Origin: Segetibacter aerophilus
GTDB lineage: Bacteria; Bacteroidota; Bacteroidia; Chitinophagales; Chitinophagaceae
Direction: 5' to 3'
NCBI RefSeq assembly: GCF_007991655.1
Contig: NZ_BJYT01000001.1
Span: 1-64,000 of the forward strand
DNA length: 64,000 nucleotides
Shown here: positions 1-64,000 of the stretch, piece after piece
Layout of the letters: each line of letters starts with the position of its first letter
Position numbering within the stretch: position 1 is the stretch's first letter
Made by a program: the position numbers and the translations under genes
The notes under the pieces: model-generated
Told to the model about the DNA's origin: nothing
Seen by the model: the letters and a program-made list of their open reading frames with translations, nothing else
Databases searched by the model: none

Positions 1-1
1 A

Positions 2-1828
2 AGGTGCCAGGGTCCTGGTGACGTGACTTATACTGCTACCGCTACCACAACTACCGGAATCACTTATAGCCTAGACCCGACAAGTCTTGCCGCTGGCAAT
101 ACCATTGACCCCGCAACGGGAACAGTAAGTTATAGTGCTACCTGGAATGGTACGACCAGAATTACCGCAAGTGCAGCCGGTTGTAATGGACCTAAAACTG
201 CCATACATACCGTTACTGTAACGGCAACGGTCGGTACACCAGTCTTCGCGCTTGGTGCAACTTCAATTCGTTGCCAGGGAGCTACAACAGTGCCTTATAC
301 GGCAACTGCTACCACAAACACCGGTCTCACTTACACGCTCGATGCCGGCAGCATAACAGGGGGAAATACTATAAATACAGCTACAGGAGCCGTCACTTAT
401 GCAGCTACCTGGTCAGGATCATCAATAATTACAGCAACTGCAACAGGTTGTAACGGACCAGTAGCAAATACTCACACAGTTACCACCACCCCAACCGTTG
501 GTACACCGGTATTTGTTTTAGGAAATTCTTCTACCAGGTGCCAGGGAGCAGCAACAGTCAATTATTCAGCATCAGCTACCAATACCACGGGTATTACCTA
601 TACATTAGACGCAACCAGCCGAGGCGCAGGTAATACTATTGTCGCAGCCACCGGCGACGTAACATATAGAGCAGGTTGGAGCGGAACTTCAGTTATAACT
701 GCATCCGCTGCAGGATGTAACGGACCAATAACTGCTACGCATACCGTAACCGTAACTGCCACGGTAGGAACTCCTGCCTTTACTTTGGGCGCAAACTCAA
801 CAAGATGCCAGGGGGCAGGAAGCGTAACTTACGTTGCAACCGCCACCACAAATACCGGGATTACTTATAGTATTGACGATGCAAGCCTTGCCGCGGGTAA
901 TACTATCAATTCCGGAACTGGTGTGGTAACGTATGTTGCTTCTTATACAGGTGTTACTGTTATTACAGCTACAGCCACCGGATGTAATGGCCCAACAACT
1001 GCCACTCACTCAGAAAACGTTACCCCTACAGTTGGTTCGCCCGTGTTTGCTTCTGGTCCTACCTCGATACGCTGCCAGGGAGCAGGAACCGTTACTTACA
1101 ATGCTTCGGCTTCGAATACTACCGGTATTACTTACACTATTGATGCTGCAAGTTCTACTGCGGGCAATACAATAAATGTAAATACTGGTGCCGTTGTTTT
1201 TATAGCCAGCTGGAAAGGAACGACTACGGTAACGGCCAGGGCTGCGGGATGTAACGGGCCTATAGCCAGTGTACACACAATTACCATTACTCCCACAGTT
1301 GGAACGCCTGTTTTTGCAAAAGGAGCAGCATCAACGATTTGCCAGGCGTCAGGCTCTGTTGCTTTTACAGCCTCGGCAACCAATTCTACTGGTATCACTT
1401 ATAGCCTCGATGCTGCCAGCATTGGTGCTGGGAACACCATTGATGCTGCAACCGGACTGGTTACCTTTACTGCAAACTTCAACGGCACTTCACAAATTTT
1501 TGCTACGGCAACTGGTTGTAACGGCCCTTCTAGCGCAACACATACAGTTACTATTACACCTACGGTAGGTACTCCTGCGTTCGCGCTTGGTGCAACTTCT
1601 GCCCGAACAGCTGCAGCCGGAACAGTAACCTATTCGGCGTCGGCCACGACCAGCACGGGGATGTCTTATACTCTTGACGCATCTAGTATTTCGGCAGGAA
1701 ATTCAATCAATTCGGTTACTGGTGCGGTAACTTTTAATGCTACCTGGAGCGGAAGTACCTATATCACTGCAACCGCAACGGGATGTAACGGTCCTTCTTT
1801 GGCAACGCATATTGTTAATATCAACCCC
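2..1828 (+). repeat. Tandem 267-bp coding repeats in the adhesin
   Basis: Units start near 227, 494, 761, 1028, 1295 and 1562, an exact 267-bp (89-codon) period, with a partial unit before 227. Each unit reads TVGTPxFxLG, then RCQG, GITYxLDxxSxxAGNTI, TGxVTY and GCNGP. Most carry two Cys, in RCQG and GCNGP, possibly paired. The last unit (from 1562) has lost the first Cys (SARTAAAG). Codons differ between units, so the array is old rather than freshly amplified. Confidence 0.9.
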
Positions 1829-4800
1829 ACACAAGTAACTACATCACTTTACTTGTCTGATCCAAACCAGGCTTTAGACAGAGTTGATCCGGTAAATACT
1901 AATGACTTAACTACCGTACAGACCACTACCTTGTCAACTGCTAATACTGTAGTTGTCTTAGACAATACGACAACCGCATCGGGACGTGGTGCCTCTGTAA
2001 CCGTTCCCCATACTATTGGTACAGGTACCGATCGTTTAATGCTTGTTGGTGTTTCATACGCAAACACAAATAACCCCGCCATTCAATCAATTACCTACGG
2101 AGGAGTGCCGTTAACACTCGTAGGAACAGTAAAATCAGACGGAACGGAAACAGTTGCTATTTACCGTTTGTTAAGCCCTGCCTCGGGCTCGGCAAACGTA
2201 GTGGTTAACATGGCTCCAACGGCAATTAGTGGAGTAGTTGTAGGCGTTACATCTTACACTGGCGTAGATCAAACTACTCCATTTAGTACTTATGCTTCCA
2301 CCTCCGGCACACAAAGTAATCCTTCACTATCTATACCTTCGGCTGCGAACGAATTAGTATTTGCGATAGCAGGAGCAAACGGTGCTTTAACATCGACCAC
2401 TGGTACAAACATTTGGACAACAACCCAGACAAATATTAACGGTGCAGGAACCACACAGCCTGGCGCGGCAGGAAGCGCAAATGCAACATTTGGACTCTCT
2501 GGTAATTTCTCGACAAAGACATGGGTTGCGGCAGGGATTTCCATTAAACCTTCCAAAACCATTACAACTACAACTTTTACACAGGCGCCTGCTTTATGCG
2601 GTCCCTTAACGGTGAAGGCTGGCGTAATAACAGTAACTAACTATGTAGTTATTGCTAATGGAACGATGCCGACGAATCCAACCATTACTGCAAATATTTC
2701 TTATAACGGAACGACTCTTATCCAGCTTTCTAATCCTACGTATACCAGCTCGACCGGTATTTTGAGATTTGTTGGTAATCTTCCTGCTGACGTAACAATT
2801 GCTGCAGGGGAGGCAATATCACTTACTCTTACTACCACACAAGCAGGTGTAGGCTTTAAGGTAGAGTATGATAGTAAAACTGCTCCATCTAAAATTGATT
2901 TTCCTGTTTCAAGCTTTATAGGAACGAGCGGTATGGCAGTATACAAAGTTCCTAATCCCGGTGGTACTCCTATCATCAGCGAGGTAAGCGGAAATACAGT
3001 GTATGTAAGAACTACTGTAAGTGATCCTTTCGGTTTGAATGATATTACCAGCTTTACACTTGCCATTACGCCTCCGGGCACCAATATTACCCCTACTGTG
3101 GTAGCTAGTTCCGGCTGTTCTCAAACCTATGAGTATGCATGGACTACTCCAATGACTTCTGGAAATATCAACCTCGCCGCTACCGCTAAACAGGGTTTTG
3201 AAAACACCGTATCGAGTGTGCAGGCGATGAACTTTTCATTATGTTCTTCTTGTCCTCCTGTGGCAATAAATGACTCTGCAACAGGAGCAGGTGGTGCGCC
3301 ACTACAAATTGATGTACTTGCAAATGACTACGATCCTAACAATAATATCAATGTCTCATCTCTCAGTGTTATAGGGGAACCTGCCAACGGTACCGTGTTT
3401 GTTTCCAAAGGCTTGCTTGTTTATGTGCCTAACGGGTCTTATGCAGGTAACGACACAATCACTTACCAAATTTGCGACAGCACAAAACCAACAGCGCTGT
3501 GTGCCACGGCACAAGTTGTTGTTACTATAAATCCCTTGTACATCGATCCTTGCTCGGAAGCAAATCTGAGTCACCTGTATTATATTACTTATCCGGAAGA
3601 GGATGTACGTAAAGCTTTGATAGCTTCCAGCGCTGCAGCGTATTTGCCATTGCCAAGTAATGATATCCGTACGATCATTAGTCTTAAAATGCCGTATCCA
3701 AGCATGATCGTTACGTGGGATCATTGGGAGGACGGGTATGAACCTGATATCTTGAATCCAATCCAAAATACAACGCAAGTGTGGGGTGACGGAAATCCTT
3801 ACAATGGTATTGCCCCCGGATATTCTGATGACATCATACCTGCCGGCGGAAGTATTGTTTTCGATAATACAATGCCTGCGTTTCCTCGTAACCCTGCCAA
3901 TATTTTTTATGATGGAAAAGACAAGATCGAGTCTTCTGGCCAGATTGCAGTAACACAGGTGTGCGGCGAACCTTCAAGGATAGGAGTGCAGGCGATGAAA
4001 ACAAACGTAACATCCACAACCGATTTCGGCCAGGCTTTCACCATTCCCGCAGGACAGAATTTTCCAAGTAGGGATTTCGCTTATACTGCTATGTTTGTAC
4101 GGTCTGCTTCTAATAATAATGTTATCAATATCGATAAGGATAACGACGGAACATTTGAAGTTACTGATACATTAAGCGAAGGCCAGTCTCTGCTTGTAAA
4201 TGGAAATGTATTGTCAGGAGCTACGTTAGTGAGTACAGAGCCTGTAGGGGTAGATCTTCATTTTGGTGGTATCGATAACTTTTCTTCTAGGGAAGTACCG
4301 ATTTATCCCGCAACCTGGTATTCGAATGTTTACTATACCCCGGTACCAACAACATTATCGCCTGACTCTGCTGTTGTAATGTTATACAATAGCCTTAGCC
4401 GTCCAATCAATATAACATGGACGAGGGGAAATAATACAACCGGGGTGATAAATCTACCGGCAAAAACGGTTAAACGATTCCCACTTGGCTTATCTGCAAC
4501 GGCTGCTTACAAATTTACAAATCCCACTAAGGAAGCGTTCACGGCAATTGAAATCATAGACTCCTATACCCCGGGCTACACTGGTGCTGCAGGCCAAAAC
4601 GATGGATCTACTTTTGATTGGGCCTTTAACCTGATTGCTGAAGCAAGACTTACCACCTTTGCCACCATTGCCTGGGGACCAGGATCAACTGATGGAACTA
4701 CAAATGATAACCCGCTTTGGGTAACGCCTGCAAGTAATACCACCGTGTATGTGAGATACAATGGTGATATTCAAAATGGCACGCTTACCAGTCCTTGCGG

Positions 4801-7800
4801 ATTGAAATATGATGTTGCTTATACTTTGAATGCTTTAAACTATAAAAAGCTTTTTGACTCAGATAATGACCAGAGTGGTTTGGCTGTTTATACTTGCGAT
4901 GGAACAAAAATCGCTGCAGTCTATGGTGAAGATCCGTCTGTCGCCAATACTGCAAATCCAAGCTGGGATGTAGGTACCACCATTCAACCTTTTTGTGCCA
5001 TTAAACTCATTTTTGCCAATGATGACTATGGCTATACGCTTGTTGATAAGTCAGTAACAATTCCTGTTTTGAAAAATGATGGAGCCTTCCTGGCAGTCAT
5101 CAATCCTACTACAGTAACTACTACTGGATTGTTGCAACCGAAGCACGGAACAGTGACAGTAAATAGTAACGGTACCTTACTGTATACTCCTGAAGCAGGT
5201 TATGTTGGTATGGATACCTTGGAATACAATGTATGCTCAACTCCTTCACCTATAAAATGTGATGTTGCAACTGTCTTTATTAAAGTTGCATTTTGTCCTA
5301 CACCCGCCAATCAGAATATTATTTCGGGAATGGTATTTCTTGACAGGAGTAAAGATGGGATAAACAATGATGGTAATATCGGTGTGCCCGGCACAAAAGT
5401 GTACCTGTACACAGATGCAAACTGTAATGCAACTATAGATGTAAACGAGCTCACGGACTCGGTGGTCGTAGACAACTCGGGTACGTATCAATTTATCACT
5501 TATCCCGAAAGAACAATTTCTGATGATTTTGATAATGGCGTTGGTGGAACCTCTTGTGCTACCGGTACTGACGGAAATATGGCGTGGGCAGGGCCGTGGA
5601 CAGATAAAGGAGATCCATCTATTGGCTTTTGCGTTAGCCCAAGTCAAGGTTACACAAACACGAACGTTGAAATGGTGAAGGATGGAATAACCAATAGTTA
5701 TGCAATCAGATTAAAAAATCCAAGTGCCTCTGCCACACGGGTAGTTAATCTCAGCGGAGCTTCAGCAGCATTCCTAAGCTTCTCTTATCGAAGAGCTTCT
5801 ACCACGCTTACAGCAGGGCAAAATATTATTGTGCAGGCTTCTAAAGACGGAAGTGTGTTTGCAACAGTTTATACTATTTTAGGAGATGGAACGCGCGATA
5901 GTAAATATGTGAACGTCTTTAACCAGGATATCACCTCTTATGCTACCTCTAATACTTATATCCGGTTTTTAACCAATCCAGGTGTAGGTGATGCTGATAC
6001 TGTTTATATAGACAACGTTTCAATCACCTATTTGAAATACCCGATCTGCTATATTACTGCAATTTCAGGTGCCTCGGTTTCGCCAAATTATTATACCACC
6101 ACTATTACAAAACACAATTTTTCGGCAATCACCGGGGGAAGTTGTTTAAATCCATTCGATTTTGGTGTGGCTAAAAAGAGTCTTACTATAAATGGTACTG
6201 TGTTTCATGATGTAAATGGTGTAACAGATAATGTGGTTAATGGAACGTCGCTTGGTTCTCCTGCTGGGGCGACTCTATATGCTTACCTCGTTGACACGTT
6301 AGGGAAAGTGGCATTCAAAACAACGGTAAACGGTTCTACCGGAGCCTATAATTTTCCACTTGCTGATGTGTTTGAAAAATATAAATTAGTTATTTCTACC
6401 AGCAACGTTGCAGTATATGCTACGGCACCAGCTTCTGCTAACTTACCTGCAGGATGGGTTAGCGTAGGTGAAGCTTTTGGAACAAATAATAGTGCAGGTA
6501 CAGGAAATAAAACAGGTGTTTCAACTTCTTCCATATCAGTAAATACCGGTACCCTCAATATTACGGGTGTCAACTTTGGTATAGAACAAGCGCCGAGTGC
6601 AGGTAGTGGAACCTTCACCGCCGTAAACCCAGGTAAGACAGTTAGTTTAACTGTTCCTGCAACTGCTTTTGTCAATACGGGAATTGGTAGTGACCCTACA
6701 CCCGGAATCATCAAAAACATTCGTTTATCAGCCTTTCCAAATAACACCACTTCAATTACAATCAACAGCGTTACTTATACAGCTGCAACATTTCCTGCCG
6801 CGGGAGTGGTGATTACTGCTACGGTAACAGGGCAACCCACTATGCCTGTAGCTATTGACCCCGTTGACGGAACTAAAAGGGTGATTATCCCTTACTATAC
6901 CGTTGACGATGCTGGTGTGCCCTCGGCAGCTACCGGATCTGTTACAATAAGGGTTTTGGCCGATCTTGATCGTGATGGTCTTGAAGATACCAAGGATATT
7001 GATGACGACAACGATGGTATACCTGATGTCGTTGAAATTTGTGGCAACGGCGCCACCTCGTTTGGTTGCCTTGCAGGCGCCACCGACCCTTCAGCCGATA
7101 ACGATGACGACGGTGTATTGAATTACCAGGATTTTAAATATGGGGTACTTAATTCTAAAGGCGCTGTTGCAATACTGGATGCAGATGGCGATGGAACGCC
7201 TGACTACCTCGATAGTGATAGTGACAATGATGGCATACCAGACGTTGTTGAATCAGGTGGCGCAGATGCAGACGGCGACGGTGTTATAGATAGTTACACT
7301 GATACCGATGGAGACGGACTTTCGCAAAATGTGGACGCTAGTAGTACAGGAGCAGCCGGCTCCGGAAATGGTTTAGGTAATTGGGATGTTGATGGAGATG
7401 GAGTTTCAAATCGATTGGACCTAGATAGTGATAATGATGGTATTCCGGACATTGTAGAAGTGTCTGCCCCCGATGTTAATAATAATGGAAGAGTAGACGG
7501 CTTCTTTGATGCCAATGGTAATGGTCTCAGCGACGATTACGAAACAGTAGGTGCGTTATTAAAAACGAGCTTAGATCTGGCGGGTAATGGAAGACCGCAG
7601 AACTATCCGAACAAAAATACCGATGGAGTTGGTTTACCTAACCCTTATGACCTGGATTCAGATGGAGATGGGATAACCGATGTGATAGAAGCGGGCATGC
7701 CTGTCTCTGTAGGCGTAAGCAACGGCATGGTGTCCGGCGCCAGAACCAATGGCTGGGCAACAAGTGTCAGCTCGCTTGCAGCTTTGAACCTTAATAATAC

Positions 7801-8863
7801 AGATTTGCGCGGACAGCCAAACTTCATGGACATCGATAGTGACGATGATGGTATATCAGATAATATAGAAGGTCAGCCGACGGGAAGTTATGTTCTTCCA
7901 ACAGATGCGGATACAGATAACGATGGGTTGGCCAATGTCTACGATATCAGCATCAATAGTTATGGTGGAGCCGGTATTTCACCTTACGATCATGACTACG
8001 ACGGTGACCCGGACTATATCGACTTTGATACTGACAATGATGGTGCCGCTGATATAAATGAAGCATCAAGAATCTTCAATATCGATCAATCCAATATAAA
8101 TACTTTGGATACTGATGGAGATGGAATGTTGGATCAATTTGATTTTCTAAACAGCAATTCACTTACGGCAACAAATAAGTTTAAAAATGTCACAAATAGC
8201 CAGATGGGTGCAAATGGTACCTGGAGCGGACCTACTCCAAGTGGTTCTGCGGTTCAATTAATTCGTTCTTTTCCTTCCGGCGACCGTGATTGGAGAGCAA
8301 GCTACATTCTGCCATTACCCATACTTGAATTCTCTGGTATACTTGAAAAGAATGTTTCAAAATTGAAGTGGAAGGTAGAGAATGAAGAAGAGGTGAAAAA
8401 CTACGTTCTCGAAAGAAGCAGAGACGGAGTTAATTTCAGTCCTATCGACCAATTCTTACCAAAGTATACGCCTTCTTCGACCTACTCTTACGACGATGAT
8501 ATAAGCTCGTATAGCACTGACGTGGTGTATTACCGCGTTCAGGAGATAACGAAGAATGGTCAGAAGAGTTACTCTAAGATCATCTCATTTAAAAAGACTC
8601 AGAAGGAGGCAATCACAATTAAGGTTTATCCAAATCCTGTAGTAAGCGGTTTTTCTATTACAATTTCTTCTACAGAAAACCAGCATGCAGACATTTCAAT
8701 ATTGGATGGAGCTGGAAAACTGGTGATGGAGAGAAATGCAGAATTGGTGAAAGGAGATAACACGATAAGAATTTCTGAAACAAGCAAAATGCCTTCAGGT
8801 TTATACATGGTAGTGATTGCAATAAAGAAGGCAGTTTACTTCGAAAAATTAATCAAGCAATAA
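2..8863 (+). CDS. Giant repeat-rich secreted adhesin-like protein with T9SS sorting domain (5' end missing)
   Basis: The reading frame is open from base 2, so the start and signal peptide lie before the window; at least 2953 residues remain. Domain order by position: seven copies (first partial) of an ~89-residue Ig/PKD-like repeat to about 1828; a beta-rich module with the motif DRLMLVGVSY around 1950-2560; a cadherin-like/Big_9 module near 3260-3535; an IgGFc-binding-like region about 3540-5000; a second Big_9-like module near 5010-5290; SdrD-B-like modules (SGMVFLDRSKDG) near 5310 and 6180; acidic thrombospondin type 3-like calcium repeats (DxDxDGxxD) about 6960-8150; and a C-terminal type A T9SS sorting domain from about 8614 (VYPNP at its start, GLYMV near the end). 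Family knowledge says such proteins cross the outer membrane by T9SS and stay on the surface or are shed. The ligand is unknown. A terminator follows. Confidence 0.9.
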   Translation, partial: RCQGPGDVTYTATATTTTGITYSLDPTSLAAGNTIDPATGTVSYSATWNGTTRITASAAGCNGPKTAIHTVTVTATVGTPVFALGATSIRCQGATTVPYTATATTNTGLTYTLDAGSITGGNTINTATGAVTYAATWSGSSIITATATGCNGPVANTHTVTTTPTVGTPVFVLGNSSTRCQGAATVNYSASATNTTGITYTLDATSRGAGNTIVAATGDVTYRAGWSGTSVITASAAGCNGPITATHTVTVTATVGTPAFTLGANSTRCQGAGSVTYVATATTNTGITYSIDDASLAAGNTINSGTGVVTYVASYTGVTVITATATGCNGPTTATHSENVTPTVGSPVFASGPTSIRCQGAGTVTYNASASNTTGITYTIDAASSTAGNTINVNTGAVVFIASWKGTTTVTARAAGCNGPIASVHTITITPTVGTPVFAKGAASTICQASGSVAFTASATNSTGITYSLDAASIGAGNTIDAATGLVTFTANFNGTSQIFATATGCNGPSSATHTVTITPTVGTPAFALGATSARTAAAGTVTYSASATTSTGMSYTLDASSISAGNSINSVTGAVTFNATWSGSTYITATATGCNGPSLATHIVNINPTQVTTSLYLSDPNQALDRVDPVNTNDLTTVQTTTLSTANTVVVLDNTTTASGRGASVTVPHTIGTGTDRLMLVGVSYANTNNPAIQSITYGGVPLTLVGTVKSDGTETVAIYRLLSPASGSANVVVNMAPTAISGVVVGVTSYTGVDQTTPFSTYASTSGTQSNPSLSIPSAANELVFAIAGANGALTSTTGTNIWTTTQTNINGAGTTQPGAAGSANATFGLSGNFSTKTWVAAGISIKPSKTITTTTFTQAPALCGPLTVKAGVITVTNYVVIANGTMPTNPTITANISYNGTTLIQLSNPTYTSSTGILRFVGNLPADVTIAAGEAISLTLTTTQAGVGFKVEYDSKTAPSKIDFPVSSFIGTSGMAVYKVPNPGGTPIISEVSGNTVYVRTTVSDPFGLNDITSFTLAITPPGTNITPTVVASSGCSQTYEYAWTTPMTSGNINLAATAKQGFENTVSSVQAMNFSLCSSCPPVAINDSATGAGGAPLQIDVLANDYDPNNNINVSSLSVIGEPANGTVFVSKGLLVYVPNGSYAGNDTITYQICDSTKPTALCATAQVVVTINPLYIDPCSEANLSHLYYITYPEEDVRKALIASSAAAYLPLPSNDIRTIISLKMPYPSMIVTWDHWEDGYEPDILNPIQNTTQVWGDGNPYNGIAPGYSDDIIPAGGSIVFDNTMPAFPRNPANIFYDGKDKIESSGQIAVTQVCGEPSRIGVQAMKTNVTSTTDFGQAFTIPAGQNFPSRDFAYTAMFVRSASNNNVINIDKDNDGTFEVTDTLSEGQSLLVNGNVLSGATLVSTEPVGVDLHFGGIDNFSSREVPIYPATWYSNVYYTPVPTTLSPDSAVVMLYNSLSRPINITWTRGNNTTGVINLPAKTVKRFPLGLSATAAYKFTNPTKEAFTAIEIIDSYTPGYTGAAGQNDGSTFDWAFNLIAEARLTTFATIAWGPGSTDGTTNDNPLWVTPASNTTVYVRYNGDIQNGTLTSPCGLKYDVAYTLNALNYKKLFDSDNDQSGLAVYTCDGTKIAAVYGEDPSVANTANPSWDVGTTIQPFCAIKLIFANDDYGYTLVDKSVTIPVLKNDGAFLAVINPTTVTTTGLLQPKHGTVTVNSNGTLLYTPEAGYVGMDTLEYNVCSTPSPIKCDVATVFIKVAFCPTPANQNIISGMVFLDRSKDGINNDGNIGVPGTKVYLYTDANCNATIDVNELTDSVVVDNSGTYQFITYPERTISDDFDNGVGGTSCATGTDGNMAWAGPWTDKGDPSIGFCVSPSQGYTNTNVEMVKDGITNSYAIRLKNPSASATRVVNLSGASAAFLSFSYRRASTTLTAGQNIIVQASKDGSVFATVYTILGDGTRDSKYVNVFNQDITSYATSNTYIRFLTNPGVGDADTVYIDNVSITYLKYPICYITAISGASVSPNYYTTTITKHNFSAITGGSCLNPFDFGVAKKSLTINGTVFHDVNGVTDNVVNGTSLGSPAGATLYAYLVDTLGKVAFKTTVNGSTGAYNFPLADVFEKYKLVISTSNVAVYATAPASANLPAGWVSVGEAFGTNNSAGTGNKTGVSTSSISVNTGTLNITGVNFGIEQAPSAGSGTFTAVNPGKTVSLTVPATAFVNTGIGSDPTPGIIKNIRLSAFPNNTTSITINSVTYTAATFPAAGVVITATVTGQPTMPVAIDPVDGTKRVIIPYYTVDDAGVPSAATGSVTIRVLADLDRDGLEDTKDIDDDNDGIPDVVEICGNGATSFGCLAGATDPSADNDDDGVLNYQDFKYGVLNSKGAVAILDADGDGTPDYLDSDSDNDGIPDVVESGGADADGDGVIDSYTDTDGDGLSQNVDASSTGAAGSGNGLGNWDVDGDGVSNRLDLDSDNDGIPDIVEVSAPDVNNNGRVDGFFDANGNGLSDDYETVGALLKTSLDLAGNGRPQNYPNKNTDGVGLPNPYDLDSDGDGITDVIEAGMPVSVGVSNGMVSGARTNGWATSVSSLAALNLNNTDLRGQPNFMDIDSDDDGISDNIEGQPTGSYVLPTDADTDNDGLANVYDISINSYGGAGISPYDHDYDGDPDYIDFDTDNDGAADINEASRIFNIDQSNINTLDTDGDGMLDQFDFLNSNSLTATNKFKNVTNSQMGANGTWSGPTPSGSAVQLIRSFPSGDRDWRASYILPLPILEFSGILEKNVSKLKWKVENEEEVKNYVLERSRDGVNFSPIDQFLPKYTPSSTYSYDDDISSYSTDVVYYRVQEITKNGQKSYSKIISFKKTQKEAITIKVYPNPVVSGFSITISSTENQHADISILDGAGKLVMERNAELVKGDNTIRISETSKMPSGLYMVVIAIKKAVYFEKLIKQ

Positions 8864-8914
8864 GCCCTTCTTTTAGGAGTAACAAGCCTCGACTTACAGT
8901 AAATGTCGTTCCTT

Positions 8915-8946
8915 AAAAAGCTACCGTCACGGTAGCTTTTTTATTT
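8915..8946 (+). terminator. Intrinsic terminator after the adhesin gene
   Basis: A 12-bp perfect stem, AAAAAGCTACCG at 8915-8926 and CGGTAGCTTTTT at 8930-8941, encloses a 3-nt loop and runs into a T-rich tract. It lies 52 bp after the adhesin stop codon. The A-run on the left arm means it could also act on the minus strand. Confidence 0.85.
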
Positions 8947-9021
8947 AGGTCACATTCTAAATCGTGATGATAAACCTTCAAACCTCCGTTGATATTTCAT
9001 ATTTTATGCATATTCTTTCTG

Positions 9022-9029
9022 TAGATTTG
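9022..9029 (+). promoter_or_regulatory. Possible -7 promoter element (TAGATTTG)
   Basis: This matches the Bacteroidota -7 consensus TAnnTTTG and lies 48 bp before the cupin start, but I see no TTTG element at the usual -33 distance. A chance match is quite possible in AT-rich DNA. Confidence 0.25.
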
Positions 9030-9077
9030 CAACTGTTTTGTTCGACCTATTGACAAATCACCAAATTTTTATCGTCT

Positions 9078-9401
9078 ATGCCTTTTATAGATATTCAGGA
9101 TTTAAACGAGAAGGAAATCATACCAGGCTATAGAGGTCGGGCTGTTCACACCGGTACGATGACTTATATGTATTGGTCAGTAGATGAGGGGGCAGTCATT
9201 CCCTATCATGCCCACATGCATGAACAGGTAGCGAATGTTTTAAAAGGAATTTTTGAATTGACTGTTAATGGTGAAACTCAATTACTGGAACCAGGAAAAG
9301 TTGCCGTAATTCCTCCAAACGTTCGGCATGGTGGAAGGGCCATTACACCTTGCGAGTTGCTGGATGTTTTTTTACCTGAAAGAGAAGACTATAAATTTTA
9401 G
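9078..9401 (+). CDS. Small single-domain cupin protein
   Basis: A 107-residue cupin_2 protein. The metal-site pattern is visible as His44, His46, His48 and Glu49 in PYHAHMHEQ, with the second-motif His84 in PPNVRHGG. It has no signal peptide, so it should be cytoplasmic. The SDR gene starts two bases after its stop, so the two are almost certainly co-transcribed and may act on one small carbonyl or sugar-acid substrate. Small cupins of this kind are often described as pectin-degradation-like (KdgF type), but the substrate cannot be read from sequence. Confidence 0.85.
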   Translation: MPFIDIQDLNEKEIIPGYRGRAVHTGTMTYMYWSVDEGAVIPYHAHMHEQVANVLKGIFELTVNGETQLLEPGKVAVIPPNVRHGGRAITPCELLDVFLPEREDYKF

Positions 9402-9403
9402 AC

Positions 9404-10192
9404 ATGAACCTTAATTTGATGAATAAAACTGCGCTGGTTTGTGGTGCCTCCCAGGGACTCGGACTAGCATGTGCCGTTGAACTGGCTTCTTTGGGGGTTA
9501 GTGTCATAGTGGCAAGCCGAAGCGATGATAAGTTAAGAGCCGTAGTTAAACAATTGGACACTTCAAAAGGACAACGGCACCAGTTCCTGATCTTAGATCT
9601 TGCCCTGCCTGAGGAAGTGAAGAAGACTGTATCTGCGTTCTTGTCAAAAGGTAACGTAATACATATACTGGTAAATAATGCAGGCGGTCCACCTTCCGCA
9701 GCTATGATCGATACGGATCCGCAGGAATTGGAAAAGGCTTTTCGTACACATGTAATTAGCAGTCATGTGCTGGCTCAACTGGTAGTTCCGGGGATGGTAA
9801 AAGAAGGTTTTGGTCGAATAGTAAACATCGTATCCACCTCGGTGAAGCAGCCCATAAACGGCTTGGGAATATCGAATCTTGTAAGAGCCGCAGTGGCTAA
9901 CTGGGCAAAAACGTTAGCAAATGAAATTGCTGGGTTTGGTATTACAGTCAACAATGTTTTGCCAGGTTACACGAATACCGATAGGTTGAATTATTTGTTT
10001 TCGAAACAGGCCTCGGATCAGGGGGTAACGAAGAATGATATTCTTGAAAGAACGATCGCATCCATACCAACTAAAAGGGTAGGAGAGCCTGCAGAATTTG
10101 GCGCTGCGGTTGCTTTTCTTTGTTCTCCTGCAGCTGCTTATATCAATGGAATAAATCTGCCGGTTGATGGTGGAAGGACGGGATGTCTATAA
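9404..10192 (+). CDS. SDR-family oxidoreductase with non-canonical active site
   Basis: A 262-residue short-chain dehydrogenase/reductase. The Rossmann glycine motif is CGASQGLG (residues 13-20), the NNAGG motif follows at about 96, and the C-terminal end VDGGRTG is typical of 3-oxoacyl-ACP reductase-like SDRs. The usual YxxxK is absent: where it should lie after the IVSTS serine the sequence reads GISNLVRAAV, so Tyr aligns with Ser and Lys with Arg. The next gene, convergent folC, ends four bases away. It belongs to the SDR family with confidence; classical SDR catalysis is doubtful. It pairs with the cupin upstream. Confidence 0.88.
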   Translation: MNLNLMNKTALVCGASQGLGLACAVELASLGVSVIVASRSDDKLRAVVKQLDTSKGQRHQFLILDLALPEEVKKTVSAFLSKGNVIHILVNNAGGPPSAAMIDTDPQELEKAFRTHVISSHVLAQLVVPGMVKEGFGRIVNIVSTSVKQPINGLGISNLVRAAVANWAKTLANEIAGFGITVNNVLPGYTNTDRLNYLFSKQASDQGVTKNDILERTIASIPTKRVGEPAEFGAAVAFLCSPAAAYINGINLPVDGGRTGCL

Positions 10193-10196
10193 CCCC

Positions 10197-11504
10197 TTAC
10201 CACTTCAACTGTTCTGCTTCAACTTCACCCACAACGAACACACTTCCGCATACAAGTATCATGTCATCTTTATGGGCATCATCAATTGCTTGCTGAAGGG
10301 CTTTCATCACTGTTGGAAAAGCATGGCCTGACAAACCAAAGCCCGCTGCGTTTTGAGCAAGCTCCTCTTCGGGTAACGCTCTTGGTATTTGTGCCTTGGT
10401 AAAATAGTATTGCGCGTACTTAGGTAATAAGGAAAGTACAGTAGTAATTTCTTTGTCCTTCACCATGCCTATTACAATATGCAGTTTTTGAAAATTACAA
10501 TGCTCCAATTGACCCGTTAACTGTTCAACCCCGTCTTCGTTGTGAGCTACATCCAAAACGGTATAAGGATGTTCGTGTATTACCTCCCATCTTCCATGAA
10601 GCCCCGTTAGTTTCCTGACATTTTTTAGTGCATGTTGAAGATGTTTTTCATTTATTTTCCATCCGGTCTTCGCAAGGAGATGAACAACTTCTAAAACAGT
10701 AAGTAGATTTTTTACCTGGTATAAGCCTGTCAGCTCGAGCATGTATTGTTTGCGTTCGTCTGTGTGTTTATCTGCAATACTTACTTCTAGCTCATGTCCT
10801 TTTTGTTGCCAGTCCGCCACCCACCTTTTTTCCGTTGCAAGGTAAAGAGGTGCATTTTGTTCCATAGCTCTGGACTCAAAAACAGGTTTCGTTTCGGGTA
10901 AAGTTTCGCCAATCACTACAGGTATGCCGCGTTTAATGATGCCTGCTTTTTCTCCTGCAATTTTTTGAAGTGTATCTCCCAACAAGTTCATGTGGTCGTA
11001 CCCAATATTAGTAATAATAGCCAGCTCAGGAGTAATGATGTTCGTGCTATCAAGTCTTCCTCCTAATCCAACTTCTATCACTGCAATGTCAACCTTTTGT
11101 AGCGCAAACCAGGCAAAAGCCATAGCTACTGTGATTTCAAAAAAAGAAGGTTCAATTTCTTCAATAACAGGTTTTATCTGCTCTGTAAATTCTATTACAA
11201 ATGATTCTTCAACCATTTCTCCATTTACCTTAATTCTTTCCCTGAAGTCTTTTAAATGAGGCGAAGTATACAAACCGGTCTTATAACCTGCAGTCTGCAT
11301 GATAGCAGCAAGCATATGACTAGTAGATCCTTTGCCATTAGTGCCGGCTATATGTATACTCTTAAAGCTTTTTTGCGGGTTTCCTACAGCTTCACAAAGG
11401 CGAACTGTATTGGTGAGATCGCCTTTAAAAGCAGCAGCTCCTATACGGCTAAACATAGGCAGGCGATGGAACAGGTAGTCAATGGTTTGTTGATAGTTAA
11501 GCAT
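10197..11504 (-). CDS. folC: Bifunctional folylpolyglutamate synthase / dihydrofolate synthase
   Basis: A 435-residue Mur-ligase-family enzyme that adds glutamate to dihydropteroate and folates using ATP. The P-loop is GTNGKGSTSH near residues 54-63, followed by GLYTSPHLKDFRERI and the family motif VIEVGLGGRLDSTN. The C-terminal domain begins near HGRWEVI and carries the conserved VLDVAHNEDG. The N-terminus LNYQQTIDYLFHRLPMFSRIGAAAFK is typical of Bacteroidota FolC, so the ATG at 11504 is the right start, even though a terminator-like hairpin ends directly in front of it. The length is normal for the family. Confidence 0.96.
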   Translation of the reverse strand: MLNYQQTIDYLFHRLPMFSRIGAAAFKGDLTNTVRLCEAVGNPQKSFKSIHIAGTNGKGSTSHMLAAIMQTAGYKTGLYTSPHLKDFRERIKVNGEMVEESFVIEFTEQIKPVIEEIEPSFFEITVAMAFAWFALQKVDIAVIEVGLGGRLDSTNIITPELAIITNIGYDHMNLLGDTLQKIAGEKAGIIKRGIPVVIGETLPETKPVFESRAMEQNAPLYLATEKRWVADWQQKGHELEVSIADKHTDERKQYMLELTGLYQVKNLLTVLEVVHLLAKTGWKINEKHLQHALKNVRKLTGLHGRWEVIHEHPYTVLDVAHNEDGVEQLTGQLEHCNFQKLHIVIGMVKDKEITTVLSLLPKYAQYYFTKAQIPRALPEEELAQNAAGFGLSGHAFPTVMKALQQAIDDAHKDDMILVCGSVFVVGEVEAEQLKW

Positions 11505-11532
11505 AAAAAAACCGTAGCTGTCAAAGCTACGG
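11505..11532 (-). terminator. Intrinsic terminator or attenuator between the TonB-like gene and folC
   Basis: Read on the minus strand, CCGTAGCT (11532-11525) pairs with AGCTACGG (11519-11512) around a 5-nt loop and is followed by seven T's that touch the folC ATG. It lies about 37 bases after the TonB-like stop. As placed it would stop transcripts of the upstream gene and also occupy the whole folC leader. Confidence 0.75.
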
Positions 11533-11569
11533 GTATGAAAGATTTAATTGCAAGAATAAATAAAAGCGG

Positions 11570-12511
11570 CTATCCTTTTAATTTAAAATCAAATAAAATA
11601 GTACCTGACTGGTCATCTTCATCACCTGCGTTTAACTTTAATTGCAGCGCCTTGCGTGTAGCAATTGACCTGATATTTCCATTGGTCGTGGTGGTACCGC
11701 GCGGGTTGACTATTGCTGAAACTACATTTCCACCCTTGTCAACCCGGATGTCAACCGCGACTTTTGCGTTTTCATTAAAATCGTCTTCAAAAGATGGATA
11801 GCGTGTAAACCGTCGGCCGCTCAATCCACTACGAATTTGTACGCCACTGTTGCCACTGGCTGCGTTGCCTTTGTAACTATCAGAATTCGGATTGCCATTA
11901 GGACTTCCCTGGTCGCCGCGGCCACCGGCAATTCCCTGGTTTCTTACCCCATTATAAGTGTCCGCTCCGTTTCCTCCAGCGCCATTGCTGGTACCGCCTT
12001 TATAAATTGCTTTTGGTTGGGGAGGTGCAGGAGTAGGGTTGGTAACAGGTTGTGTATTGAGACGAGGCTTTACAGGAGTTGTATTAGCGACGGGCCTTTC
12101 AGTTTCTCTTGGCCTTGCAGGTACCGGTGTCGGAATAGTTTTCCTGATTACCGGTTTCGGATCTTTGTTTACTACCGGTGCTTCATCAGTTTCATTTTCA
12201 TCACCCTGGATATTTTCTTCTTGTGCAACAGGCGGAGGAGCAGTAGATTTTGCAGGAGGAGAGTAAGCCTCTTCCTTAGCTGCTGCAGGTTCACCAGGTA
12301 TTTGCGGAGCAACATCACCTAACCCTTCATCGCTGTTTCCCAGGTTTACTTCAATTCCTTCTTCCATTACGGGTGGAGCAATTTGTGGTAAAGTCCACTT
12401 CACAAAAAAGAAAATGATAAAGAGCAAAACACAAACAACTGTAGTGTAAGTAGCTGCTTTAATATTTTTTTCCCTGTCAAATGCCGGCGCCATGAAGTTG
12501 TAGTTAGACAT
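11570..12511 (-). CDS. TonB-like energy transducer with Pro-rich linker
   Basis: A 313-residue protein with a short cytoplasmic N-terminus, one membrane segment at about residues 20-40 (VVCVLLFIIFFFVKW), a long periplasmic linker rich in Pro, Ala, Thr and Glu, then Gly/Asn-rich sequence, and a C-terminal TonB-like fold from about residue 240 (VAVDIRVDKGGNVVSAIVNP). In this phylum such proteins usually follow exbB/exbD and pass proton-motive energy to outer membrane receptors. No exbB or exbD is adjacent upstream here; the neighbour is an MFS gene. A TATATTTG box at 12520-12513 sits just before the ATG, so the true start could be Met7 at 12493. Confidence 0.82.
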   Translation of the reverse strand: MSNYNFMAPAFDREKNIKAATYTTVVCVLLFIIFFFVKWTLPQIAPPVMEEGIEVNLGNSDEGLGDVAPQIPGEPAAAKEEAYSPPAKSTAPPPVAQEENIQGDENETDEAPVVNKDPKPVIRKTIPTPVPARPRETERPVANTTPVKPRLNTQPVTNPTPAPPQPKAIYKGGTSNGAGGNGADTYNGVRNQGIAGGRGDQGSPNGNPNSDSYKGNAASGNSGVQIRSGLSGRRFTRYPSFEDDFNENAKVAVDIRVDKGGNVVSAIVNPRGTTTTNGNIRSIATRKALQLKLNAGDEDDQSGTILFDFKLKG

Positions 12512-12671
12512 ACAAATATAATTATCGTGCTACCAGGTTTTTTTAATGTTGAAAATTACTCTTATAAGCAGGCCTGAATGCACAACGAGCCGATAAAAAA
12601 AGGTTAAGAATAGGGGTTAAAACTTGTTGTCACTTAGCCTTTGCAGCAGTCGATTCAATAGTTTGAAAAAG

Positions 12672-13817
12672 TTAGTAGTTCTCTTTTGTCATCGTTGCCA
12701 GGATAGAAACGCAAAGGCCCATAAAGGCTATTACTGCAAAAGACAAACGTAAGCTTGAAATCCCTGCTAAGACTCCAATTAAAGGTGGCCCGATAAGAAA
12801 GCCAAAAAAGCTGATGGTCGAAACGGAGGCCAGGGCTATACCGGGAGAAAGTATTTTAGATTTTCCCGCAGCACTATACACCAACGGAACTATAGAAGAT
12901 ACCCCTACACCAACCAATAAAAATCCAGCTACGGATGGGTAGAAAGTGGGAAAGATAACTGCTATTAGTAATCCCGACATAATGATTAATCCACTTACCT
13001 GCACTACACGTTTAAATCCGAAACGCGAGGTGAAATAGTCAGCTACGAAACGACTAATCGCCATTGTACACATGAAAGCCGTGTAGCCCGCGCCGACCAA
13101 AGAGGGCTTAGCCATAACAACCTTTTTGAAATAGATTCCGCTCCAGTCAAACATTGCTCCTTCGCAAAGCATAGAGCAAAATGCAATCAGTCCAAGTGTA
13201 AGAAACGATTTGTTAGGCATCACAAACAGTGGTGCATTCTCTTTTGCCTTTAAATCATTCGTGACCAGAAATCTGGAGGCGGCAAAAAAAATAGCAATGG
13301 CAATAGCGTTTACGACCAGGAAATGATAGGTAGGAACTACACCCAAACCCGTCATAAAAGTTCCAAGGGCAGCGCCTGAAAAACCGGCGAGACTCCATAC
13401 ACCATGAAAAGAGGCCATGATTGTTCTCTTATACAAAGCCTCCACGTTCACTGCCTGTGTATTGAACGAAATGTTTCCCATATTTCCCGCAAGCCCAAAA
13501 GCAAACAACGCTGCCATCAACTGAAATTTTGTTGACGCCAGTCCTAACGTGACCAATCCAAGACCGTAAATAACAGCAGCAATACAAGCAACGGTTTTAC
13601 TTCCCTTTTTTGCAACTAACCACCCCGAAATAGGAAGCGATACCAGTAGCCCGACGGGGAGAGAAAATAGTACAAGGCCCAGCTCTGTTTCTGATAACCC
13701 AAGTTTAAATTGAATAGCAGGAATACGCGATGCCCAACTGGCAAACACAAATCCAAATAAAAAAAAGAATGCTGAAACAGCAATCCTGTGTGTTCTGTTA
13801 GAAGTTATTGAAGTCAT
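12672..13817 (-). CDS. MFS transporter, YbjJ-like
   Basis: About 381 residues with some 12 hydrophobic helices. The first helix segment carries FVFASWASRIPAIQFKLGLSE, a pattern typical of the YbjJ-like MFS group, and the first loop has the MFS motif A-like SGWLVAKKGSK. I chose the ATG at 13817; an in-frame TTG at 13868 would add 17 hydrophilic residues. The substrate is unknown; relatives are annotated as sugar or drug efflux carriers. It is a single gene, followed by a ~160-bp spacer before the TonB-like gene. Confidence 0.87.
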   Translation of the reverse strand: MTSITSNRTHRIAVSAFFFLFGFVFASWASRIPAIQFKLGLSETELGLVLFSLPVGLLVSLPISGWLVAKKGSKTVACIAAVIYGLGLVTLGLASTKFQLMAALFAFGLAGNMGNISFNTQAVNVEALYKRTIMASFHGVWSLAGFSGAALGTFMTGLGVVPTYHFLVVNAIAIAIFFAASRFLVTNDLKAKENAPLFVMPNKSFLTLGLIAFCSMLCEGAMFDWSGIYFKKVVMAKPSLVGAGYTAFMCTMAISRFVADYFTSRFGFKRVVQVSGLIIMSGLLIAVIFPTFYPSVAGFLLVGVGVSSIVPLVYSAAGKSKILSPGIALASVSTISFFGFLIGPPLIGVLAGISSLRLSFAVIAFMGLCVSILATMTKENY

Positions 13818-13969
13818 TGGTCTGTTGCAAGCATTCGATTTTGTATAAAGGTTTAGTCCTGCAGTCAAAGAACTAAAACACCTCTAGTTTCAATTAATGT
13901 AAGAACGATCAGGCAGGCAACGTTAGACCATTGTAAAAATTAGTGTCAGAAAGATGCAAAGTAACGGGC

Positions 13970-14419
13970 TTATTTTTTATCGATGCTTTCGATCAATTTA
14001 CTTGCGAAAGAAGCAACAAGACCACCAACGAGGTATAATCCAACTGTCATCAATTTTGTTTCTGATGTTCGGTTGCTTGGCGCTTCACTTAGTCCCAAAG
14101 GTTTCGGTAGATAAACTGCTCCAAACCCTGCTGCCAATCCGAGCAATGTTCCCCGCAGGATAACCTTTTTTTCATCACCAATAGATGCAGCGCTGTAATA
14201 CAGTGAGTTACTGAAAATGTCACCTGCCATCGTTATTTTAAACAGGTTGTCTTCTTCCAGCACCGGTACATCTACAGCCTCGAGTGACTTGCCAATTGCT
14301 TCCATTCCCAACCGGTCCATTCTTGGTGCATTTGCATTAAATCTTCTTATTGTTTCATGGAGTAAAGTAAGCGTAAGCGCTCCTGCAAATCCTCCTCCAA
14401 TAGCTGATGCTAGTTTCAT
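13970..14419 (-). CDS. Small membrane protein of unknown function
   Basis: About 149 residues from the ATG at 14419; a TTG at 14452 is the alternative start. Hydrophobic stretches lie near the N-terminus (IGGGFAGALTLTLLHETI), in the middle (LRGTLLGLAAGFGAVYLP) and at the C-terminus (VGLYLVGGLVASFASKLI), suggesting three membrane passes with a soluble segment between the first two. I do not recognise a named family with certainty. It lies alone between the MFS gene and the broken DUF4468-like gene. Confidence 0.7.
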   Translation of the reverse strand: MKLASAIGGGFAGALTLTLLHETIRRFNANAPRMDRLGMEAIGKSLEAVDVPVLEEDNLFKITMAGDIFSNSLYYSAASIGDEKKVILRGTLLGLAAGFGAVYLPKPLGLSEAPSNRTSETKLMTVGLYLVGGLVASFASKLIESIDKK

Positions 14420-14512
14420 CGCAATTTGTTTTGAGTAGTTGCTAAAATACAATGCCAGAGAAGAGTACGTTTAAAGCGAGGTATTTGGGAGGTTGGCATT
14501 TACAAAGGAAGA

Positions 14513-15043
14513 CTACAGTTCGCCTTCTGCCATTGCCAATTTCAACTTTTCTATCATTGTTTGAATTTTGTAATAACACTTTGCTTTTTGCTCATCCCAG
14601 TATTGCCGGGGAAATAAGATACCTCCGGAAACTGTCTTCTCATTTTCCAACGGACCTCCAACAACGCCCATCAGCATTTAGAGCAACATGTTCAAGATCG
14701 GTAAGGTTGTATTTATAAGCGTTCTTGTGGCACCAGATAGATAAGGTAAAAATGACGTATCCCTTGCCACGGTCTCCCAGTTCTTTTATGGGTAAAAAAA
14801 GGCTCCTTTGTACGTAATAGTATTTGTTTTATCATTCGTTATCACGGTATCCTTTTCACCTTTGAAATTGTTTTCAACAAATCCTTTTGCCTTTTTATAG
14901 AAAGTGCCTGCTTCACTTCCCGGGCGGTAGACGGATTCACTAAAACTTATTTTATTCGTGTTGAGATCCATCGGCCACATGATCAAATCGCGTTGTGCTG
15001 AAGAGGTAAGTGCGAGGAGTACTACGCAACAAAAAAGCACCAT
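14513..15043 (-). pseudogene. Frameshifted secreted DUF4468-like protein
   Basis: An ATG at 15043 starts a lipobox-less signal peptide (VLFCCVVLLALTSSAQ) and then MDLNTNKISFSE, resembling the N-terminal half of DUF4468 (TBP-like fold). The frame stops at 14786 directly after a run of seven A's (plus strand, 14794-14800). One added base there continues as KELGDRGKGYVIFTLSIWC and YKYNLTDLEHVALN, the expected DUF4468 core, until a stop near 14674. A second shift near 14680 continues as GGPLENEKTVSGGILFP and QKAKCYYKIQTMIEKLKLAM, ending at the stop at 14513. The full product would be about 175 residues. Either the gene is broken by two indels or the assembly has two errors. Confidence 0.72.
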
Positions 15044-15433
15044 TTTCTTAATTGGCAATATTGGCAACAGTTTTAAATCCAAGAATTTGAGGTTATAAAA
15101 AGCCTGGAAAAAATTATTAACATGAGGGAAAGTACGCTTGTAATCCTAAAATTTAATTATTATTTTTCGATAATCCTTCCGCTTAAGTTCGGTTCTTTGA
15201 GAAGTTCATAAATCTTTTTCCCCCAGTTTCAATGATAACTGCTCCACCACAAATGGGGCTTTTATTTTATACCGGTGAATGAAAAGTTTGATAGCCAGCA
15301 TCGGAACTTCCTTCAGCATCGTTGTGTCACACTCTTCAAGAGTAGTATTTGCTTCAACTTTTTTTACCGATTGCCTTTCGGTCATCCCCGGTTTTACCTT
15401 GAAAACACGTTATTTTTAGGGCTTAATTACCGT
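15044..15433. other. Intergenic region between divergent genes
   Basis: This spacer separates the DUF4468-like pseudogene from the outer membrane protein. It holds a copy of the dispersed 24-bp motif at 15317-15345 and a T-rich stretch. The reading frame of the downstream gene is open upstream to 15275, but those 53 residues look non-coding in composition. I see no RNA gene. Confidence 0.5.
15317..15345 (-). repeat. Dispersed 24-bp intergenic motif, diverged copy
   Basis: The plus strand reads CATCGTTGTGTCACACTCTT and then CAAGAGTA, matching the reverse complement of the motif at 23011 except for T/C changes and an altered end. It lies upstream of the outer membrane protein start. Confidence 0.55.
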
Positions 15434-17869
15434 ATGAAAAAATTCTACCCGCTACCACACTCATTGAAGTCATCTCTTATTTTAACCGCTGCTATTTTCA
15501 TTTCCCTTCAGCTAATTGCACAACGCGAAGGAAGAGCAATTGTAAAAGGTAAAACCTTTGATTCTTTGTCTGTTGCTCCTTTAAGCTTTTCCGGCATAAG
15601 AATTTTTAAAAGCAACGATAAAAAACTGGAACATGAAAGCGTAGCTAATGAAGCGGGTAATTTTTCAGTGGAACTTGGGTATGGCCGGTATTATGTTCAA
15701 ATAGATTTTATGGGCTATAAACCTTATAAGTCTGCCGAGTTTACACTTTCAAAAGAACATGCTACTCATGATTTAGGCCCCGTCAAATTATCGTCCTCGG
15801 CAACCAGGCTGCAGGAAGTAGTTGTGCAAGCAGAGAAAAGCTCGATGATACTTTCATTGGATAAGAAAATATTTAACGTAGGAAAAGATCTTGCAAATGC
15901 CGGCGGCTCAGCCTCAGATATTCTTACCAATATTCCCTCTGTGTCCGTAGATCCCGAAGGAAATGTAAAGCTGCGCGGAAGTGATAACGTGCGGATTTTA
16001 ATAGATGGAAAACCATCCGGCCTGGTAAGTTTCAAAGGAGGCAGCGGGCTTCAACAATTGCAGGCAAGCATGATTGACCGCGTTGAAATAATTACAAATC
16101 CTTCTGCACGCTACGAGGCAGAGGGCATGGCGGGCATCATCAACATTGTATTGAAGAAAGATAAACGGCAGGGTTTCAATGGTTCTTTTGAACTGACTTC
16201 CGGCTATCCGACAAATTTAGGCGGAGCTGCAAACCTTAACTACCGGCATAAAAAAGTAAACTTCTTTATTAACTATGGTATTTCCTACAGAAGGCAGCCG
16301 GGTGAAGGCTCGTTGTACCAGGAAGTCTATGGAAAGGATACCACCTCTATTTTAAAGCAAACCAATAACGGCATGCTTACCGGCTTTAGCAATAACATTC
16401 GTGGAGGTATTGACTATTATTTCAGCGAGAACAGTATTCTTACCGGCTCATATCTGTTTAGAAGAAGTGATGCCAACAGGAAGACCAACATCAGGTATGA
16501 AGATTATTTGAACAGTTTATCGAAATTGACAAATATCTCTACACGAACACAAAACGAAGATGAGGTTGAACCAAACTCTGAATATTCTCTGGTCTACAAA
16601 AAATCGTTTGGACAAAAAGGCCATGAATTAGTTGGGGAGGTTAAATTTTTGGATAATTGGGAAAGCTCGAGACAGGTATTTACGCAAAACTTTTTCCAGC
16701 CGAACGGCACAGAAAATGTTTCGAAAGCAATCCTTCAAAAATCTCCAAATGACGAATATGAAAAGCAGTATTTGTTCCAATTGGATTATACCAAGCCGCT
16801 GAGTAAAGAGGGCAAATTTGAACTTGGATTAAGAAGTAGCTTGAGAAATATGGAAAATGACTACCTGGTTACAGAGAGAAATGCTTCAGGTGAATTTGTT
16901 CCAATTGCAGGTCTTGACAATGATTTTTTCTACCGGGAAAACATAAATGCGACTTTTGGCATTTTAGCAAATAAGACTAAAAAAGTTTCGTACCAGGCGG
17001 GTCTAAGGGCTGAGTGGACCGATGTAAAAACAACCCTTGCCGAAACACACCAGGTTAACCCAAGAAGTTATATGAACTTCTTTCCAAGTGCACACGTTAC
17101 CGTTGACCTTGCCAAGCAAAATGCTATCCAGCTAAGTTACAGTCGCAGGGTAAGACGCCCGGTGTATGACGACTTAAGTCCGTATATGACTTTCTCTGAC
17201 AGCCGCAATTTTTTTAGTGGTAACCCTGATTTAAATCCTGAATTCAGCAACGTTTTTGAGATTGGCCACATAAAATATTTTGATAAAGGCTCCTTTTCGT
17301 CATCCGTTTATTACCGCAGTACGAAAGGAAAGATTGATCGTATCAGGAGGGTAAACGCCGCGGGAAACTCCAGCACAAGACCTGAAAATCTTCTGTCGGA
17401 AAAGGCATTTGGAACTGAATTTACCAGCGGCTATTCGCCTTATAAATGGTGGAAACTGGATTTTAATTTCAATTTCTTTCATGCTGACATAGATGGAAGC
17501 AACATTATCAGTAGCTACAAGGCAACGACTTATAGCTGGTTTGCAAGACAGACTTCACGTTTTATGTTTCCAAAGAACTTTGACGTGCAACTACGGGGAA
17601 ACTATGAAGCGCCACAACAAACTGCGCAGGGTAGGAGAATGGCTCTTTATTACCTCGACCTGTCAATGAGCAAAGATGTTTTTAAAGGAAACGGAACCCT
17701 CACGTTTAATGTGCTGGATGTTTTTAATTCACGCCGTAATCGATACATCACTACCGGCCCGAACTTCTTCACAGAAGGAAATTCGCAGTCAAGAAGAAGA
17801 CAAGTAAATCTTACTTTGAATTACCGTATCAAGCAATTAAAACAGGCAAAAAAAGCTACAGAGGAATAA
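15434..17869 (+). CDS. Outer membrane beta-barrel protein, TonB-receptor-like (OMP_b-brl type)
   Basis: About 811 residues from the ATG at 15434, which opens a clear signal peptide (LILTAAIFISLQLIAQ). An N-terminal carboxypeptidase-regulatory-like beta domain (GRAIVKGKTFDSLSVAPLSF) is followed by a plug-like region with LQEVVVQAEKSSM, SASDILTNIPSVSVDPEGNV and VEIITNPSARYEAEGMAGII, then a large barrel (PF14905-like). Such proteins sit in the outer membrane; their ligands are mostly unknown, and unlike SusC they have no SusD partner. None is adjacent here. An upstream start at 15275 is unlikely, as it would put 53 residues in front of the signal peptide. Confidence 0.9.
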   Translation: MKKFYPLPHSLKSSLILTAAIFISLQLIAQREGRAIVKGKTFDSLSVAPLSFSGIRIFKSNDKKLEHESVANEAGNFSVELGYGRYYVQIDFMGYKPYKSAEFTLSKEHATHDLGPVKLSSSATRLQEVVVQAEKSSMILSLDKKIFNVGKDLANAGGSASDILTNIPSVSVDPEGNVKLRGSDNVRILIDGKPSGLVSFKGGSGLQQLQASMIDRVEIITNPSARYEAEGMAGIINIVLKKDKRQGFNGSFELTSGYPTNLGGAANLNYRHKKVNFFINYGISYRRQPGEGSLYQEVYGKDTTSILKQTNNGMLTGFSNNIRGGIDYYFSENSILTGSYLFRRSDANRKTNIRYEDYLNSLSKLTNISTRTQNEDEVEPNSEYSLVYKKSFGQKGHELVGEVKFLDNWESSRQVFTQNFFQPNGTENVSKAILQKSPNDEYEKQYLFQLDYTKPLSKEGKFELGLRSSLRNMENDYLVTERNASGEFVPIAGLDNDFFYRENINATFGILANKTKKVSYQAGLRAEWTDVKTTLAETHQVNPRSYMNFFPSAHVTVDLAKQNAIQLSYSRRVRRPVYDDLSPYMTFSDSRNFFSGNPDLNPEFSNVFEIGHIKYFDKGSFSSSVYYRSTKGKIDRIRRVNAAGNSSTRPENLLSEKAFGTEFTSGYSPYKWWKLDFNFNFFHADIDGSNIISSYKATTYSWFARQTSRFMFPKNFDVQLRGNYEAPQQTAQGRRMALYYLDLSMSKDVFKGNGTLTFNVLDVFNSRRNRYITTGPNFFTEGNSQSRRRQVNLTLNYRIKQLKQAKKATEE

Positions 17870-17938
17870 TTAGAAAAGGTCTCGCTGCGATAATTTACGG
17901 CGGGCCTTCCGCGGGGATTAGAACACTTGATACCGACC

Positions 17939-18607
17939 CTATAGATGCTGCAATTCGTTTTCAATGTTGGAAAAAACGATTCTGGAGTTATCTAAGTATG
18001 AGAGTAGTTCTCCATTTCTTTTGGCGGCAGGTAAAGACGACATGTCCTGGGTAGTGCGTTTTAAATTTGTTGAAATATCCTGGGCAAGGTGCTTAATCTT
18101 AGCAACAGTTTTGCGTACCGAAAGCCTGATCTCCATATCATTCATAACAATACTTGCCAGTTGTTGCAAAATTTCAAATTCAGCTTGGGTAAACGTTCTC
18201 GGCGATTTGTCAATAATGCACAACGTACCCAAATTGTAATGATCCTCTGTTTGTAGTGCTGCTGCCGCATAAAAACGTAGGCCGAACTCACCAGCCACCA
18301 ACGGGTTTGCCAGTGTTCTGGGATCTTCAATTGCATTTTCGACAATGTAAGGGTCTGGTGAAAGTATAGCAGATGAACACAAACCTGGAGAGCGATGTAT
18401 CTGGTTAATTGGTAGGCCGTAATGAGATTTAAACCAAATCCTGTCGGTATCGACAAGACTGATAATGGCTATCGGAACTTTAAAAATAGTTGAAGCTAAT
18501 TGTGTGATTTTGTCAAAAGTGCCGTCAGCTGGGGTATCTAAAATATTGTACCTTTTCAGAACATCGATTCTTTCCCTTTCTGCCTCTGCGCTTTTTAGAT
18601 CTATCAT
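17939..18607 (-). CDS. GAF domain protein
   Basis: A 222-residue soluble protein. Residues about 20-165 form a GAF domain of the bacterial sensor-associated type (ERIDVLKRYNILDTPADGTF, then PIAIISLVDTDRIWFKSHYG, LCSSAI and GTLCIIDKSPRTFT). The last ~55 residues look helical and may form a coiled coil. It starts 14 bases after the PAS histidine kinase stops, so they form one operon. A partner or input role for the kinase is likely but inferred; it has no catalytic output domain of its own. Confidence 0.88.
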   Translation of the reverse strand: MIDLKSAEAERERIDVLKRYNILDTPADGTFDKITQLASTIFKVPIAIISLVDTDRIWFKSHYGLPINQIHRSPGLCSSAILSPDPYIVENAIEDPRTLANPLVAGEFGLRFYAAAALQTEDHYNLGTLCIIDKSPRTFTQAEFEILQQLASIVMNDMEIRLSVRKTVAKIKHLAQDISTNLKRTTQDMSSLPAAKRNGELLSYLDNSRIVFSNIENELQHL

Positions 18608-18621
18608 TTTGATGCCGGATA

Positions 18622-20976
18622 TTACTCCTGGTTGTAAGGTACTATAAAAGTAAATGAGGCGCCACCTTCTTTGTTCACTTCAGCATAAATAAAACCGCCA
18701 TGTGTGGTAACGATTTTGCGACAAAGCGCTAAACCAATTCCATAACCTCCGTAAGAACTTCTTTCGTTCAAGGTTTGAAAAATAGTAAAAATCTTGTCCG
18801 CATATTCCTGGTTGAAACCAATGCCATTATCTGTAATTTTTATAGAACAATAATCTTTGGACGCGTTCAGTTGCGGAAACCCTATTATCTGTTCTTTTGA
18901 CAGTCTGCTTGAAGTAATAGTTATTACGGGTGGTACATTTCGTCGCGTAAATTTCAACGCATTGCCAAGTAGATTAAAAAGTAATTGATTTATTTGAAGA
19001 GGAATTGCCGCTATCGTTGGCAGCGGATCAGCGTTGATAACCGCATTCTTTTGACTAATGAGCAACTCAAAATCCATCTTAACATTGGTGAGAATCACGT
19101 TTAGGTCAACGGGTTCAAACTGCAACGTTTTTTTGGAAAGCCTTGAGTATTCGAGAAGGTCCCGTATTAGGTCAGACATTCGTTTTGCAGCAGCGTTCAC
19201 CTTATCAAGATACTTTTTCAAATCTTCCTTTCGATCACGGTGCTCAAGGAGAATATTGCTGAAGATTTGGATTTTCCTAAGCGGCTCCTGCAAATCGTGT
19301 GAAGTAACATACGCAAACTGTTCAAGTTCTTCGTTTGATCTCTCAAGTCTTTCATTGGCTTCCTTCAGTTCTACCGTTCTTTCTTCCACTTGTTTTGACA
19401 GTTCTTCAGCAAAAATTTTCTGCTCGGTTATATCCTGGATAACTCCAAGCAAACGTGAAGGTGTTCCTCTATCGTACAGAATTTTTCCTTTGACCCTTAC
19501 CCAACGTTGCGATCCGTCGTGGCGATTTATGCGCGCTTCATAGTCCAGTTCGCCGGATACCATTGCTTCTTCGTTAGCCCGCAACCTTATTTCGGCATCC
19601 CCAGGATGAAAAAGAGAAGTAAATTCAGAGCGCTTACGCGAATTCACTTCGAACCCCCAGATGCTACAGACCCTGGGCGACGCTGCAATTTCATCATTGA
19701 GTAAATTTATTTCGTAAGTACCAAGCGCTGCCAGCTCAATCGCAAGCCGGGCATTTTCTTCGGCATACTCAATTTTGCGTCTTGCCATTACCTGTTCCGT
19801 TACTTCTGTTGCCACCGCTATTATTCCTGATATGCTGCCGTCTCCTTCCCGGAAGGGCTCGTATACAAAATTGATATAAGTGTCCTCAATTCTACCATTT
19901 CTTGGAAGTTTGACCAGTCGTTCATTGGCAGTGAAGCGATTGCCAAAAGCAAAAACATCACTCAGTAACTTCTCAAATCCCTGGTCTTTCACTTCAGGCA
20001 GACCCTCAAAAATGGGTTTTCCTGCCATCTCGCTTTGCGACTTGCCCCACAACTCGTACATTCTATCATTGGCGATTTCTACCAAGTGGTCAGGTCCTTT
20101 AAGAACACACATTGCTACCGGCGCCTGCAAAATCATGTTCTGAAAATTGATGTCGCTTTGCTTCAATTTTTGCTTTGCCAACACCTGTTCGGTCACAGTA
20201 CTTGCAAGCACTAAAACGCCGCTGATATTGCCATCTACCTCCCGATAAGGCTGATAAATGAAATTGAAATAAACCGTTTCAGTCAGCCCACTGCGCCTTT
20301 TGAAAGTAGCAGGAACTTCCACACCGTAGTGGGTATTTCCCGTTAAGTACACATCCAGCAACAGGTCATAAAATCCCTGGCCTTTCATCTCGGGCAATAT
20401 TTCCAGAAAAGGTTTGTGTAGTGCATCTTTGCCCACGTTCCAAAGCTCGAAGAGGGCGGTATTAGCAACATCCAAAACCATATCTCTTCCTTTCAGAATT
20501 AAAATTGGTTCGTTTGATTGCTCAACAATATTTCTAAACCTTAAATCACTTTCTTTTTCTTTTTTTCTTGCCTCTACCTGGTCCGTCACATCATGACCAA
20601 AGGCCATCACTCCTTCTATAATTTCGTCATCGTTGCGATAGGGTGTATAGATCAGATTATAGTACCGGGTAACTAAATTACCGTTACCGTGTAAGTCTAT
20701 CAAAGCAGGTGTTTCGTTACCATAAAAGGGAGCTCCCGTATCAAAAACATCTTCAAGTATCCCAAAAAAAGGCTGGCCTTCCAGTTCAGGAAACGCTTCC
20801 CTAACTGTTTTTCCTATAATATCGCGGTAGTTGAAAATTTGTAAGTAAGCATCGTTGGCAAAGGCATATCTCAGTTCTCTTCCCTTATAAATAGCAATAG
20901 GCGCGGGTGCCTGGGTAAATAGTTTGGTGAAATTGTGTGCACCAATGACGTCTTCGCTTTTCAATTCTTCAATCAT
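18622..20976 (-). CDS. Multi-PAS sensor histidine kinase
   Basis: 784 residues with no membrane segment, so probably cytoplasmic. Three similar PAS domains occupy about residues 12-135, 145-265 and 270-395, each closing with a VTDQV or VTEQV-type segment; a fourth, PAS_3-like domain covers about 400-520. A coiled coil leads to the HisKA domain, whose phospho-acceptor is His560 in YVTSHDLQEPLRKIQ. The ATPase domain shows the N box (LLFNLLGNALKF), G1 (ITDNGIGF) and G2 (GGYGIGLALCRK). No response regulator or receiver domain is adjacent, so the phosphate target lies elsewhere. The GAF gene follows in the same operon. The layout resembles bacteriophytochrome-like kinases without the phytochrome core. 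Confidence 0.92.
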   Translation of the reverse strand: MIEELKSEDVIGAHNFTKLFTQAPAPIAIYKGRELRYAFANDAYLQIFNYRDIIGKTVREAFPELEGQPFFGILEDVFDTGAPFYGNETPALIDLHGNGNLVTRYYNLIYTPYRNDDEIIEGVMAFGHDVTDQVEARKKEKESDLRFRNIVEQSNEPILILKGRDMVLDVANTALFELWNVGKDALHKPFLEILPEMKGQGFYDLLLDVYLTGNTHYGVEVPATFKRRSGLTETVYFNFIYQPYREVDGNISGVLVLASTVTEQVLAKQKLKQSDINFQNMILQAPVAMCVLKGPDHLVEIANDRMYELWGKSQSEMAGKPIFEGLPEVKDQGFEKLLSDVFAFGNRFTANERLVKLPRNGRIEDTYINFVYEPFREGDGSISGIIAVATEVTEQVMARRKIEYAEENARLAIELAALGTYEINLLNDEIAASPRVCSIWGFEVNSRKRSEFTSLFHPGDAEIRLRANEEAMVSGELDYEARINRHDGSQRWVRVKGKILYDRGTPSRLLGVIQDITEQKIFAEELSKQVEERTVELKEANERLERSNEELEQFAYVTSHDLQEPLRKIQIFSNILLEHRDRKEDLKKYLDKVNAAAKRMSDLIRDLLEYSRLSKKTLQFEPVDLNVILTNVKMDFELLISQKNAVINADPLPTIAAIPLQINQLLFNLLGNALKFTRRNVPPVITITSSRLSKEQIIGFPQLNASKDYCSIKITDNGIGFNQEYADKIFTIFQTLNERSSYGGYGIGLALCRKIVTTHGGFIYAEVNKEGGASFTFIVPYNQE

Positions 20977-21111
20977 TCAACAGGGGGTGTTTTAAAAATT
21001 AAAATTACCGGTTTAATCTATCTGGGGTGCGATAATGTTGTTGGAGTTAAACATAATGGAAAATAAAAGAGGTTAGATGTGATTGAACCGAGCTCTGGTG
21101 GCACCATTTAT

Positions 21112-21135
21112 CATTGTTGCGTCGCACTCTTGTAC
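21112..21135 (-). repeat. Dispersed 24-bp intergenic motif
   Basis: The plus strand reads CATTGTTGCGTCGCACTCTT then GTAC, the reverse complement of the consensus GTACAAGwGTGCGACGCAAC plus GATG with one or two changes. Confidence 0.7.
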
Positions 21136-21209
21136 AATTACCTAACAAGCAACCAACGCGTAAGTTGGTAGTTTAAAAGATTTTGTTTCTGTTTTAGTTA
21201 TTTCGTAAA

Positions 21210-21258
21210 ACTCAAAACGGCAAAGAAAAGAGGTAAACCCGTCCTTGCCGTTTTGAGT
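21210..21258. repeat. Inverted repeat, 14-bp perfect arms
   Basis: ACTCAAAACGGCAA at 21210-21223 is the exact reverse complement of TTGCCGTTTTGAGT at 21245-21258, with a 21-bp loop. A T-run follows on the plus strand (about 21264-21269). It lies some 200 bp downstream of the GH140-like stop and may end that transcript or serve as a protein-binding site. Confidence 0.7.
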
Positions 21259-21457
21259 GAAAATTTTTTAACGGGCATGCTCTTCATTTGAGAAGCAGCC
21301 TCAGTTTTTTTAAAAAAACTTCGCCCGGCGGTTTGATTGTTTTTAACCCTAAAACCACGTTTATTAAAAATCTCCGTAGGAAAAGCCAAATTGACAAATA
21401 GCCCGGATGGAAACTTTGAAGAAGGTGAAAGCAGGGGATAGGTGAACGTTCGACAAA

Positions 21458-22858
21458 CTACTTACCTGGAGCTTTGTAGTTTTTTGTTGCGTCATCAATT
21501 ACAAGCACCCAGTCGTTTTCTTTACCCAATGTTGGCGAAGTGAACTCCATCAGCTCTTTTATCTCGCCTGTTGTTGCCTGTTGACTCGTGGCGTCTTTTG
21601 GATTAAACCACCATGCGGTCATTCGTTTTGGCAAGGCCGTAGTTTTTATTGTAATGGTTTTACCAATGGGTAAATAGATCATTGCATGACTGTTGTCTTC
21701 GGCCCGAAAGGCTTCAATGTGTTCGCCTTTGTCTCCCTGGCCTTTCACGACAATTGAATTATCGGGAATGCGGGCAAGCATTGGCCTCGACTCGATCAAC
21801 CGTCTTAGAAATCCCACCTGGTAAGCACCAGGACGATCGAGCGCACTGATCCAACCACGGTCGGGATAGTTGATGGTTGCTTCACGGGCACTCATAAATT
21901 GCCACATTGCATGATGACCATAAGTTACACCACAAGCACCAGCAAAGACTGATCGATAAGTTTGTTTGCGTACGTCATAGTCGCGATAGTAACCATTGTC
22001 AGGGTTCCACTTGGGCCACGGATTAACAGGGTGGTCTTCGTAATTGGGCTCGCCGTCTAGTGTTGGTTTAGCAGGAGCATACGTCCAGTCGCGCTTCGTC
22101 AAATCCCAGGCAGCAACATCATGGCCGCCACCGTGCCCCGATTGAAACATGTTCATGTCCAACCAATCTTCCTTGTGGATCCATTGCGACGTAGAGTTCT
22201 CACCTCCGGCAGGGTGGTAGGTGATGAAGCACTGCTTGTTGGTAGCTTCTTTAATGCCCCTTGCCATCGCGCGCCATACCGGCCGCCAGTCGTTTTCGCT
22301 ATTGACTGCCGGACGGTCGCCACCCAGTATCCAAATAATGTTAGGTTCTTTTTTGTAGCGGGTACCTAACCACTTGCCATAAGTATAGGCGTTGATGCTA
22401 TCAAATACAACCGGGCCCTCGCCCCACATTTTGGTTACTTTGTCGCCCCATGTTGGTAATAGTCCTATAAATAAATTTCGTTGTCTTGCCATGTGTATGG
22501 CACTATCAACTACTTTAAAATACTTTTCGTTTGGTTGCGTGGGATCTAAGTTTTTCAGAGGTACTTCCCCGTATTGATTCGGTTTACGCAATCCATCAAA
22601 CTCTGCCAGTGCTACTGCCTGGATAACTGAGAAACCCTTGGCGGCGCGGTTTTCGAGGTATTGTTTTATTTCGGGCAAAGTCAGCCGGTGAAACAGTTCC
22701 CATCCTGTATCACCGAGCCAGAAAAAAGGTGTCCCATCTGCAAATTGGAGGTAGCGGCCATTTTTGGTAACCTGTAAACGCCCGTGACCAAACAAGGACT
22801 GGGCGGGAACATCTTTAGTTAAAACAGTGAGAACAAGAAGGCAGGCAAATAGACGCAT
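21458..22858 (-). CDS. Secreted DUF4038-type glycoside hydrolase (GH140-like)
   Basis: 466 residues with a signal peptide ([19 protein letters not shown]). The catalytic TIM barrel of the DUF4038/apiosidase-like group begins at [20 protein letters not shown], with the family motif [16 protein letters not shown], then WILGGDRP and [11 protein letters not shown], likely acid residues of the active cleft. A C-terminal ~90-residue beta domain resembles the putative collagen-binding domain that follows DUF4038. GH140 members characterised in Bacteroides release apiose from rhamnogalacturonan II; for this gene only the fold and family are supported. It stands alone, with no SusC/SusD next to it. 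Confidence 0.85.
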
Positions 22859-23010
22859 AGCAATTAGTTGAGGCAGAAAGTTAAGAACTTATCTTTTTGA
22901 AATAAATAATTCGAAAAGACTTTTGCAATTTGATCTTATGCCGAGGATAAGAAGTTGGGTTGGAAACATCGTGACGAGGTTTGGATGTTTTTCGAAGAGA
23001 ATTAGAAAAA

Positions 23011-23034
23011 GTACAAGTGTGCGACGCAACGATG
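23011..23034 (+). repeat. Dispersed 24-bp intergenic motif, reference copy
   Basis: GTACAAGTGTGCGACGCAAC followed by GATG, in the spacer between the GH140-like gene and the aldo/keto reductase. Copies occur near 15317, 21112, 30876, 38324, 42498, 44870, 51243 and 59965 in both orientations. The core TGCGACGCA is palindromic around one central base. Confidence 0.8.
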
Positions 23035-23221
23035 ACTCACAACGAATAAATGCCGGGGACAAAAATATTTTACAGGAATAAATAAATCCTGGATGCTAGG
23101 TATAGCCAGCGTTTTAGGCAAGGCATAGAATTAGTGCGTAAAAGATCTAAAGTTCGATCACGTTAACTAACCACCATTTGGAAATACGGGCCTTAAAGTA
23201 TCGCGCATCTGCCTTGGTTGT

Positions 23222-24142
23222 ATGACTTATGGAACGCCGACCGAGCGCTGGCCATGGGCATTAAAAGAAGAGCCAAGCAGGCCTTTTATTCAAAAAGCCT
23301 TAGAGCTGGGAATTAATTTTTTTGATACCGCTGATGTGTATTCGTTGGGGTTAAGCGAAGAAATTTTAGGTCGTGCACTTAAAGACTTTGCTAAACGCGA
23401 AGAGGTAGTTATTGCAACAAAGGTTCACGGGCCAATGGGGCCAGGACCAAACGATAAAGGTCTATCGCGAAAGCATATAATGGACTCGATTGATGCCAGT
23501 CTTCGTCGCCTTGGTACTGACTACGTTGACCTCTACCAGATACACCGGTGGGATTATGAAGTGCCGATTGAGGAAACACTGGAGGCTTTGCATGATGTCG
23601 TTAAGATGGGTAAGGCCAGGTACATTGGTGCATCCAGCATGTTTGCGTGGCAGTTTGCACAAGCACTTTATACATCTGATCTGCATGGATGGACGCGGTT
23701 TGTAAGTATGCAGCCACAGTATAACCTGGTGTACAGGGAGGAGGAACGTGAGATGTTGCCGTTGTGTAAAGACCAGAAGATTGCAGTAATTCCATGGTCG
23801 CCACTTGCGCGAGGATTGCTGACAGGTAAACGCACAATGGGTGGTGGTGAGACAGAACGTGCCCGAACAGATGGCTTTGGAAAATCAATTTATACAAGAG
23901 AAGACGACTTCCAGATTTCTAATCTTGTAAATGAAATGGCGCAGCAAAAAGGAGTGCCAAACGCACAGATAGCTTTGGCATGGGTGCTTTCGAAATCAGT
24001 AATAACAGCGCCCATTATTGGTGCAAGTAAGCCCGGCCATTTGGAAGATGCTGTTGGTGCACTTTCAGTGAAGTTGAGTGATGAAGAAATTAAAAGTTTG
24101 GAAGATTTGTATAAGCCACATCCGGTGTTGGGGCACTCGTAA
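23222..24142 (+). CDS. Aldo/keto reductase with apparently damaged 5' end
   Basis: 306 residues from the first ATG. The AKR catalytic set is present: Asp and Tyr in FFDTADVYS, Lys in VVIATKVHG, His in LYQIHRWD. NADPH-site features WSPLARGLLTGK and IIGASKPGHLEDAV follow. AKRs normally begin with about 20 more residues. These are encoded in frame just upstream from 23177 (FGNTGLKVSRICLGC), but a stop (TAA at 23168) precedes them with no ATG, GTG or TTG between. Translation therefore either begins inside the first beta strand or the gene has lost its start. It resembles YajO-type reductases acting on sugar or alcohol carbonyls. It appears monocistronic. Confidence 0.85.
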   Translation: MTYGTPTERWPWALKEEPSRPFIQKALELGINFFDTADVYSLGLSEEILGRALKDFAKREEVVIATKVHGPMGPGPNDKGLSRKHIMDSIDASLRRLGTDYVDLYQIHRWDYEVPIEETLEALHDVVKMGKARYIGASSMFAWQFAQALYTSDLHGWTRFVSMQPQYNLVYREEEREMLPLCKDQKIAVIPWSPLARGLLTGKRTMGGGETERARTDGFGKSIYTREDDFQISNLVNEMAQQKGVPNAQIALAWVLSKSVITAPIIGASKPGHLEDAVGALSVKLSDEEIKSLEDLYKPHPVLGHS

Positions 24143-24252
24143 AAGTTTGCAAGGGCTTTTAGTCTTGCATCAACTAAAGCCGCTGGATTTTTATAAAACC
24201 TTAGGAAACCTGCATTTATAATTTTCAAATCCTCGTAAATTCAAGTCATAAC

Positions 24253-24383
24253 CTCAAGCCGCTGGGCTTCGTTCTTGCAACGTGACTCCACCCGCTTGTT
24301 TCCGAAACTGCTGCGCATGTTTCGGAATGCCGTCGCTTCGCTCGGCACCCAACCGACTGATGTCACTTATGCAAGAACTGTTG
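24253..24383 (+). repeat. MITE-like dispersed repeat, copy A
   Basis: This 131-bp stretch aligns over its whole length with the reverse complement of 44941-45072. It contains GTTCTTGCA (24271-24279) and its exact complement TGCAAGAAC (24370-24378) as terminal inverted repeats about 108 bp apart. Homology runs a few bases past both ends. It lies between the aldo/keto reductase and a small unknown gene and codes for nothing convincing. Confidence 0.75.
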
Positions 24384-24611
24384 TCATTAGGGTACTTTGT
24401 TCAGGCTCAGTAGAAGTATTTTCAATGGAACGTATTTCGAGGCGGCCTCATAAAAAAGGCTTGAAGAAAATTACCAGTTCGGGCGTTAAGAAATGAAATG
24501 TATAATTGGTAAAATCGTAAAACTAAACTCAAAAGTTGAGCACGTGGGTTCGGTTCTCTGGCTCCAAAATTCGCTGGCATCTTCTTTGTCCGACTCTACA
24601 GAAAGATTGTT

Positions 24612-24944
24612 ATGAAAAGCAAAGACGCGAGGCTTCATTACCGAGAACTAAACTTCAGGGAATATGGGAAAGAAGATAGATATACAGGTGTATCAAGGTA
24701 CGCAATCCTCGACGACGGCATCGTTCTGGTATTTCGTGATCGACCAGCTTACTACCTATATAGCTTTAAAAAGCCGGGACGTGTTCACGTAATAAATATG
24801 ATTGAAGCTGCTATAAAAGGGGAAAAACTTAGTACTTATATTAATCGATACGTAAGAAACAGTTTCGAAGATACATGGCCACCAAATAGTAGCGGGCGAA
24901 GCTCATCTTCACCTCCTATCAACCCAATTGCACCCTTTGCATAA
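24612..24944 (+). CDS. Small protein of unknown function, possibly KTSC-like
   Basis: 110 residues without signal peptide or membrane segment. Residues about 25-90 read YAILDDGIVLVFRDRPAYYL, then a helical region ending in YINRYVRNSF. The order of beta hairpin with aromatic residues, helix and YINRYV-like end recalls small KTSC-domain proteins, but the match is weak. The Ser/Pro-rich tail may be disordered. It follows the MITE-like repeat and converges with the EEP-family gene. I give no function. Confidence 0.55.
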   Translation: MKSKDARLHYRELNFREYGKEDRYTGVSRYAILDDGIVLVFRDRPAYYLYSFKKPGRVHVINMIEAAIKGEKLSTYINRYVRNSFEDTWPPNSSGRSSSSPPINPIAPFA

Positions 24945-24978
24945 ATCGTGCGGCCTCAGAGCCTTCGCTACAAACCTT

Positions 24979-26073
24979 TTATTGTTCATAACCTAACCTC
25001 ACCACTACAGGGTAATGATCTGACAACCTCTTGCGAAGAATTTTATAGTCTAACACCCGAAAGACTGGTTTTACCATCACATAGTCAATTTGAAAATCAG
25101 GAAGACCTCCGTTAAAAGTTACAGCATAACCTGTGCCTTTTTCACGAAAAGCGTTTCTCATGCCTTCCATCGTGTAGTTAACGGCGTATGAAGAAGGCGT
25201 ATCATTAAAATCGCCTGCAATAATAACCGGGTATCTACAAGTGTCGGCATGCTTTCTAATCATTTTCACCTGTTCACTTCTATTAATAAATGCCCGGGAA
25301 AACTTGTCCTTTACTTTAAACAAGAATTCAAATTTTCCAAGTACATCTGCGCTTCTCCATTCTTCATACTCTTCCGGTTGAAAACCTAAAGATTGGAAAT
25401 GCGTATTATAGACCCTTATGATTTTGCCATTTTTATTTATATCAGTAAATATTGCCTGGTTGCCACCTGAGAACTCTGAAAAAAGAATAAAGCCACTATT
25501 TACAATAGGATATTTGGAAATCGTTGCAATTGACTGCGTAGGAAAAAGTGCAGGATTTTTTGGGCCATCATAATAGTAAGACGCATTTAAAATGGTTTTA
25601 ATGGAATCAATTGTATTTAGCCCAACTCCTGAGTTATTCTGAAAGTCCTGCATGCAAAGTATGTCGGGTTGTTCGGACTGTATTAGTTGTAACATGGCAG
25701 GTTGCACATCTGTCCCTAAATCATTCGCATCCTTAAACATGTGCACGTTATAAGTCATAAACTTAAGGTGGTTACTACTTGTATCAGATTTGGACTGGAC
25801 GAAGTTGGTTCCGAAGGAATTCAAAAAGATGTGGATTGTTACGAGTGCTGGAATTAAAAAAAGTAGTGATTTCTTATTTCTGTGAAAGGCTATATAAACG
25901 ATAAATAATGCAAGGTGCAGCAACAGCAGGAAAGGATACATCAAGCCGAGAAAAGCAACGGTGTCAAAAGTTGCAGGATCTATATAAGGAGCAGCGGCAG
26001 CGCCTATGAGTGCAAGCGATGTTGCTACTATTGAAAACACTACCAATTTACTTAAGACCTTTCTAATAATCAT
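24979..26073 (-). CDS. Membrane-anchored endonuclease/exonuclease/phosphatase family protein
   Basis: 364 residues. Three N-terminal hydrophobic helices cover about residues 8-90, followed by an EEP (DNase I-like) domain. Visible catalytic motifs are FMTYNVHMF (start of the domain), MQDFQNN (metal Glu position, here read as Asp/Gln), GDFNDTPSSY and the final SDHYPVVV. Such proteins in Bacteroidota are common and uncharacterised; the domain could cleave nucleic acid, phospholipid or another phosphodiester outside the cytoplasm. It stands alone. Confidence 0.85.
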   Translation of the reverse strand: MIIRKVLSKLVVFSIVATSLALIGAAAAPYIDPATFDTVAFLGLMYPFLLLLHLALFIVYIAFHRNKKSLLFLIPALVTIHIFLNSFGTNFVQSKSDTSSNHLKFMTYNVHMFKDANDLGTDVQPAMLQLIQSEQPDILCMQDFQNNSGVGLNTIDSIKTILNASYYYDGPKNPALFPTQSIATISKYPIVNSGFILFSEFSGGNQAIFTDINKNGKIIRVYNTHFQSLGFQPEEYEEWRSADVLGKFEFLFKVKDKFSRAFINRSEQVKMIRKHADTCRYPVIIAGDFNDTPSSYAVNYTMEGMRNAFREKGTGYAVTFNGGLPDFQIDYVMVKPVFRVLDYKILRKRLSDHYPVVVRLGYEQ

Positions 26074-26436
26074 TGTGGAATAAGAACGTATAAAAACCTC
26101 TTATTTGTTTTATTGATATAAAAATTAACGGCGAAATTATTAAAACACCGTGACCAATGCGAGAATTAAAAGAGAGGGGTAGTTATAGGAAACAAAAAGT
26201 TGTACAATAAGCGCCATGCCATTCTGCCTACATTTTGACTAAAGCTTTGAACATTTATCATGACAATTTCTTAAGGAGGAAAAACTGGAAAACCGGGGTA
26301 AAAATTATTGGGAAAGCGAACTGCACTAGTCTCATTCCCAAAAAAACTCCTTGCAGAACAAACACGCTTTTTGTATTTTGTATGTCCATTTTCGAGTAAA
26401 TGAAAAATCGTTTTAAAAAATTAAAAACCTCTTATT
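26074..26436. other. Intergenic region, no gene seen
   Basis: A 363-bp AT-rich spacer between divergent genes that should hold promoters for both. I see no hairpin, repeat or RNA gene that I can support. Confidence 0.4.
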
Positions 26437-26709
26437 ATGCCTACTTACGTAATTGAAAGAGAAATTAATGGTATCGGAGATTCAAGCGCTGAGCAATTAA
26501 AAGCGATTTCCCAATCCTCCTGCAACGTGCTGAATAAATTTGGAAGTGACATAAAGTGGAACCACAGTTATGTAACCGGTGACAAGATTTACTGCGTCTA
26601 CGATGCTCCAAGTGAAGAGCTTATACGCGAACATGCAAGACAAGGAGGCTTTCCGGCAAACTCAATTAGCAAAGTCGCGAGCATTATAAGCCCTGCTACT
26701 GCGGAGTAG
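26437..26709 (+). CDS. DUF4242 protein (nickel-binding-like fold)
   Basis: 90 residues matching the DUF4242 pattern: PTYVIEREINGIG at the start, then WNHSYVTGDKIYCVYDAPSE and IREHARQGGFPANSISKVAS. The family has a ferredoxin-like fold, and one actinobacterial member has been described as binding nickel. His in WNHSYV and HARQGG are candidate metal ligands. It is cytoplasmic. Its role here is unknown; the next gene follows after ~80 bp. Confidence 0.85.
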   Translation: MPTYVIEREINGIGDSSAEQLKAISQSSCNVLNKFGSDIKWNHSYVTGDKIYCVYDAPSEELIREHARQGGFPANSISKVASIISPATAE

Positions 26710-26791
26710 TTTTTCAAAAAGAACGTCTCTGCGACGTCGCAACAAAACATTGGAAAGCTTCGAAATATCGTTATTTCAGTCCCGCAATTTT

Positions 26792-27493
26792 ATGAAGATT
26801 ATCACTCTTGTCATAGCTGCATTTATTTACCAAACCCTTTCCGCACAGCATGCAAGCCGTGTTGTAATAGGAGCGGGAAAAAGAGTGTCTGAAGTGCTTA
26901 CTCCCGACGTGCTGTTCTTGTATAAGCAATTTAAACCAGGGCGAATACTACTTAAAGACAATGTTGCCTATAATGCTCAACTCAACTATAATTTGTTTAA
27001 CGGCGAGATAATGTTTGCGTCGCCAAGTGGTGATACATTAGCTCTTAATACCGAGCAGATGTTAAATATTAAACGGGTAAGTATTGACAGCGATTCTTAC
27101 GTTTACAATAAAGGTTACCTGCAAATTATCAAGGAGAATGCTTTCGGCTCTCTTGGAAGAAAGCAGCAATATTATGTTGTGTCAAGGGAAAAAATAGGGG
27201 GTTACGATCTTGCTTCCCCGGCGAGTTCTATTGACTCTTATACTTCTTTTTCTGACAGGGCTAATAGCCGCCATGACTTGGTTGTAAGAGAAAACATTTC
27301 ACTTGTCTTAAAAACAGAATTCTTTATAGGCGATCCCTACAATCTTTTTTTACCAATTAATAAAAAGAACCTTGAAAAGATCTTTTTTAAGAAAAGAGAC
27401 TTGCTCGATTCGTACCTAAAAGAACACGAGGTTGACTTCAAAAATGAAAAGCAGCTTACGGCATTATTTATCTACTTAACCGAAGGTTCCTAA
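26792..27493 (+). CDS. Secreted protein of unknown function
   Basis: About 233 residues from the ATG at 26792, which opens a good signal peptide (KIITLVIAAFIYQTLSAQ). A TTG at 26750 would add 14 residues before it and is less likely. After the signal peptide come beta-rich stretches (NLFNGEIMFASPSGDTLAL) and a C-terminal helical part (FFKKRDLLDSYLKEHEVDF). Comparable proteins in this phylum are called hypothetical. It is convergent with the CehA-type gene, whose stop lies 2 bp away. Confidence 0.75.
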   Translation: MKIITLVIAAFIYQTLSAQHASRVVIGAGKRVSEVLTPDVLFLYKQFKPGRILLKDNVAYNAQLNYNLFNGEIMFASPSGDTLALNTEQMLNIKRVSIDSDSYVYNKGYLQIIKENAFGSLGRKQQYYVVSREKIGGYDLASPASSIDSYTSFSDRANSRHDLVVRENISLVLKTEFFIGDPYNLFLPINKKNLEKIFFKKRDLLDSYLKEHEVDFKNEKQLTALFIYLTEGS

Positions 27494-27495
27494 AA

Positions 27496-29952
27496 TCATT
27501 TTATAATCATCGCTTCGTAAGTTTTTCTTGCGAAATCGTAAGCTGCCTTAGCTGCCTCAAGCTCCTCCTTTTTAATGGCGGGGCTTTTTGTTTTCCAGCA
27601 CTGGTCAACTGCATCCCGGCACCAGGCGGCGCTTTTTTGATCAACGATCGGCTTACCATCAACAATAACAAAAATGGGATTGGTATGTGCACTCGAGTTA
27701 ATGCGAATGGCAACCCATGAAGATTTGGCCATTTTATAGTTGAATTTCATATCCTGCCATTTTCCATCTGCTGCAATTTGTTGCTTTTCGACTGACTCGC
27801 CGTTAACGATTAGTTCAACGTAAACGTTTCTTGATGTTCCAATTCTTGCACGTTCAATATTCCAGTAAGGAATTTGCTCAGGAGTACGCGAAGCAATATA
27901 CTTTCCTGTTTCGTCCTGAACCGCGTTCAACATGGCAGCAGCTTTCACGGTAATGTTTAGAGTGGAGTTCGCCGTTACAGATAGTTCACTATTTTTTTCT
28001 CCTGCTTCCAAGTTATTGACCTTGTAATCGATTAGGTGAGCGAACCCATTAGAGACATAATTAGCACCTCGTTTGAGACAATCCATAAAACTTGCAAAGG
28101 TGACTCCGTCTTTTAGTTTGGCATAACTACGCGTCAAGCCAACTCTTTCGTCGGAAATACAAGGGAAATCGGTTTCGCCACCGATTCTCGTTCTAAAGCC
28201 ACAATTCAGTGTGTGGTACCACATGTTCAACTCCCATGGTACGGGCGTGTCGCCAAGAGAATAATAATCTACTGCGCCATGTGTCACCGTAACAACATAT
28301 TCATTTGCCCCTATACCATCCAGTTTGGGCATTACGTAGTTTGGAATGGCAGAGGTTGGCGTAATAGGTTCAAGCCCCCAGCCAGAATGTGCATAGGCAG
28401 TTATTCCACCTTGCTTTTTTGCCCATTGCAATACAGGCAGCGTCCAGGTTGGCCAGTCTTCAATAACTTTTGTGTTTGGATAATCATCTTCCTTCAAATT
28501 CAACAGGCAAATATGCCCGGCATGTGAAGATGGAAAACCAGACACTTCTATATCATACCTCAAAACATTATTCTTGTCTGATAATGGATTGTCCTTTCCA
28601 GTAAAATATTGCTTTTGATAATACCAGCTAGGTCCCCATGTAAGATTACTTCCTAGGTTTAAATCTTCACCTTTTATCTGCCGGAACATATCCAGCGGCT
28701 TCACTCCCTCTTCGGGACTTTCATAATGCGAACAGCCAGCTGCGTGAATGTGATGGTCTGCACTATACCAACCGAGCTTTGACATGTTTACCCATCGTTT
28801 AAGTCTGAAGTTTACCGTAATTGAATCTTTATTTGCAGGAATAGTGATCTTTTGATATTGCTGTAAGTACTCAGGCCCTCTTGTATAGACCACGTCGTAA
28901 GTGCCGGGAGATAAGTAAACATACTCTCCGGAAGAACGATATACCTGGGGTTGAAAATTGAAGTCAGGATATTGATCGGTCATCGCTAATCTTCGGGCAG
29001 GCAACGGATAAATTCCGCTCAGCTTATTTATTCGTGCGATTGTATCTAAAGGCTTATTCATTCTAACGGGTTCCCAATCCCGCCACGGAAGACGCCAGGG
29101 AGTTTCTGTCCTTTCCTTTGTACGGCCGAAGCGTTCAATGTTATCAGTTATGATGAACGAAGCGATAGTTGGCGTATTATCTTCATCCTTCACATCAAAA
29201 ATCATTTTGACGGCAGGTTTAATATCAAAGAGAATATTTACAGTATTTCTAAAAGCAATGTCTTGCGTTCCCTGCCCGACATTGAAACCAATTTGTGCTT
29301 CACGTTTTCCTTTGCTGCGAGTGTACAGTTGCAACACAACATATTCAAGCTCTAGTCCCGATAAATTCTGCTGCAGCGGACGGTCGCGATAAATGGCGAT
29401 CTGAAGGAAACTGTTGTCCAGTTGACCTTGCGTCAATTTATTTTTCGGCAACATTCTATGAGAGAATGTGGAGGTATAAAACAAGGGGCTTGCATTTGGA
29501 CTTCCAGCAGCCAGCCTTGTAACAACGTGCGCCTGGTTATTCACTTTGACGAGATAACTCTTCCAACCTTCCTGTATCAACTCTGGCTTTGCAGGACCAG
29601 CGCCCACCTTTACTCTTGCTTCCGGATTTATTTCTACCTCTGCCAGGCAAAATGGATCAAGGATTTCTTGTATGGCTTTTACAGTTTGAGTGTTATAGGG
29701 CAAATCTTTCAATTCCTGCAAACGTTTGGTCGCGTGGGCGGGCAAAGCATTACCAATATAATTAAGGGCTTCACCTATTCTTAGCGCTTGCGAAAGCAAT
29801 GGTTGCGCCTCTACTTTTTCAATTAATTTCAGTCCTTGGGTTGGCTGCTCATGTTGGTGTTCGTGCTGGGCAAGTGCACCTAAACCAACCAACAGAAGAG
29901 GTACGAGAAAACAAACAATTCGTGACCTTTTTAAGAATATGATGAATTTCAT
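27496..29952 (-). CDS. Secreted CehA/McbA-type metal-dependent hydrolase
   Basis: About 818 residues from the ATG at 29952, in front of a signal peptide (IVCFLVPLLLVGLGALAQ). The N-terminal 350 residues are beta-rich and variable. The PHP-superfamily catalytic part begins at about residue 410 with YSADHHIHAAGCSHY, the metal-binding HxH, followed by GGITAYAHSGWGLEP and GGETDFPCIS. CehA and McbA hydrolyse the carbamate ester of carbaryl; relatives act on other esters or phosphoesters. The true substrate is not readable. The extra His-rich stretch right after the signal peptide (HEHQHEQ) could bind metal. It stands alone. Confidence 0.85.
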   Translation of the reverse strand: MKFIIFLKRSRIVCFLVPLLLVGLGALAQHEHQHEQPTQGLKLIEKVEAQPLLSQALRIGEALNYIGNALPAHATKRLQELKDLPYNTQTVKAIQEILDPFCLAEVEINPEARVKVGAGPAKPELIQEGWKSYLVKVNNQAHVVTRLAAGSPNASPLFYTSTFSHRMLPKNKLTQGQLDNSFLQIAIYRDRPLQQNLSGLELEYVVLQLYTRSKGKREAQIGFNVGQGTQDIAFRNTVNILFDIKPAVKMIFDVKDEDNTPTIASFIITDNIERFGRTKERTETPWRLPWRDWEPVRMNKPLDTIARINKLSGIYPLPARRLAMTDQYPDFNFQPQVYRSSGEYVYLSPGTYDVVYTRGPEYLQQYQKITIPANKDSITVNFRLKRWVNMSKLGWYSADHHIHAAGCSHYESPEEGVKPLDMFRQIKGEDLNLGSNLTWGPSWYYQKQYFTGKDNPLSDKNNVLRYDIEVSGFPSSHAGHICLLNLKEDDYPNTKVIEDWPTWTLPVLQWAKKQGGITAYAHSGWGLEPITPTSAIPNYVMPKLDGIGANEYVVTVTHGAVDYYSLGDTPVPWELNMWYHTLNCGFRTRIGGETDFPCISDERVGLTRSYAKLKDGVTFASFMDCLKRGANYVSNGFAHLIDYKVNNLEAGEKNSELSVTANSTLNITVKAAAMLNAVQDETGKYIASRTPEQIPYWNIERARIGTSRNVYVELIVNGESVEKQQIAADGKWQDMKFNYKMAKSSWVAIRINSSAHTNPIFVIVDGKPIVDQKSAAWCRDAVDQCWKTKSPAIKKEELEAAKAAYDFARKTYEAMIIK

Positions 29953-30246
29953 AAGTTGCGGTAATTGAACATGAAATGTCAATAGAAAAATTATTTACCT
30001 CTAAATTAATCTATGTGTTCTTTACTTGATTTATTGATCGTAAGATCTCCTTTGTCGGAGCTACCTATTGCTACAATATTGTAAAAGGGAGTAGCAATCG
30101 CGAAACAAAATTTCTATGAGCCCGGCTTTTACTGATTTCAAAAAAAGTAGTAAAATTTATTAAAACCTTCACCGCCCAGTTGTTGAAACTCAAGCAAGAA
30201 AGCGTTCGTTTCAATTTCAAATTAGTAGTTTTATAAAAACAACCAC

Positions 30247-30756
30247 TTGAAAAAATTACTCATAACACTATCATTATTTGTCCTTTTCTTTTCTGTAGCT
30301 ATTGCAGCTAGATGCCAACAACCAGTGCATACAACGGTAATACTTGTCAGGCATGCAGAGAAAGATACGGTTGGAGGTAATGATCCCGTGCTGTCCGCGG
30401 TTGGCAACAAGAGGGCGGCGAGATTACAGGAGACTTTGAAGGAATATAAACCGGACGCATTTTATTCGACCAACTTTAAAAGAACAAAAGAAACCTTGTT
30501 ACCATGGGCGAAAGCTGCAGGAAAGGAAATACAAGTGTATGATCCTGCAACACAAACTTCCTTGGCTGACTTGTTTAAAACTCAGCAAGGGAAGACATTG
30601 GTGGTAGTCGGCCACAGCAATACAATTCCGCAACTTGTTAATCTCATTACCGGTACCAACCAATACCAGCAACTACCCGACACTGAATACAGTAAAATCT
30701 TTATTGTTACCATTCCTAATGTAGGAAGCCCGGACGTAAAAGTTTTGACATTTTAA
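30247..30756 (+). CDS. Exported histidine phosphatase (SixA / phosphoglycerate-mutase branch)
   Basis: 169 residues with a TTG start directly before a signal peptide (KKLLITLSLFVLFFSVAIA). The catalytic RHAEK motif (VILVRHAEKDTVGG) lies near residue 35, with the second His in VVVGHSNTIPQLV near 120 and Arg in FKRTKETLLPW. The full set of a histidine phosphatase is therefore present. Location should be periplasmic or outer membrane, so a phosphorylated sugar or nucleotide in the periplasm is a plausible substrate, unlike cytoplasmic SixA. The gene is monocistronic. Confidence 0.88.
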   Translation: MKKLLITLSLFVLFFSVAIAARCQQPVHTTVILVRHAEKDTVGGNDPVLSAVGNKRAARLQETLKEYKPDAFYSTNFKRTKETLLPWAKAAGKEIQVYDPATQTSLADLFKTQQGKTLVVVGHSNTIPQLVNLITGTNQYQQLPDTEYSKIFIVTIPNVGSPDVKVLTF

Positions 30757-30875
30757 GTTGAAAATGGAGTCGCTTTTACCCGCCGAGATTATTTCTTTTC
30801 TTCAAAAAGAGAACGAAAATCCTTCAAAGCTCTGCTACTATCAAAAGCTAGTGGTTTGATGAAATGCGCACATAT

Positions 30876-30895
30876 GTAAAAGTGTGCGACGCAAG
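30876..30895 (+). repeat. Dispersed 24-bp intergenic motif, partial copy
   Basis: GTAAAAGTGTGCGACGCAAG keeps the core of the consensus but ends early. Confidence 0.55.
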
Positions 30896-30970
30896 AAAAG
30901 ACCAATAGTAATTTTTAAGCTGGGTTCTAACAAAACCTTACTTGTCAATGCAACCTGCATTATGCAAAAC

Positions 30971-31004
30971 AAAAAGTGCCCCGAAAATAATTCGGGACAC
31001 TTTT
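30971..31004 (-). terminator. Intrinsic terminator of the susCD operon
   Basis: Read on the minus strand, AAGTGTCCCGAA pairs with TTCGGGGCACTT (one wobble) around a short loop and runs into TTTGTTTT. It lies 25 bp after the SusD-like stop. Confidence 0.8.
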
Positions 31005-31028
31005 GAAAATGATATCTCCATTCAACTG

Positions 31029-32492
31029 TTAGTAGCCGGGATTTTGGTCACTTGGAGCAATCTTGTCGTTATTGTCAATTTCGGCCTGTGGTATAGGAAA
31101 CAATAGAAACTTGTCGGGGACATCTATACCTTTTGCTTCCTTAATAACTTGTTTGTATGTTTTAGTGCGCACAAGATCAAACCAACGTTTGTGCTCTGCA
31201 AGGAATTCATACGCTCTTTCACGGATTATTAGATCTTTAAAAGCTTGTTTTGTAGGAGCGGTTGCAATGGTAAAATCAACCGGAGAAGGTGCGGTAGGTG
31301 AATACCCGTACGCTCTTCTGTGTATCATATTAAGCCTTTCAAGTGCGAGAGCTGTGGGGCCACTAGAAACTTCGTTATCTGCTTCAGCATATACAAATAA
31401 TGCATCTGGATAACGATAGATAGGGAAGTCATTGCCATGACTTGGTGCGAAACCCGCATCTTTAAATTTGCCAAACATGAGTGGTCGGTCAGCACTATTT
31501 GCAGTAATTACGCCAGAGCGATTAGGGTAAGAAGTATACACGTCGAACTGGTACCTCAAGTCATTTTTATCCCAGTCTCTTAGAAGAGGCATAGTAGGTA
31601 CTCCGTAAAACGAAGAGTAACCGTTTTCGGAATAAGCACTATTAGGCATCGCATATTGTTGCGCAATCTGCGAGCCGCCATTGGCTCTTGAATATTTGAA
31701 AGAGAAAACATCCTCGCTGTGAGTCAGCACTGTCGGCCCGAATATGGTTTCAAAATCTGAAGCTACTTTAACCGGAACAAGCGAATAAACGTTTGCCTTA
31801 ATTACCTCGTCTGCCTTATCACGGGCCAGCTGCCACATTTCGTTGTTCATGTAAAAGTCTGCGAGAAATACTTTTGCGGACCATTTAGTTGGACGACCAA
31901 TTAAAGTTTGTTTCTCAGGTAGATTTGTTTCGGCGAATTTTAAATCCTCTATAATTAGTGCATTTACATCGGCTACCGGTGATCTTGGTATGTGAACCTG
32001 TTCAACACTTTCTGTAGGATCAGTTCTTAAGGGAACAGGCCCCCAGCTACGAACAAGGTTACGATAGGCTAATGCCCGTAAGAAACGAGCTTCTCCTAAA
32101 ATCGCATTTTTATCTGCATCAGACATCGGAATAGGCGGAACATATTTTAAAACAAGATTTGCATTACGGATAGCACGGTAGAAATTTCTCCATGACGTCT
32201 CCGTTCTTCCGATATCCGAGGACGTCAGTACGTATTGGCCGATGGCAGCATAAATACCTGTACCGTACGAATAATCTTCGGCCGCGGTAAACTGGCCTCC
32301 CCAATCTGTTCCACCATATTCGTTACGGAGAGGGTTATAAATAGCATCAACCGCTGCTACGGCATCCGCCTTCGTTTTGTAAAAATTAGTGGTCGCCAAC
32401 AGGCTCTCCGGTTTTTCCTGTAGCTGCTTCGTGCATGATGAGAACAGCAGAAACAGGCAAACAGTACCGGGTAATAATTTATAAAGTTTCAT
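31029..32492 (-). CDS. SusD/RagB-family outer membrane lipoprotein
   Basis: 487 residues. A lipoprotein signal peptide with lipobox (LFLLFSSC, Cys at about 20) is followed by the SusD N-terminal region (ATTNFYKTKADAVAAVDAIY), the TPR-like core (LGEARFLRALAYRNLVRSWG) and the SusD C-terminal domain ending in FPIPQAEIDNNDKIAPSDQN. It forms the lid that delivers glycans to the SusC barrel. It lies 27 bp after the SusC-like gene and before a terminator, so the pair is a two-gene operon. The nearby GH109-like and amino-sugar genes suggest an amino-sugar glycan. Confidence 0.95.
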   Translation of the reverse strand: MKLYKLLPGTVCLFLLFSSCTKQLQEKPESLLATTNFYKTKADAVAAVDAIYNPLRNEYGGTDWGGQFTAAEDYSYGTGIYAAIGQYVLTSSDIGRTETSWRNFYRAIRNANLVLKYVPPIPMSDADKNAILGEARFLRALAYRNLVRSWGPVPLRTDPTESVEQVHIPRSPVADVNALIIEDLKFAETNLPEKQTLIGRPTKWSAKVFLADFYMNNEMWQLARDKADEVIKANVYSLVPVKVASDFETIFGPTVLTHSEDVFSFKYSRANGGSQIAQQYAMPNSAYSENGYSSFYGVPTMPLLRDWDKNDLRYQFDVYTSYPNRSGVITANSADRPLMFGKFKDAGFAPSHGNDFPIYRYPDALFVYAEADNEVSSGPTALALERLNMIHRRAYGYSPTAPSPVDFTIATAPTKQAFKDLIIRERAYEFLAEHKRWFDLVRTKTYKQVIKEAKGIDVPDKFLLFPIPQAEIDNNDKIAPSDQNPGY

Positions 32493-32519
32493 TGCGTAAA
32501 TGTTTAATTGCTTTTAAGA

Positions 32520-35500
32520 TTAAAGAGTCATTCTGGCTCCAATTGTATAAGTTTTAGCATTAGGGTAACCAGCGTTATCAATTCCGTTGGAAAATGAATT
32601 AGTTCCTCCACGAGTATTTATTTCAGGATCATACCATGAGTATTTTGTTGCAGTCAGTAAGTTCTGGCCGCTTACATACAATTGGAAGTTTTTGATCCAC
32701 CGTACGCCAAACTTAGAAGGTTGGATGTTATATCCAAGTTGAATGTTTTTCAACCGTAAGAAAGACCCATCTTCAACAAAACGATCTGAAGCAGAGAATA
32801 CAGTCTTAGTACTTAGTTTGGGATATTTTGCCGTAGGGTCAGGCTTTGATGAAGTCCAATGGTTGAAATACACATCGCTAATCTGGTTTTCTCCGAAATA
32901 GAAACTATTCGCTGCCGCGGTTTTGTTCACATTGAAAATATCGTTACCCTGAACTCCCTGGATGGAAAAGTTTAGCTCGAAATTTTTGAAGCTTGTACGC
33001 GAATTCATGTTGTAAATAAAGTCAGGGTTTGGATCGCCGATAATTGTTCTGTCAGCGTTTGTTATACCGGCTTTTCCATCAAGATCCTTGTATTTTATAG
33101 CGCCGTTTGCATCAAGGCCATCTTCAAGAAATCCGTAGAAAACGCCAACCGGAAGACCTTCTCTAACAAGGTTTACTGAAACAGAAAGTGGCTGAGGTAT
33201 GGCTTCGCCGAAGACATCGCTGCCGCCGGCTAGCTTAATTGCCTTGCTTTTATTTTTAGTGAAGTTTACGCCCATTGACCATTTTACTGCCCTGGTATCT
33301 ATAATCATTCCGTTTAGACCCAGTTCAATACCTCTATTTCTTATTCTTCCCACATTGCTGAGGGTGTTAGAATATCCGGCTGAAGTGGGTAATTGGATGC
33401 TGGCAAGCAAGTCACGGGTATCTTTGTTGTAATAATCGAAACTTAGACTAAGGCGGTCTCTTAACACTCCAATGTCAAATCCGAAATCAGTCTGAATGGT
33501 TGTTTCCCATTTCAACGCCGGATTAGCCAGGCTGTTATTGTTTGGAGCAAAACCAACGTAACGGGTATCACCGAAAACCGCGTTGTAAGTGGTCAGTGTA
33601 TTTAGTGTCTGGTAGGGATTGATAGCGGTATTTCCCGTAACTCCCCACGATGCTCTGAATTTAAGGTCTGACATGAAATTTTGATTTTTCATAAAACCTT
33701 CGTTAATAGCTCTCCAGGCAAAAGCTGCTGATGGAAAATATCCCCACTTGTTGCCTTCTCCAAAACGTGATGAGCCGTCAGCCCTTATGCTTGCAGTTAA
33801 CAGGTAAGTATTTTTAAAGGAGTAGTTGACACGACCAAGGTAAGAGATCAAAGTCCACCGGGAAGAATTACTGGAAGGCGTTCCGAAGACTGTACCTGCA
33901 GAAAGATTGTTTGTTTCAAACTGGTCAGTTAAGAAACCTGATATGTTGCCAGTACCTGCAGTTTTAACTTTATTATCCTGGTATGTAAAACCAGCCAAGG
34001 CATTTATACTGTTATCCTCGTTTATCTTCTTATTAAAGGTTAGGGTGTTTTCGTTGAGAATATTCATAAGATTGATAAACCCGATCGAAGCACTTCCTGT
34101 AGGTGTGTTATCGAGTAGGCGGGTAGAGTAAATATCCTCTCGGGTATTGGCTGATTCTATACCTATCGAAGATCTGAACATCAAGTCTTTTACCAGTTCA
34201 TAATTTACAGCAGTACCGGCAAGAATATATTTCGTATTTGCTTTTTGCCGGCGCTGAGTTGAAATAGCTAATGGGTTTCTTAACTCATTAGGGCTGAATA
34301 CGTAGGCACGCACATTACTGTAATTTCCATTAGCATCAAAAGGAGCGATGGTTGGTGGAGCAACCAAAACAGCAGACAAGGTGGTTCCACCTTTTTGACC
34401 GTTAATGTCTATTTGAGATAGATCGGTGTTGGTCATAACAGCGTTATAACTCAGCCTGACTTTGTCACTAACCTTTTGAGATAGGTTAGCCCTTAAAGAA
34501 CCTCTCTGTAGAGCTGAACCCGCGATGATACCGTCTTGCTTTAAAAAGCTTCCTGATACTGAGTATTGCGTGCTTTCATTTCCCCCTGCTACGTTGATTG
34601 CATGGTTTTGCATTGGTGCTGTACGGAATAATTCTTTTTGCCAGTCTGTTCCAACTCCAAACGAGTCAATTTGGCCTGTTCTAAAATATGCAGGAACATT
34701 ATCGTTAGCTGCACGCTCGTTTGCAACTTCAGCAAACTGCCTGGCATTCATCATTGGGATCATCTTAGTTACCTTTTGAGTTGCATAATAGCTATCAAAA
34801 GTTACTTCGCTCCTTCCAACTCTTCCTGTTTTAGTTGTAATAAGTACCACACCATTTGCACCTCTTGATCCGTAGATAGCGGTTGCAGAGGCATCTTTCA
34901 GGATCTCGATAGATTGGATGTCATTAGGATTAATAGCGTTCGGGTCACTAGTTAATGGAAAACCATCCACGACATATAGTGGTTCATTGTTACCTAACAA
35001 TGAATTCGCGCCCCGTACCCGAACAGTGATAGGAGCTCCCGGAGCGCCTGAATTTTGCAGCACTTGCACGCCGGTTGTTTTACCTTGTAGTGCAAGCAAT
35101 GCACCCGGAGCAGGGTATGATGTAATGTCTCTAGCTGCGACAGATGAAACAGAACCAGTCAGGTCACGCTTTCTTACTCTACCATAACCGACAACAACCA
35201 CATCGTCAAGACCCGCTACTGATTTGACCAATGACACTGTTATGTTGCCACCGTTACCGACTGGAACGGTTTTAGTTTGAAAACCAACATTGGAAATTTC
35301 AAGCTTTACATTTTGATTTGGGACATTCAAAACAAATTCACCGGCACTATTTGTAGTAGTACCCTGTGTTGTTCCGGCAATTATCACTGACGCTCCGGGA
35401 ACGGGTTCACCTTTGTCGTCGGTTACTTTACCAGTAATCTCAATAGGCGGTGGTGAATGTTTTTTTGCTTCGGCACTGAGGCAAAAAGCAAAGAAGAAAA

Positions 35501-35582
35501 CAGTGGAAAAGCTGACAAGCAGCAGCTTCTGAATGAAAGGCATGGGCAAATGCAAACACCTCTGGGGTACAAACAATCTCAT
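32520..35582 (-). CDS. SusC/RagA-family TonB-linked outer membrane transporter
   Basis: 1020 residues. The signal peptide probably starts at Met14 (35543; PFIQKLLLVSFSTVFFFAFC), but the ATG at 35582 is equally possible. Then comes a carboxypeptidase-regulatory domain (VTDDKGEPVPGASVIIAG), the SusC signature DDVVVVGYGRVRKRDLTGSV, the plug (VRVRGANSLLGNNEPLYVVD, YGSRGANGVVLITTK) and a ~750-residue barrel ending in TYTIGARMTL. It imports oligosaccharides across the outer membrane using TonB energy together with the SusD partner. No anti-sigma or SARP-type regulator or hybrid sensor is adjacent, so the regulator is elsewhere. Confidence 0.96.
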   Translation of the reverse strand: MRLFVPQRCLHLPMPFIQKLLLVSFSTVFFFAFCLSAEAKKHSPPPIEITGKVTDDKGEPVPGASVIIAGTTQGTTTNSAGEFVLNVPNQNVKLEISNVGFQTKTVPVGNGGNITVSLVKSVAGLDDVVVVGYGRVRKRDLTGSVSSVAARDITSYPAPGALLALQGKTTGVQVLQNSGAPGAPITVRVRGANSLLGNNEPLYVVDGFPLTSDPNAINPNDIQSIEILKDASATAIYGSRGANGVVLITTKTGRVGRSEVTFDSYYATQKVTKMIPMMNARQFAEVANERAANDNVPAYFRTGQIDSFGVGTDWQKELFRTAPMQNHAINVAGGNESTQYSVSGSFLKQDGIIAGSALQRGSLRANLSQKVSDKVRLSYNAVMTNTDLSQIDINGQKGGTTLSAVLVAPPTIAPFDANGNYSNVRAYVFSPNELRNPLAISTQRRQKANTKYILAGTAVNYELVKDLMFRSSIGIESANTREDIYSTRLLDNTPTGSASIGFINLMNILNENTLTFNKKINEDNSINALAGFTYQDNKVKTAGTGNISGFLTDQFETNNLSAGTVFGTPSSNSSRWTLISYLGRVNYSFKNTYLLTASIRADGSSRFGEGNKWGYFPSAAFAWRAINEGFMKNQNFMSDLKFRASWGVTGNTAINPYQTLNTLTTYNAVFGDTRYVGFAPNNNSLANPALKWETTIQTDFGFDIGVLRDRLSLSFDYYNKDTRDLLASIQLPTSAGYSNTLSNVGRIRNRGIELGLNGMIIDTRAVKWSMGVNFTKNKSKAIKLAGGSDVFGEAIPQPLSVSVNLVREGLPVGVFYGFLEDGLDANGAIKYKDLDGKAGITNADRTIIGDPNPDFIYNMNSRTSFKNFELNFSIQGVQGNDIFNVNKTAAANSFYFGENQISDVYFNHWTSSKPDPTAKYPKLSTKTVFSASDRFVEDGSFLRLKNIQLGYNIQPSKFGVRWIKNFQLYVSGQNLLTATKYSWYDPEINTRGGTNSFSNGIDNAGYPNAKTYTIGARMTL

Positions 35583-35826
35583 AAACTTTTTTTTGGTTTA
35601 AAATAATAAAATCGACTCTTGGGGGCTCACCTTTTCTCTTATTTTAGCCGTTGAGCAATTAGTAACAGGAGGGCAATTTTGGCGAAACCAATTTACATCT
35701 AACGAATTAAAAGTAAAAGAGTCTCATCATTTTCAAGCACTCTAACTAACTCTGAATAAAGAAATTACTTTTAACATAATTAGGGCATAAAGCCGATTAT
35801 AAAATAAGTACTTCTAAATTTATACT

Positions 35827-36273
35827 ATGAGAGATAAAATACTAATAATGCTGCTTATGGTATCATCAATATCTGTGAATGCCCAAACTTTTTCGGTAGA
35901 AGAGAGAAAGGTAAATGAGGTGATTATAAAAATGTTTGATGGAATTGCTGAACTTGATTTTTCTAAAATCAGCAAAAATGCAACAAAAGATATGATCGTA
36001 TTGGAAAGTGGCGCAATCTGGAACCTTGATTCGCTTACAGCTCGCTTGGCTCCTTTAAAGAAAACAGATTTCAAGCGTACCAATAAACTGGATTTTATTA
36101 AGACCGAAGTAAAGGCTAATACTGCATGGGTTTACTATAACAACACAGCGGAGATGTTGATTAATGGAAAGCCAAGAAATGCCAACTGGCTTGAAAGTGC
36201 CGTGCTGGTAAAAGAAGGCAATGATTGGAAAATAAAGCTCCTACATTCAACTACAGTCAAGCCAAATAAGTAA
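35827..36273 (+). CDS. Secreted NTF2-like (SnoaL/DUF4440-type) protein
   Basis: 148 residues with a short signal peptide ([16 protein letters not shown]). The rest has the NTF2-like pattern: [34 protein letters not shown], and a C-terminal strand pair [12 protein letters not shown] and [20 protein letters not shown] followed by HSTTV. Such proteins bind small ligands or are catalytically inert; no active residues can be named. It leads a plus-strand group with the NagB-like and kinase genes, divergent from susC. Confidence 0.85.
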
Positions 36274-36344
36274 GAGCGCCAACTCAACTGTTCTACTTCC
36301 CGAAGTGTTTCATGAAATTTTTAATAACAGAATTTATATCAGAA

Positions 36345-37085
36345 ATGGAAATTAACATCAGCTCAAATGCGGAAGAATTAGGTAAGGCTGCAGGCACGGC
36401 GGCCGCAGAATTAATTCGCGGAGCCATCGCAGAAAAGAGAATCGCTAATATTATCTTAGCAACAGGTACCAGCCAGTTCCATACACTCCAACAACTAGTA
36501 TCCGATCCGGGTATTGACTGGAGCAAAGTAGTAATGTTTCATTTGGATGAATACATCGGTCTTCCGATAACTCATCCTGCCAGTTTTCGAAAATACCTGG
36601 AGGAAAGGTTTATACTAAAAGTCGAGCCTTTAAAGGAAGTTTTTCTGATCGATGGGGAAGGCGATCCAAAAGAAGAGTGTGAGAGACTTGGCAATTTAAT
36701 AACGCAATATCCCATCGATGTAGCCCTTGTTGGTATTGGTGAAAATGGTCATCTCGCTTTCAATGATCCGCCTGCTGATTTTAATACCGAAGACCCCTAT
36801 TTGGTAGTTGAATTAGATGAGGCTTGCCGCCGACAACAACTAAACGAAGGATGGTTTGAGTCTCTAGATGTTGTTCCGCGTAAAGCCATTAGCATGTCGA
36901 TAAATCAAATCATGAAATCTAAAAATATTATCTGCTCGGTACCCGATGAACGAAAAGCAACCGCAGTAAAAAATACAGTTGAACAAGCTGTTAGTAATCT
37001 TTACCCTGCAAGCATTCTTCAAACACATCCAGACTGCACGTTGTATCTTGATAGAGCTTCTGCCGGCGGTCTTTCAGGTACTTAG
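36345..37085 (+). CDS. NagB-family glucosamine-6-phosphate deaminase-like protein
   Basis: About 246 residues starting at [13 protein letters not shown]; an ATG at 36312 would add 11 residues. Family motifs: the phosphate-binding loop [26 protein letters not shown] (catalytic Asp position), and [20 protein letters not shown] with its catalytic His. It should convert glucosamine 6-phosphate, or an amino-sugar isomer, to a ketose 6-phosphate and ammonia; the loop after the first motif (SQFHTLQQL) departs from the usual GTP, so substrate preference may differ, as in galactosamine-6-phosphate isomerases. It lies 83 bp before the NahK-like kinase. Confidence 0.86.
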
Positions 37086-37168
37086 ATAAGTTGATAAAGG
37101 AGTATGAAGACGATCTGTTGTTCAAAATACTCTATCCGTTCATTTACTACATTTCACATCATTAAAGA

Positions 37169-38224
37169 ATGCTAGCTACCATATTAGGAAAGTACGGGTT
37201 AACCCCGGAAGAGTGGACGATCAAACCTTTTGGCGCAGGTCTTATAAATCATACCTGGCACTTCAAGAAAGATGATGAAGAATACATTTTGCAGCAGGTT
37301 AATATCAATGTTTTTAAGGACCCTTTCGCCATTTCAAATAATATTCGCGCTGTAGGTACTTACTTAAAGCAACATTATCCAGACTACATTTTTGTTACCC
37401 CTATACCATCTTCTAACAGCAGCGACTTAGTACAGTCTGATCAGGGGTACTTCAGGATGTTTCCATTTGTAAAAAATTCTGTTACCTATACAACATTAGA
37501 AAGCTCCGAACTGGCTTATGAAGCAGCCCAGCAGTTTGGAAGATTTTCGCACCATTTATCAGGCTTTGATGAAAGCGTTTTGCAGGAAACCATTCCTAAC
37601 TTTCATAACCTCACCCTTCGTTTCAAACAGTTTGAAGACTCTTTACGCGAGGGAAATAAAGAGAGGCTTGTACAATCTTCAGATGTTATTAAGCAGTTAG
37701 AGAAGCATCACTACATCGTCGATGAGTTTGAGCAAATCAAGAAAAACCCGCAATTCAAAAAACGTGTGATGCACCATGATACAAAGATCAGCAATGTGCT
37801 TTTCGACGAGCAAAACAAAGGCTTGTGTATCATCGACCTCGACACTGTAATGCCAGGTTTTTTTATTAGTGACATCGGCGATATGATGCGGACTTACCTT
37901 GCGGCAGCAAGTGAGGAAGAGACAGATTTTTCTGCCGTTCAGGTAAGAGAAGAATACTTTGTCGCTATTGTTGAAGGTTATTTATCAGAGATGGGTAATG
38001 AGCTTACAGCGGAAGAAAAAGGCAGCTTTATATACGCGGGCAAGTTTATGATTTACATGCAGGCAATTCGCTTCCTAGCTGATCATCTAATGAACGACGT
38101 GTATTATGGTGCTACCTACGAGGGACAAAATTTTAACCGAGCTGTCAACCAATTATACCTATTGAAAAGCTTAGAAGAACAAGAACAGCATCTCATGCAA
38201 AAGGTAAAACAAAACAAACATTAG
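37169..38224 (+). CDS. NahK-like sugar 1-kinase (aminoglycoside-phosphotransferase fold)
   Basis: 351 residues. N-lobe: GAGLINHTWHF (glycine-rich) and EYILQQVN. Catalytic region: RVMHHDTKISNVLFDE, matching the Brenner HxDxxxxN motif with catalytic Asp, then GLCIIDLDTVMPGFFISDIG (metal-binding Asp). This pattern and length fit N-acetylhexosamine 1-kinases, which phosphorylate GlcNAc or GalNAc at C1. With the NagB-like gene 83 bp upstream and a GH109-like enzyme convergent downstream, GalNAc/GlcNAc salvage is a plausible role. A strong hairpin lies beyond the stop. Confidence 0.85.
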   Translation: MLATILGKYGLTPEEWTIKPFGAGLINHTWHFKKDDEEYILQQVNINVFKDPFAISNNIRAVGTYLKQHYPDYIFVTPIPSSNSSDLVQSDQGYFRMFPFVKNSVTYTTLESSELAYEAAQQFGRFSHHLSGFDESVLQETIPNFHNLTLRFKQFEDSLREGNKERLVQSSDVIKQLEKHHYIVDEFEQIKKNPQFKKRVMHHDTKISNVLFDEQNKGLCIIDLDTVMPGFFISDIGDMMRTYLAAASEEETDFSAVQVREEYFVAIVEGYLSEMGNELTAEEKGSFIYAGKFMIYMQAIRFLADHLMNDVYYGATYEGQNFNRAVNQLYLLKSLEEQEQHLMQKVKQNKH

Positions 38225-38323
38225 TTTTTAAGGCTCCACCACAAGAATGAGAATAATAGCTGAATGATACAGGAGTGTTTATAAAGGGAGAATTTTGTTA
38301 CCAACTGAAGGGTCTCAAATGAA

Positions 38324-38347
38324 CATTGTTGTGTCACTCACTGGTAC
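38324..38347 (-). repeat. Dispersed 24-bp intergenic motif
   Basis: The plus strand reads CATTGTTGTGTCACTCACTG followed by GTAC, a diverged reverse-complement copy in the convergent spacer. Confidence 0.6.
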
Positions 38348-38370
38348 TGTTTGTTTTTCTATTGGGCAGT

Positions 38371-38412
38371 AATCATCAGCCAGGTTATCGATTATAAACC
38401 TGGCTGATGATT
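38371..38412. terminator. Strong inverted repeat between convergent genes, terminator-like
   Basis: AATCATCAGCCAGGTT (38371-38386) and AACCTGGCTGATGATT (38397-38412) are perfect 16-bp complements around a 10-nt loop. There is no clear T-run on either side, so it may act as a bidirectional transcription barrier or RNA 3' end rather than a classical terminator. The right arm ends 8 bp before the GH109-like stop. Confidence 0.7.
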
Positions 38413-38419
38413 AGAGACT

Positions 38420-39838
38420 TTATAATTTAACCAATGTATTTCCTCCACGTTCGAGGGAAATATCAACAGGCGTATTTTGTTTCCACATGCCTCCTGTAAA
38501 GTCGGGTACATCAACAGAACTTGACCTGTTAGCAACAGACTTTTCACTAAGAGGTGCAACGGAACTCCACAACGCAGCATCATACACATCCTGGTCAAGC
38601 GGCAAGCCGTTTCTTAAGCAATCAATCAGGCGCCAGTCCATTAAAAAATCCATTCCTCCATGTCCGCCCACTTGCTTCGCCAACTCACCTACTTTCTTCA
38701 CAATTGCGGGCTGGTATTTTTCTTCCAATGATTTAAACTCCTGCTCAGTAAGCCACTTGTCGTGACTTGAAGCTATTCTTGGTGTAGGATATTTTAAAGC
38801 CGATCCTTTGGAGCCACTGATCTTATGAATCCTTGAGTATACGTTAGGCGATGTAACATCATGCTGCACCATAATCGTTCTGCCTTTATTCGTTTTAATA
38901 ACCGTCGTATTCATATTACCGCGGTAAGGCTTGTTGACAAAAGGTTTATAGAACTCATCTTTTGCCGCCCGTTCTTTTGCTTCGGCCGCCATCATATTGT
39001 CGATGCTAGACATCGAAACCAGGTAGTCCATTTTATCTCCCCTGTTGATGTTCATTACCTGGCAGATAGGTCCAAGACCATGAGTTGGATACAAGTTTCC
39101 GTTTCTTCCAATATTCTCCTTCAGCCGCCACATATCATAGTAGCCGTCTTTTTTAAAATTCAGATCTAATAGGTAGTGGATATATGCTCCTTCAGTATGA
39201 ATTACATCGCCAAAGAATCCCTGCCTGGCCATGTTTAGAGTCATCAGCTCAAAAAAGTCGTAGCAGCAATTTTCAAGCATCATGCAATGCTTCCTTGTCT
39301 TTTCAGAAGTTTTTACCAGCTGCCAACATTCATCTAACGTTCTTGCTGCGGGCACTTCAATTGCCACATGCTTCCCTTGCTCCATCGCGTACACGGCCTG
39401 CGGCACATGCAGAGCCCACGGTGTAGCAATGTAAATAAGGTCGATGTCTTTCCGGTCACACATCTTTTTCCATGCATCCTTATCGCCGAAATAGTGGGTT
39501 GGCTTTTGCCCGGACTTATCAATCATTTTTTGCGCTTTCAGGACGCTCTCTTCCCTTATATCGCACAGGCCCATGATAGACACCCCGCTTAGCTTAGTCA
39601 TATTTGTAAGATGCGTAGGACCGCGCATACCGAGGCCAATAAAACCTACTCTCACATTTTCTATTTTAGGTGCAGCGTACCCTGACATATTAAAGCGGTC
39701 TGCAAAAAATTCGTTGGCACCCGGATTAGAAGGATGATCGCCTTCTGGTCCTTTGGAAAAACCTTTCATTACACCGCCTGCGACCCCAAGGCTTGCAAGG
39801 CTGGTGAGTTTTAAAAAATTCCGGCGATTATCTTTCAT
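38420..39838 (-). CDS. Tat-exported GH109-like Gfo/Idh/MocA enzyme (alpha-N-acetylgalactosaminidase family)
   Basis: 472 residues. The N-terminus has a twin-arginine signal (NRRNFLKLTSLASLGVAGG). Next come SNPGANEFFADRFNMSGYAA and the NAD-binding loop VRVGFIGLGMRGPTHL, which together are a signature of family GH109, where bound NAD cleaves the glycosidic bond by a redox elimination route. C-terminal HxGG-type motif QVGGHGGMDFLMDW and the ending DVPDFTGGMWK agree. The proven activity in this family is release of terminal alpha-GalNAc, as from blood group A antigen. It ends a minus-strand series after the amidohydrolase (73-bp gap). Confidence 0.88.
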   Translation of the reverse strand: MKDNRRNFLKLTSLASLGVAGGVMKGFSKGPEGDHPSNPGANEFFADRFNMSGYAAPKIENVRVGFIGLGMRGPTHLTNMTKLSGVSIMGLCDIREESVLKAQKMIDKSGQKPTHYFGDKDAWKKMCDRKDIDLIYIATPWALHVPQAVYAMEQGKHVAIEVPAARTLDECWQLVKTSEKTRKHCMMLENCCYDFFELMTLNMARQGFFGDVIHTEGAYIHYLLDLNFKKDGYYDMWRLKENIGRNGNLYPTHGLGPICQVMNINRGDKMDYLVSMSSIDNMMAAEAKERAAKDEFYKPFVNKPYRGNMNTTVIKTNKGRTIMVQHDVTSPNVYSRIHKISGSKGSALKYPTPRIASSHDKWLTEQEFKSLEEKYQPAIVKKVGELAKQVGGHGGMDFLMDWRLIDCLRNGLPLDQDVYDAALWSSVAPLSEKSVANRSSSVDVPDFTGGMWKQNTPVDISLERGGNTLVKL

Positions 39839-39911
39839 TGCTATGGCGTTTATTTTATTAATATTTTAAAAAATGCTCTAAAAACCTTTATTGTTATCCT
39901 ATCACCAATTA

Positions 39912-41042
39912 TCATTTTGTTCTACTAATTCCGGGAAACCATTTTTCTGCGTTAGTTCTATAAATTTTGTCAATAACTGTTTTCGGCAACTTTAACCCTT
40001 TGAACTCTGCATCAAATCCTGTTGAATGCATTGCTTCATCGTTTACAAAAAACTTCCAATCACGCAGCCAACTTTCGTGCACGCGCTTCTGCAATTCTGC
40101 TGTTTTTACGGGTGCACTAACTTCAAGATCTGTTGCATAAATAAGTCTATCCTGGTATTTAATAAAAAAATTACGAACCCCTTTCCAATTTGCTACCGCC
40201 TGGTATTGAAGGGCTGATAACCTTGCTGCCATATCTACCGCCATGTTAGGAAACTTGTCAAGTCTTTTTGCCAGTTCTTCTATACTCCATTCGAGGCTTC
40301 CTAAATGCGCTCCTACAAACCTCAGATCCTGATGCTTCTCCAGCATATGATCCCTTGCGCTTATTTGGTCCTCGTATGTTGGATACTCAGGATGCAAATA
40401 CATATGGTACTCGGGATGCTTGCTAAAATAGTTTTGGTTGCTTTTTATAGTCATTTGATCAAGAGGCAGCCATGCATTTTTTGGTTCACCAAGATGACCA
40501 ATTAAAGTGATTTTTCTTTTAGCAAGATAATCAATGATTGGATCAAATTTTTCATTGTCGATCATCACGAACTTGCCATTTTTATCCTTCAGCTCCATTC
40601 CCACGTTTTTCCAAACCTTTACTGCAATAGCGCCTTTGTCAAAAGATTCCTTCAGGTAGTTTAAAGCTTTTTGCTGCCATTCTTCACTTTCCCAATTATC
40701 TAATGAAAAGGTAGTCGCATATGCGAGTTGAGTAGGATTAGCTTTAACCAACTTCATTGCAATTCGCCTTTGCTCTTCAATAGGCGGGTAATAAGATGGG
40801 TTTACATTTACAGCAAGCAGCCGAAAGTTGTCTGCTCTGGCTTGTGCGACAAAGGTGGGATCATCAACGTTGAGGTGAACGTGGGTATCATACTTTATAA
40901 CATTTAGGAAATCATCAACGGAATAAAAGTCCTTTTCGCCAGCGCCAGTGTTTAAAGCTGCTTTATTTGCAGGACTACATTGCAGTAAAAAAACTGATAC
41001 TACAAGTAAACTCAGATATGGGACGAGGTTGTATAATTTCAT
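39912..41042 (-). CDS. Lipoprotein amidohydrolase (TIM-barrel, metal-dependent)
   Basis: About 376 residues from the ATG at 41042; an ATG at 41063 would add seven. The signal peptide ends in a lipobox (VVSVFLLQC). The amidohydrolase_2 fold shows DTHVHLNVDD (metal HxH), GAIAVKVWKNVGMEL, LIGHLGEPKNAW and LIYATDLE with the catalytic Asp. Expected location is the periplasmic face of the outer membrane. The substrate is unknown; relatives hydrolyse or decarboxylate lactones and cyclic compounds. It lies 68 bp after the DUF5009-like gene and 73 bp before the GH109-like gene. Confidence 0.85.
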   Translation of the reverse strand: MKLYNLVPYLSLLVVSVFLLQCSPANKAALNTGAGEKDFYSVDDFLNVIKYDTHVHLNVDDPTFVAQARADNFRLLAVNVNPSYYPPIEEQRRIAMKLVKANPTQLAYATTFSLDNWESEEWQQKALNYLKESFDKGAIAVKVWKNVGMELKDKNGKFVMIDNEKFDPIIDYLAKRKITLIGHLGEPKNAWLPLDQMTIKSNQNYFSKHPEYHMYLHPEYPTYEDQISARDHMLEKHQDLRFVGAHLGSLEWSIEELAKRLDKFPNMAVDMAARLSALQYQAVANWKGVRNFFIKYQDRLIYATDLEVSAPVKTAELQKRVHESWLRDWKFFVNDEAMHSTGFDAEFKGLKLPKTVIDKIYRTNAEKWFPGISRTK

Positions 41043-41110
41043 CTTGTTATAAGAATCGATCATTTAAAAATGCTTAAGCTTGAATGGCGATATCATTAAG
41101 CTTAGCCTCA

Positions 41111-42364
41111 TTAAATTTTAATAAAGATTTTTCTCTTATACATCCAATACAAGATCAGCCATAAAAAGAATAAAACGAGTGTGCCGTTTACCAGAGTTGA
41201 GTATGCGTCGCCAAACAAATGGTCATAAGTCTTTCCAAGATGAATATGCAGCGACTGAGAGATAACCGACCTCATCCCGCCATCGGCAAGTACGTATGCA
41301 GCAATTGAGTTCGCGCCAATTACCGTGAGAAAGAAGGACCAGCTTTTTTTGTTCTTAACATCAATGATCCAATAAAAAAAGGCAAGGAATAAAAAGCAGA
41401 TACCGCCGCTAAAAATGGTCCAGGCGGGTGTCCAGATACGCTTTACGATTGGGTTAATCCCTGTTACGTGCAACAAGACTCCTGCAACAATTAATGCAAT
41501 GCCGGTGGTAACAAAAAACTTTAATTTATCTCCCGATGAACTTTGCGCTTTTATAGCATCTCCAGCAAACAGGCCGATAATCATGGTTCCTAAAGTGGGT
41601 ATAAAACTAAGGGTAGCATACCCGCCACCATTTCTAAGAAACGGCTTTTCCCGGGGAAAAAGGTTTAAAAACCAGCGGTCGAAGGACCAGGCCAGGTTGG
41701 TATTCTTATTCCAGTGTGCTGCAAACCCGTGTAAGTTATGCTCCCAATCCGGAGTTACTCCTGCCGCTGTGTAATCAAAGGTTGCACCTGGTAGCGGGTA
41801 GAGCGCAAAGGCTAACCAATAACTAATAAGCAGAACACTGAGTGCTGTCAACCATACCTTCCTTGAATAAAAAGAAAGCAGCACTAAAAAGGTGTATCCA
41901 AGGCCGATTTGTGTTAGAGTGTCTTCGAAGGTAAAGTTCGTTTGCTTTGCATGCATAGATCGCAGGAAGATGCCTAGAAGTATGAGGATAAGAGAACGCT
42001 TGAGCGCATGCATTAACACGCTTCCGTGCGAGGCGCCGCTATTTTTTCTGCTGGCGATAGAGAAAGGCAAGACTACGCCGACAAGAAATGTAAAAGAAGG
42101 TTGAATCATATCATGAAGAGACAACCACGTCCATTCAACATGACTTTGATTAAATGCGAGAAATTGCCAAAAAAGGTTGCCAGGAAGCTTCTCAGAAACA
42201 GTTTCGAGTGAGAGGACTTCTGCCATCATCAATAACATTACGAAGCCGCGGTAAACATCCACCGAGGCTACTCTTTTAGAAGGCATAGCCGGATTAACAG
42301 CGGCACCTGTCGCAACAGTAGAGTCGGCATGGGGTGGAAATACAGCTTCAGCAGTATTGGCCAT
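41111..42364 (-). CDS. DUF5009 / HGSNAT-like membrane acyltransferase
   Basis: 417 residues with about ten hydrophobic helices. Family motifs: VASVDVYRGFVMLLMMAEVL at the first helix, SLHDMIQPSFTFLVGVVLPF with the conserved His, and NSIAAYVLADGGMRS near the end. The family includes human heparan-alpha-glucosaminide N-acetyltransferase, which passes acetyl from cytosolic acetyl-CoA to terminal glucosamine across a membrane. Here it would act at the inner membrane; acetylation of a periplasmic amino sugar is a reasonable but unproven reading. It is grouped with two amidohydrolases and the GH109-like gene. Confidence 0.86.
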   Translation of the reverse strand: MANTAEAVFPPHADSTVATGAAVNPAMPSKRVASVDVYRGFVMLLMMAEVLSLETVSEKLPGNLFWQFLAFNQSHVEWTWLSLHDMIQPSFTFLVGVVLPFSIASRKNSGASHGSVLMHALKRSLILILLGIFLRSMHAKQTNFTFEDTLTQIGLGYTFLVLLSFYSRKVWLTALSVLLISYWLAFALYPLPGATFDYTAAGVTPDWEHNLHGFAAHWNKNTNLAWSFDRWFLNLFPREKPFLRNGGGYATLSFIPTLGTMIIGLFAGDAIKAQSSSGDKLKFFVTTGIALIVAGVLLHVTGINPIVKRIWTPAWTIFSGGICFLFLAFFYWIIDVKNKKSWSFFLTVIGANSIAAYVLADGGMRSVISQSLHIHLGKTYDHLFGDAYSTLVNGTLVLFFLWLILYWMYKRKIFIKI

Positions 42365-42497
42365 AGTTTGTTTTTTAATACTTTATTTTTGGAGATGGCG
42401 GGCTTTCTTGCGCACCTTTTTCAATTAATAATTTTCAATATTCCTGTCATTTTGCTGCAAACCTCTGCTGCAGGTTTGAATGAATAGAAAACTAAAA

Positions 42498-42521
42498 GTA
42501 CAAGTGAGTGACACAACGATG
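42498..42521 (+). repeat. Dispersed 24-bp intergenic motif
   Basis: GTACAAGTGAGTGACACAAC plus GATG, with three changes from the reference copy, in the spacer between the second amidohydrolase and the DUF5009-like gene. Confidence 0.65.
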
Positions 42522-42574
42522 TTGAAAAAAGGAACAAATGCCGGTCAACAAATATTCATCTACTCCTAGTCTTT

Positions 42575-43663
42575 TTAGTGGCTTAAAATCTTTCTTGCGT
42601 TTCCGCCATATATTTTTTGCAGTGTCTCGTCATTCAAGTTCAAGCCGTATAAAGGCCAGTGATAACTAAACATGCGGTGTTCGTAAAAGTGTTCGTCTGC
42701 AGATTCAAGTATTCGAAAAGTAGTATTATACATCAGGTTTGTTGGGCCCATATCCGTTCCGTAGACAAGTCTGTTAGCATACTTTTCGAAGAAAGCTTTG
42801 GTATACCGGGGAATGGGTGAAAATTCTGCGTAGCGTGCAGCGATATCTGCATAGAGGTTCGGGTATAAATCGAAGAGCCGACCCAGCACACTCATGTCTG
42901 AATTTGTGTTGGCGAGGTGGCAAGCAATAAATGTAGTTCGTGGATTGTTCTTTACGGCATTTTCCAAGGTCTTTATTAATTCATCATGACCTAGTAATCC
43001 TTGCTTAGTTTGATCAACGTGCCATTTGGCAGCGTTCATTAATCCATCATTCGTCGAGTCTATTTTCTCATACATCCATTGATCTTCGGCAACGTGTATA
43101 CTGATGGGCATCTTCAGTTCGGCGCACTTTTGCAACAACGGTTTCATTGCAGGATCGTCGATGTGTAGTCCATAATCAGGCGTTGGCTTTGAGTACAATT
43201 CACCTAAGCCCTTATCGCCCAATTCGCCTACACCTCTTGCACCTTTTTTATAACATCTTTCAAGTTCAGCAACTGCATGCTTTTCCCAACCGGGCTTTTC
43301 ATGACCCGTATAATCAAAGCCGCACCACACCTCGAACCTGTCTTTGTAGCGTGAATACTTCTCAATTATTGAGTCTAGTCTTGCACCCGTTGAATAAGAT
43401 AGAATGAGGGTTTTCGAAATATTAAGTTGATCCATCCTTTTCACCCATGCATCTACCTCCGCATCTGACTTTGGATAATCATGAGAATGAAAGTCAATCA
43501 CAGGAAACTTAGCCCTTTCAATTTTTGATTGAGGCACTTTATAAATTGATGCAGGTCTGAAGCTTTTTAGCTGTAGGTTGTCCATATTCTGGGAGAGGGC
43601 GGGCAGGCAAACAACAAGCACAATCAACGACAAGAGAGAGTTGATTAGAGAAGTAAGTTTCAA
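42575..43663 (-). CDS. Secreted amidohydrolase (TIM-barrel)
   Basis: 362 residues with a TTG start, immediately followed by a signal peptide (KLTSLINSLLSLIVLVVCLP). The amidohydrolase_2 pattern is IDFHSHDYPKSD, where the HxH becomes HSH, then GARGVGELGDKGLGE, ISIHVAEDQWMY, FIACHLANTNSDMS and LVYGTDMGPTNLM with the catalytic Asp. It is distantly related to the lipoprotein enzyme at 39912 but clearly a different subgroup. A 210-bp spacer with one dispersed repeat separates it from the DUF5009-like gene, so it may have its own transcript. It is divergent from the nucleotidyltransferase gene. Confidence 0.85.
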   Translation of the reverse strand: MKLTSLINSLLSLIVLVVCLPALSQNMDNLQLKSFRPASIYKVPQSKIERAKFPVIDFHSHDYPKSDAEVDAWVKRMDQLNISKTLILSYSTGARLDSIIEKYSRYKDRFEVWCGFDYTGHEKPGWEKHAVAELERCYKKGARGVGELGDKGLGELYSKPTPDYGLHIDDPAMKPLLQKCAELKMPISIHVAEDQWMYEKIDSTNDGLMNAAKWHVDQTKQGLLGHDELIKTLENAVKNNPRTTFIACHLANTNSDMSVLGRLFDLYPNLYADIAARYAEFSPIPRYTKAFFEKYANRLVYGTDMGPTNLMYNTTFRILESADEHFYEHRMFSYHWPLYGLNLNDETLQKIYGGNARKILSH

Positions 43664-43859
43664 GGTGAATAGTTTTATGACAGCAATCGAAAATCAATTT
43701 ATGCCATTTCTGAAATCCCTCAAAAATTTAATTAAAGCTTTCCAAGAGTTATTGTATTACTATGCAACGTATTTAATGCAGCTGAAACATTAATTTAATT
43801 CAGAATAACTTTTCTTTGCCATCGCTCGTCTTTGAATTCGATTAAAGTATAATCAACAA

Positions 43860-44810
43860 ATGAAAATAAAAAAAGCTGTTATTACTGCTGCTGCCCGAGG
43901 TGAACGATTGTACCCGGTAGCCGACACTATTCAAAAAGCCATGCTTCCGGTAATTGATATTGATGGATTGCATAAACCGGTCATCCAGATTATTGCAGAG
44001 GAAGCTTTCTCCAGTGGCATCGAAGAGATCTGTATTATTTGTGCTCCCGGTGATGGCGACCGCTATATCAATGCTTTCAATTCTTTGAAAGATAACCTCA
44101 ACAACTCTTTCAAGCGAGTTGACTGGGCGAGGGCTCAAGCAGAAAAAATTGATTTCTTGTTGGGCCACATCCAGTTTGTTGAACAGAAGGAAACTTTAGG
44201 TTATGGTCACGCCGTTTATTGTGCAAAACAATTTGTTGGCAATGAACCCTTTCTTTTGTTGCTGGGCGATTACCTGTACGTATCTAACCTTTTGCAAAAG
44301 CGTTGCGCTCAGCAGTTGATAGATCTTGCTACGCAGGAGCAATGTTCTGTGTCTGCAGTTAACCCTACGATCGAGCACCAGATAACACGTTACGGAACGC
44401 TCACAGGAAAGCAATTACCAAGTCAACAGGGTGTTTACCAGATAGAAAAAATCATAGAAAAACCTTCGCTTAGTGTTGCTGAACTCGAGCTGCAAACGCC
44501 GGGTTTGCGGGTAGGTTACTATCTATGTTTCTTCGGTATGCATGTTTTTACTTCTGCTGTTTTCGAGTTGCTTGAAAAGCAAATGCAGCAACAGGCAACC
44601 AACATTTTGCTAACACCTGCATTGCAGGAACTGGCACAAAACGAAAAATATCTTGCGTTAGAAATGAAAGGAAGCCGTTACGATTTAAGTGGACGACATG
44701 GTTACCTCCGTGCTCAAGTAGCCCTCGGACTTGCGGGAGAAGCTCACAATGAAACACTCACCTCATTAGTCGAGTTACTTGCCGAAGCAAACGGAAGAAA
44801 TTTTAAATAA
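43860..44810 (+). CDS. GalU-like nucleotidyltransferase
   Basis: 316 residues of the sugar nucleotidyltransferase fold. The signature loop reads VITAAARGERLYPVADTIQK then AMLPVI; the usual GxGTR is GER, with Arg and the later Lys retained. PVIQIIAEEAFSSGIEEICI, TLGYGHAVYCAKQF and LLLGDYLY (metal Asp) are typical of UTP-glucose-1-phosphate uridylyltransferases. It should couple a sugar 1-phosphate to UTP or dTTP. The next gene in the same direction, 345 bp on, carries a second pyrophosphorylase-like domain, so two related reactions may be split between them. Confidence 0.85.
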   Translation: MKIKKAVITAAARGERLYPVADTIQKAMLPVIDIDGLHKPVIQIIAEEAFSSGIEEICIICAPGDGDRYINAFNSLKDNLNNSFKRVDWARAQAEKIDFLLGHIQFVEQKETLGYGHAVYCAKQFVGNEPFLLLLGDYLYVSNLLQKRCAQQLIDLATQEQCSVSAVNPTIEHQITRYGTLTGKQLPSQQGVYQIEKIIEKPSLSVAELELQTPGLRVGYYLCFFGMHVFTSAVFELLEKQMQQQATNILLTPALQELAQNEKYLALEMKGSRYDLSGRHGYLRAQVALGLAGEAHNETLTSLVELLAEANGRNFK

Positions 44811-44869
44811 GCAGAGGTATAAATGTTTTAAGGCAATTTTTTGGTAATCACCACTACCGCTGCAATCAA

Positions 44870-44893
44870 CATCGTTGCGTCGCACACTTGTAC
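44870..44893 (-). repeat. Dispersed 24-bp intergenic motif
   Basis: The plus strand CATCGTTGCGTCGCACACTT plus GTAC is the exact reverse complement of the copy at 23011-23034. Confidence 0.8.
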
Positions 44894-44940
44894 TAAAGAT
44901 CTTACTGGCAAGAAAGTAATTTAACCCAATTTGCTCCATC

Positions 44941-45072
44941 CAACAGTTCTTGCATAAGGTACATCAGTCGGTTGGGTTTTGAGCGAAGGCGAAGGAATTC
45001 AGAAACATGCGTAGCAGTTTCTGGAACAAGGGGGTGGAGTCCTGTTGCAAGAACGAAGCCCAGCGGCTCGAG
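44941..45072 (-). repeat. MITE-like dispersed repeat, copy B
   Basis: Reverse-complement copy of 24253-24383. The 9-bp ends GTTCTTGCA (44946-44954) and TGCAAGAAC (45046-45054) are preserved exactly while the interior has diverged by substitutions and a few short indels. Confidence 0.75.
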
Positions 45073-45155
45073 CAATGCTATGAGCTAAGAACGGTTTTGA
45101 AAAACAAATACAGGTAGCTTTTATAAACTAACTGGAAATAAAACATAGAACACCC

Positions 45156-48100
45156 ATGAATGTTTTTATAGAAACAATCACATCAACAGAAACTTCAAAA
45201 CGCAATAGATCTTTTTTTGCTCTAAGCAAAAATCTATCATCAAAAGATCTGTTTAAAGCGCTGTTGGAATTAGACGGTTTTAGAAAATCAACACCCAACT
45301 TATACGATAAAGTAAGAGCAATCCTTTTCTTATATGCAGGCTTCCGGTTCTTCCTGCAGGAAGATAAAGGCACACCATCTGCAGGAAAAATACCTTACGC
45401 AGGATTTGAGGATTTACTAGCGAGACGCTTTGAACATGGCATCTCTACATTTCTAAAAGAGCTGGAAATAAACGGACCAAACGCAACCCTTTTTAGTGCA
45501 TTAGCGGAAAGCTACCACCACCTTTCTTTCCAGATTTTAGCAGACCAGGTAAGAAAAAGCGTGCGATCAAGTAAGGGTAACCAGTGGATGTTTAGAGTGG
45601 GGCATGAAGAAGAGCATCCTATAAGAATTCATGAGAAATTATTAAAGCGGCAGGAAGGCTCTTTATTTTATCCCGTCTTACACGAAAATACTTCTGTAAG
45701 AATGGATCTTACCCATAGCGGCTGGTCAGACATTTTCTTTTTGGGTATGGACTATCCCGAAGGAGCAAGGGTCATTAATTTATCTATTAACCTTGGTGTA
45801 TTTGGTCGTGATAAAGATATCAGGCCGCCATTACACAGTTATGTTCGTGTAATCACCGAGCCAGTTGTAAGAATAACCAGTATCGATCTAAACACCACTA
45901 AAGACATTCATGATCTTGCAGATCTGTTCAACTTTGGTAATGATTATCTAAGCCTTGTAAAAGCGGGCATTATTGCATCCGGATTAATACCGCCTTCTTT
46001 CGAAGGCACCAATCAATCTCTGCAAAATATCCTCGCTCGTATCGTTGCACCCGGGATGGGAATTGAAGTGGTCACGAAGGTGAATGACATTCCGAAAGGT
46101 TCCCGTTTTGCCGTGTCCACAAACTTGCTTGGTTCAATCATTAGCTTGCTGATGAGGGCAACAAAGCAAACGCAAAAACTTGAAGGTGGATTGGAAGAAA
46201 GTGAAAGGCGTCTCGTTGCTTCACGCGCTATACTAGGTGAATGGATTGGTGGCTCAGGCGGAGGATGGCAAGACTCAGGTGGTGTTTGGCCTGGCATAAA
46301 AGCAATCCAGGGAACTTTTGCAGGGGAAGGCGATCCCGAGTTTGGTATCAGCCGCGGAACGTTGTTGCCCAGACACAGGGTTTTGCAAGGCGAAGAAGTG
46401 CATCCCGAAATTGCTGAAAAGATTACTAAGTCACTGGTGTTAATGCATGGTGGTATGGCCTCAAATGTTGGTCCTGTGTTAGAGATGGTAACTGAAAAAT
46501 ATCTTCTACGTGGCGAAAAAGAATGGAGTGCTCGTCAACAGACCAACCAGATTTTTGATAACATACTTTCAGCCATCAAAGAAGGAGATATCAAAAAACT
46601 TGCAAAAAGTACCGAGGATAATTTTTTTGGTCCGATCAAGACAATTATTCCATGGGCTACTACTTACTTTACTGAGCAAATAATTGGAAAAGCAAAAAAG
46701 GAATTTGGTGAAGATTACTTTGGCTTCCTAATGTTAGGTGGCATGTCGGGTGGTGGTATGGGAATGTTTGTGAACCCGGGACAATACGAACGATATAAAG
46801 TAAGGGTACTGGACATTCTTCGCGAAACTAAAAACGAATTATCCTCCTCATTGCCTTTTGCAATGGAACCTGTCGTTTACAATTGGAGTATCAATGATAA
46901 AGGCACTTGGTCGACTTTGCATGAAGGTTCAGAAGCAATGATGCCCGAACAGTACTATGCTATTCATGTTTCTGAATTGGTTAGAAAAGATCCTGCAACT
47001 ATATCTTATATCCGCCGCGCTGAAATAGATTTTTTCACTACCCTTTGCGAGCAAAACAATCTTTCTTATCCGCTACTGAGAACCATTGTAAGCAATCTTT
47101 TTAAAGTTTCTGATCCGAGCTCACAGAGCAACAGGAGCAACGAGAATGAAAAAGCCGACAAGATAAAAAGAGAGAATGGCTTTGACTATATCCAACACGA
47201 AGAACTCCGTGAAGAATTGCAAAAAGGAAGAATTGGACTTTCACGGAATCGTCTGCCGGCCGAAACATCGATTGAGGATATACAGGAAGGCGATGTTGGA
47301 GTGATGCAAAATCTTCAATTAACTACCAAAGGCGAACAAGCTATTATAGATGGAAAAGTTGCGGTTATGAGCCTTGCTGCCGGCATCGGGACACGCTGGA
47401 CAAAAGGTGCTGGTGTTATCAAAGCAATCAATCCATTTGTCGAGATGGAAGGAGTGCATCGAAGCTTCCTTGAAATCCATTTGGCAAAAACGAAAAAGGT
47501 TGCGAAAAAGTACAATACTAACATTCCTCATATTGTCGCTACCAGCTACCTCACACATTCTGCAATCGATAAGAAACTAAACCAGACTAAAAACTTTGGC
47601 TATGGAGGTGGCGTATTTCTTTCAGAAGGACGATCAATTGGACAACGATATGTTCCAATGGAAAGAGACCTTCGTTTCTTATACGAAGAAATGCCGCAGG
47701 AAACGCTTGATGAAAACAAGCAAAAAGTACGCGACGCAGTTCGAACAACGATGATAGGCTGGGCAAAGTCAAAAGGCGAGGGATCAGATTATGTTGACAA
47801 CATTGCCGCTCAAAGATTTTCTCCTCTTGGTCACTGGTATGAAGTTTCAAACCTGCTGCGAAACGGAACCCTTGCACGGCTCTTACAACAGCAGCCCCAA
47901 GTGCAAACAATCATGTTGCACAACATAGATACATTAGGAGCTGATGTAGATCCTGCCGCATTGGAGTATCATTTACAATCAGGAAATGTACTAACCTTTG
48001 AAGTGATAGCCAGAAGGATTGAAGACCGCGGAGGTGGATTGGCGCGTGTAAATGGACGACTGCGTTTGCTGGAAGGTTTAGCTCAGCCAAGAGAGGAAGA

Positions 48101-48485
48101 CGAGCTTGCTTTGAGCTATTACAACTCAAACACCACCTGGATTCAAATTGATCCTTTATTGAAGTTATTTGGATTAACCCGTGAAGACCTACAAAAAGGT
48201 GATGAGGCACAACTGGCCAAAGCTGTTAGAAGTGTAGCGCATCGAATACCCACTTATGTTACAATCAAAGATGTAAAGTATCGCTGGGGTCATGGACAGG
48301 AGGACATTTACCCGGTTGCGCAAATAGAAAAGCTGTGGACCGATATGACCGCATTGACGGATCTAAAATGTGGATACCTGGTGGTACAAAGAAACCGCGG
48401 CCAACAAATGAAAGACCCGGCCCAGCTAGATTCTTGGGTGACTGATGGAAGTAAGGATTATGTAGAGGGCTTGTGCAAGTTTTAG
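45156..48485 (+). CDS. Fusion of fucokinase-like GHMP kinase and UDP-sugar pyrophosphorylase-like domains
   Basis: 1109 residues, cytoplasmic. The N-terminal ~620 residues look like an L-fucokinase-type GHMP kinase: VRMDLTHSGWSDIFFLG (181-197) in place of the sugar-binding RxxLxGGWTD, PKGSRFAVSTN (313-323) at the ATP loop, GGSGGGWQDSGGVWPG (365-380) matching the fucokinase GGGWQDQVGG, and LGGMSGGGMGMF (527-538). The ATP loop is degenerate, lacking the usual GLGSSS. From about 690 a UDPGP-family domain follows: SLAAGIGTRWTKGAG (740 on), VIARRIEDRGGGLARVNGRL and MLHNIDTLGADVDPA. Known FKP-type proteins have the pyrophosphorylase first. The likely task is making a sugar 1-phosphate and then a UDP-sugar; the sugar is unknown. 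Confidence 0.82.
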   Translation: MNVFIETITSTETSKRNRSFFALSKNLSSKDLFKALLELDGFRKSTPNLYDKVRAILFLYAGFRFFLQEDKGTPSAGKIPYAGFEDLLARRFEHGISTFLKELEINGPNATLFSALAESYHHLSFQILADQVRKSVRSSKGNQWMFRVGHEEEHPIRIHEKLLKRQEGSLFYPVLHENTSVRMDLTHSGWSDIFFLGMDYPEGARVINLSINLGVFGRDKDIRPPLHSYVRVITEPVVRITSIDLNTTKDIHDLADLFNFGNDYLSLVKAGIIASGLIPPSFEGTNQSLQNILARIVAPGMGIEVVTKVNDIPKGSRFAVSTNLLGSIISLLMRATKQTQKLEGGLEESERRLVASRAILGEWIGGSGGGWQDSGGVWPGIKAIQGTFAGEGDPEFGISRGTLLPRHRVLQGEEVHPEIAEKITKSLVLMHGGMASNVGPVLEMVTEKYLLRGEKEWSARQQTNQIFDNILSAIKEGDIKKLAKSTEDNFFGPIKTIIPWATTYFTEQIIGKAKKEFGEDYFGFLMLGGMSGGGMGMFVNPGQYERYKVRVLDILRETKNELSSSLPFAMEPVVYNWSINDKGTWSTLHEGSEAMMPEQYYAIHVSELVRKDPATISYIRRAEIDFFTTLCEQNNLSYPLLRTIVSNLFKVSDPSSQSNRSNENEKADKIKRENGFDYIQHEELREELQKGRIGLSRNRLPAETSIEDIQEGDVGVMQNLQLTTKGEQAIIDGKVAVMSLAAGIGTRWTKGAGVIKAINPFVEMEGVHRSFLEIHLAKTKKVAKKYNTNIPHIVATSYLTHSAIDKKLNQTKNFGYGGGVFLSEGRSIGQRYVPMERDLRFLYEEMPQETLDENKQKVRDAVRTTMIGWAKSKGEGSDYVDNIAAQRFSPLGHWYEVSNLLRNGTLARLLQQQPQVQTIMLHNIDTLGADVDPAALEYHLQSGNVLTFEVIARRIEDRGGGLARVNGRLRLLEGLAQPREEDELALSYYNSNTTWIQIDPLLKLFGLTREDLQKGDEAQLAKAVRSVAHRIPTYVTIKDVKYRWGHGQEDIYPVAQIEKLWTDMTALTDLKCGYLVVQRNRGQQMKDPAQLDSWVTDGSKDYVEGLCKF

Positions 48486-48560
48486 AAAGTGACCCCGGCA
48501 AGAGTCTCATGCCGGTCTTTAATCCTGACTTGAGTTTTCCGTACGATGCAAACATTTCCT

Positions 48561-48774
48561 TAGAATATTTTCTTTTTTGCTTGCCCCCTGCAACAAAAAA
48601 AGGCCTCCGAAAACGAAACATCCTGTTTTCGGAATTGGTATTTCAATTAGTCTTTGTAGTACTGTGGTGAAGGACAGCGGAGCCTTGATGCTTTAAGTGT
48701 TTTCCGGCTCTTTTTTATTTCAGACGACAAAAAAGAATAAGCATGAAAACCTACTGTTGAAACCACAGTAGTAC
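48561..48774 (+). repeat. Direct repeat, copy 1 (~214 bp)
   Basis: Starts TAGAATATTTTCTTTTTTGC and ends ACCACAGTAGTAC. It contains the hairpin CCGAAAAC...GTTTTCGG (about 48608-48632) and near-perfect 13-bp inverted arms GTAGTACTGTGGT (48656-48668) and ACCACAGTAGTAC (48762-48774). Copy 2 is at 48955-49170. Confidence 0.75.
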
Positions 48775-48796
48775 AAAAGCTAAATCAAAGAATAAT

Positions 48797-48825
48797 GAAA
48801 GGAACGGGCTGTTATCGTTCCTTTC
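48797..48825 (+). terminator. Terminator-like hairpin in the repeat region
   Basis: GAAAGGAACG (48797-48806) and CGTTCCTTTC (48816-48825) pair perfectly around a 9-nt loop, followed by a T-rich stretch. It lies about 310 bp after the fusion gene stop. Confidence 0.5.
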
Positions 48826-48842
48826 TTGAATTTTCTTTGGTT

Positions 48843-48870
48843 ACTTTCTTTTTTTCAAGAAAAAGAAAGT
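48843..48870. repeat. Inverted repeat ACTTTCTTTTT / AAAAAGAAAGT
   Basis: Perfect 11-bp arms at 48843-48853 and 48860-48870 around TTCAAG. It looks like a mobile or REP-like hairpin; I know of similar motifs in related genomes only in general terms. Confidence 0.5.
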
Positions 48871-48954
48871 GACAAGCTGCACATAGGACTTTTGGGAAAA
48901 AGGAATCTGTTGAACATGGGTAAGTATGCGAGCATTTGTATTTTAATTCTTCTC

Positions 48955-49170
48955 TAGAATATTTTCTTTTTTGCTTGCCCAAAAAAGAAACAAAAAAAGG
49001 CCTCCGAAAACGAAACAGCCCGTTTTCGGAATTGGTATTTCAAATGTGCTTTTGTAGTACTGTGGTGAAAGACAGTTGTTCCTTGATGCTTTGAATGTTT
49101 TTCAGCTCAGTTCCATTTCAAAGACAAAAAAAATAAGCATTAAATACAAATGCTGAAGCAACAGTAGTAC
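48955..49170 (+). repeat. Direct repeat, copy 2 (~216 bp)
   Basis: Matches 48561-48774 in order: TAGAATATTTTC, the CCGAAAAC/GTTTTCGG hairpin, GTAGTACTGTGGT (49054-49066) and the closing ACAGTAGTAC. It has an extra ~10-bp A-rich piece near the start and scattered substitutions. It ends 60 bp before the Nudix gene. Confidence 0.75.
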
Positions 49171-49230
49171 ATAGCTTAGTCCCGGAACAATTAGTCGAAG
49201 CGTATAACAAGGAGTATTAATTTTGAAAGA

Positions 49231-49791
49231 ATGAACGAACAACATAACCCTTGGACGATTGTAAACGAAAAAGAGGTTTACAATAACCCTTGGATAAACG
49301 TTACGGAATTTGATGTACTAAATCCGGCAGGAGGAAAGGGGATTTATGGTAAAGTGCACTTTAAGAATAATGCGATAGGAATAATTGTGTTGGATGACGA
49401 GTTGAATACGTACCTCGTTGGGCAGTATCGCTTTCCATTGAACAAGTATAGCTGGGAAATACCGGAAGGGGGCGGGCCATTGGGAATAGACGCATTAGAG
49501 TCGGCTAAACGTGAATTAAAAGAAGAAACAGGGCTTGTTGCACAAGAGTGGACAAAACTTCTAGATCTACATTTATCCAATTCAGTAACTGATGAATTCG
49601 GAACAATCTTCATGGCAAGAGGCCTACAACAAGAAGAAGCAATGCCCGAGGAAACCGAGCAACTGGTTGTCAAAAAAGTTCCCTTCGATGAAGCTTATCA
49701 AATGGTTGAAAATGGTACCATCACCGACTCGATTGCAGTAGCAGCCATACTAAAAGTTAGGATCTTGCTGCTTGAAGGAAAGTTGACATAA
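49231..49791 (+). CDS. Nudix hydrolase, ADP-ribose pyrophosphatase-like
   Basis: 186 residues. The Nudix box is visible: a leading GG (PEGGGPLG), then ALESAKRELKEETGLVAQEW, with the REL and EETG metal-binding core. The N-terminal strand region (VYNNPWINVTEFDVLNP) and length fit ADP-ribose/ADP-sugar pyrophosphatases, which hydrolyse nucleoside diphosphate sugars. Given the UDP-sugar genes upstream, a nucleotide-sugar substrate is tempting but unproven. A short hairpin follows and the next gene is convergent. Confidence 0.88.
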   Translation: MNEQHNPWTIVNEKEVYNNPWINVTEFDVLNPAGGKGIYGKVHFKNNAIGIIVLDDELNTYLVGQYRFPLNKYSWEIPEGGGPLGIDALESAKRELKEETGLVAQEWTKLLDLHLSNSVTDEFGTIFMARGLQQEEAMPEETEQLVVKKVPFDEAYQMVENGTITDSIAVAAILKVRILLLEGKLT

Positions 49792-49831
49792 AAAAACACG
49801 GCAGGCAACCAAGATCACTAGATTGCTTTAG

Positions 49832-49857
49832 GAATAGTTCTAGCACTTGAACTATTC
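49832..49857. terminator. Hairpin at convergent gene ends
   Basis: GAATAGTTC (49832-49840) and GAACTATTC (49849-49857) pair around an 8-nt loop. The right arm overlaps the stop codon of the minus-strand neighbour. There is no T-run, so termination activity is uncertain. Confidence 0.45.
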
Positions 49858-50220
49858 AACAACTAACATTTCTTCTGGTTCTGATAAAGCAGTCACTACC
49901 CCACCAACAGCACCCATTGCAATAAAAGTATTTCTTGCTTTGGTGTTATTAGCAAAGCCAAAAATCCATGGGGCAGCGATGGAAAAAAGACTTACGGCGA
50001 CATCGAGCGCTAAATGGGCTTTAAACGGTAGCACTTTGTACAATCCCCACTCTGCCCTCGTAAGCATAGTTGCAGCTAACACACCAACACCTACTGATCT
50101 GCAGATAGTTTGCGCCTTTGGTTCATCATCAAAACCCATAATTTCAGGTGCAGCAAACATCAAAGGAGCGTAAGCATAATCGGCAACTCCATGCATCTGG
50201 CGACTAATTGGCTTCTTCAT
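49852..50220 (-). CDS. Small membrane protein (SPW-repeat-like)
   Basis: 122 residues with about four hydrophobic segments, one opening with ADYAYAPLMFAAPEIMGFDDE and another containing AVSLFSIAAPWIFGFAN. The two halves look like an internal repeat with PEIMGF and PWIFGF, as in SPW-repeat proteins, but I have not aligned them. It should sit in the inner membrane. Function unknown. It is convergent with the Nudix gene and 84 bp downstream of the epimerase gene on the same strand. Confidence 0.68.
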   Translation of the reverse strand: MKKPISRQMHGVADYAYAPLMFAAPEIMGFDDEPKAQTICRSVGVGVLAATMLTRAEWGLYKVLPFKAHLALDVAVSLFSIAAPWIFGFANNTKARNTFIAMGAVGGVVTALSEPEEMLVVE

Positions 50221-50303
50221 CGTATTACGTTTTTTTTATAAGTACAATTTATAAGCCAAGGCGGAAGATGACGTGTACGGAGAGCGAAACAATTCTAACT
50301 TTT

Positions 50304-51155
50304 TTACAATCCATGTTTGCCACACATTTCCCTGATAAAGTGTAAACCTTTTTCAGCAATATCCCAGGGTTTTGAGTATTCGCGCCATACGCCAATGGAA
50401 TTGGCAAAGTCAGGATCGTTCCTTGAAAAAGCTTCAATAGTTAGCCACCCTTTGTATTGGATATTTGCCAAACTTGAAAATGCATCATCAAAACGTACCT
50501 GGCCGTCGCCGGGTGTGCCGCGGTCATTTTCACTAATGTGAACATGAGCAAGTACAGGGGCTATAGTAGAAATCGCGCTGCTGAAATTTTTCTCTTCAAT
50601 ATTACCATGGTGTGTATCGAACATAGCCCGCACATTTGGAAGATCGACAGTTTTTACCAGGCGTAATAACTGTTCCATCGTATTACACAAATAGCATTCA
50701 AAACGATTTAAAGCTTCGAGTGCAAGGGTGATGTTTGCTTGCGCCGCATACTCACCTGCTGCACGCAATACTTCTGCACCCCATTGGTACTCCTGGTCCT
50801 CCGGAGCTCTTTTGGCGAAGTGTGCATGAGCCGAATGAAAAGGACCGCAAAGGATTGGTGAATTCAAATCATGAGCGCGGTCAACCGCCCATTTAATTCT
50901 GTCAAGGGCTTTGGATCTAACAGGCTGCTCGCTGCTGATGGGGTTTTCATCTTTACCAACGACCATGACAGTCGTTACTCCTAAATCCAATTCCTTTGTA
51001 TAGTCTCCCATCCATTTATATGCAGCATCTCCGGGAGCACCAACAAAAAACTCCACGCCATCATAACCTATTGTTTTAAGTCGCTCAACAACAGGCTTCA
51101 GTTCATCTGAAATTACAGCTGACCAGGCCAGCACATTAAATCCTATCTTATTCAT
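50304..51155 (-). CDS. TIM-barrel sugar epimerase/isomerase (D-tagatose 3-epimerase-like)
   Basis: 283 residues without signal peptide. The AP-endonuclease-2-type TIM barrel carries the expected metal ligands: Glu in LALEALNRFECY, Asp in MFDTHHGNIEE, His in HVHISENDRG and Glu in GWLTIEAFSR. The pattern fits the D-psicose/D-tagatose 3-epimerase family, which acts on free ketoses; hydroxypyruvate isomerase-like enzymes are the alternative. It follows the ThuA gene after a 165-bp spacer with one dispersed repeat. Confidence 0.85.
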   Translation of the reverse strand: MNKIGFNVLAWSAVISDELKPVVERLKTIGYDGVEFFVGAPGDAAYKWMGDYTKELDLGVTTVMVVGKDENPISSEQPVRSKALDRIKWAVDRAHDLNSPILCGPFHSAHAHFAKRAPEDQEYQWGAEVLRAAGEYAAQANITLALEALNRFECYLCNTMEQLLRLVKTVDLPNVRAMFDTHHGNIEEKNFSSAISTIAPVLAHVHISENDRGTPGDGQVRFDDAFSSLANIQYKGWLTIEAFSRNDPDFANSIGVWREYSKPWDIAEKGLHFIREMCGKHGL

Positions 51156-51242
51156 GATGAAAGATTTTAATTAGGATCGGTGAGTTTTAGTTCGTGACAA
51201 TAATTGGTGAAGGCTCCGTCGGTGCTGAATATGGGGAAAAAA

Positions 51243-51267
51243 GTACAAGAGTGCGACGCAACGAATG
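51243..51267 (+). repeat. Dispersed 24-bp intergenic motif
   Basis: GTACAAGAGTGCGACGCAAC and GAATG, one inserted A relative to the reference. Confidence 0.7.
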
Positions 51268-51320
51268 ATTCATAGTATTAACGAAGGTTGGCTCACAATA
51301 ACACTATGACCTTTGAGTAG

Positions 51321-52199
51321 TTACTGCCGGTAAGGGACATTGATATCTATTTTTCCAGCCCATTTTTTAGGGATAGGTTTCCCTGCAGCCCAGTGTATCG
51401 CATTGATAACAAGATGCTGAAAAGGCTCGACAGAAAAGTCTTCGGGGTGACCAAGCGTAGTTATAAAAAACTTGCCCCCGTAACTATTCTTTCCGGTCCA
51501 GGCAACTGGTTGATCGGTTGCATCTTTTTTATCGGGATTAATAGGGTGACCCATCAAGAGCCACGTAGATCCTTTTGCAGGGTAATCGGGAAGCACTTTA
51601 TACAGCCATGAACTTGCATGAAAATTATTTCCAACCCCTGTCAGAATGGGGTTTTTAGACGCCTCTGGAATAATCGAAACATCGGTAGTGGATTTATGGC
51701 CATAGTGGGTATGATTGGCTTTACCACCCCAGCCGGGGGGAGCGTTGAATGCCAGTTCACCGAAAGAGTTCCATTTTTCCAGCTCGTGACCTTTTGGGTA
51801 ATTAAAAGCATGGGTGGTTGTACGAAAACCAACAACAGGTTTAGCACTTTTAAGATAGTCTTCAATATACTTTACCTGGTCGGCAGGCAACCTACGCCAG
51901 CGTAGAAAGAAGACTGCAACATCCGCCTCTTTTAAGGCTTCTAACCCGGGAATATTCTCTTCCGAATTATGGTCTGGGAACGCTTTCAAAAACTTTGTTT
52001 GAAAGCCATAATTCTTTTCCAGCTCTGCAGCAATCAACGGAAGGGTAGCTTCGCCACTGTATTCGTGGTCGCCGGTAACAAACACAATCATGGGCTTTTT
52101 AGCGCTGGCATTTTTCCTGTTTTGCGCGCAGGAGCAAAAGTTGGCAGCCAGGAAAAAGCACAGCAAAAAATATCCTATTGTAGCTCTTAATTTTTTCAT
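51321..52199 (-). CDS. Secreted ThuA-domain protein
   Basis: 292 residues, lipoprotein-type signal peptide (LCFFLAANFCSC). The ThuA (glutamine amidotransferase-like) fold shows MIVFVTGDHEYSGEATLPLI, ADVAVFFLRWRRLPADQ and VGFRTTTHAFNYPKGHELEK (conserved His), then ITTLGHPEDF. ThuA proteins are linked to oxidised (3-keto) disaccharide use. It lies 40 bp after the dehydrogenase/cytochrome gene in one operon, a pairing common in Bacteroidota. Confidence 0.87.
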   Translation of the reverse strand: MKKLRATIGYFLLCFFLAANFCSCAQNRKNASAKKPMIVFVTGDHEYSGEATLPLIAAELEKNYGFQTKFLKAFPDHNSEENIPGLEALKEADVAVFFLRWRRLPADQVKYIEDYLKSAKPVVGFRTTTHAFNYPKGHELEKWNSFGELAFNAPPGWGGKANHTHYGHKSTTDVSIIPEASKNPILTGVGNNFHASSWLYKVLPDYPAKGSTWLLMGHPINPDKKDATDQPVAWTGKNSYGGKFFITTLGHPEDFSVEPFQHLVINAIHWAAGKPIPKKWAGKIDINVPYRQ

Positions 52200-52239
52200 T
52201 GAAGTTGTAAGATTGACAAGCTTTGTTATGCCTTCGCGA

Positions 52240-55200
52240 TTATAAATTTGTTTTCTCCATCGGATGCTGTTTCAGTAGCTCGGGAGGCGAATAGAAGCCA
52301 GTTTTATTTTTAGTTGCCGCCCTAACCTGTTTTACACGATCCGGAGAAACTGCAGAGGCTTTGTTTCCAAAAGAGTTCCTGACGTAAGTTATTACGGCAG
52401 CCACTTCATCATCTTTAAGCATGCCGCTGAAAGGTGTCATTGGTACTTGCCCTGAGTACTTGACTCCCTGAACTTCGAGCGGTCCATACAATCCTTTTAA
52501 AACAATTTTTATCAACCTGTCCTGGTTACCCAACACCCAGTTATTTGCCGTAAGCGGTGGAAAGCCGGATGCGGTAAGGCCTTTACCGTTAGGTTGATGG
52601 CAGGTAACACAATAACCATCACGATTGTAAATAGCACGTCCTTTATTGAATAGCTCAAGGTCTTGACCTTTTAAGTCTGTTTTAGCAAATGCTTCTTTTT
52701 TCTCCGGAACCTCGCGACCGTTCAGATGTGCCAATGCTGTTTCATAAGCTGGTTCCATCCATTGATCTAGCGGCTTTTTTGCAGCTTCTGCTAATACTGC
52801 CAGACCTTTTGTTTTGTCGAGCCACGACGCAGCTACGATTGCTTCAAGTCGAACTCTACCATGAACATCGCTGGCAGCTTGTGCGAGTAGGGTAGCCTGG
52901 TCTGCTACCTGGTGCCCTGTATATCTCACAACCCTAACAGCGGCCGCTCTTGCCCGGTAATCCTTCGCCTGAAGTAATTGGCGAAGGAGTTTCTGGTCTA
53001 CTTTATTCATACCCCAGGTCACCCAAAGTGCCTCAAGCAAATGATGCTCGTATTGGGGATCATTCTTGTCAAGTTTAGCCACCCAGTCGTTTACACGCGA
53101 AAGTACTTCACTAACATTGCGTCCTCTAAGTTCGCGGCGGGTACGGTAGCGGGTGCGGTATTCAGGAAGCTTCAGGTTGTTTAATAAATCGTCAATGCTG
53201 GCACCGTCAACTTTGGCGGGTGTAACCAAAGGCCTTGAAGGGTAGGTGATGCGGTAAATTCTACCTTTAGCATGATCGCGAAGAGGATCGCGGGCATTAT
53301 GTTGCATGTGCCCAATCAGCACATTGTGCCAGTCGACTACGTAAAGCGAACCATCAGGGGCAAACTCCATATCAACGGGACGAAAGTTTTTGTCTTCTGA
53401 TACTAACAAATCCTGCCGATGACTGCTTTTGTAACCGGTACCGTCATCGCGAAGCGTATGGTCTTTAGTACCTAAAAAGCCAATGGTATTGTTGATGAGA
53501 TAGTCGCCCTGCACGTCCTCAGGAAAGTGACGGCTTGAAATAAACTCTAAACCGGAGGTTGGACGTACCATATGCTTTGCCTCCACAAGGTTTGCCGAAA
53601 GCGGTGAAAATACACCGTACCTTGATTTTACTGTACTTGGCATCATCCATCTAACATTGGGGCTCGATGTTTCTGCAAAAAAGTTTTCGCCCCAGTCGTC
53701 AAACGCAATTCCCCACGGATTAGGAATTGAAACTTGAGCAGTTCTTTCGAGTTGACGACGTTGTGGATTGTAGCGGTAGAAACCACCATTTGTAGCACGG
53801 ACTGGGCCATAAGAGGTTTCAACGTTTGTATGCAGAAAAACGCCTTCACCCATATAAATTGCACCAGATGGATCTACTGTATATGCATGGTGGGCATGGT
53901 GCGTATCATGATCATCGAAACCGCTCAGTAAAATTTCCTTGCTGTCTGCTTTATCATCACCGTTAGTATCTTTTAAAAGAACAAGATTGGTTCCCTGTGA
54001 AAGATATACTCCTTCAGGAGCAAGTTCAAAACCAACCGGCAGATATAAGCCGTCGGCAAAAACAGTGGACTTATCAGCCTTACCATCTCCATTTGTATCT
54101 TCTAGAATAATGATCTTGTCGTTCGGCTTTTTATCCCCTGGTTTCCAGGCGGGATAAGTTGGCATAGTAGTTAGCCACAATCGACCCTTGTTATCAAAAG
54201 ACAACTGGTTGGGTTTCGCTAAATCTGGAAATTCCTTTTCTGAAGCAAACATTTCTATTTTATATCCCGGTGCTACTTTTAGTTTACTCAGCGCTTCATC
54301 TCCATATAGGTATTCAAGGCTACCATTTTTGTCCGGGTTATAGTTTGTTTTTATCTCTGGAAGTGTAACTGTTTTCGCATCCGCCGCCGCAACATCCATT
54401 TGTTCGCCTTTGGCTGCTTTCCAGATGGCGGTATCCCTGATAGCTGTCATCTGTCTTGTCTTAACTAATTCAGTAGGATAATTGTCTTGCCCAAAAGGAT
54501 TAAACCTGCGACCGTACACATGCACACCATTAGGAATTTTTATGTCGTTGTGCCACATCCAGTTTTTTTCCATTACCGCGGCATGAACCAGTTGGCGGTG
54601 AGCTTCCGCTAAGGCTGGCACTTTACCAAAAATTTGGTCTGTCAACAAAGTAGAGAACTTTGCATAGCCTGCATCAGTCAATTGAGAACCGTCAATAGTG
54701 AGCGGGTCTTTAGCTTTTTCGAACCATTCTTTGGTAGGCGTAAAAGCGTCTACAAAATGTACTTTGTTTTTGCCGGCAACTTCTCTCATAGCCTCACTGT
54801 AAAGGGCAAGGTTTATATTTTCCTGCTTGCCATTGGGCAGGTCATATTTGGCAGAAAGATTTTCGAATGCAATAGGCGATACAATAGCAAGCTGTGGTGG
54901 AGTAACCCCATTGTATTTTTGGCTTAAGGTATGTTTGATAAAAGCATCTAATTCCGCCTTATAATTTTCGAGCCCCTCTTTACCCTGGAAAGATTCGTTG
55001 TAACCGAAGAAAGCAATGATGATATCCGCCTTATGATTGCTGGTCCATTGATCAGGTGTTTCATAAAATCCCTGGCTGTCGGAAGCCCTCGCAAGTTCTG
55101 TCTGAAATTTTTCAGCTCCAGGAAAGGCCCACGGTGAAGGGCGGCCTGAATGAGGTCTGAAACCCGGCGTGTTGCCACCATCGCACATGTTGCGGATATA

Positions 55201-55425
55201 CAGCAAACTGTCGGGATACCTCAGGTGCATTTCAGTTTCAAAGTGCCCAAATTCCATCATGCGCGACCCAAGGTTGTTGCCCACTAAAATAATATGTGAT
55301 CCTTTTTTGAGTTTTAAACCCGGAGGATTGGATTGGGTGAAGTAAAAGGAGGCAAAAGCAATGGAGAGAATAATAAGGATTTGAAATACAATTCTAAGAT
55401 TATCCTTTACTCGGGTAAAAAGCAT
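52240..55425 (-). CDS. SGNH / PVC-type dehydrogenase / HEAT / cytochrome c fusion
   Basis: 1061 residues. An N-terminal hydrophobic anchor is followed by an SGNH-hydrolase-like domain at about 40-275 (HIILVGNNLGSRMM; note Asn, not the catalytic Ser, in the first block). Then comes the PVC-type beta-propeller dehydrogenase from about 375 (GYKIEMFASEKEFPDLAKPN, later VDWHNVLIGHMQHNARDPLR), HEAT-like helices about 750-910, and a cytochrome c domain whose CVTCHQPNGKG haem site lies near residue 940. Expected role: periplasmic oxidation of a sugar or alcohol with electrons leaving through haem. It opens the operon with ThuA. Confidence 0.87.
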   Translation of the reverse strand: MLFTRVKDNLRIVFQILIILSIAFASFYFTQSNPPGLKLKKGSHIILVGNNLGSRMMEFGHFETEMHLRYPDSLLYIRNMCDGGNTPGFRPHSGRPSPWAFPGAEKFQTELARASDSQGFYETPDQWTSNHKADIIIAFFGYNESFQGKEGLENYKAELDAFIKHTLSQKYNGVTPPQLAIVSPIAFENLSAKYDLPNGKQENINLALYSEAMREVAGKNKVHFVDAFTPTKEWFEKAKDPLTIDGSQLTDAGYAKFSTLLTDQIFGKVPALAEAHRQLVHAAVMEKNWMWHNDIKIPNGVHVYGRRFNPFGQDNYPTELVKTRQMTAIRDTAIWKAAKGEQMDVAAADAKTVTLPEIKTNYNPDKNGSLEYLYGDEALSKLKVAPGYKIEMFASEKEFPDLAKPNQLSFDNKGRLWLTTMPTYPAWKPGDKKPNDKIIILEDTNGDGKADKSTVFADGLYLPVGFELAPEGVYLSQGTNLVLLKDTNGDDKADSKEILLSGFDDHDTHHAHHAYTVDPSGAIYMGEGVFLHTNVETSYGPVRATNGGFYRYNPQRRQLERTAQVSIPNPWGIAFDDWGENFFAETSSPNVRWMMPSTVKSRYGVFSPLSANLVEAKHMVRPTSGLEFISSRHFPEDVQGDYLINNTIGFLGTKDHTLRDDGTGYKSSHRQDLLVSEDKNFRPVDMEFAPDGSLYVVDWHNVLIGHMQHNARDPLRDHAKGRIYRITYPSRPLVTPAKVDGASIDDLLNNLKLPEYRTRYRTRRELRGRNVSEVLSRVNDWVAKLDKNDPQYEHHLLEALWVTWGMNKVDQKLLRQLLQAKDYRARAAAVRVVRYTGHQVADQATLLAQAASDVHGRVRLEAIVAASWLDKTKGLAVLAEAAKKPLDQWMEPAYETALAHLNGREVPEKKEAFAKTDLKGQDLELFNKGRAIYNRDGYCVTCHQPNGKGLTASGFPPLTANNWVLGNQDRLIKIVLKGLYGPLEVQGVKYSGQVPMTPFSGMLKDDEVAAVITYVRNSFGNKASAVSPDRVKQVRAATKNKTGFYSPPELLKQHPMEKTNL

Positions 55426-55720
55426 TCGTTAGATTTTATAAGTAGTTATACAGAATAAGCCTGCAGGTAGAAGGAAGAAATCAAAAGAAAAATTTTTTCC
55501 TTCGCGGATGTGATGGCTTTGATATCAAATCTAAAAGTTTTACAGCTATTAACCAAAGCAGAAAAATGGCTTTAAAAACATTCAAACGAGAACAATCAAA
55601 GCAGACGCTATCATAGCAATGAAAAAATAAACTTAATTTAAGGAAGTTTATGAAGCGATACTTATTAATGACGGCCGTTAAAACCTTGTTTCCTCAATTC
55701 TACTTCAATAAAACACAATA

Positions 55721-57547
55721 ATGATCGTCTTGATAATTTCAATAATTCTCATTGCATTTGTTTTATTTCTTTTTATCAGCCTTGGGTTACATCAACGCTT
55801 GCCTTTAGCGTTTAGCAAAATTTCTTTGCAAGACATACCTCGTCGTGCAGCTAAGAAGTATGGAGATAAAATTCTCTTTACCACTGACGTTCCCTGTTCA
55901 TGGAAAGTGCCCGGGCTTAATGACATCGACAGCGGAAATAATGAATGGAGTGCAAATAAGATATACCTGACAGCCGGCTATGTTGCTGCTTTGCTGCTAC
56001 AACTTAGAGTAAAGCATGGTGATAGGATAGCTATTTTTAAAAAAAATCATTTTGACATCCATGTTCTTATACTCTCCATTGTAAGGTCTGGAGGAATTGC
56101 TTGCCCTGTTAATGGAAAGTTTGACCCTGTTCATTTCTGCGCCTACACCAGCCACATTGGAGCTAAAATACTTATCGTTGATCTTGAAGCGGCCAAGCGA
56201 TTGCGTAACCAAAATGCGGATATAGGGAACGTTGAAAAAATTATCATTGCAGATAAACAAACATCTAATAGCGATTTTCAAATTCCTCCTGCATGGGGAA
56301 AAAAGGGTATCCAGCTATTATGGCTACAGCAAGAGCTAGAGAAGGTAACTGCAGTTGCACCAGAAATAAGTCGAGAATTTGATGATCCTCTATACATTGT
56401 TCACTCTTCAGGAACAACAGGTTTTCCTAAGGCAGTGGTGCTACGAAACGGAAAACAATCGCATGCAGTAAAGGGATGGCTTTGTTATGTACACATTTCG
56501 AGGACGACCGACAAAGGCTACCTTGCTGTACCCAATAATCACCAAGCCGTTATCTTAACATTCAATGCTATGCTGCTGTTGGGCTTTCGGGCACATTGGT
56601 TATCTGCCTATGACCATGAGAACTTCGATGCAGAAAAAGTTATCAAAGAATTATCGGCAAAGAGATATACCGGTTTCTTTGGTTTCCCGGTTACTTATAC
56701 CCAGTTGAAGGAAGTTGACTTGCGGAAATATAATTTAAGCCGCATGAGATTTTGGGGAACTACCGCAGATGCAAGTCATGAAGTTATTATGAAACATTTT
56801 GTGTCAGTAGGTAGGGCCTTTAGTATGCTTGGACTGCCATTTAAAGGATCGGTTTTTTTAGATGCGCAAGGCTCAAGTGAAGTAGGAACTCCCTCAGTAG
56901 TAAGGTATGTAACAAGGTTTACAAAGAAATTTAAACGAAGAATTGGGAAACCGGGTTCTACACCTTTTGGACCTGAAATAAGAATTATTACAAAAAAAGG
57001 AAGCGTAGCAAAGCGCGGTGGTGAACCTGGAAGGCTCGAGGTAAAAGGCAAAACTGTATTTGATTGTTATTGGAATAATTCGGATTTAACCAACAAAGCA
57101 TTTACGGATAACTGGTTCTTTACAGGGGACATCTGCCGTTTTAAAAAGGATGGACATATTGTGCAATTAGACCGGGAAGTAGATGTAATTGCAACCGCAA
57201 ATGGTGATGTGTACAGTTTATTAATTGAAGAAAAAATTCACAAACATCCTGCAGTTTTTGATGCTTGTGTCTATGGCGATACTCGGTCCGACGGCTACTT
57301 ATTGCCTTCAATAGCAGTTGCAGTAAGGAAGGGATGTCTTATTGATAATGTAGAATTAAAAAAACAACTGAACCAACTGCTGGATAGTAATGAACAACTT
57401 TATAATTGTGATATTTTGCGTTGGCAGGATTTTCCTATTGGAGTAACCGGCAAAACTTTAAAAAGAGTATTCCGGGAAAGATCTATTGAAAAGCTAAAAT
57501 TGTTACGGCAGCATGAAAATAACCCACACAGAAATTTATCGTTATAG
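55721..57547 (+). CDS. Membrane-anchored AMP-forming acyl-CoA synthetase/ligase
   Basis: 608 residues. A single N-terminal membrane helix (VLIISIILIAFVLFLFISLG) precedes the ANL adenylating enzyme. Motifs: A3 P-loop YIVHSSGTTGFPKAVVL, A5-like GSSEVG, A7 DNWFFTGDICRF with catalytic Asp, A8-like RFKKDGHIVQLDREVD, and A10 PIGVTGKTLKRVFRE with catalytic Lys. The acid is unknown. The 3' end overlaps the dipeptide epimerase by 35 bp, so translation is probably coupled. The anchor suggests activity on the inner membrane face. Confidence 0.87.
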   Translation: MIVLIISIILIAFVLFLFISLGLHQRLPLAFSKISLQDIPRRAAKKYGDKILFTTDVPCSWKVPGLNDIDSGNNEWSANKIYLTAGYVAALLLQLRVKHGDRIAIFKKNHFDIHVLILSIVRSGGIACPVNGKFDPVHFCAYTSHIGAKILIVDLEAAKRLRNQNADIGNVEKIIIADKQTSNSDFQIPPAWGKKGIQLLWLQQELEKVTAVAPEISREFDDPLYIVHSSGTTGFPKAVVLRNGKQSHAVKGWLCYVHISRTTDKGYLAVPNNHQAVILTFNAMLLLGFRAHWLSAYDHENFDAEKVIKELSAKRYTGFFGFPVTYTQLKEVDLRKYNLSRMRFWGTTADASHEVIMKHFVSVGRAFSMLGLPFKGSVFLDAQGSSEVGTPSVVRYVTRFTKKFKRRIGKPGSTPFGPEIRIITKKGSVAKRGGEPGRLEVKGKTVFDCYWNNSDLTNKAFTDNWFFTGDICRFKKDGHIVQLDREVDVIATANGDVYSLLIEEKIHKHPAVFDACVYGDTRSDGYLLPSIAVAVRKGCLIDNVELKKQLNQLLDSNEQLYNCDILRWQDFPIGVTGKTLKRVFRERSIEKLKLLRQHENNPHRNLSL

Positions 57548-58610
57548 CATTCCTATGGAACCCTTTGCAATAGCAACAGGAACCATGCGATCAGCTCAGA
57601 ACGTTTTCATAAGAGTATTTACGGATGAAGGAATTTACGGCGCAGGCGAGTGCTCGGCATTCCCATATATAACAGGTGAAACACAAGAGACTTGCCTTGT
57701 TATGGCCAGAGACTTTGCGGCTTTATGGAAAGAAAAAGATGCACTGAACATTGAAGACAGGTTGAAGGAATTGGACGCCTTTGCAGCCGGTAACCCAACT
57801 ATCAAAAGTGCCTTTGACATGGCCCTATATGACCTGGCAGCAAAAGTGGCAAACGTTCCGCTATACAAATATTTAGGAGGTGAAAAGCGAACTATTGAAA
57901 CAGATATAACCATTGGTATCGGGCCGGTGGAAGAAATGGTTGAAAAGGCAAAACAATTTGAAGAGCAGGGAGCTAATATCTTAAAAGTAAAGATTGGTAA
58001 AAATGCATACGAGGATGTTGAAAAAATAAGTCACATCCGGCAGGCTGTAAAACCGGGAACGCTGATAAGAGTTGATGCTAACCAGGGTTGGGTATATGAA
58101 GATGCCGTATTTGCATTACAAGCTTTGGATCAATTTGACATAGAATTCTGCGAACAGCCAATGCGCACGTGGTACGACGATTATTTACCAGAGCTATGCC
58201 ACAACGCAGCAGTGCACGTAATGGCCGACGAGAGCTGCTACAACCATCACGATGCAAGAAGACTGATACAAACAAAATCGTGCGACTCCATCAATATAAA
58301 ATTGGCAAAGTCGGGAGGAATTGCAGGCGCGTTAAAAATCCACCAGCTTGCTGAAGAAGCAGGCATACCCTGCATGATAGGTGGTATGCTTGAAAGCCGC
58401 TTTGCTTTGACAGCAAATCTTCACTTTGCATGGGCAAACCAAAACGTGCAGTACTACGATCTCGACACTTGCTTATTGGGGCACTTAGAAGATCCTGTTG
58501 TGGGCGGTGCGACTTACGACAAATTTATTCTTGACTGCGCAGATGCTCCCGGCATAGGCGCTGATGTTGACAACGCTTTTTTGTCGCGATGCGAGCATTG
58601 GAAGGTTTAA
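57513..58610 (+). CDS. Dipeptide epimerase-like enolase superfamily enzyme
   Basis: 365 residues. Enolase-superfamily (MLE subgroup) residues are in place: KxK in NILKVKIGKN, metal Asp in RVDANQGW, Glu in IEFCEQPM, Asp in VMADESC and Lys in INIKLAKSGG. The N-terminal capping domain begins MKITHTEIYRYSIPMEPF, so the overlapping start is correct. This pattern is that of L-Ala-D/L-Glu or related dipeptide epimerases that process peptidoglycan peptides. Exact dipeptide unknown. The upstream AMP ligase overlaps. Confidence 0.9.
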   Translation: MKITHTEIYRYSIPMEPFAIATGTMRSAQNVFIRVFTDEGIYGAGECSAFPYITGETQETCLVMARDFAALWKEKDALNIEDRLKELDAFAAGNPTIKSAFDMALYDLAAKVANVPLYKYLGGEKRTIETDITIGIGPVEEMVEKAKQFEEQGANILKVKIGKNAYEDVEKISHIRQAVKPGTLIRVDANQGWVYEDAVFALQALDQFDIEFCEQPMRTWYDDYLPELCHNAAVHVMADESCYNHHDARRLIQTKSCDSINIKLAKSGGIAGALKIHQLAEEAGIPCMIGGMLESRFALTANLHFAWANQNVQYYDLDTCLLGHLEDPVVGGATYDKFILDCADAPGIGADVDNAFLSRCEHWKV

Positions 58611-58661
58611 AGGTTTTTGAATGTATATTTAATACTTAACCAAAACCAAAACGAAAGCAAT

Positions 58662-58997
58662 ATGAAAACGTACGTCGAACTATGGAAGGCCAAAGCAGCC
58701 TGGAACGATCTTTCAAAAGAAGAAAGAGGAAACTACATGAATGCACTTGGTCCGGCAATTCAACAGCTCCTCGATAATGGTGTAAAAATTATTAGCTGGG
58801 GCGTAAACGACTCGTCGACTTACAACAGGGTTGATTATGACTTTTTTGCTGTATGGACTTTCCCAAATGATGAAGCCACACAAAGCTTCGAAAAAATGGT
58901 AGAAGGTGCAGGATGGTACAATTACTTCGACCAGGTAAATGCAAAGGGAGATTCCTCCACTCCACAAGAAGTGATTGGGAAGATGATTGAGCTGTAG
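58662..58997 (+). CDS. Small protein of unknown function (DUF6616-like)
   Basis: 111 residues from the ATG at 58662; a TTG at 58617 is a poor start. The sequence KTYVELWKAKAAWNDLSKEE, VKIISWGVNDSSTYNRVDYD and EKMVEGAGWYNYFDQVNAKG fits a dimeric alpha/beta-barrel-like fold seen in small ligand or monooxygenase-like proteins. No catalytic residues can be named. It follows the epimerase after ~50 bp. Confidence 0.7.
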   Translation: MKTYVELWKAKAAWNDLSKEERGNYMNALGPAIQQLLDNGVKIISWGVNDSSTYNRVDYDFFAVWTFPNDEATQSFEKMVEGAGWYNYFDQVNAKGDSSTPQEVIGKMIEL

Positions 58998-59104
58998 ACC
59001 TGCAACTTACCCTTGTCAGTAAAAATGAAAGCGCCAGCAAAATGATCATTTTTAAGGTAGCGGTCCTATTCGCTTTTATCATCTAACTAACCAATCCTCT
59101 CAAT

Positions 59105-59887
59105 ATGAAAATGACATTACTCGGTCTTTCATTTTTACTTTCTACCTCAATATTTGCTCAAAAAGATTCCCTGCCTTCCGGTGTCTATAGCTGGAGCAAA
59201 GCAAATGTGCAAAAGACCAGTGGCTTCGAAAGAAGACAGGTATTAAACGGCTCTACGCTCGATCTTGTAAACCTTGAAATCCATACAACTACATTGCTCC
59301 CTGGCCAACTAAATCATCCTCCAAAAGCAAGTCCTGATGCTGAAGAACTGATCATCATAAAGGAAGGCAGCGTGAAAGTGACCATAGAAGATTCGACAAA
59401 AATTCTAGGGCCGGGAGGGCTGATTTTATTAGTAGCGGGCGATAAACAATCTATGCTTAACACTTCTGATAAGCCGGTTACTTATTATGTATTGGTGTAT
59501 AGATCGAGAGACGGGCTAAACGTTGCAAGGGGAAAATCGGGAGGTGGATCTTTTATGAAAGACTGGAAAGATTTCGTAACCATCGAAACAGATAAAGGCC
59601 AATCCCGTCCGATCTTCGACAGGCCTTCCTCCATGTTTAAAAGATTCGATGTCCATGCCACTACGCTCAATCCCGGGTTCGCCAGTCATCCTCCACATAC
59701 TCATCGTACCGAAGAGATCATACTAATGATAAGAGGGAATGGTGAAATGCAAATAGCAGAAACCCGTTATCCGACAGCTCCCGGCGACGTTGTCTTAGTT
59801 AATTCCAAGGTTCCTCATAATATCAAAAACGTTGGCAACGTTCAATGTAGCTATTATGCTATTCAGTGGCACAGCAACGCCGAATAG
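59105..59887 (+). CDS. Secreted bicupin protein
   Basis: 260 residues with a signal peptide (TLLGLSFLLSTSIFAQ) and two cupin domains. The second domain (about 150-255) has a complete metal set: HPPHTHRTEEI and KVPHNIKN. The first (about 50-130) reads NHPPKASPDAEELIIIKEG and lacks the His pair, so it is probably structural. Bicupins of this kind resemble ureidoglycine aminohydrolase-like proteins but the substrate is unclear. It is exported, so it acts in the periplasm. It stands as a single gene. Confidence 0.85.
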   Translation: MKMTLLGLSFLLSTSIFAQKDSLPSGVYSWSKANVQKTSGFERRQVLNGSTLDLVNLEIHTTTLLPGQLNHPPKASPDAEELIIIKEGSVKVTIEDSTKILGPGGLILLVAGDKQSMLNTSDKPVTYYVLVYRSRDGLNVARGKSGGGSFMKDWKDFVTIETDKGQSRPIFDRPSSMFKRFDVHATTLNPGFASHPPHTHRTEEIILMIRGNGEMQIAETRYPTAPGDVVLVNSKVPHNIKNVGNVQCSYYAIQWHSNAE

Positions 59888-59964
59888 TAAAGCTGCAATC
59901 GTAGTGGTAATGTTATGTTGCTTCAATTTTTTTTATAGAACGAGCAAGCTACCTCCGTTATTCC

Positions 59965-59987
59965 TTTGTTGCGTCACACTCTTGTAC
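59965..59987 (-). repeat. Dispersed 24-bp intergenic motif
   Basis: The plus strand TTTGTTGCGTCACACTCTTG followed by TAC is a diverged reverse-complement copy in the spacer after the bicupin. Confidence 0.6.
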
Positions 59988-60166
59988 AACCGTTCTTTAT
60001 GCAGCACTCAATTCAGAAACCTTCAATCTTATCAGTTTCGCTACTATTGATATATTTTGACCATTTTTTAAATATCTTCAATAAAGCTTGAAACCTATCT
60101 TTTTTACAAAAAGAAACGCTACGAGAATTTGCTATTTGCTATATACTTTTCTTAAAACCTTTTATT

Positions 60167-61030
60167 GTGGAAAGAAGAAGCTTCGTAAAAACACTCGCCC
60201 TCTCCGCGGCAGGAACTGCCCTGGGTTCATCCCTTTTTGCGCGACCAGCAAAAAATCCATTAGGTGTCCAGGTATGGACAATCAGGGAGTACCTGAAAAA
60301 AGACCTTGTAGGATCGCTGGCTAAGCTAGCCAAACTAGGCTATACAGATCTTGAAGTGTTTGATTACGATGGCACCTATTGGGGCAAGAGCCCGAAAGAA
60401 TTTAATAAGATTTGTAACGACCTTGGCCTGACTGTAATTAGTTCGCACTACTTCACAGGCCGCCATAACAATACCAAAGGAAGTTTAAAGAACGGGTGGG
60501 ACAAAGCCGTTGACGATGCTGCAGCGATGAATATAAAATATATGATTTGCGCATGGCTGTATAAAGAAGAGCGCACTAGTATTGATCTTTATAAGGAGTT
60601 AAATGAAATGTTGAATAAAGCGGGTGAGACTTGCCGCAAAGCAAACATACAGTTTGGATATCACGGACATAATTTTGAGTTCCCTCCAATAGATGGAATT
60701 GTTCCTTACGATTACATTTTGCAAAACACAGATAAGAACAATGTAAAAATGGAGGCAGACCTATTTTGGATAACCAAGGCAGGAGTAGATCCTGTTGATT
60801 ACTTCACAAAATATCCCGGCCGCTTCCCCTTATGGCATGTGAAGGATATGGAAAGAGGGTCAGAACAATTTGCTGAGGTCGGTCATGGCGTTATTGACTT
60901 TGACCGGCTTTTTGCTGCGCGAAAATTAGCAGGCCTCGAACATTGGTTTATAGAACAAGATCAGACAAGCAGGGAACCCTTTGAAAGTTTACGGATGAGC
61001 AGGGATTATGTGCTAAGCAAAAAGTACTAG
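60167..61030 (+). CDS. Tat-exported TIM-barrel sugar isomerase/epimerase-like protein
   Basis: 287 residues from a GTG codon, which gives a twin-arginine signal (ERRSFVKTLALSAAGTALG). No ATG would preserve it. The AP-endonuclease-2-like TIM barrel has LGVQVWTIREYLKKDL, YHGHNFEF, MEADLFWITKAG and WHVKDMERGS, the usual metal-site positions, with LEHWFIEQDQTS last. Such periplasmic proteins often accompany Gfo/Idh enzymes. Substrate unknown. The GNAT-aminotransferase gene follows 58 bp later. Confidence 0.84.
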   Translation: MERRSFVKTLALSAAGTALGSSLFARPAKNPLGVQVWTIREYLKKDLVGSLAKLAKLGYTDLEVFDYDGTYWGKSPKEFNKICNDLGLTVISSHYFTGRHNNTKGSLKNGWDKAVDDAAAMNIKYMICAWLYKEERTSIDLYKELNEMLNKAGETCRKANIQFGYHGHNFEFPPIDGIVPYDYILQNTDKNNVKMEADLFWITKAGVDPVDYFTKYPGRFPLWHVKDMERGSEQFAEVGHGVIDFDRLFAARKLAGLEHWFIEQDQTSREPFESLRMSRDYVLSKKY

Positions 61031-61088
61031 CAGAGCTTTAACGTCCCAAAAATTTCGATTCGTTTATTGGTCGTATATAAGAGCACCT

Positions 61089-62846
61089 ATGTCAGCAATA
61101 ACACTCACTGTAGCTTCAGAAAAAGACAGGCAAACGATCTATAAAATCAGGCATGCTATCTACGCTAAAGAATTACATCAACATAGTATCAATGCAACCA
61201 ACGAACTAAGCGATGACCTTGATGTATCCAATCATTACGTTGTTGCTAATATGGATAACGAGATCGCCGGTTTTATCAGTATTACCCCACCTGCATCAAC
61301 CAAATTTTCTGTCGATAAATACTTCCAACGTTCATCCATTCCCTATCAATTTGATCAGTTCCTTTTCGAGATCCGCTTGCTTACTGTTGTTCAAAAAAAT
61401 CGAAACAGCCCTATAGCTTTCGCTTTAATGTATGCTGCTTTTCGTTGGGTGCAGTCTCATGGAGGCAGAAACATTGTTGCCATTTGCCGCACCGACCTTA
61501 TTGACATGTACATGAAAGCAGGGCTTACCCCAACAGGCTCGAAGGCTTCATCTGGTGAGGTAACTTATGAACTATCCCTTGCCTCTATCGACGGACTTCA
61601 ACGAAAGGTTTTAAATAATCCTGGTGTTTATACAGCCCTACAAAAGCGTGTCAGCTGGCGATTGCCTTTCTTATTCTTTGCACCACCGTCCTGCTATCAC
61701 GGCGGATATTTTTTTAAGGAAGTCGGAGAAAATTTGCAAACACTGGAGAAAGCAAAACAAGTAATCAACGCTGATGTATTGGATGCATGGTTTCCTCCTT
61801 CTCCTAAAGTTGTGACTGCTTTACAAACTCATCTGCCGTGGCTCATACAAACGTCTCCTCCTACTTACGCCGAAGGACTAATCGAAGTGATAGCAGAGAC
61901 ACGGGGAGTTTACGCGCACAACATATTGCCGGGTGCCGGTTCATCTGATTTAATCTTCTTATCACTACGAACCTTTTTAACCCACAAATCGAATGTGTTG
62001 ATAATTGATCCTTGTTACGGCGAATACATGCATGTGCTTGACCATATCATTCGATGTACGGTAACTCTTTTTACATTAAGTCGTGAGGAAGGTTTTAAAG
62101 TCGATACAATCTCCTTATTAGAAGAAATAAGTAAAGGGTACGACATGGTTGTTTTAGTAAATCCAAACAGTCCGACAGGAGTACATATCCCAAAAGATCA
62201 GATGATAAAAATGCTAGTTCAAATACCCCCTTCCACGATTGTTTGGATTGACGAAACGTATGTTGAGTATGCAGGACCGGATCAATCTTTAGAACAATTT
62301 GCAATGGGAACGGAACATGTCATCATATGCAAATCAATGAGCAAAGTATATTCATTGAGCGGAGTTAGGGCGGCTTACTTGTGCTGTTCACCCCATTTTA
62401 TTGAGACTCTAAAAAGTTTCACTCCACCATGGGCGGTTAGTTTGCCTGCCCAATTGGCTGCGATTGCTGCGCTTAAAGATCCAAGATACTACGAAGAAAA
62501 ATATGCTGAAACACACCGTCTACGCAACCAGCTAAAAGAAGATTTAGTTGACCTGGGAATGGTTGATTTGATAGAAGGTATCGCAAACTTCATTTTATTC
62601 TATCTTCCGCTACATTCTTTAGAACCTGATATTTTTCTACAGAAATGCCAGGAGGAAAACCTGTTTCTAAGAAACGTTAGCACAATGGGCATAAGCCTGG
62701 GGAACAATGCGGTGCGCATAGCAGTTAAAGACGAAGTAACAAATGCGAAAATGATTTCGATCATTAGAAAAGTGCTTGCTTCCAACGGCCAACAAAACAT
62801 TCCTGCTTCTTTTACTTACCCAATCTCTGAAGGCGTGTATAAATAA
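61089..62846 (+). CDS. GNAT acetyltransferase fused to a PLP aminotransferase
   Basis: 585 residues. Residues about 1-165 look like a GNAT domain (YKIRHAIYAKELHQHSIN; then NSPIAFALMYAAFRWVQSHG and VAICRTDLIDMYMKAGLTP), of the type seen in amino-acid or autoinducer synthase-like N-acyltransferases. Residues about 200-575 are a class I/II aminotransferase: LPGAGSSDLIFLSLRTF, VLVNPNSPTGVH, VWIDETYVEYAG and the PLP lysine Lys419 in KSMSKVYSLSGVRAAYL. The closest standard class is histidinol-phosphate/threonine-phosphate-type enzymes. The fusion would allow transfer of an amino group and an acyl group on one product, but the substrate is unknown. Confidence 0.83.
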   Translation: MSAITLTVASEKDRQTIYKIRHAIYAKELHQHSINATNELSDDLDVSNHYVVANMDNEIAGFISITPPASTKFSVDKYFQRSSIPYQFDQFLFEIRLLTVVQKNRNSPIAFALMYAAFRWVQSHGGRNIVAICRTDLIDMYMKAGLTPTGSKASSGEVTYELSLASIDGLQRKVLNNPGVYTALQKRVSWRLPFLFFAPPSCYHGGYFFKEVGENLQTLEKAKQVINADVLDAWFPPSPKVVTALQTHLPWLIQTSPPTYAEGLIEVIAETRGVYAHNILPGAGSSDLIFLSLRTFLTHKSNVLIIDPCYGEYMHVLDHIIRCTVTLFTLSREEGFKVDTISLLEEISKGYDMVVLVNPNSPTGVHIPKDQMIKMLVQIPPSTIVWIDETYVEYAGPDQSLEQFAMGTEHVIICKSMSKVYSLSGVRAAYLCCSPHFIETLKSFTPPWAVSLPAQLAAIAALKDPRYYEEKYAETHRLRNQLKEDLVDLGMVDLIEGIANFILFYLPLHSLEPDIFLQKCQEENLFLRNVSTMGISLGNNAVRIAVKDEVTNAKMISIIRKVLASNGQQNIPASFTYPISEGVYK

Positions 62847-62924
62847 CACGTACATTTCATTTTTCTATCTAAAATATTCCCATATTTACCATTCTATCAC
62901 GATTGATCTTAAAATAAAATTCAT

Positions 62925-64000
62925 ATGAAAGCTTTTGATTTTAACCGCCGGAAATTTATCAAGAATGCAGCTACCAATGCTGCAGGTCTCACGATTTTTT
63001 CAGTGTTATCCAAAGACGCGCAGGCAGCAGCTAAACGTTTTTATACGAGCAGTGCGAAGGAAGACTTTTACCGTTATGAAGGAACCTCGCGTATAAAGTT
63101 TTCAGTTATCGGCATTAATCACGACCATATCTATGGAATGATAGGCGCTGTGGTAAGAGGAGGTGGAGAATTAGTTTCGTTTCATGCAAAGGAGGCTGAT
63201 CTTGCAAGCGCTTTTTCTAAGAGGTTTCCACAGGCAAAGCAGGTAAGTAACGAGAAGGAAATCCTGGAAGATAAATCCATTCATCTTGTCCTAAGTTCCA
63301 TCATTCCCAACGAGCGCGCGCCATTGGGTGTCCGGGTAATGCAACACGGCAAAGACTATATGGTTGATAAGCCGGGTATAACTACGTTAGAGCAACTTGC
63401 CGAAGTTCGTCGGGTGCAGAAAGCAACGAAGCGCATCTACTCCATTATGTACAGCGAACGACTAGAAAACCGAGCTACCGTAAAAGCGGGTGAACTGGTT
63501 AAAGCCGGTGCAATAGGTAAGGTTATTCAAACAATCGGGCTTGGCCCGCATAGAATGAACCCTACCAGCCGCCCTGCATGGTTCTTTGAACGCAATCGTT
63601 ATGGAGGTATTATTACTGATATCGGCTCTCATCAATTTGACCAGTTCCTTTTCTTTACAGGTTCTAAAGAAGCTGAGATAGTGGCGTCGCAAATAGGAAA
63701 TGTAAACCATCCTCAATACCCCGGAATTGAAGATTTTGGTGATGTTATGCTACGCGGCGATGGGGGTACAGGTTACATAAGAGTTGACTGGTTTACACCA
63801 GGTGGACTTAAATCGTGGGGCGATGGCCGCCTGACCATTTTGGGCACAGAAGGTTTTATTGAAATTCGCAAGAACGTTGATATTGCTGGACCAGAAGGCG
63901 GTAATCACCTTTACCTTGTCAACCAAAAAGAGACCAAATACATGGATTGCAATAAAGAGCCTTTGCCCTACGGCGAACAGTTGGTTGACGACGTTCTTAA
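62925..64000 (+). CDS. Tat-exported Gfo/Idh/MocA oxidoreductase (3' end missing)
   Basis: The ATG at 62925 opens a twin-arginine signal (FNRRKFIKNAATNAAGL). The gene runs past the window end, so at least 358 residues are present. The Rossmann segment is less typical (IKFSVIGINHDHIYGMIGAV), and the Gfo/Idh C-terminal part shows HGKDYMVDKPG (the conserved K-P motif), then GGIITDIGSHQFDQFLFFTG with the conserved D and H. Relatives act on 3-keto sugars or as glycosidases using bound NAD. Here it follows the other Tat-exported TIM-barrel gene by one gene. Confidence 0.85.
   Translation, partial: MKAFDFNRRKFIKNAATNAAGLTIFSVLSKDAQAAAKRFYTSSAKEDFYRYEGTSRIKFSVIGINHDHIYGMIGAVVRGGGELVSFHAKEADLASAFSKRFPQAKQVSNEKEILEDKSIHLVLSSIIPNERAPLGVRVMQHGKDYMVDKPGITTLEQLAEVRRVQKATKRIYSIMYSERLENRATVKAGELVKAGAIGKVIQTIGLGPHRMNPTSRPAWFFERNRYGGIITDIGSHQFDQFLFFTGSKEAEIVASQIGNVNHPQYPGIEDFGDVMLRGDGGTGYIRVDWFTPGGLKSWGDGRLTILGTEGFIEIRKNVDIAGPEGGNHLYLVNQKETKYMDCNKEPLPYGEQLVDDVL

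Follow-up and report, generated by a model that had tools for sequence, protein, structure and literature searches.

A gene for a kinase-first fusion of a fucokinase-like GHMP kinase and a UDPGP-type pyrophosphorylase lies in the window, a stretch of 64,000 nucleotides of Segetibacter aerophilus DNA, directly downstream of a gene for a GalU-like protein. The gene pair is proposed to encode a two-protein nucleotide-sugar activation system, the kinase/UDPGP fusion and its GalU-like companion, a reading in which our confidence is roughly even. Sequence and predicted structure establish which domains are present and in what order, which residues are conserved, that the genes are paired, and that a loop segment was lost once in the partner.

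Domain order and predicted structure of the fusion

The fusion is encoded by a single open reading frame from an ATG at 45156 to a stop codon ending at 48485. Its features are the following.

45156 to 48485, forward strand: fusion protein of 1109 amino acids, with a helical N-terminal region, fucokinase-like GHMP kinase, linker and UDPGP pyrophosphorylase (profile searches, AlphaFold2, Foldseek)
45156 to 45671, forward strand: all-helical N-terminal region, residues 1-172 (DSSP on the AlphaFold2 model)
45672 to 47015, forward strand: fucokinase-like GHMP kinase domain, about residues 173-620 (NF009948, FKP in the PDB, Foldseek match 9iip)
45714 to 45752, forward strand: sugar-site motif H[SC][GAC]WSDIFFLGMD, residues 187-199 (alignment to FKP, conservation rows)
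46092 to 46124, forward strand: ATP loop P[KR]GSR[LF]AVST[NTS], residues 313-323 (conservation in 87/87 rows)
46257 to 46274, forward strand: GGGWQD, residues 368-373, with D373 equivalent to FKP Asp762, the proposed catalytic base
47346 to 48482, forward strand: UDPGP-type pyrophosphorylase domain, about residues 731-1109 (PF01704, UDP-glucose pyrophosphorylases in the PDB, Foldseek matches to UGP/UAP1)
47370 to 47423, forward strand: nucleotide loop SLAAGIGTRWTKGAGVIK, residues 739-756, with R747 and K756 invariant in 87/87 rows

An earlier note, made from the sequence alone, had described a fucokinase-like GHMP half followed by a UDPGP half, the reverse of the order in FKP, and this layout was borne out. 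The motifs it named are located at residues 317-323 (RFAVSTN), 365-376 (GGSGGGWQDSGG), 528-538 (GGMSGGGMGMF), 739-748 (SLAAGIGTRW) and 922-932 (HNIDTLGADVD). The NCBIfam FKP model NF009948 aligned to residues 178-513 (E 1e-16), with a score of 59.8 bits that places the fusion outside that family, for which the curated cut-off is 721. PDB sequence matches on residues 179-389 were FKP, and Foldseek aligned the AlphaFold2 model with the fucokinase part of FKP (9iip, TM 0.81 over the target) and with WcbL (0.79-0.80), consistent with the GHMP fold. No GHMP model was matched in the Pfam search at E<=1, so that the kinase assignment depends on the FKP matches and the fold.

The Pfam UDPGP model PF01704 scored 61.5 bits on the fusion, above its 22-bit gathering cut-off, and PDB sequence matches on about residues 886-1005 were UDP-glucose pyrophosphorylases. 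The C-terminal half of the model resembled UGP, UAP1 and AGX structures in the Foldseek search. R747, K756 and D925 were conserved in 87/87 rows, and K1041 and K1086 in all 86 rows that cover them; the nucleotide-loop Arg and Lys and the C-terminal Lys presumably have the functions known from UAP1 and UGP. The fold and key residues are common to this half and the eukaryotic UGP and UAP1/AGX enzymes, but those stand alone, whereas the UDPGP domain here follows a kinase in every row examined. The solved relatives are UTP enzymes, suggesting that the second domain is of the UTP type, as had been proposed. The fucose pyrophosphorylase family PF07959 had no match on the fusion at E<=1 in Pfam.

The model of the whole fusion had a pLDDT of 88.6 and a pTM of 0.88. 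Confidence was low at the active sites, with pLDDT below 50 in the UDPGP nucleotide loop (745-752) and means of 59 in the sugar-site block (191-200) and 75 in the ATP-loop block (311-320), and the geometry of these sites is therefore not established by the model. Residues 1-172 matched no family in the Pfam and NCBIfam searches, and no model in either collection spans the whole protein. The fusion has one match in its own genome. In an unbiased search of 395 Bacteroidota genomes with the kinase half, 8/8 matches above 700 bits lay in open frames of 1110-1156 codons, indicating that kinase and UDPGP are not split. Full-length relatives are labelled as ten phyla, many of them being metagenome-assembled genomes. 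A set of 80 loci in the sample comprised the best of 579 stretches, a selection biased towards full-length copies. Neither the kinase-first architecture nor a characterised family with the same order was described in any title or abstract opening listed by searches of open-licence PMC papers.

The kinase half and its ATP loop

In PMC11982464, residues Arg592, Trp599, Asp601, Ser719, Glu751, Gln761 and Asp762 of FKP are assigned to catalysis or sugar binding. When these numbers were transferred via the PDB sequence alignment, the equivalents in the fusion were R182, W190, D192, S321, E362, Q372 and D373, respectively, all invariant in 87/87 rows. The sugar-site motif, which has [GAC]WSDIFFLGMD where FKP has GGWTDTPP, replaces FKP Thr602 by Ile and includes an additional invariant residue, D199.

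The sequence GSR[LF]AVST was invariant in the window and its 86 relatives, whereas GSG[LM]GTSS was found in 20/20 sampled FKP-like kinases (GSGLGTSS in FKP itself). The invariant Arg317 occupies the position of the first Gly in GLGTSS, and Arg317 and Ala319 stand where the GHMP loop has glycines. The fusion does not have the glycine-rich GLGSS-type ATP motif of the GHMP superfamily. The arginine at position 317 may block ATP. The earlier note had called the loop degenerate; as a sign of decay this did not hold up, the loop being fixed in every row and the other mapped catalytic residues of FKP being retained. A decaying pseudokinase was ruled out by the same invariance.

The possibility was considered that the kinase half does not phosphorylate and is instead a sensor of a sugar or sugar phosphate that governs the UDPGP half. 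Such a role would fit the fixed Arg at a position where every sampled FKP-like kinase has Gly. However, the proposed general base is invariant in the 87 rows, as are the metal Ser, the catalytic Glu and the phosphate Arg, and a mere binding domain need not retain all of them. Moreover, residues 179-390 were the best conserved of seven stretches compared (33% invariant columns). A sensor is considered rather unlikely, and an active kinase is the preferred reading.

The upstream GalU-like partner

Two further features lie upstream of the fusion.

43860 to 44810, forward strand: partner, a GalU-like sugar-1-phosphate nucleotidyltransferase of 316 amino acids (PF00483, 63.9 bits; TIGR01099, 164.3 bits)
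44941 to 45073, no strand assigned: interspersed hairpin-forming repeat of about 133 bp, in the 345-bp gap between partner and fusion

The earlier note had suggested that the fusion may be a self-contained salvage enzyme for a different sugar. Self-containment is made doubtful by the partner gene, which had been missed and which lies directly upstream on the same strand in 85/87 loci, the remaining two contigs stopping there. In a second sample, free of near-copies (its best DNA match to the first was 90.5%), the partner was upstream in 18/18, and it is present at every one of the 103 examined loci with upstream DNA. Adjacency of partner and fusion is not proof of a complex. The gap in the window is the longest among 85 measured, and the repeat in it, for which a strong hairpin is predicted, has at least 17 more near-full-length matches in the same genome (40 of 447 candidates scored). 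A search of the window against Rfam gave no match at gathering scores.

The partner scored half of the curated cut-off of the GalU model TIGR01099 (326.8 bits), and its closest solved structure was YngB (E 1.5e-36). It shares with GalU and YngB the fold, the metal Asp and the EKP Lys and, in one of two clades (clade A, which includes the window), the nucleotide-loop Lys. It differs from them in the glucose-contacting Asp134, replaced by Tyr or His in 80/80 rows, and in clade B the segment with the Lys is deleted. The second metal Asp, assigned by analogy with RmlA, is Asn in 6/55 clade A rows and, in clade B, Asn in 14/25 and Pro in 1/25. Lys28 and Glu29 of YngB are uridine contacts according to PMC7961091; the pair is not retained in the partner, since clade A keeps the Lys (54/55, the other being Arg) but has Ala, Ser or Gly for the Glu in 55/55 rows, and clade B has lost the segment.

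The nucleotide-loop lysine segment was lost in 25/25 clade B rows, which span five phyla and one unnamed, vs. 0/55 clade A rows. The loss maps to one branch in the partner tree (SH-aLRT 100), and the sole other row scored as lost in the fusion tree (L047) results from truncation where its contig ends. A good fold is nevertheless predicted for the clade B partner (pLDDT 94.8; Foldseek match to YngB, TMq 0.77). Distances among partners and among fusions were correlated, with r 0.93 over 3160 pairs and 0.36 across the two clades; the former value largely reflects common species history. Only 5 positions in the fusion differ in a fixed manner between the clades, indicating no obvious compensation for the loop loss in the partner.

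Because the lost segment holds the loop lysine used by a working UGPase, the clade B partner most likely cannot catalyse, as judged from its sequence, while clade A partners, including that of the window, may still be catalytic. The partner could also be an independent active enzyme, giving two products or using two nucleotides, with adjacency reflecting shared use in a pathway and no complex. Clade A keeps Lys26 (54/55, Arg in the other), Arg16 (54/55), Asp137 and Lys201 (both 55/55), which favours such an enzyme. Against this stand the substitutions at Asp134, at the second metal Asp and at the equivalent of YngB Glu29, as well as clade B, where the Lys26 segment is gone and yet the partner is present at every locus with upstream DNA. 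An independent enzyme is considered unlikely. In the preferred reading, the GalU-like protein would be a constant companion subunit of the fusion, and in clade B, lacking catalysis, it would have a structural role or an allosteric one in which it senses nucleotide sugars, much as GMPPA serves GMPPB. GMPPA is described in PMC11228364 as a non-catalytic nucleotidyltransferase paralogue kept beside catalytic GMPPB; that system, however, makes GDP-mannose with two paralogues, whereas the catalytic candidate here is the kinase-UDPGP fusion.

Proposed reaction, substrate and known systems

A free sugar would be bound in the fucokinase-like pocket of the fusion and phosphorylated at C1 with ATP. The sugar-1-phosphate would then be handed to the fusion's own UDPGP domain, which would attach UMP, taken from UTP, to it and so yield a UDP-sugar. 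We infer both activities, the use of UTP, the formation of a complex and a regulatory role of the partner. It was also considered that an active kinase half has a modified donor site, for example using another phosphoryl donor or taking phosphate contacts through Arg317 in a changed ATP geometry. The loop is changed but wholly fixed, and the equivalent of Gly717 is Ala, with a backbone NH still available; Ser719 is unchanged, and Thr replaces Ser720 (roles as in PMC11982464). Known GHMP kinases use ATP, and an altered donor is judged improbable. The preferred reading keeps ATP as the donor.

The best guess for the substrate, a doubtful one, is an L-fucose-like or D-arabinose-like sugar, because the fusion retains the Trp, Asp, Gln and Asp that contact fucose, with Ile in place of Thr602. 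Galactose is probably not the substrate, and a galactokinase role was disfavoured because galactokinase was found over cut-off in 17/19 fusion genomes. Gene neighbourhood, including the amino-sugar cluster of the window, was dropped as a substrate clue since neighbours are not conserved. Clusters of neighbours other than the partner, counted up to eight genes from the fusion (simple ORF calls, single-linkage), reached at most 8/87 loci, and operon-like neighbours vary between loci; without a conserved third gene there is no pathway context that names a product. A Hymenobacter plasmid carries an intact partner but has the fusion in four pieces in different frames, so that the fusion can vanish where the partner persists; as evidence of an intact mobile pair this plasmid was discarded, the fusion being frame-broken.

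The idea that the pair replaces GalU was rejected. No GalU over cut-off was found in the S. aerophilus genome; however, this is typical of Bacteroidota, where 9/296 genomes had a GalU match at E<=1e-55 (5 over cut-off), and 4/18 fusion genomes carry GalU over cut-off. A second, separate UDPGP protein was found in 5/19 fusion genomes.

FKP of Bacteroides (NF009948; PDB 5yys, 9iip, 9iit), an L-fucokinase/GDP-L-fucose pyrophosphorylase, likewise has a kinase and a pyrophosphorylase on one chain, the fucokinase-like GHMP fold and the fucose-contact and catalytic residues, but its PF07959 pyrophosphorylase comes first and uses GTP. FKP is not known to have a partner gene. Although FKP is the closest kinase, it is very improbable that the fusion is a merely reordered FKP making GDP-fucose, given its UDPGP domain, a loop and sugar motif that differ in all compared rows, PF07959 proteins in 2/19 fusion genomes and the co-occurrence of an FKP-like kinase in 9/18 fusion-bearing Verrucomicrobiota genomes. 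The last count compares with 18 of the other 176 genomes (Fisher p 1e-4), with no more than 3 candidates being scored in each genome, FKP-like kinases called by kinase match and frame length and not by their first domain, and genome size uncontrolled. Given these caveats, no functional link such as replacement of FKP by the fusion was drawn from the enrichment.

The zebrafish glucuronokinase/putative UDP-pyrophosphorylase, as described in PMC3938481, resembles the fusion in joining a GHMP sugar 1-kinase to a UTP-requiring pyrophosphorylase domain. Unlike in the fusion, that domain lies at the N-terminus and belongs to the short bacterial type, and the kinase was found with plant glucuronokinase and not with FKP; the pyrophosphorylase activity of the frog homologue could not be confirmed.

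An undescribed type of machine is a possibility that we advance tentatively: a kinase-first kinase/UDP-sugar pyrophosphorylase with an Arg-bearing GHMP loop, associated with a GalU-derived subunit that in one old clade no longer catalyses and acts as a regulator, and yielding a UDP-sugar new for such bacteria (perhaps UDP-L-fucose-like or UDP-D-arabinose-like). If so, sugar activation by kinase and pyrophosphorylase has been assembled in reverse order with another pyrophosphorylase family, and a non-catalytic nucleotidyltransferase subunit has arisen within a bacterial pyrophosphorylase system. The fixed Arg loop would be a clean test of how far the ATP site of a GHMP kinase can change, and the identity of the fusion's sugar could expose a UDP-sugar donor in Bacteroidota, Verrucomicrobiota and Planctomycetota from the environment.

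Two folds of the fusion protein

45156-48485, + strand: fusion gene, a single open reading frame of 1109 residues

A profile search aligned the model of FKP, the Bacteroides L-fucokinase/GDP-L-fucose pyrophosphorylase, to residues 178-513 of the fusion (E 1e-16; 59.8 bits, cut-off 721). The UDPGP profile matched the C-terminal half with 61.5 bits (cut-off 22), and the two matches do not overlap. In the PDB search, the kinase half matched FKP and the second half UDP-glucose pyrophosphorylases. An AlphaFold2 model, for which 55 of the 87 family rows (the window fusion and 86 relatives) served as alignment input, had a pLDDT of 88.6 and a pTM of 0.88; Foldseek ranked FKP structures highest (9iit, next 9iip with TMt 0.81) and placed UGP and UAP1/AGX structures after them. 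The motifs quoted in the earlier note were each found at their given positions, and the profile, PDB, model and Foldseek matches therefore confirm its claim of two folds with the kinase first.

The C-terminal half belongs to the UDPGP family; R747, K756 and D925 are invariant in all 87 rows and K1041 and K1086 in the 86 rows that extend that far. The roles of these residues are presumably those of their counterparts in UGP and UAP1, and UTP would be the substrate, judging from family membership.

Kinase half, ATP loop and candidate sugar

Residue roles given in PMC11982464, where Asp762 is the proposed base of FKP and Ser719 a metal residue, were carried onto the fusion through a fusion-FKP alignment. 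FKP Arg592, Trp599, Asp601, Glu751, Gln761 and Asp762 correspond to R182, W190, D192, E362, Q372 and D373, and the conservation of active residues that was to be checked across homologues held at these positions in 87/87 rows. Ser719 corresponds to S321, likewise present in 87/87; the Ser720 position is occupied by Thr. The ATP loop had been described as degenerate. However, the loop changes Gly715 to Arg317, Gly717 to Ala319 and Thr718 to Val320, and the sugar-site change Thr602 to Ile193, are each fixed in all 87 rows, whereas GSG[LM]GTSS, together with GGW[TSA]DTPP, was present in every one of 20 control kinases (20 of 30 FKP-like matches, of which 3 come from Bacteroidota and 17 from Verrucomicrobiota). 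For this reason the altered loop is a signature of the fusion family and not decay.

The domain order is opposite to that of FKP and of the zebrafish glucuronokinase/putative pyrophosphorylase, in both of which the pyrophosphorylase precedes the kinase according to PMC11982464 and PMC3938481. The pair of fusion and upstream partner would work like a salvage kinase/pyrophosphorylase, yet the fusion is not an FKP member: it scores below the cut-off, its domains stand in another order, its second domain is of another family and its ATP loop differs.

The fucose contacts are conserved but for one fixed change, which favours a sugar probably shaped like fucose. Of 19 fusion genomes, 17 have a galactokinase, which argues against galactose, and FKP-like kinases alongside the fusion in 9/18 Verrucomicrobiota genomes argue against a simple GDP-fucose role. 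The absence of GalU from the organism's own genome carries no weight, since most Bacteroidota lack it and 4/18 fusion genomes have one.

Distribution of the fusion

The fusion gave one match in its own genome and was found in 7/296 Bacteroidota genomes, its own counted, and in 18/194 Verrucomicrobiota genomes, one of these (G566) having its match in two pieces within one open frame. With the kinase half alone as query, a search of 395 Bacteroidota genomes found 8 fusions, each in an open frame of 1110-1156 codons, as well as 3 FKP-like matches at 32-36% identity, with no matches intermediate between them.

The genome-contig scan gave at least 579 confirmed stretches, and because the best 80 were kept the relatives' set favours full-length copies. 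Among these best 80 of at least 579, the fusion tree (81 rows) includes rows labelled Bacteroidota, Planctomycetota, Lentisphaerota, Chloroflexota, Acidobacteriota, Verrucomicrobiota, Armatimonadota, Hydrogenedentota, Fibrobacterota and Ignavibacteriota, several of them single MAGs. The fusions on two MAG contigs that bear the names Williamsia and Thalassobius (L028 and L065; Actinomycetota and Pseudomonadota labels) nest among Bacteroidota, and these may be mislabelled bins. A Hydrogenedentota locus (L048) encodes a second GHMP kinase-like protein, with the motif GGWTDT, three genes downstream of the fusion.

The GalU-like partner

43860-44810, + strand: partner gene, a GalU-like nucleotidyltransferase directly upstream of the fusion (TIGR01099 164.3 bits, cut-off 326.8; nearest structure YngB)
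36312-42364: amino-sugar cluster encoding a NagB-like deaminase, an APH-type kinase, a Gfo/Idh protein with a GH109 C-terminal domain and a NagX-like membrane protein

By tblastn, the partner lies upstream of the fusion in 85/87 loci; the contigs of the 2 remaining loci hold only 36 and 0 bases ahead of the fusion match. From partner match end to fusion match start the spacing is -6 to 233 bp in other loci and 349 in the window, where 345 bp separate the partner stop from the fusion start. The first set includes two fusion pairs more than 97% identical. A second sample free of near-copies of that set (best DNA match 90.5%), comprising 17 genomes of Verrucomicrobiota and one of Bacteroidota, had the partner in 18/18. 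One exception to the intact pair is a Hymenobacter volaticus plasmid (L088, 11035-15327), on which the partner is whole and the fusion gene, with no listed CDS, is split by frame changes into pieces that lie in different frames. Apart from the partner, the comparison of neighbours across loci found no gene conserved beside the pair, and on present evidence the amino-sugar cluster is unconnected with it.

Between the two genes, a repeat of about 133 bp (44941-45073; second window copy at 24253-24383, minus strand) forms a strong predicted hairpin, and by eye the stem changes between the copies are seemingly compensatory. The genome has at least 17 further near-full-length matches, several at or near contig ends, among 49 listed matches that also count short ones and the window copy (40 of 447 candidates scored). 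A search of the window against Rfam gave no match at gathering scores. Downstream of the fusion, at 48592-49171, a hairpin-bearing block is present in two copies about 397 bp apart (64 nt at 91%, 82 nt at 78%); related sequences lie elsewhere in the genome.

PMC7961091 gives as predicted YngB contacts Lys28 and Glu29, among others, for uridine, Asp133 for Mg, Asp134, Gly172 and Glu191 for glucose and Lys192 for diphosphate. These align, with numbering shifted by one, to partner K26, A27, D137, Y138, G179, E200 and K201. In clade A, the 55 partners that keep this loop segment, position 26 is Lys in 54 and Arg in 1, and position 27 is Ala, Ser or Gly in all. In clade B (25 rows, including Verrucomicrobiota, Lentisphaerota, Chloroflexota, Acidobacteriota and some Bacteroidota) the Lys26 segment is deleted in 25/25. 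Asp137 and Lys201 are present in 80/80 partners of both clades. In the second sample the segment was covered in 16 of 17 Verrucomicrobiota partner matches and, from reading the N-termini, was absent in 16/16. The loss maps to one branch of a partner tree made with the loop columns left out (SH-aLRT 100), and the 25 clade B rows also group together in the fusion tree, where the sole other row scored as lost is a truncation. The predicted structure of a clade B partner is well folded (pLDDT 94.8), with YngB again nearest.

The partner is GalU-like with a score under the GalU cut-off. In clade B it lacks a defining contact. A non-catalytic role towards the fusion is the most likely one for the clade B partner, which would be unable to bind the nucleotide in the usual way yet is present wherever it could be checked. 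It is possible, though rather doubtful, that the pair represents an undescribed kinase-first UDP-sugar machine with an Arg-bearing GHMP loop and a GalU-derived subunit that would have turned non-catalytic in clade B.
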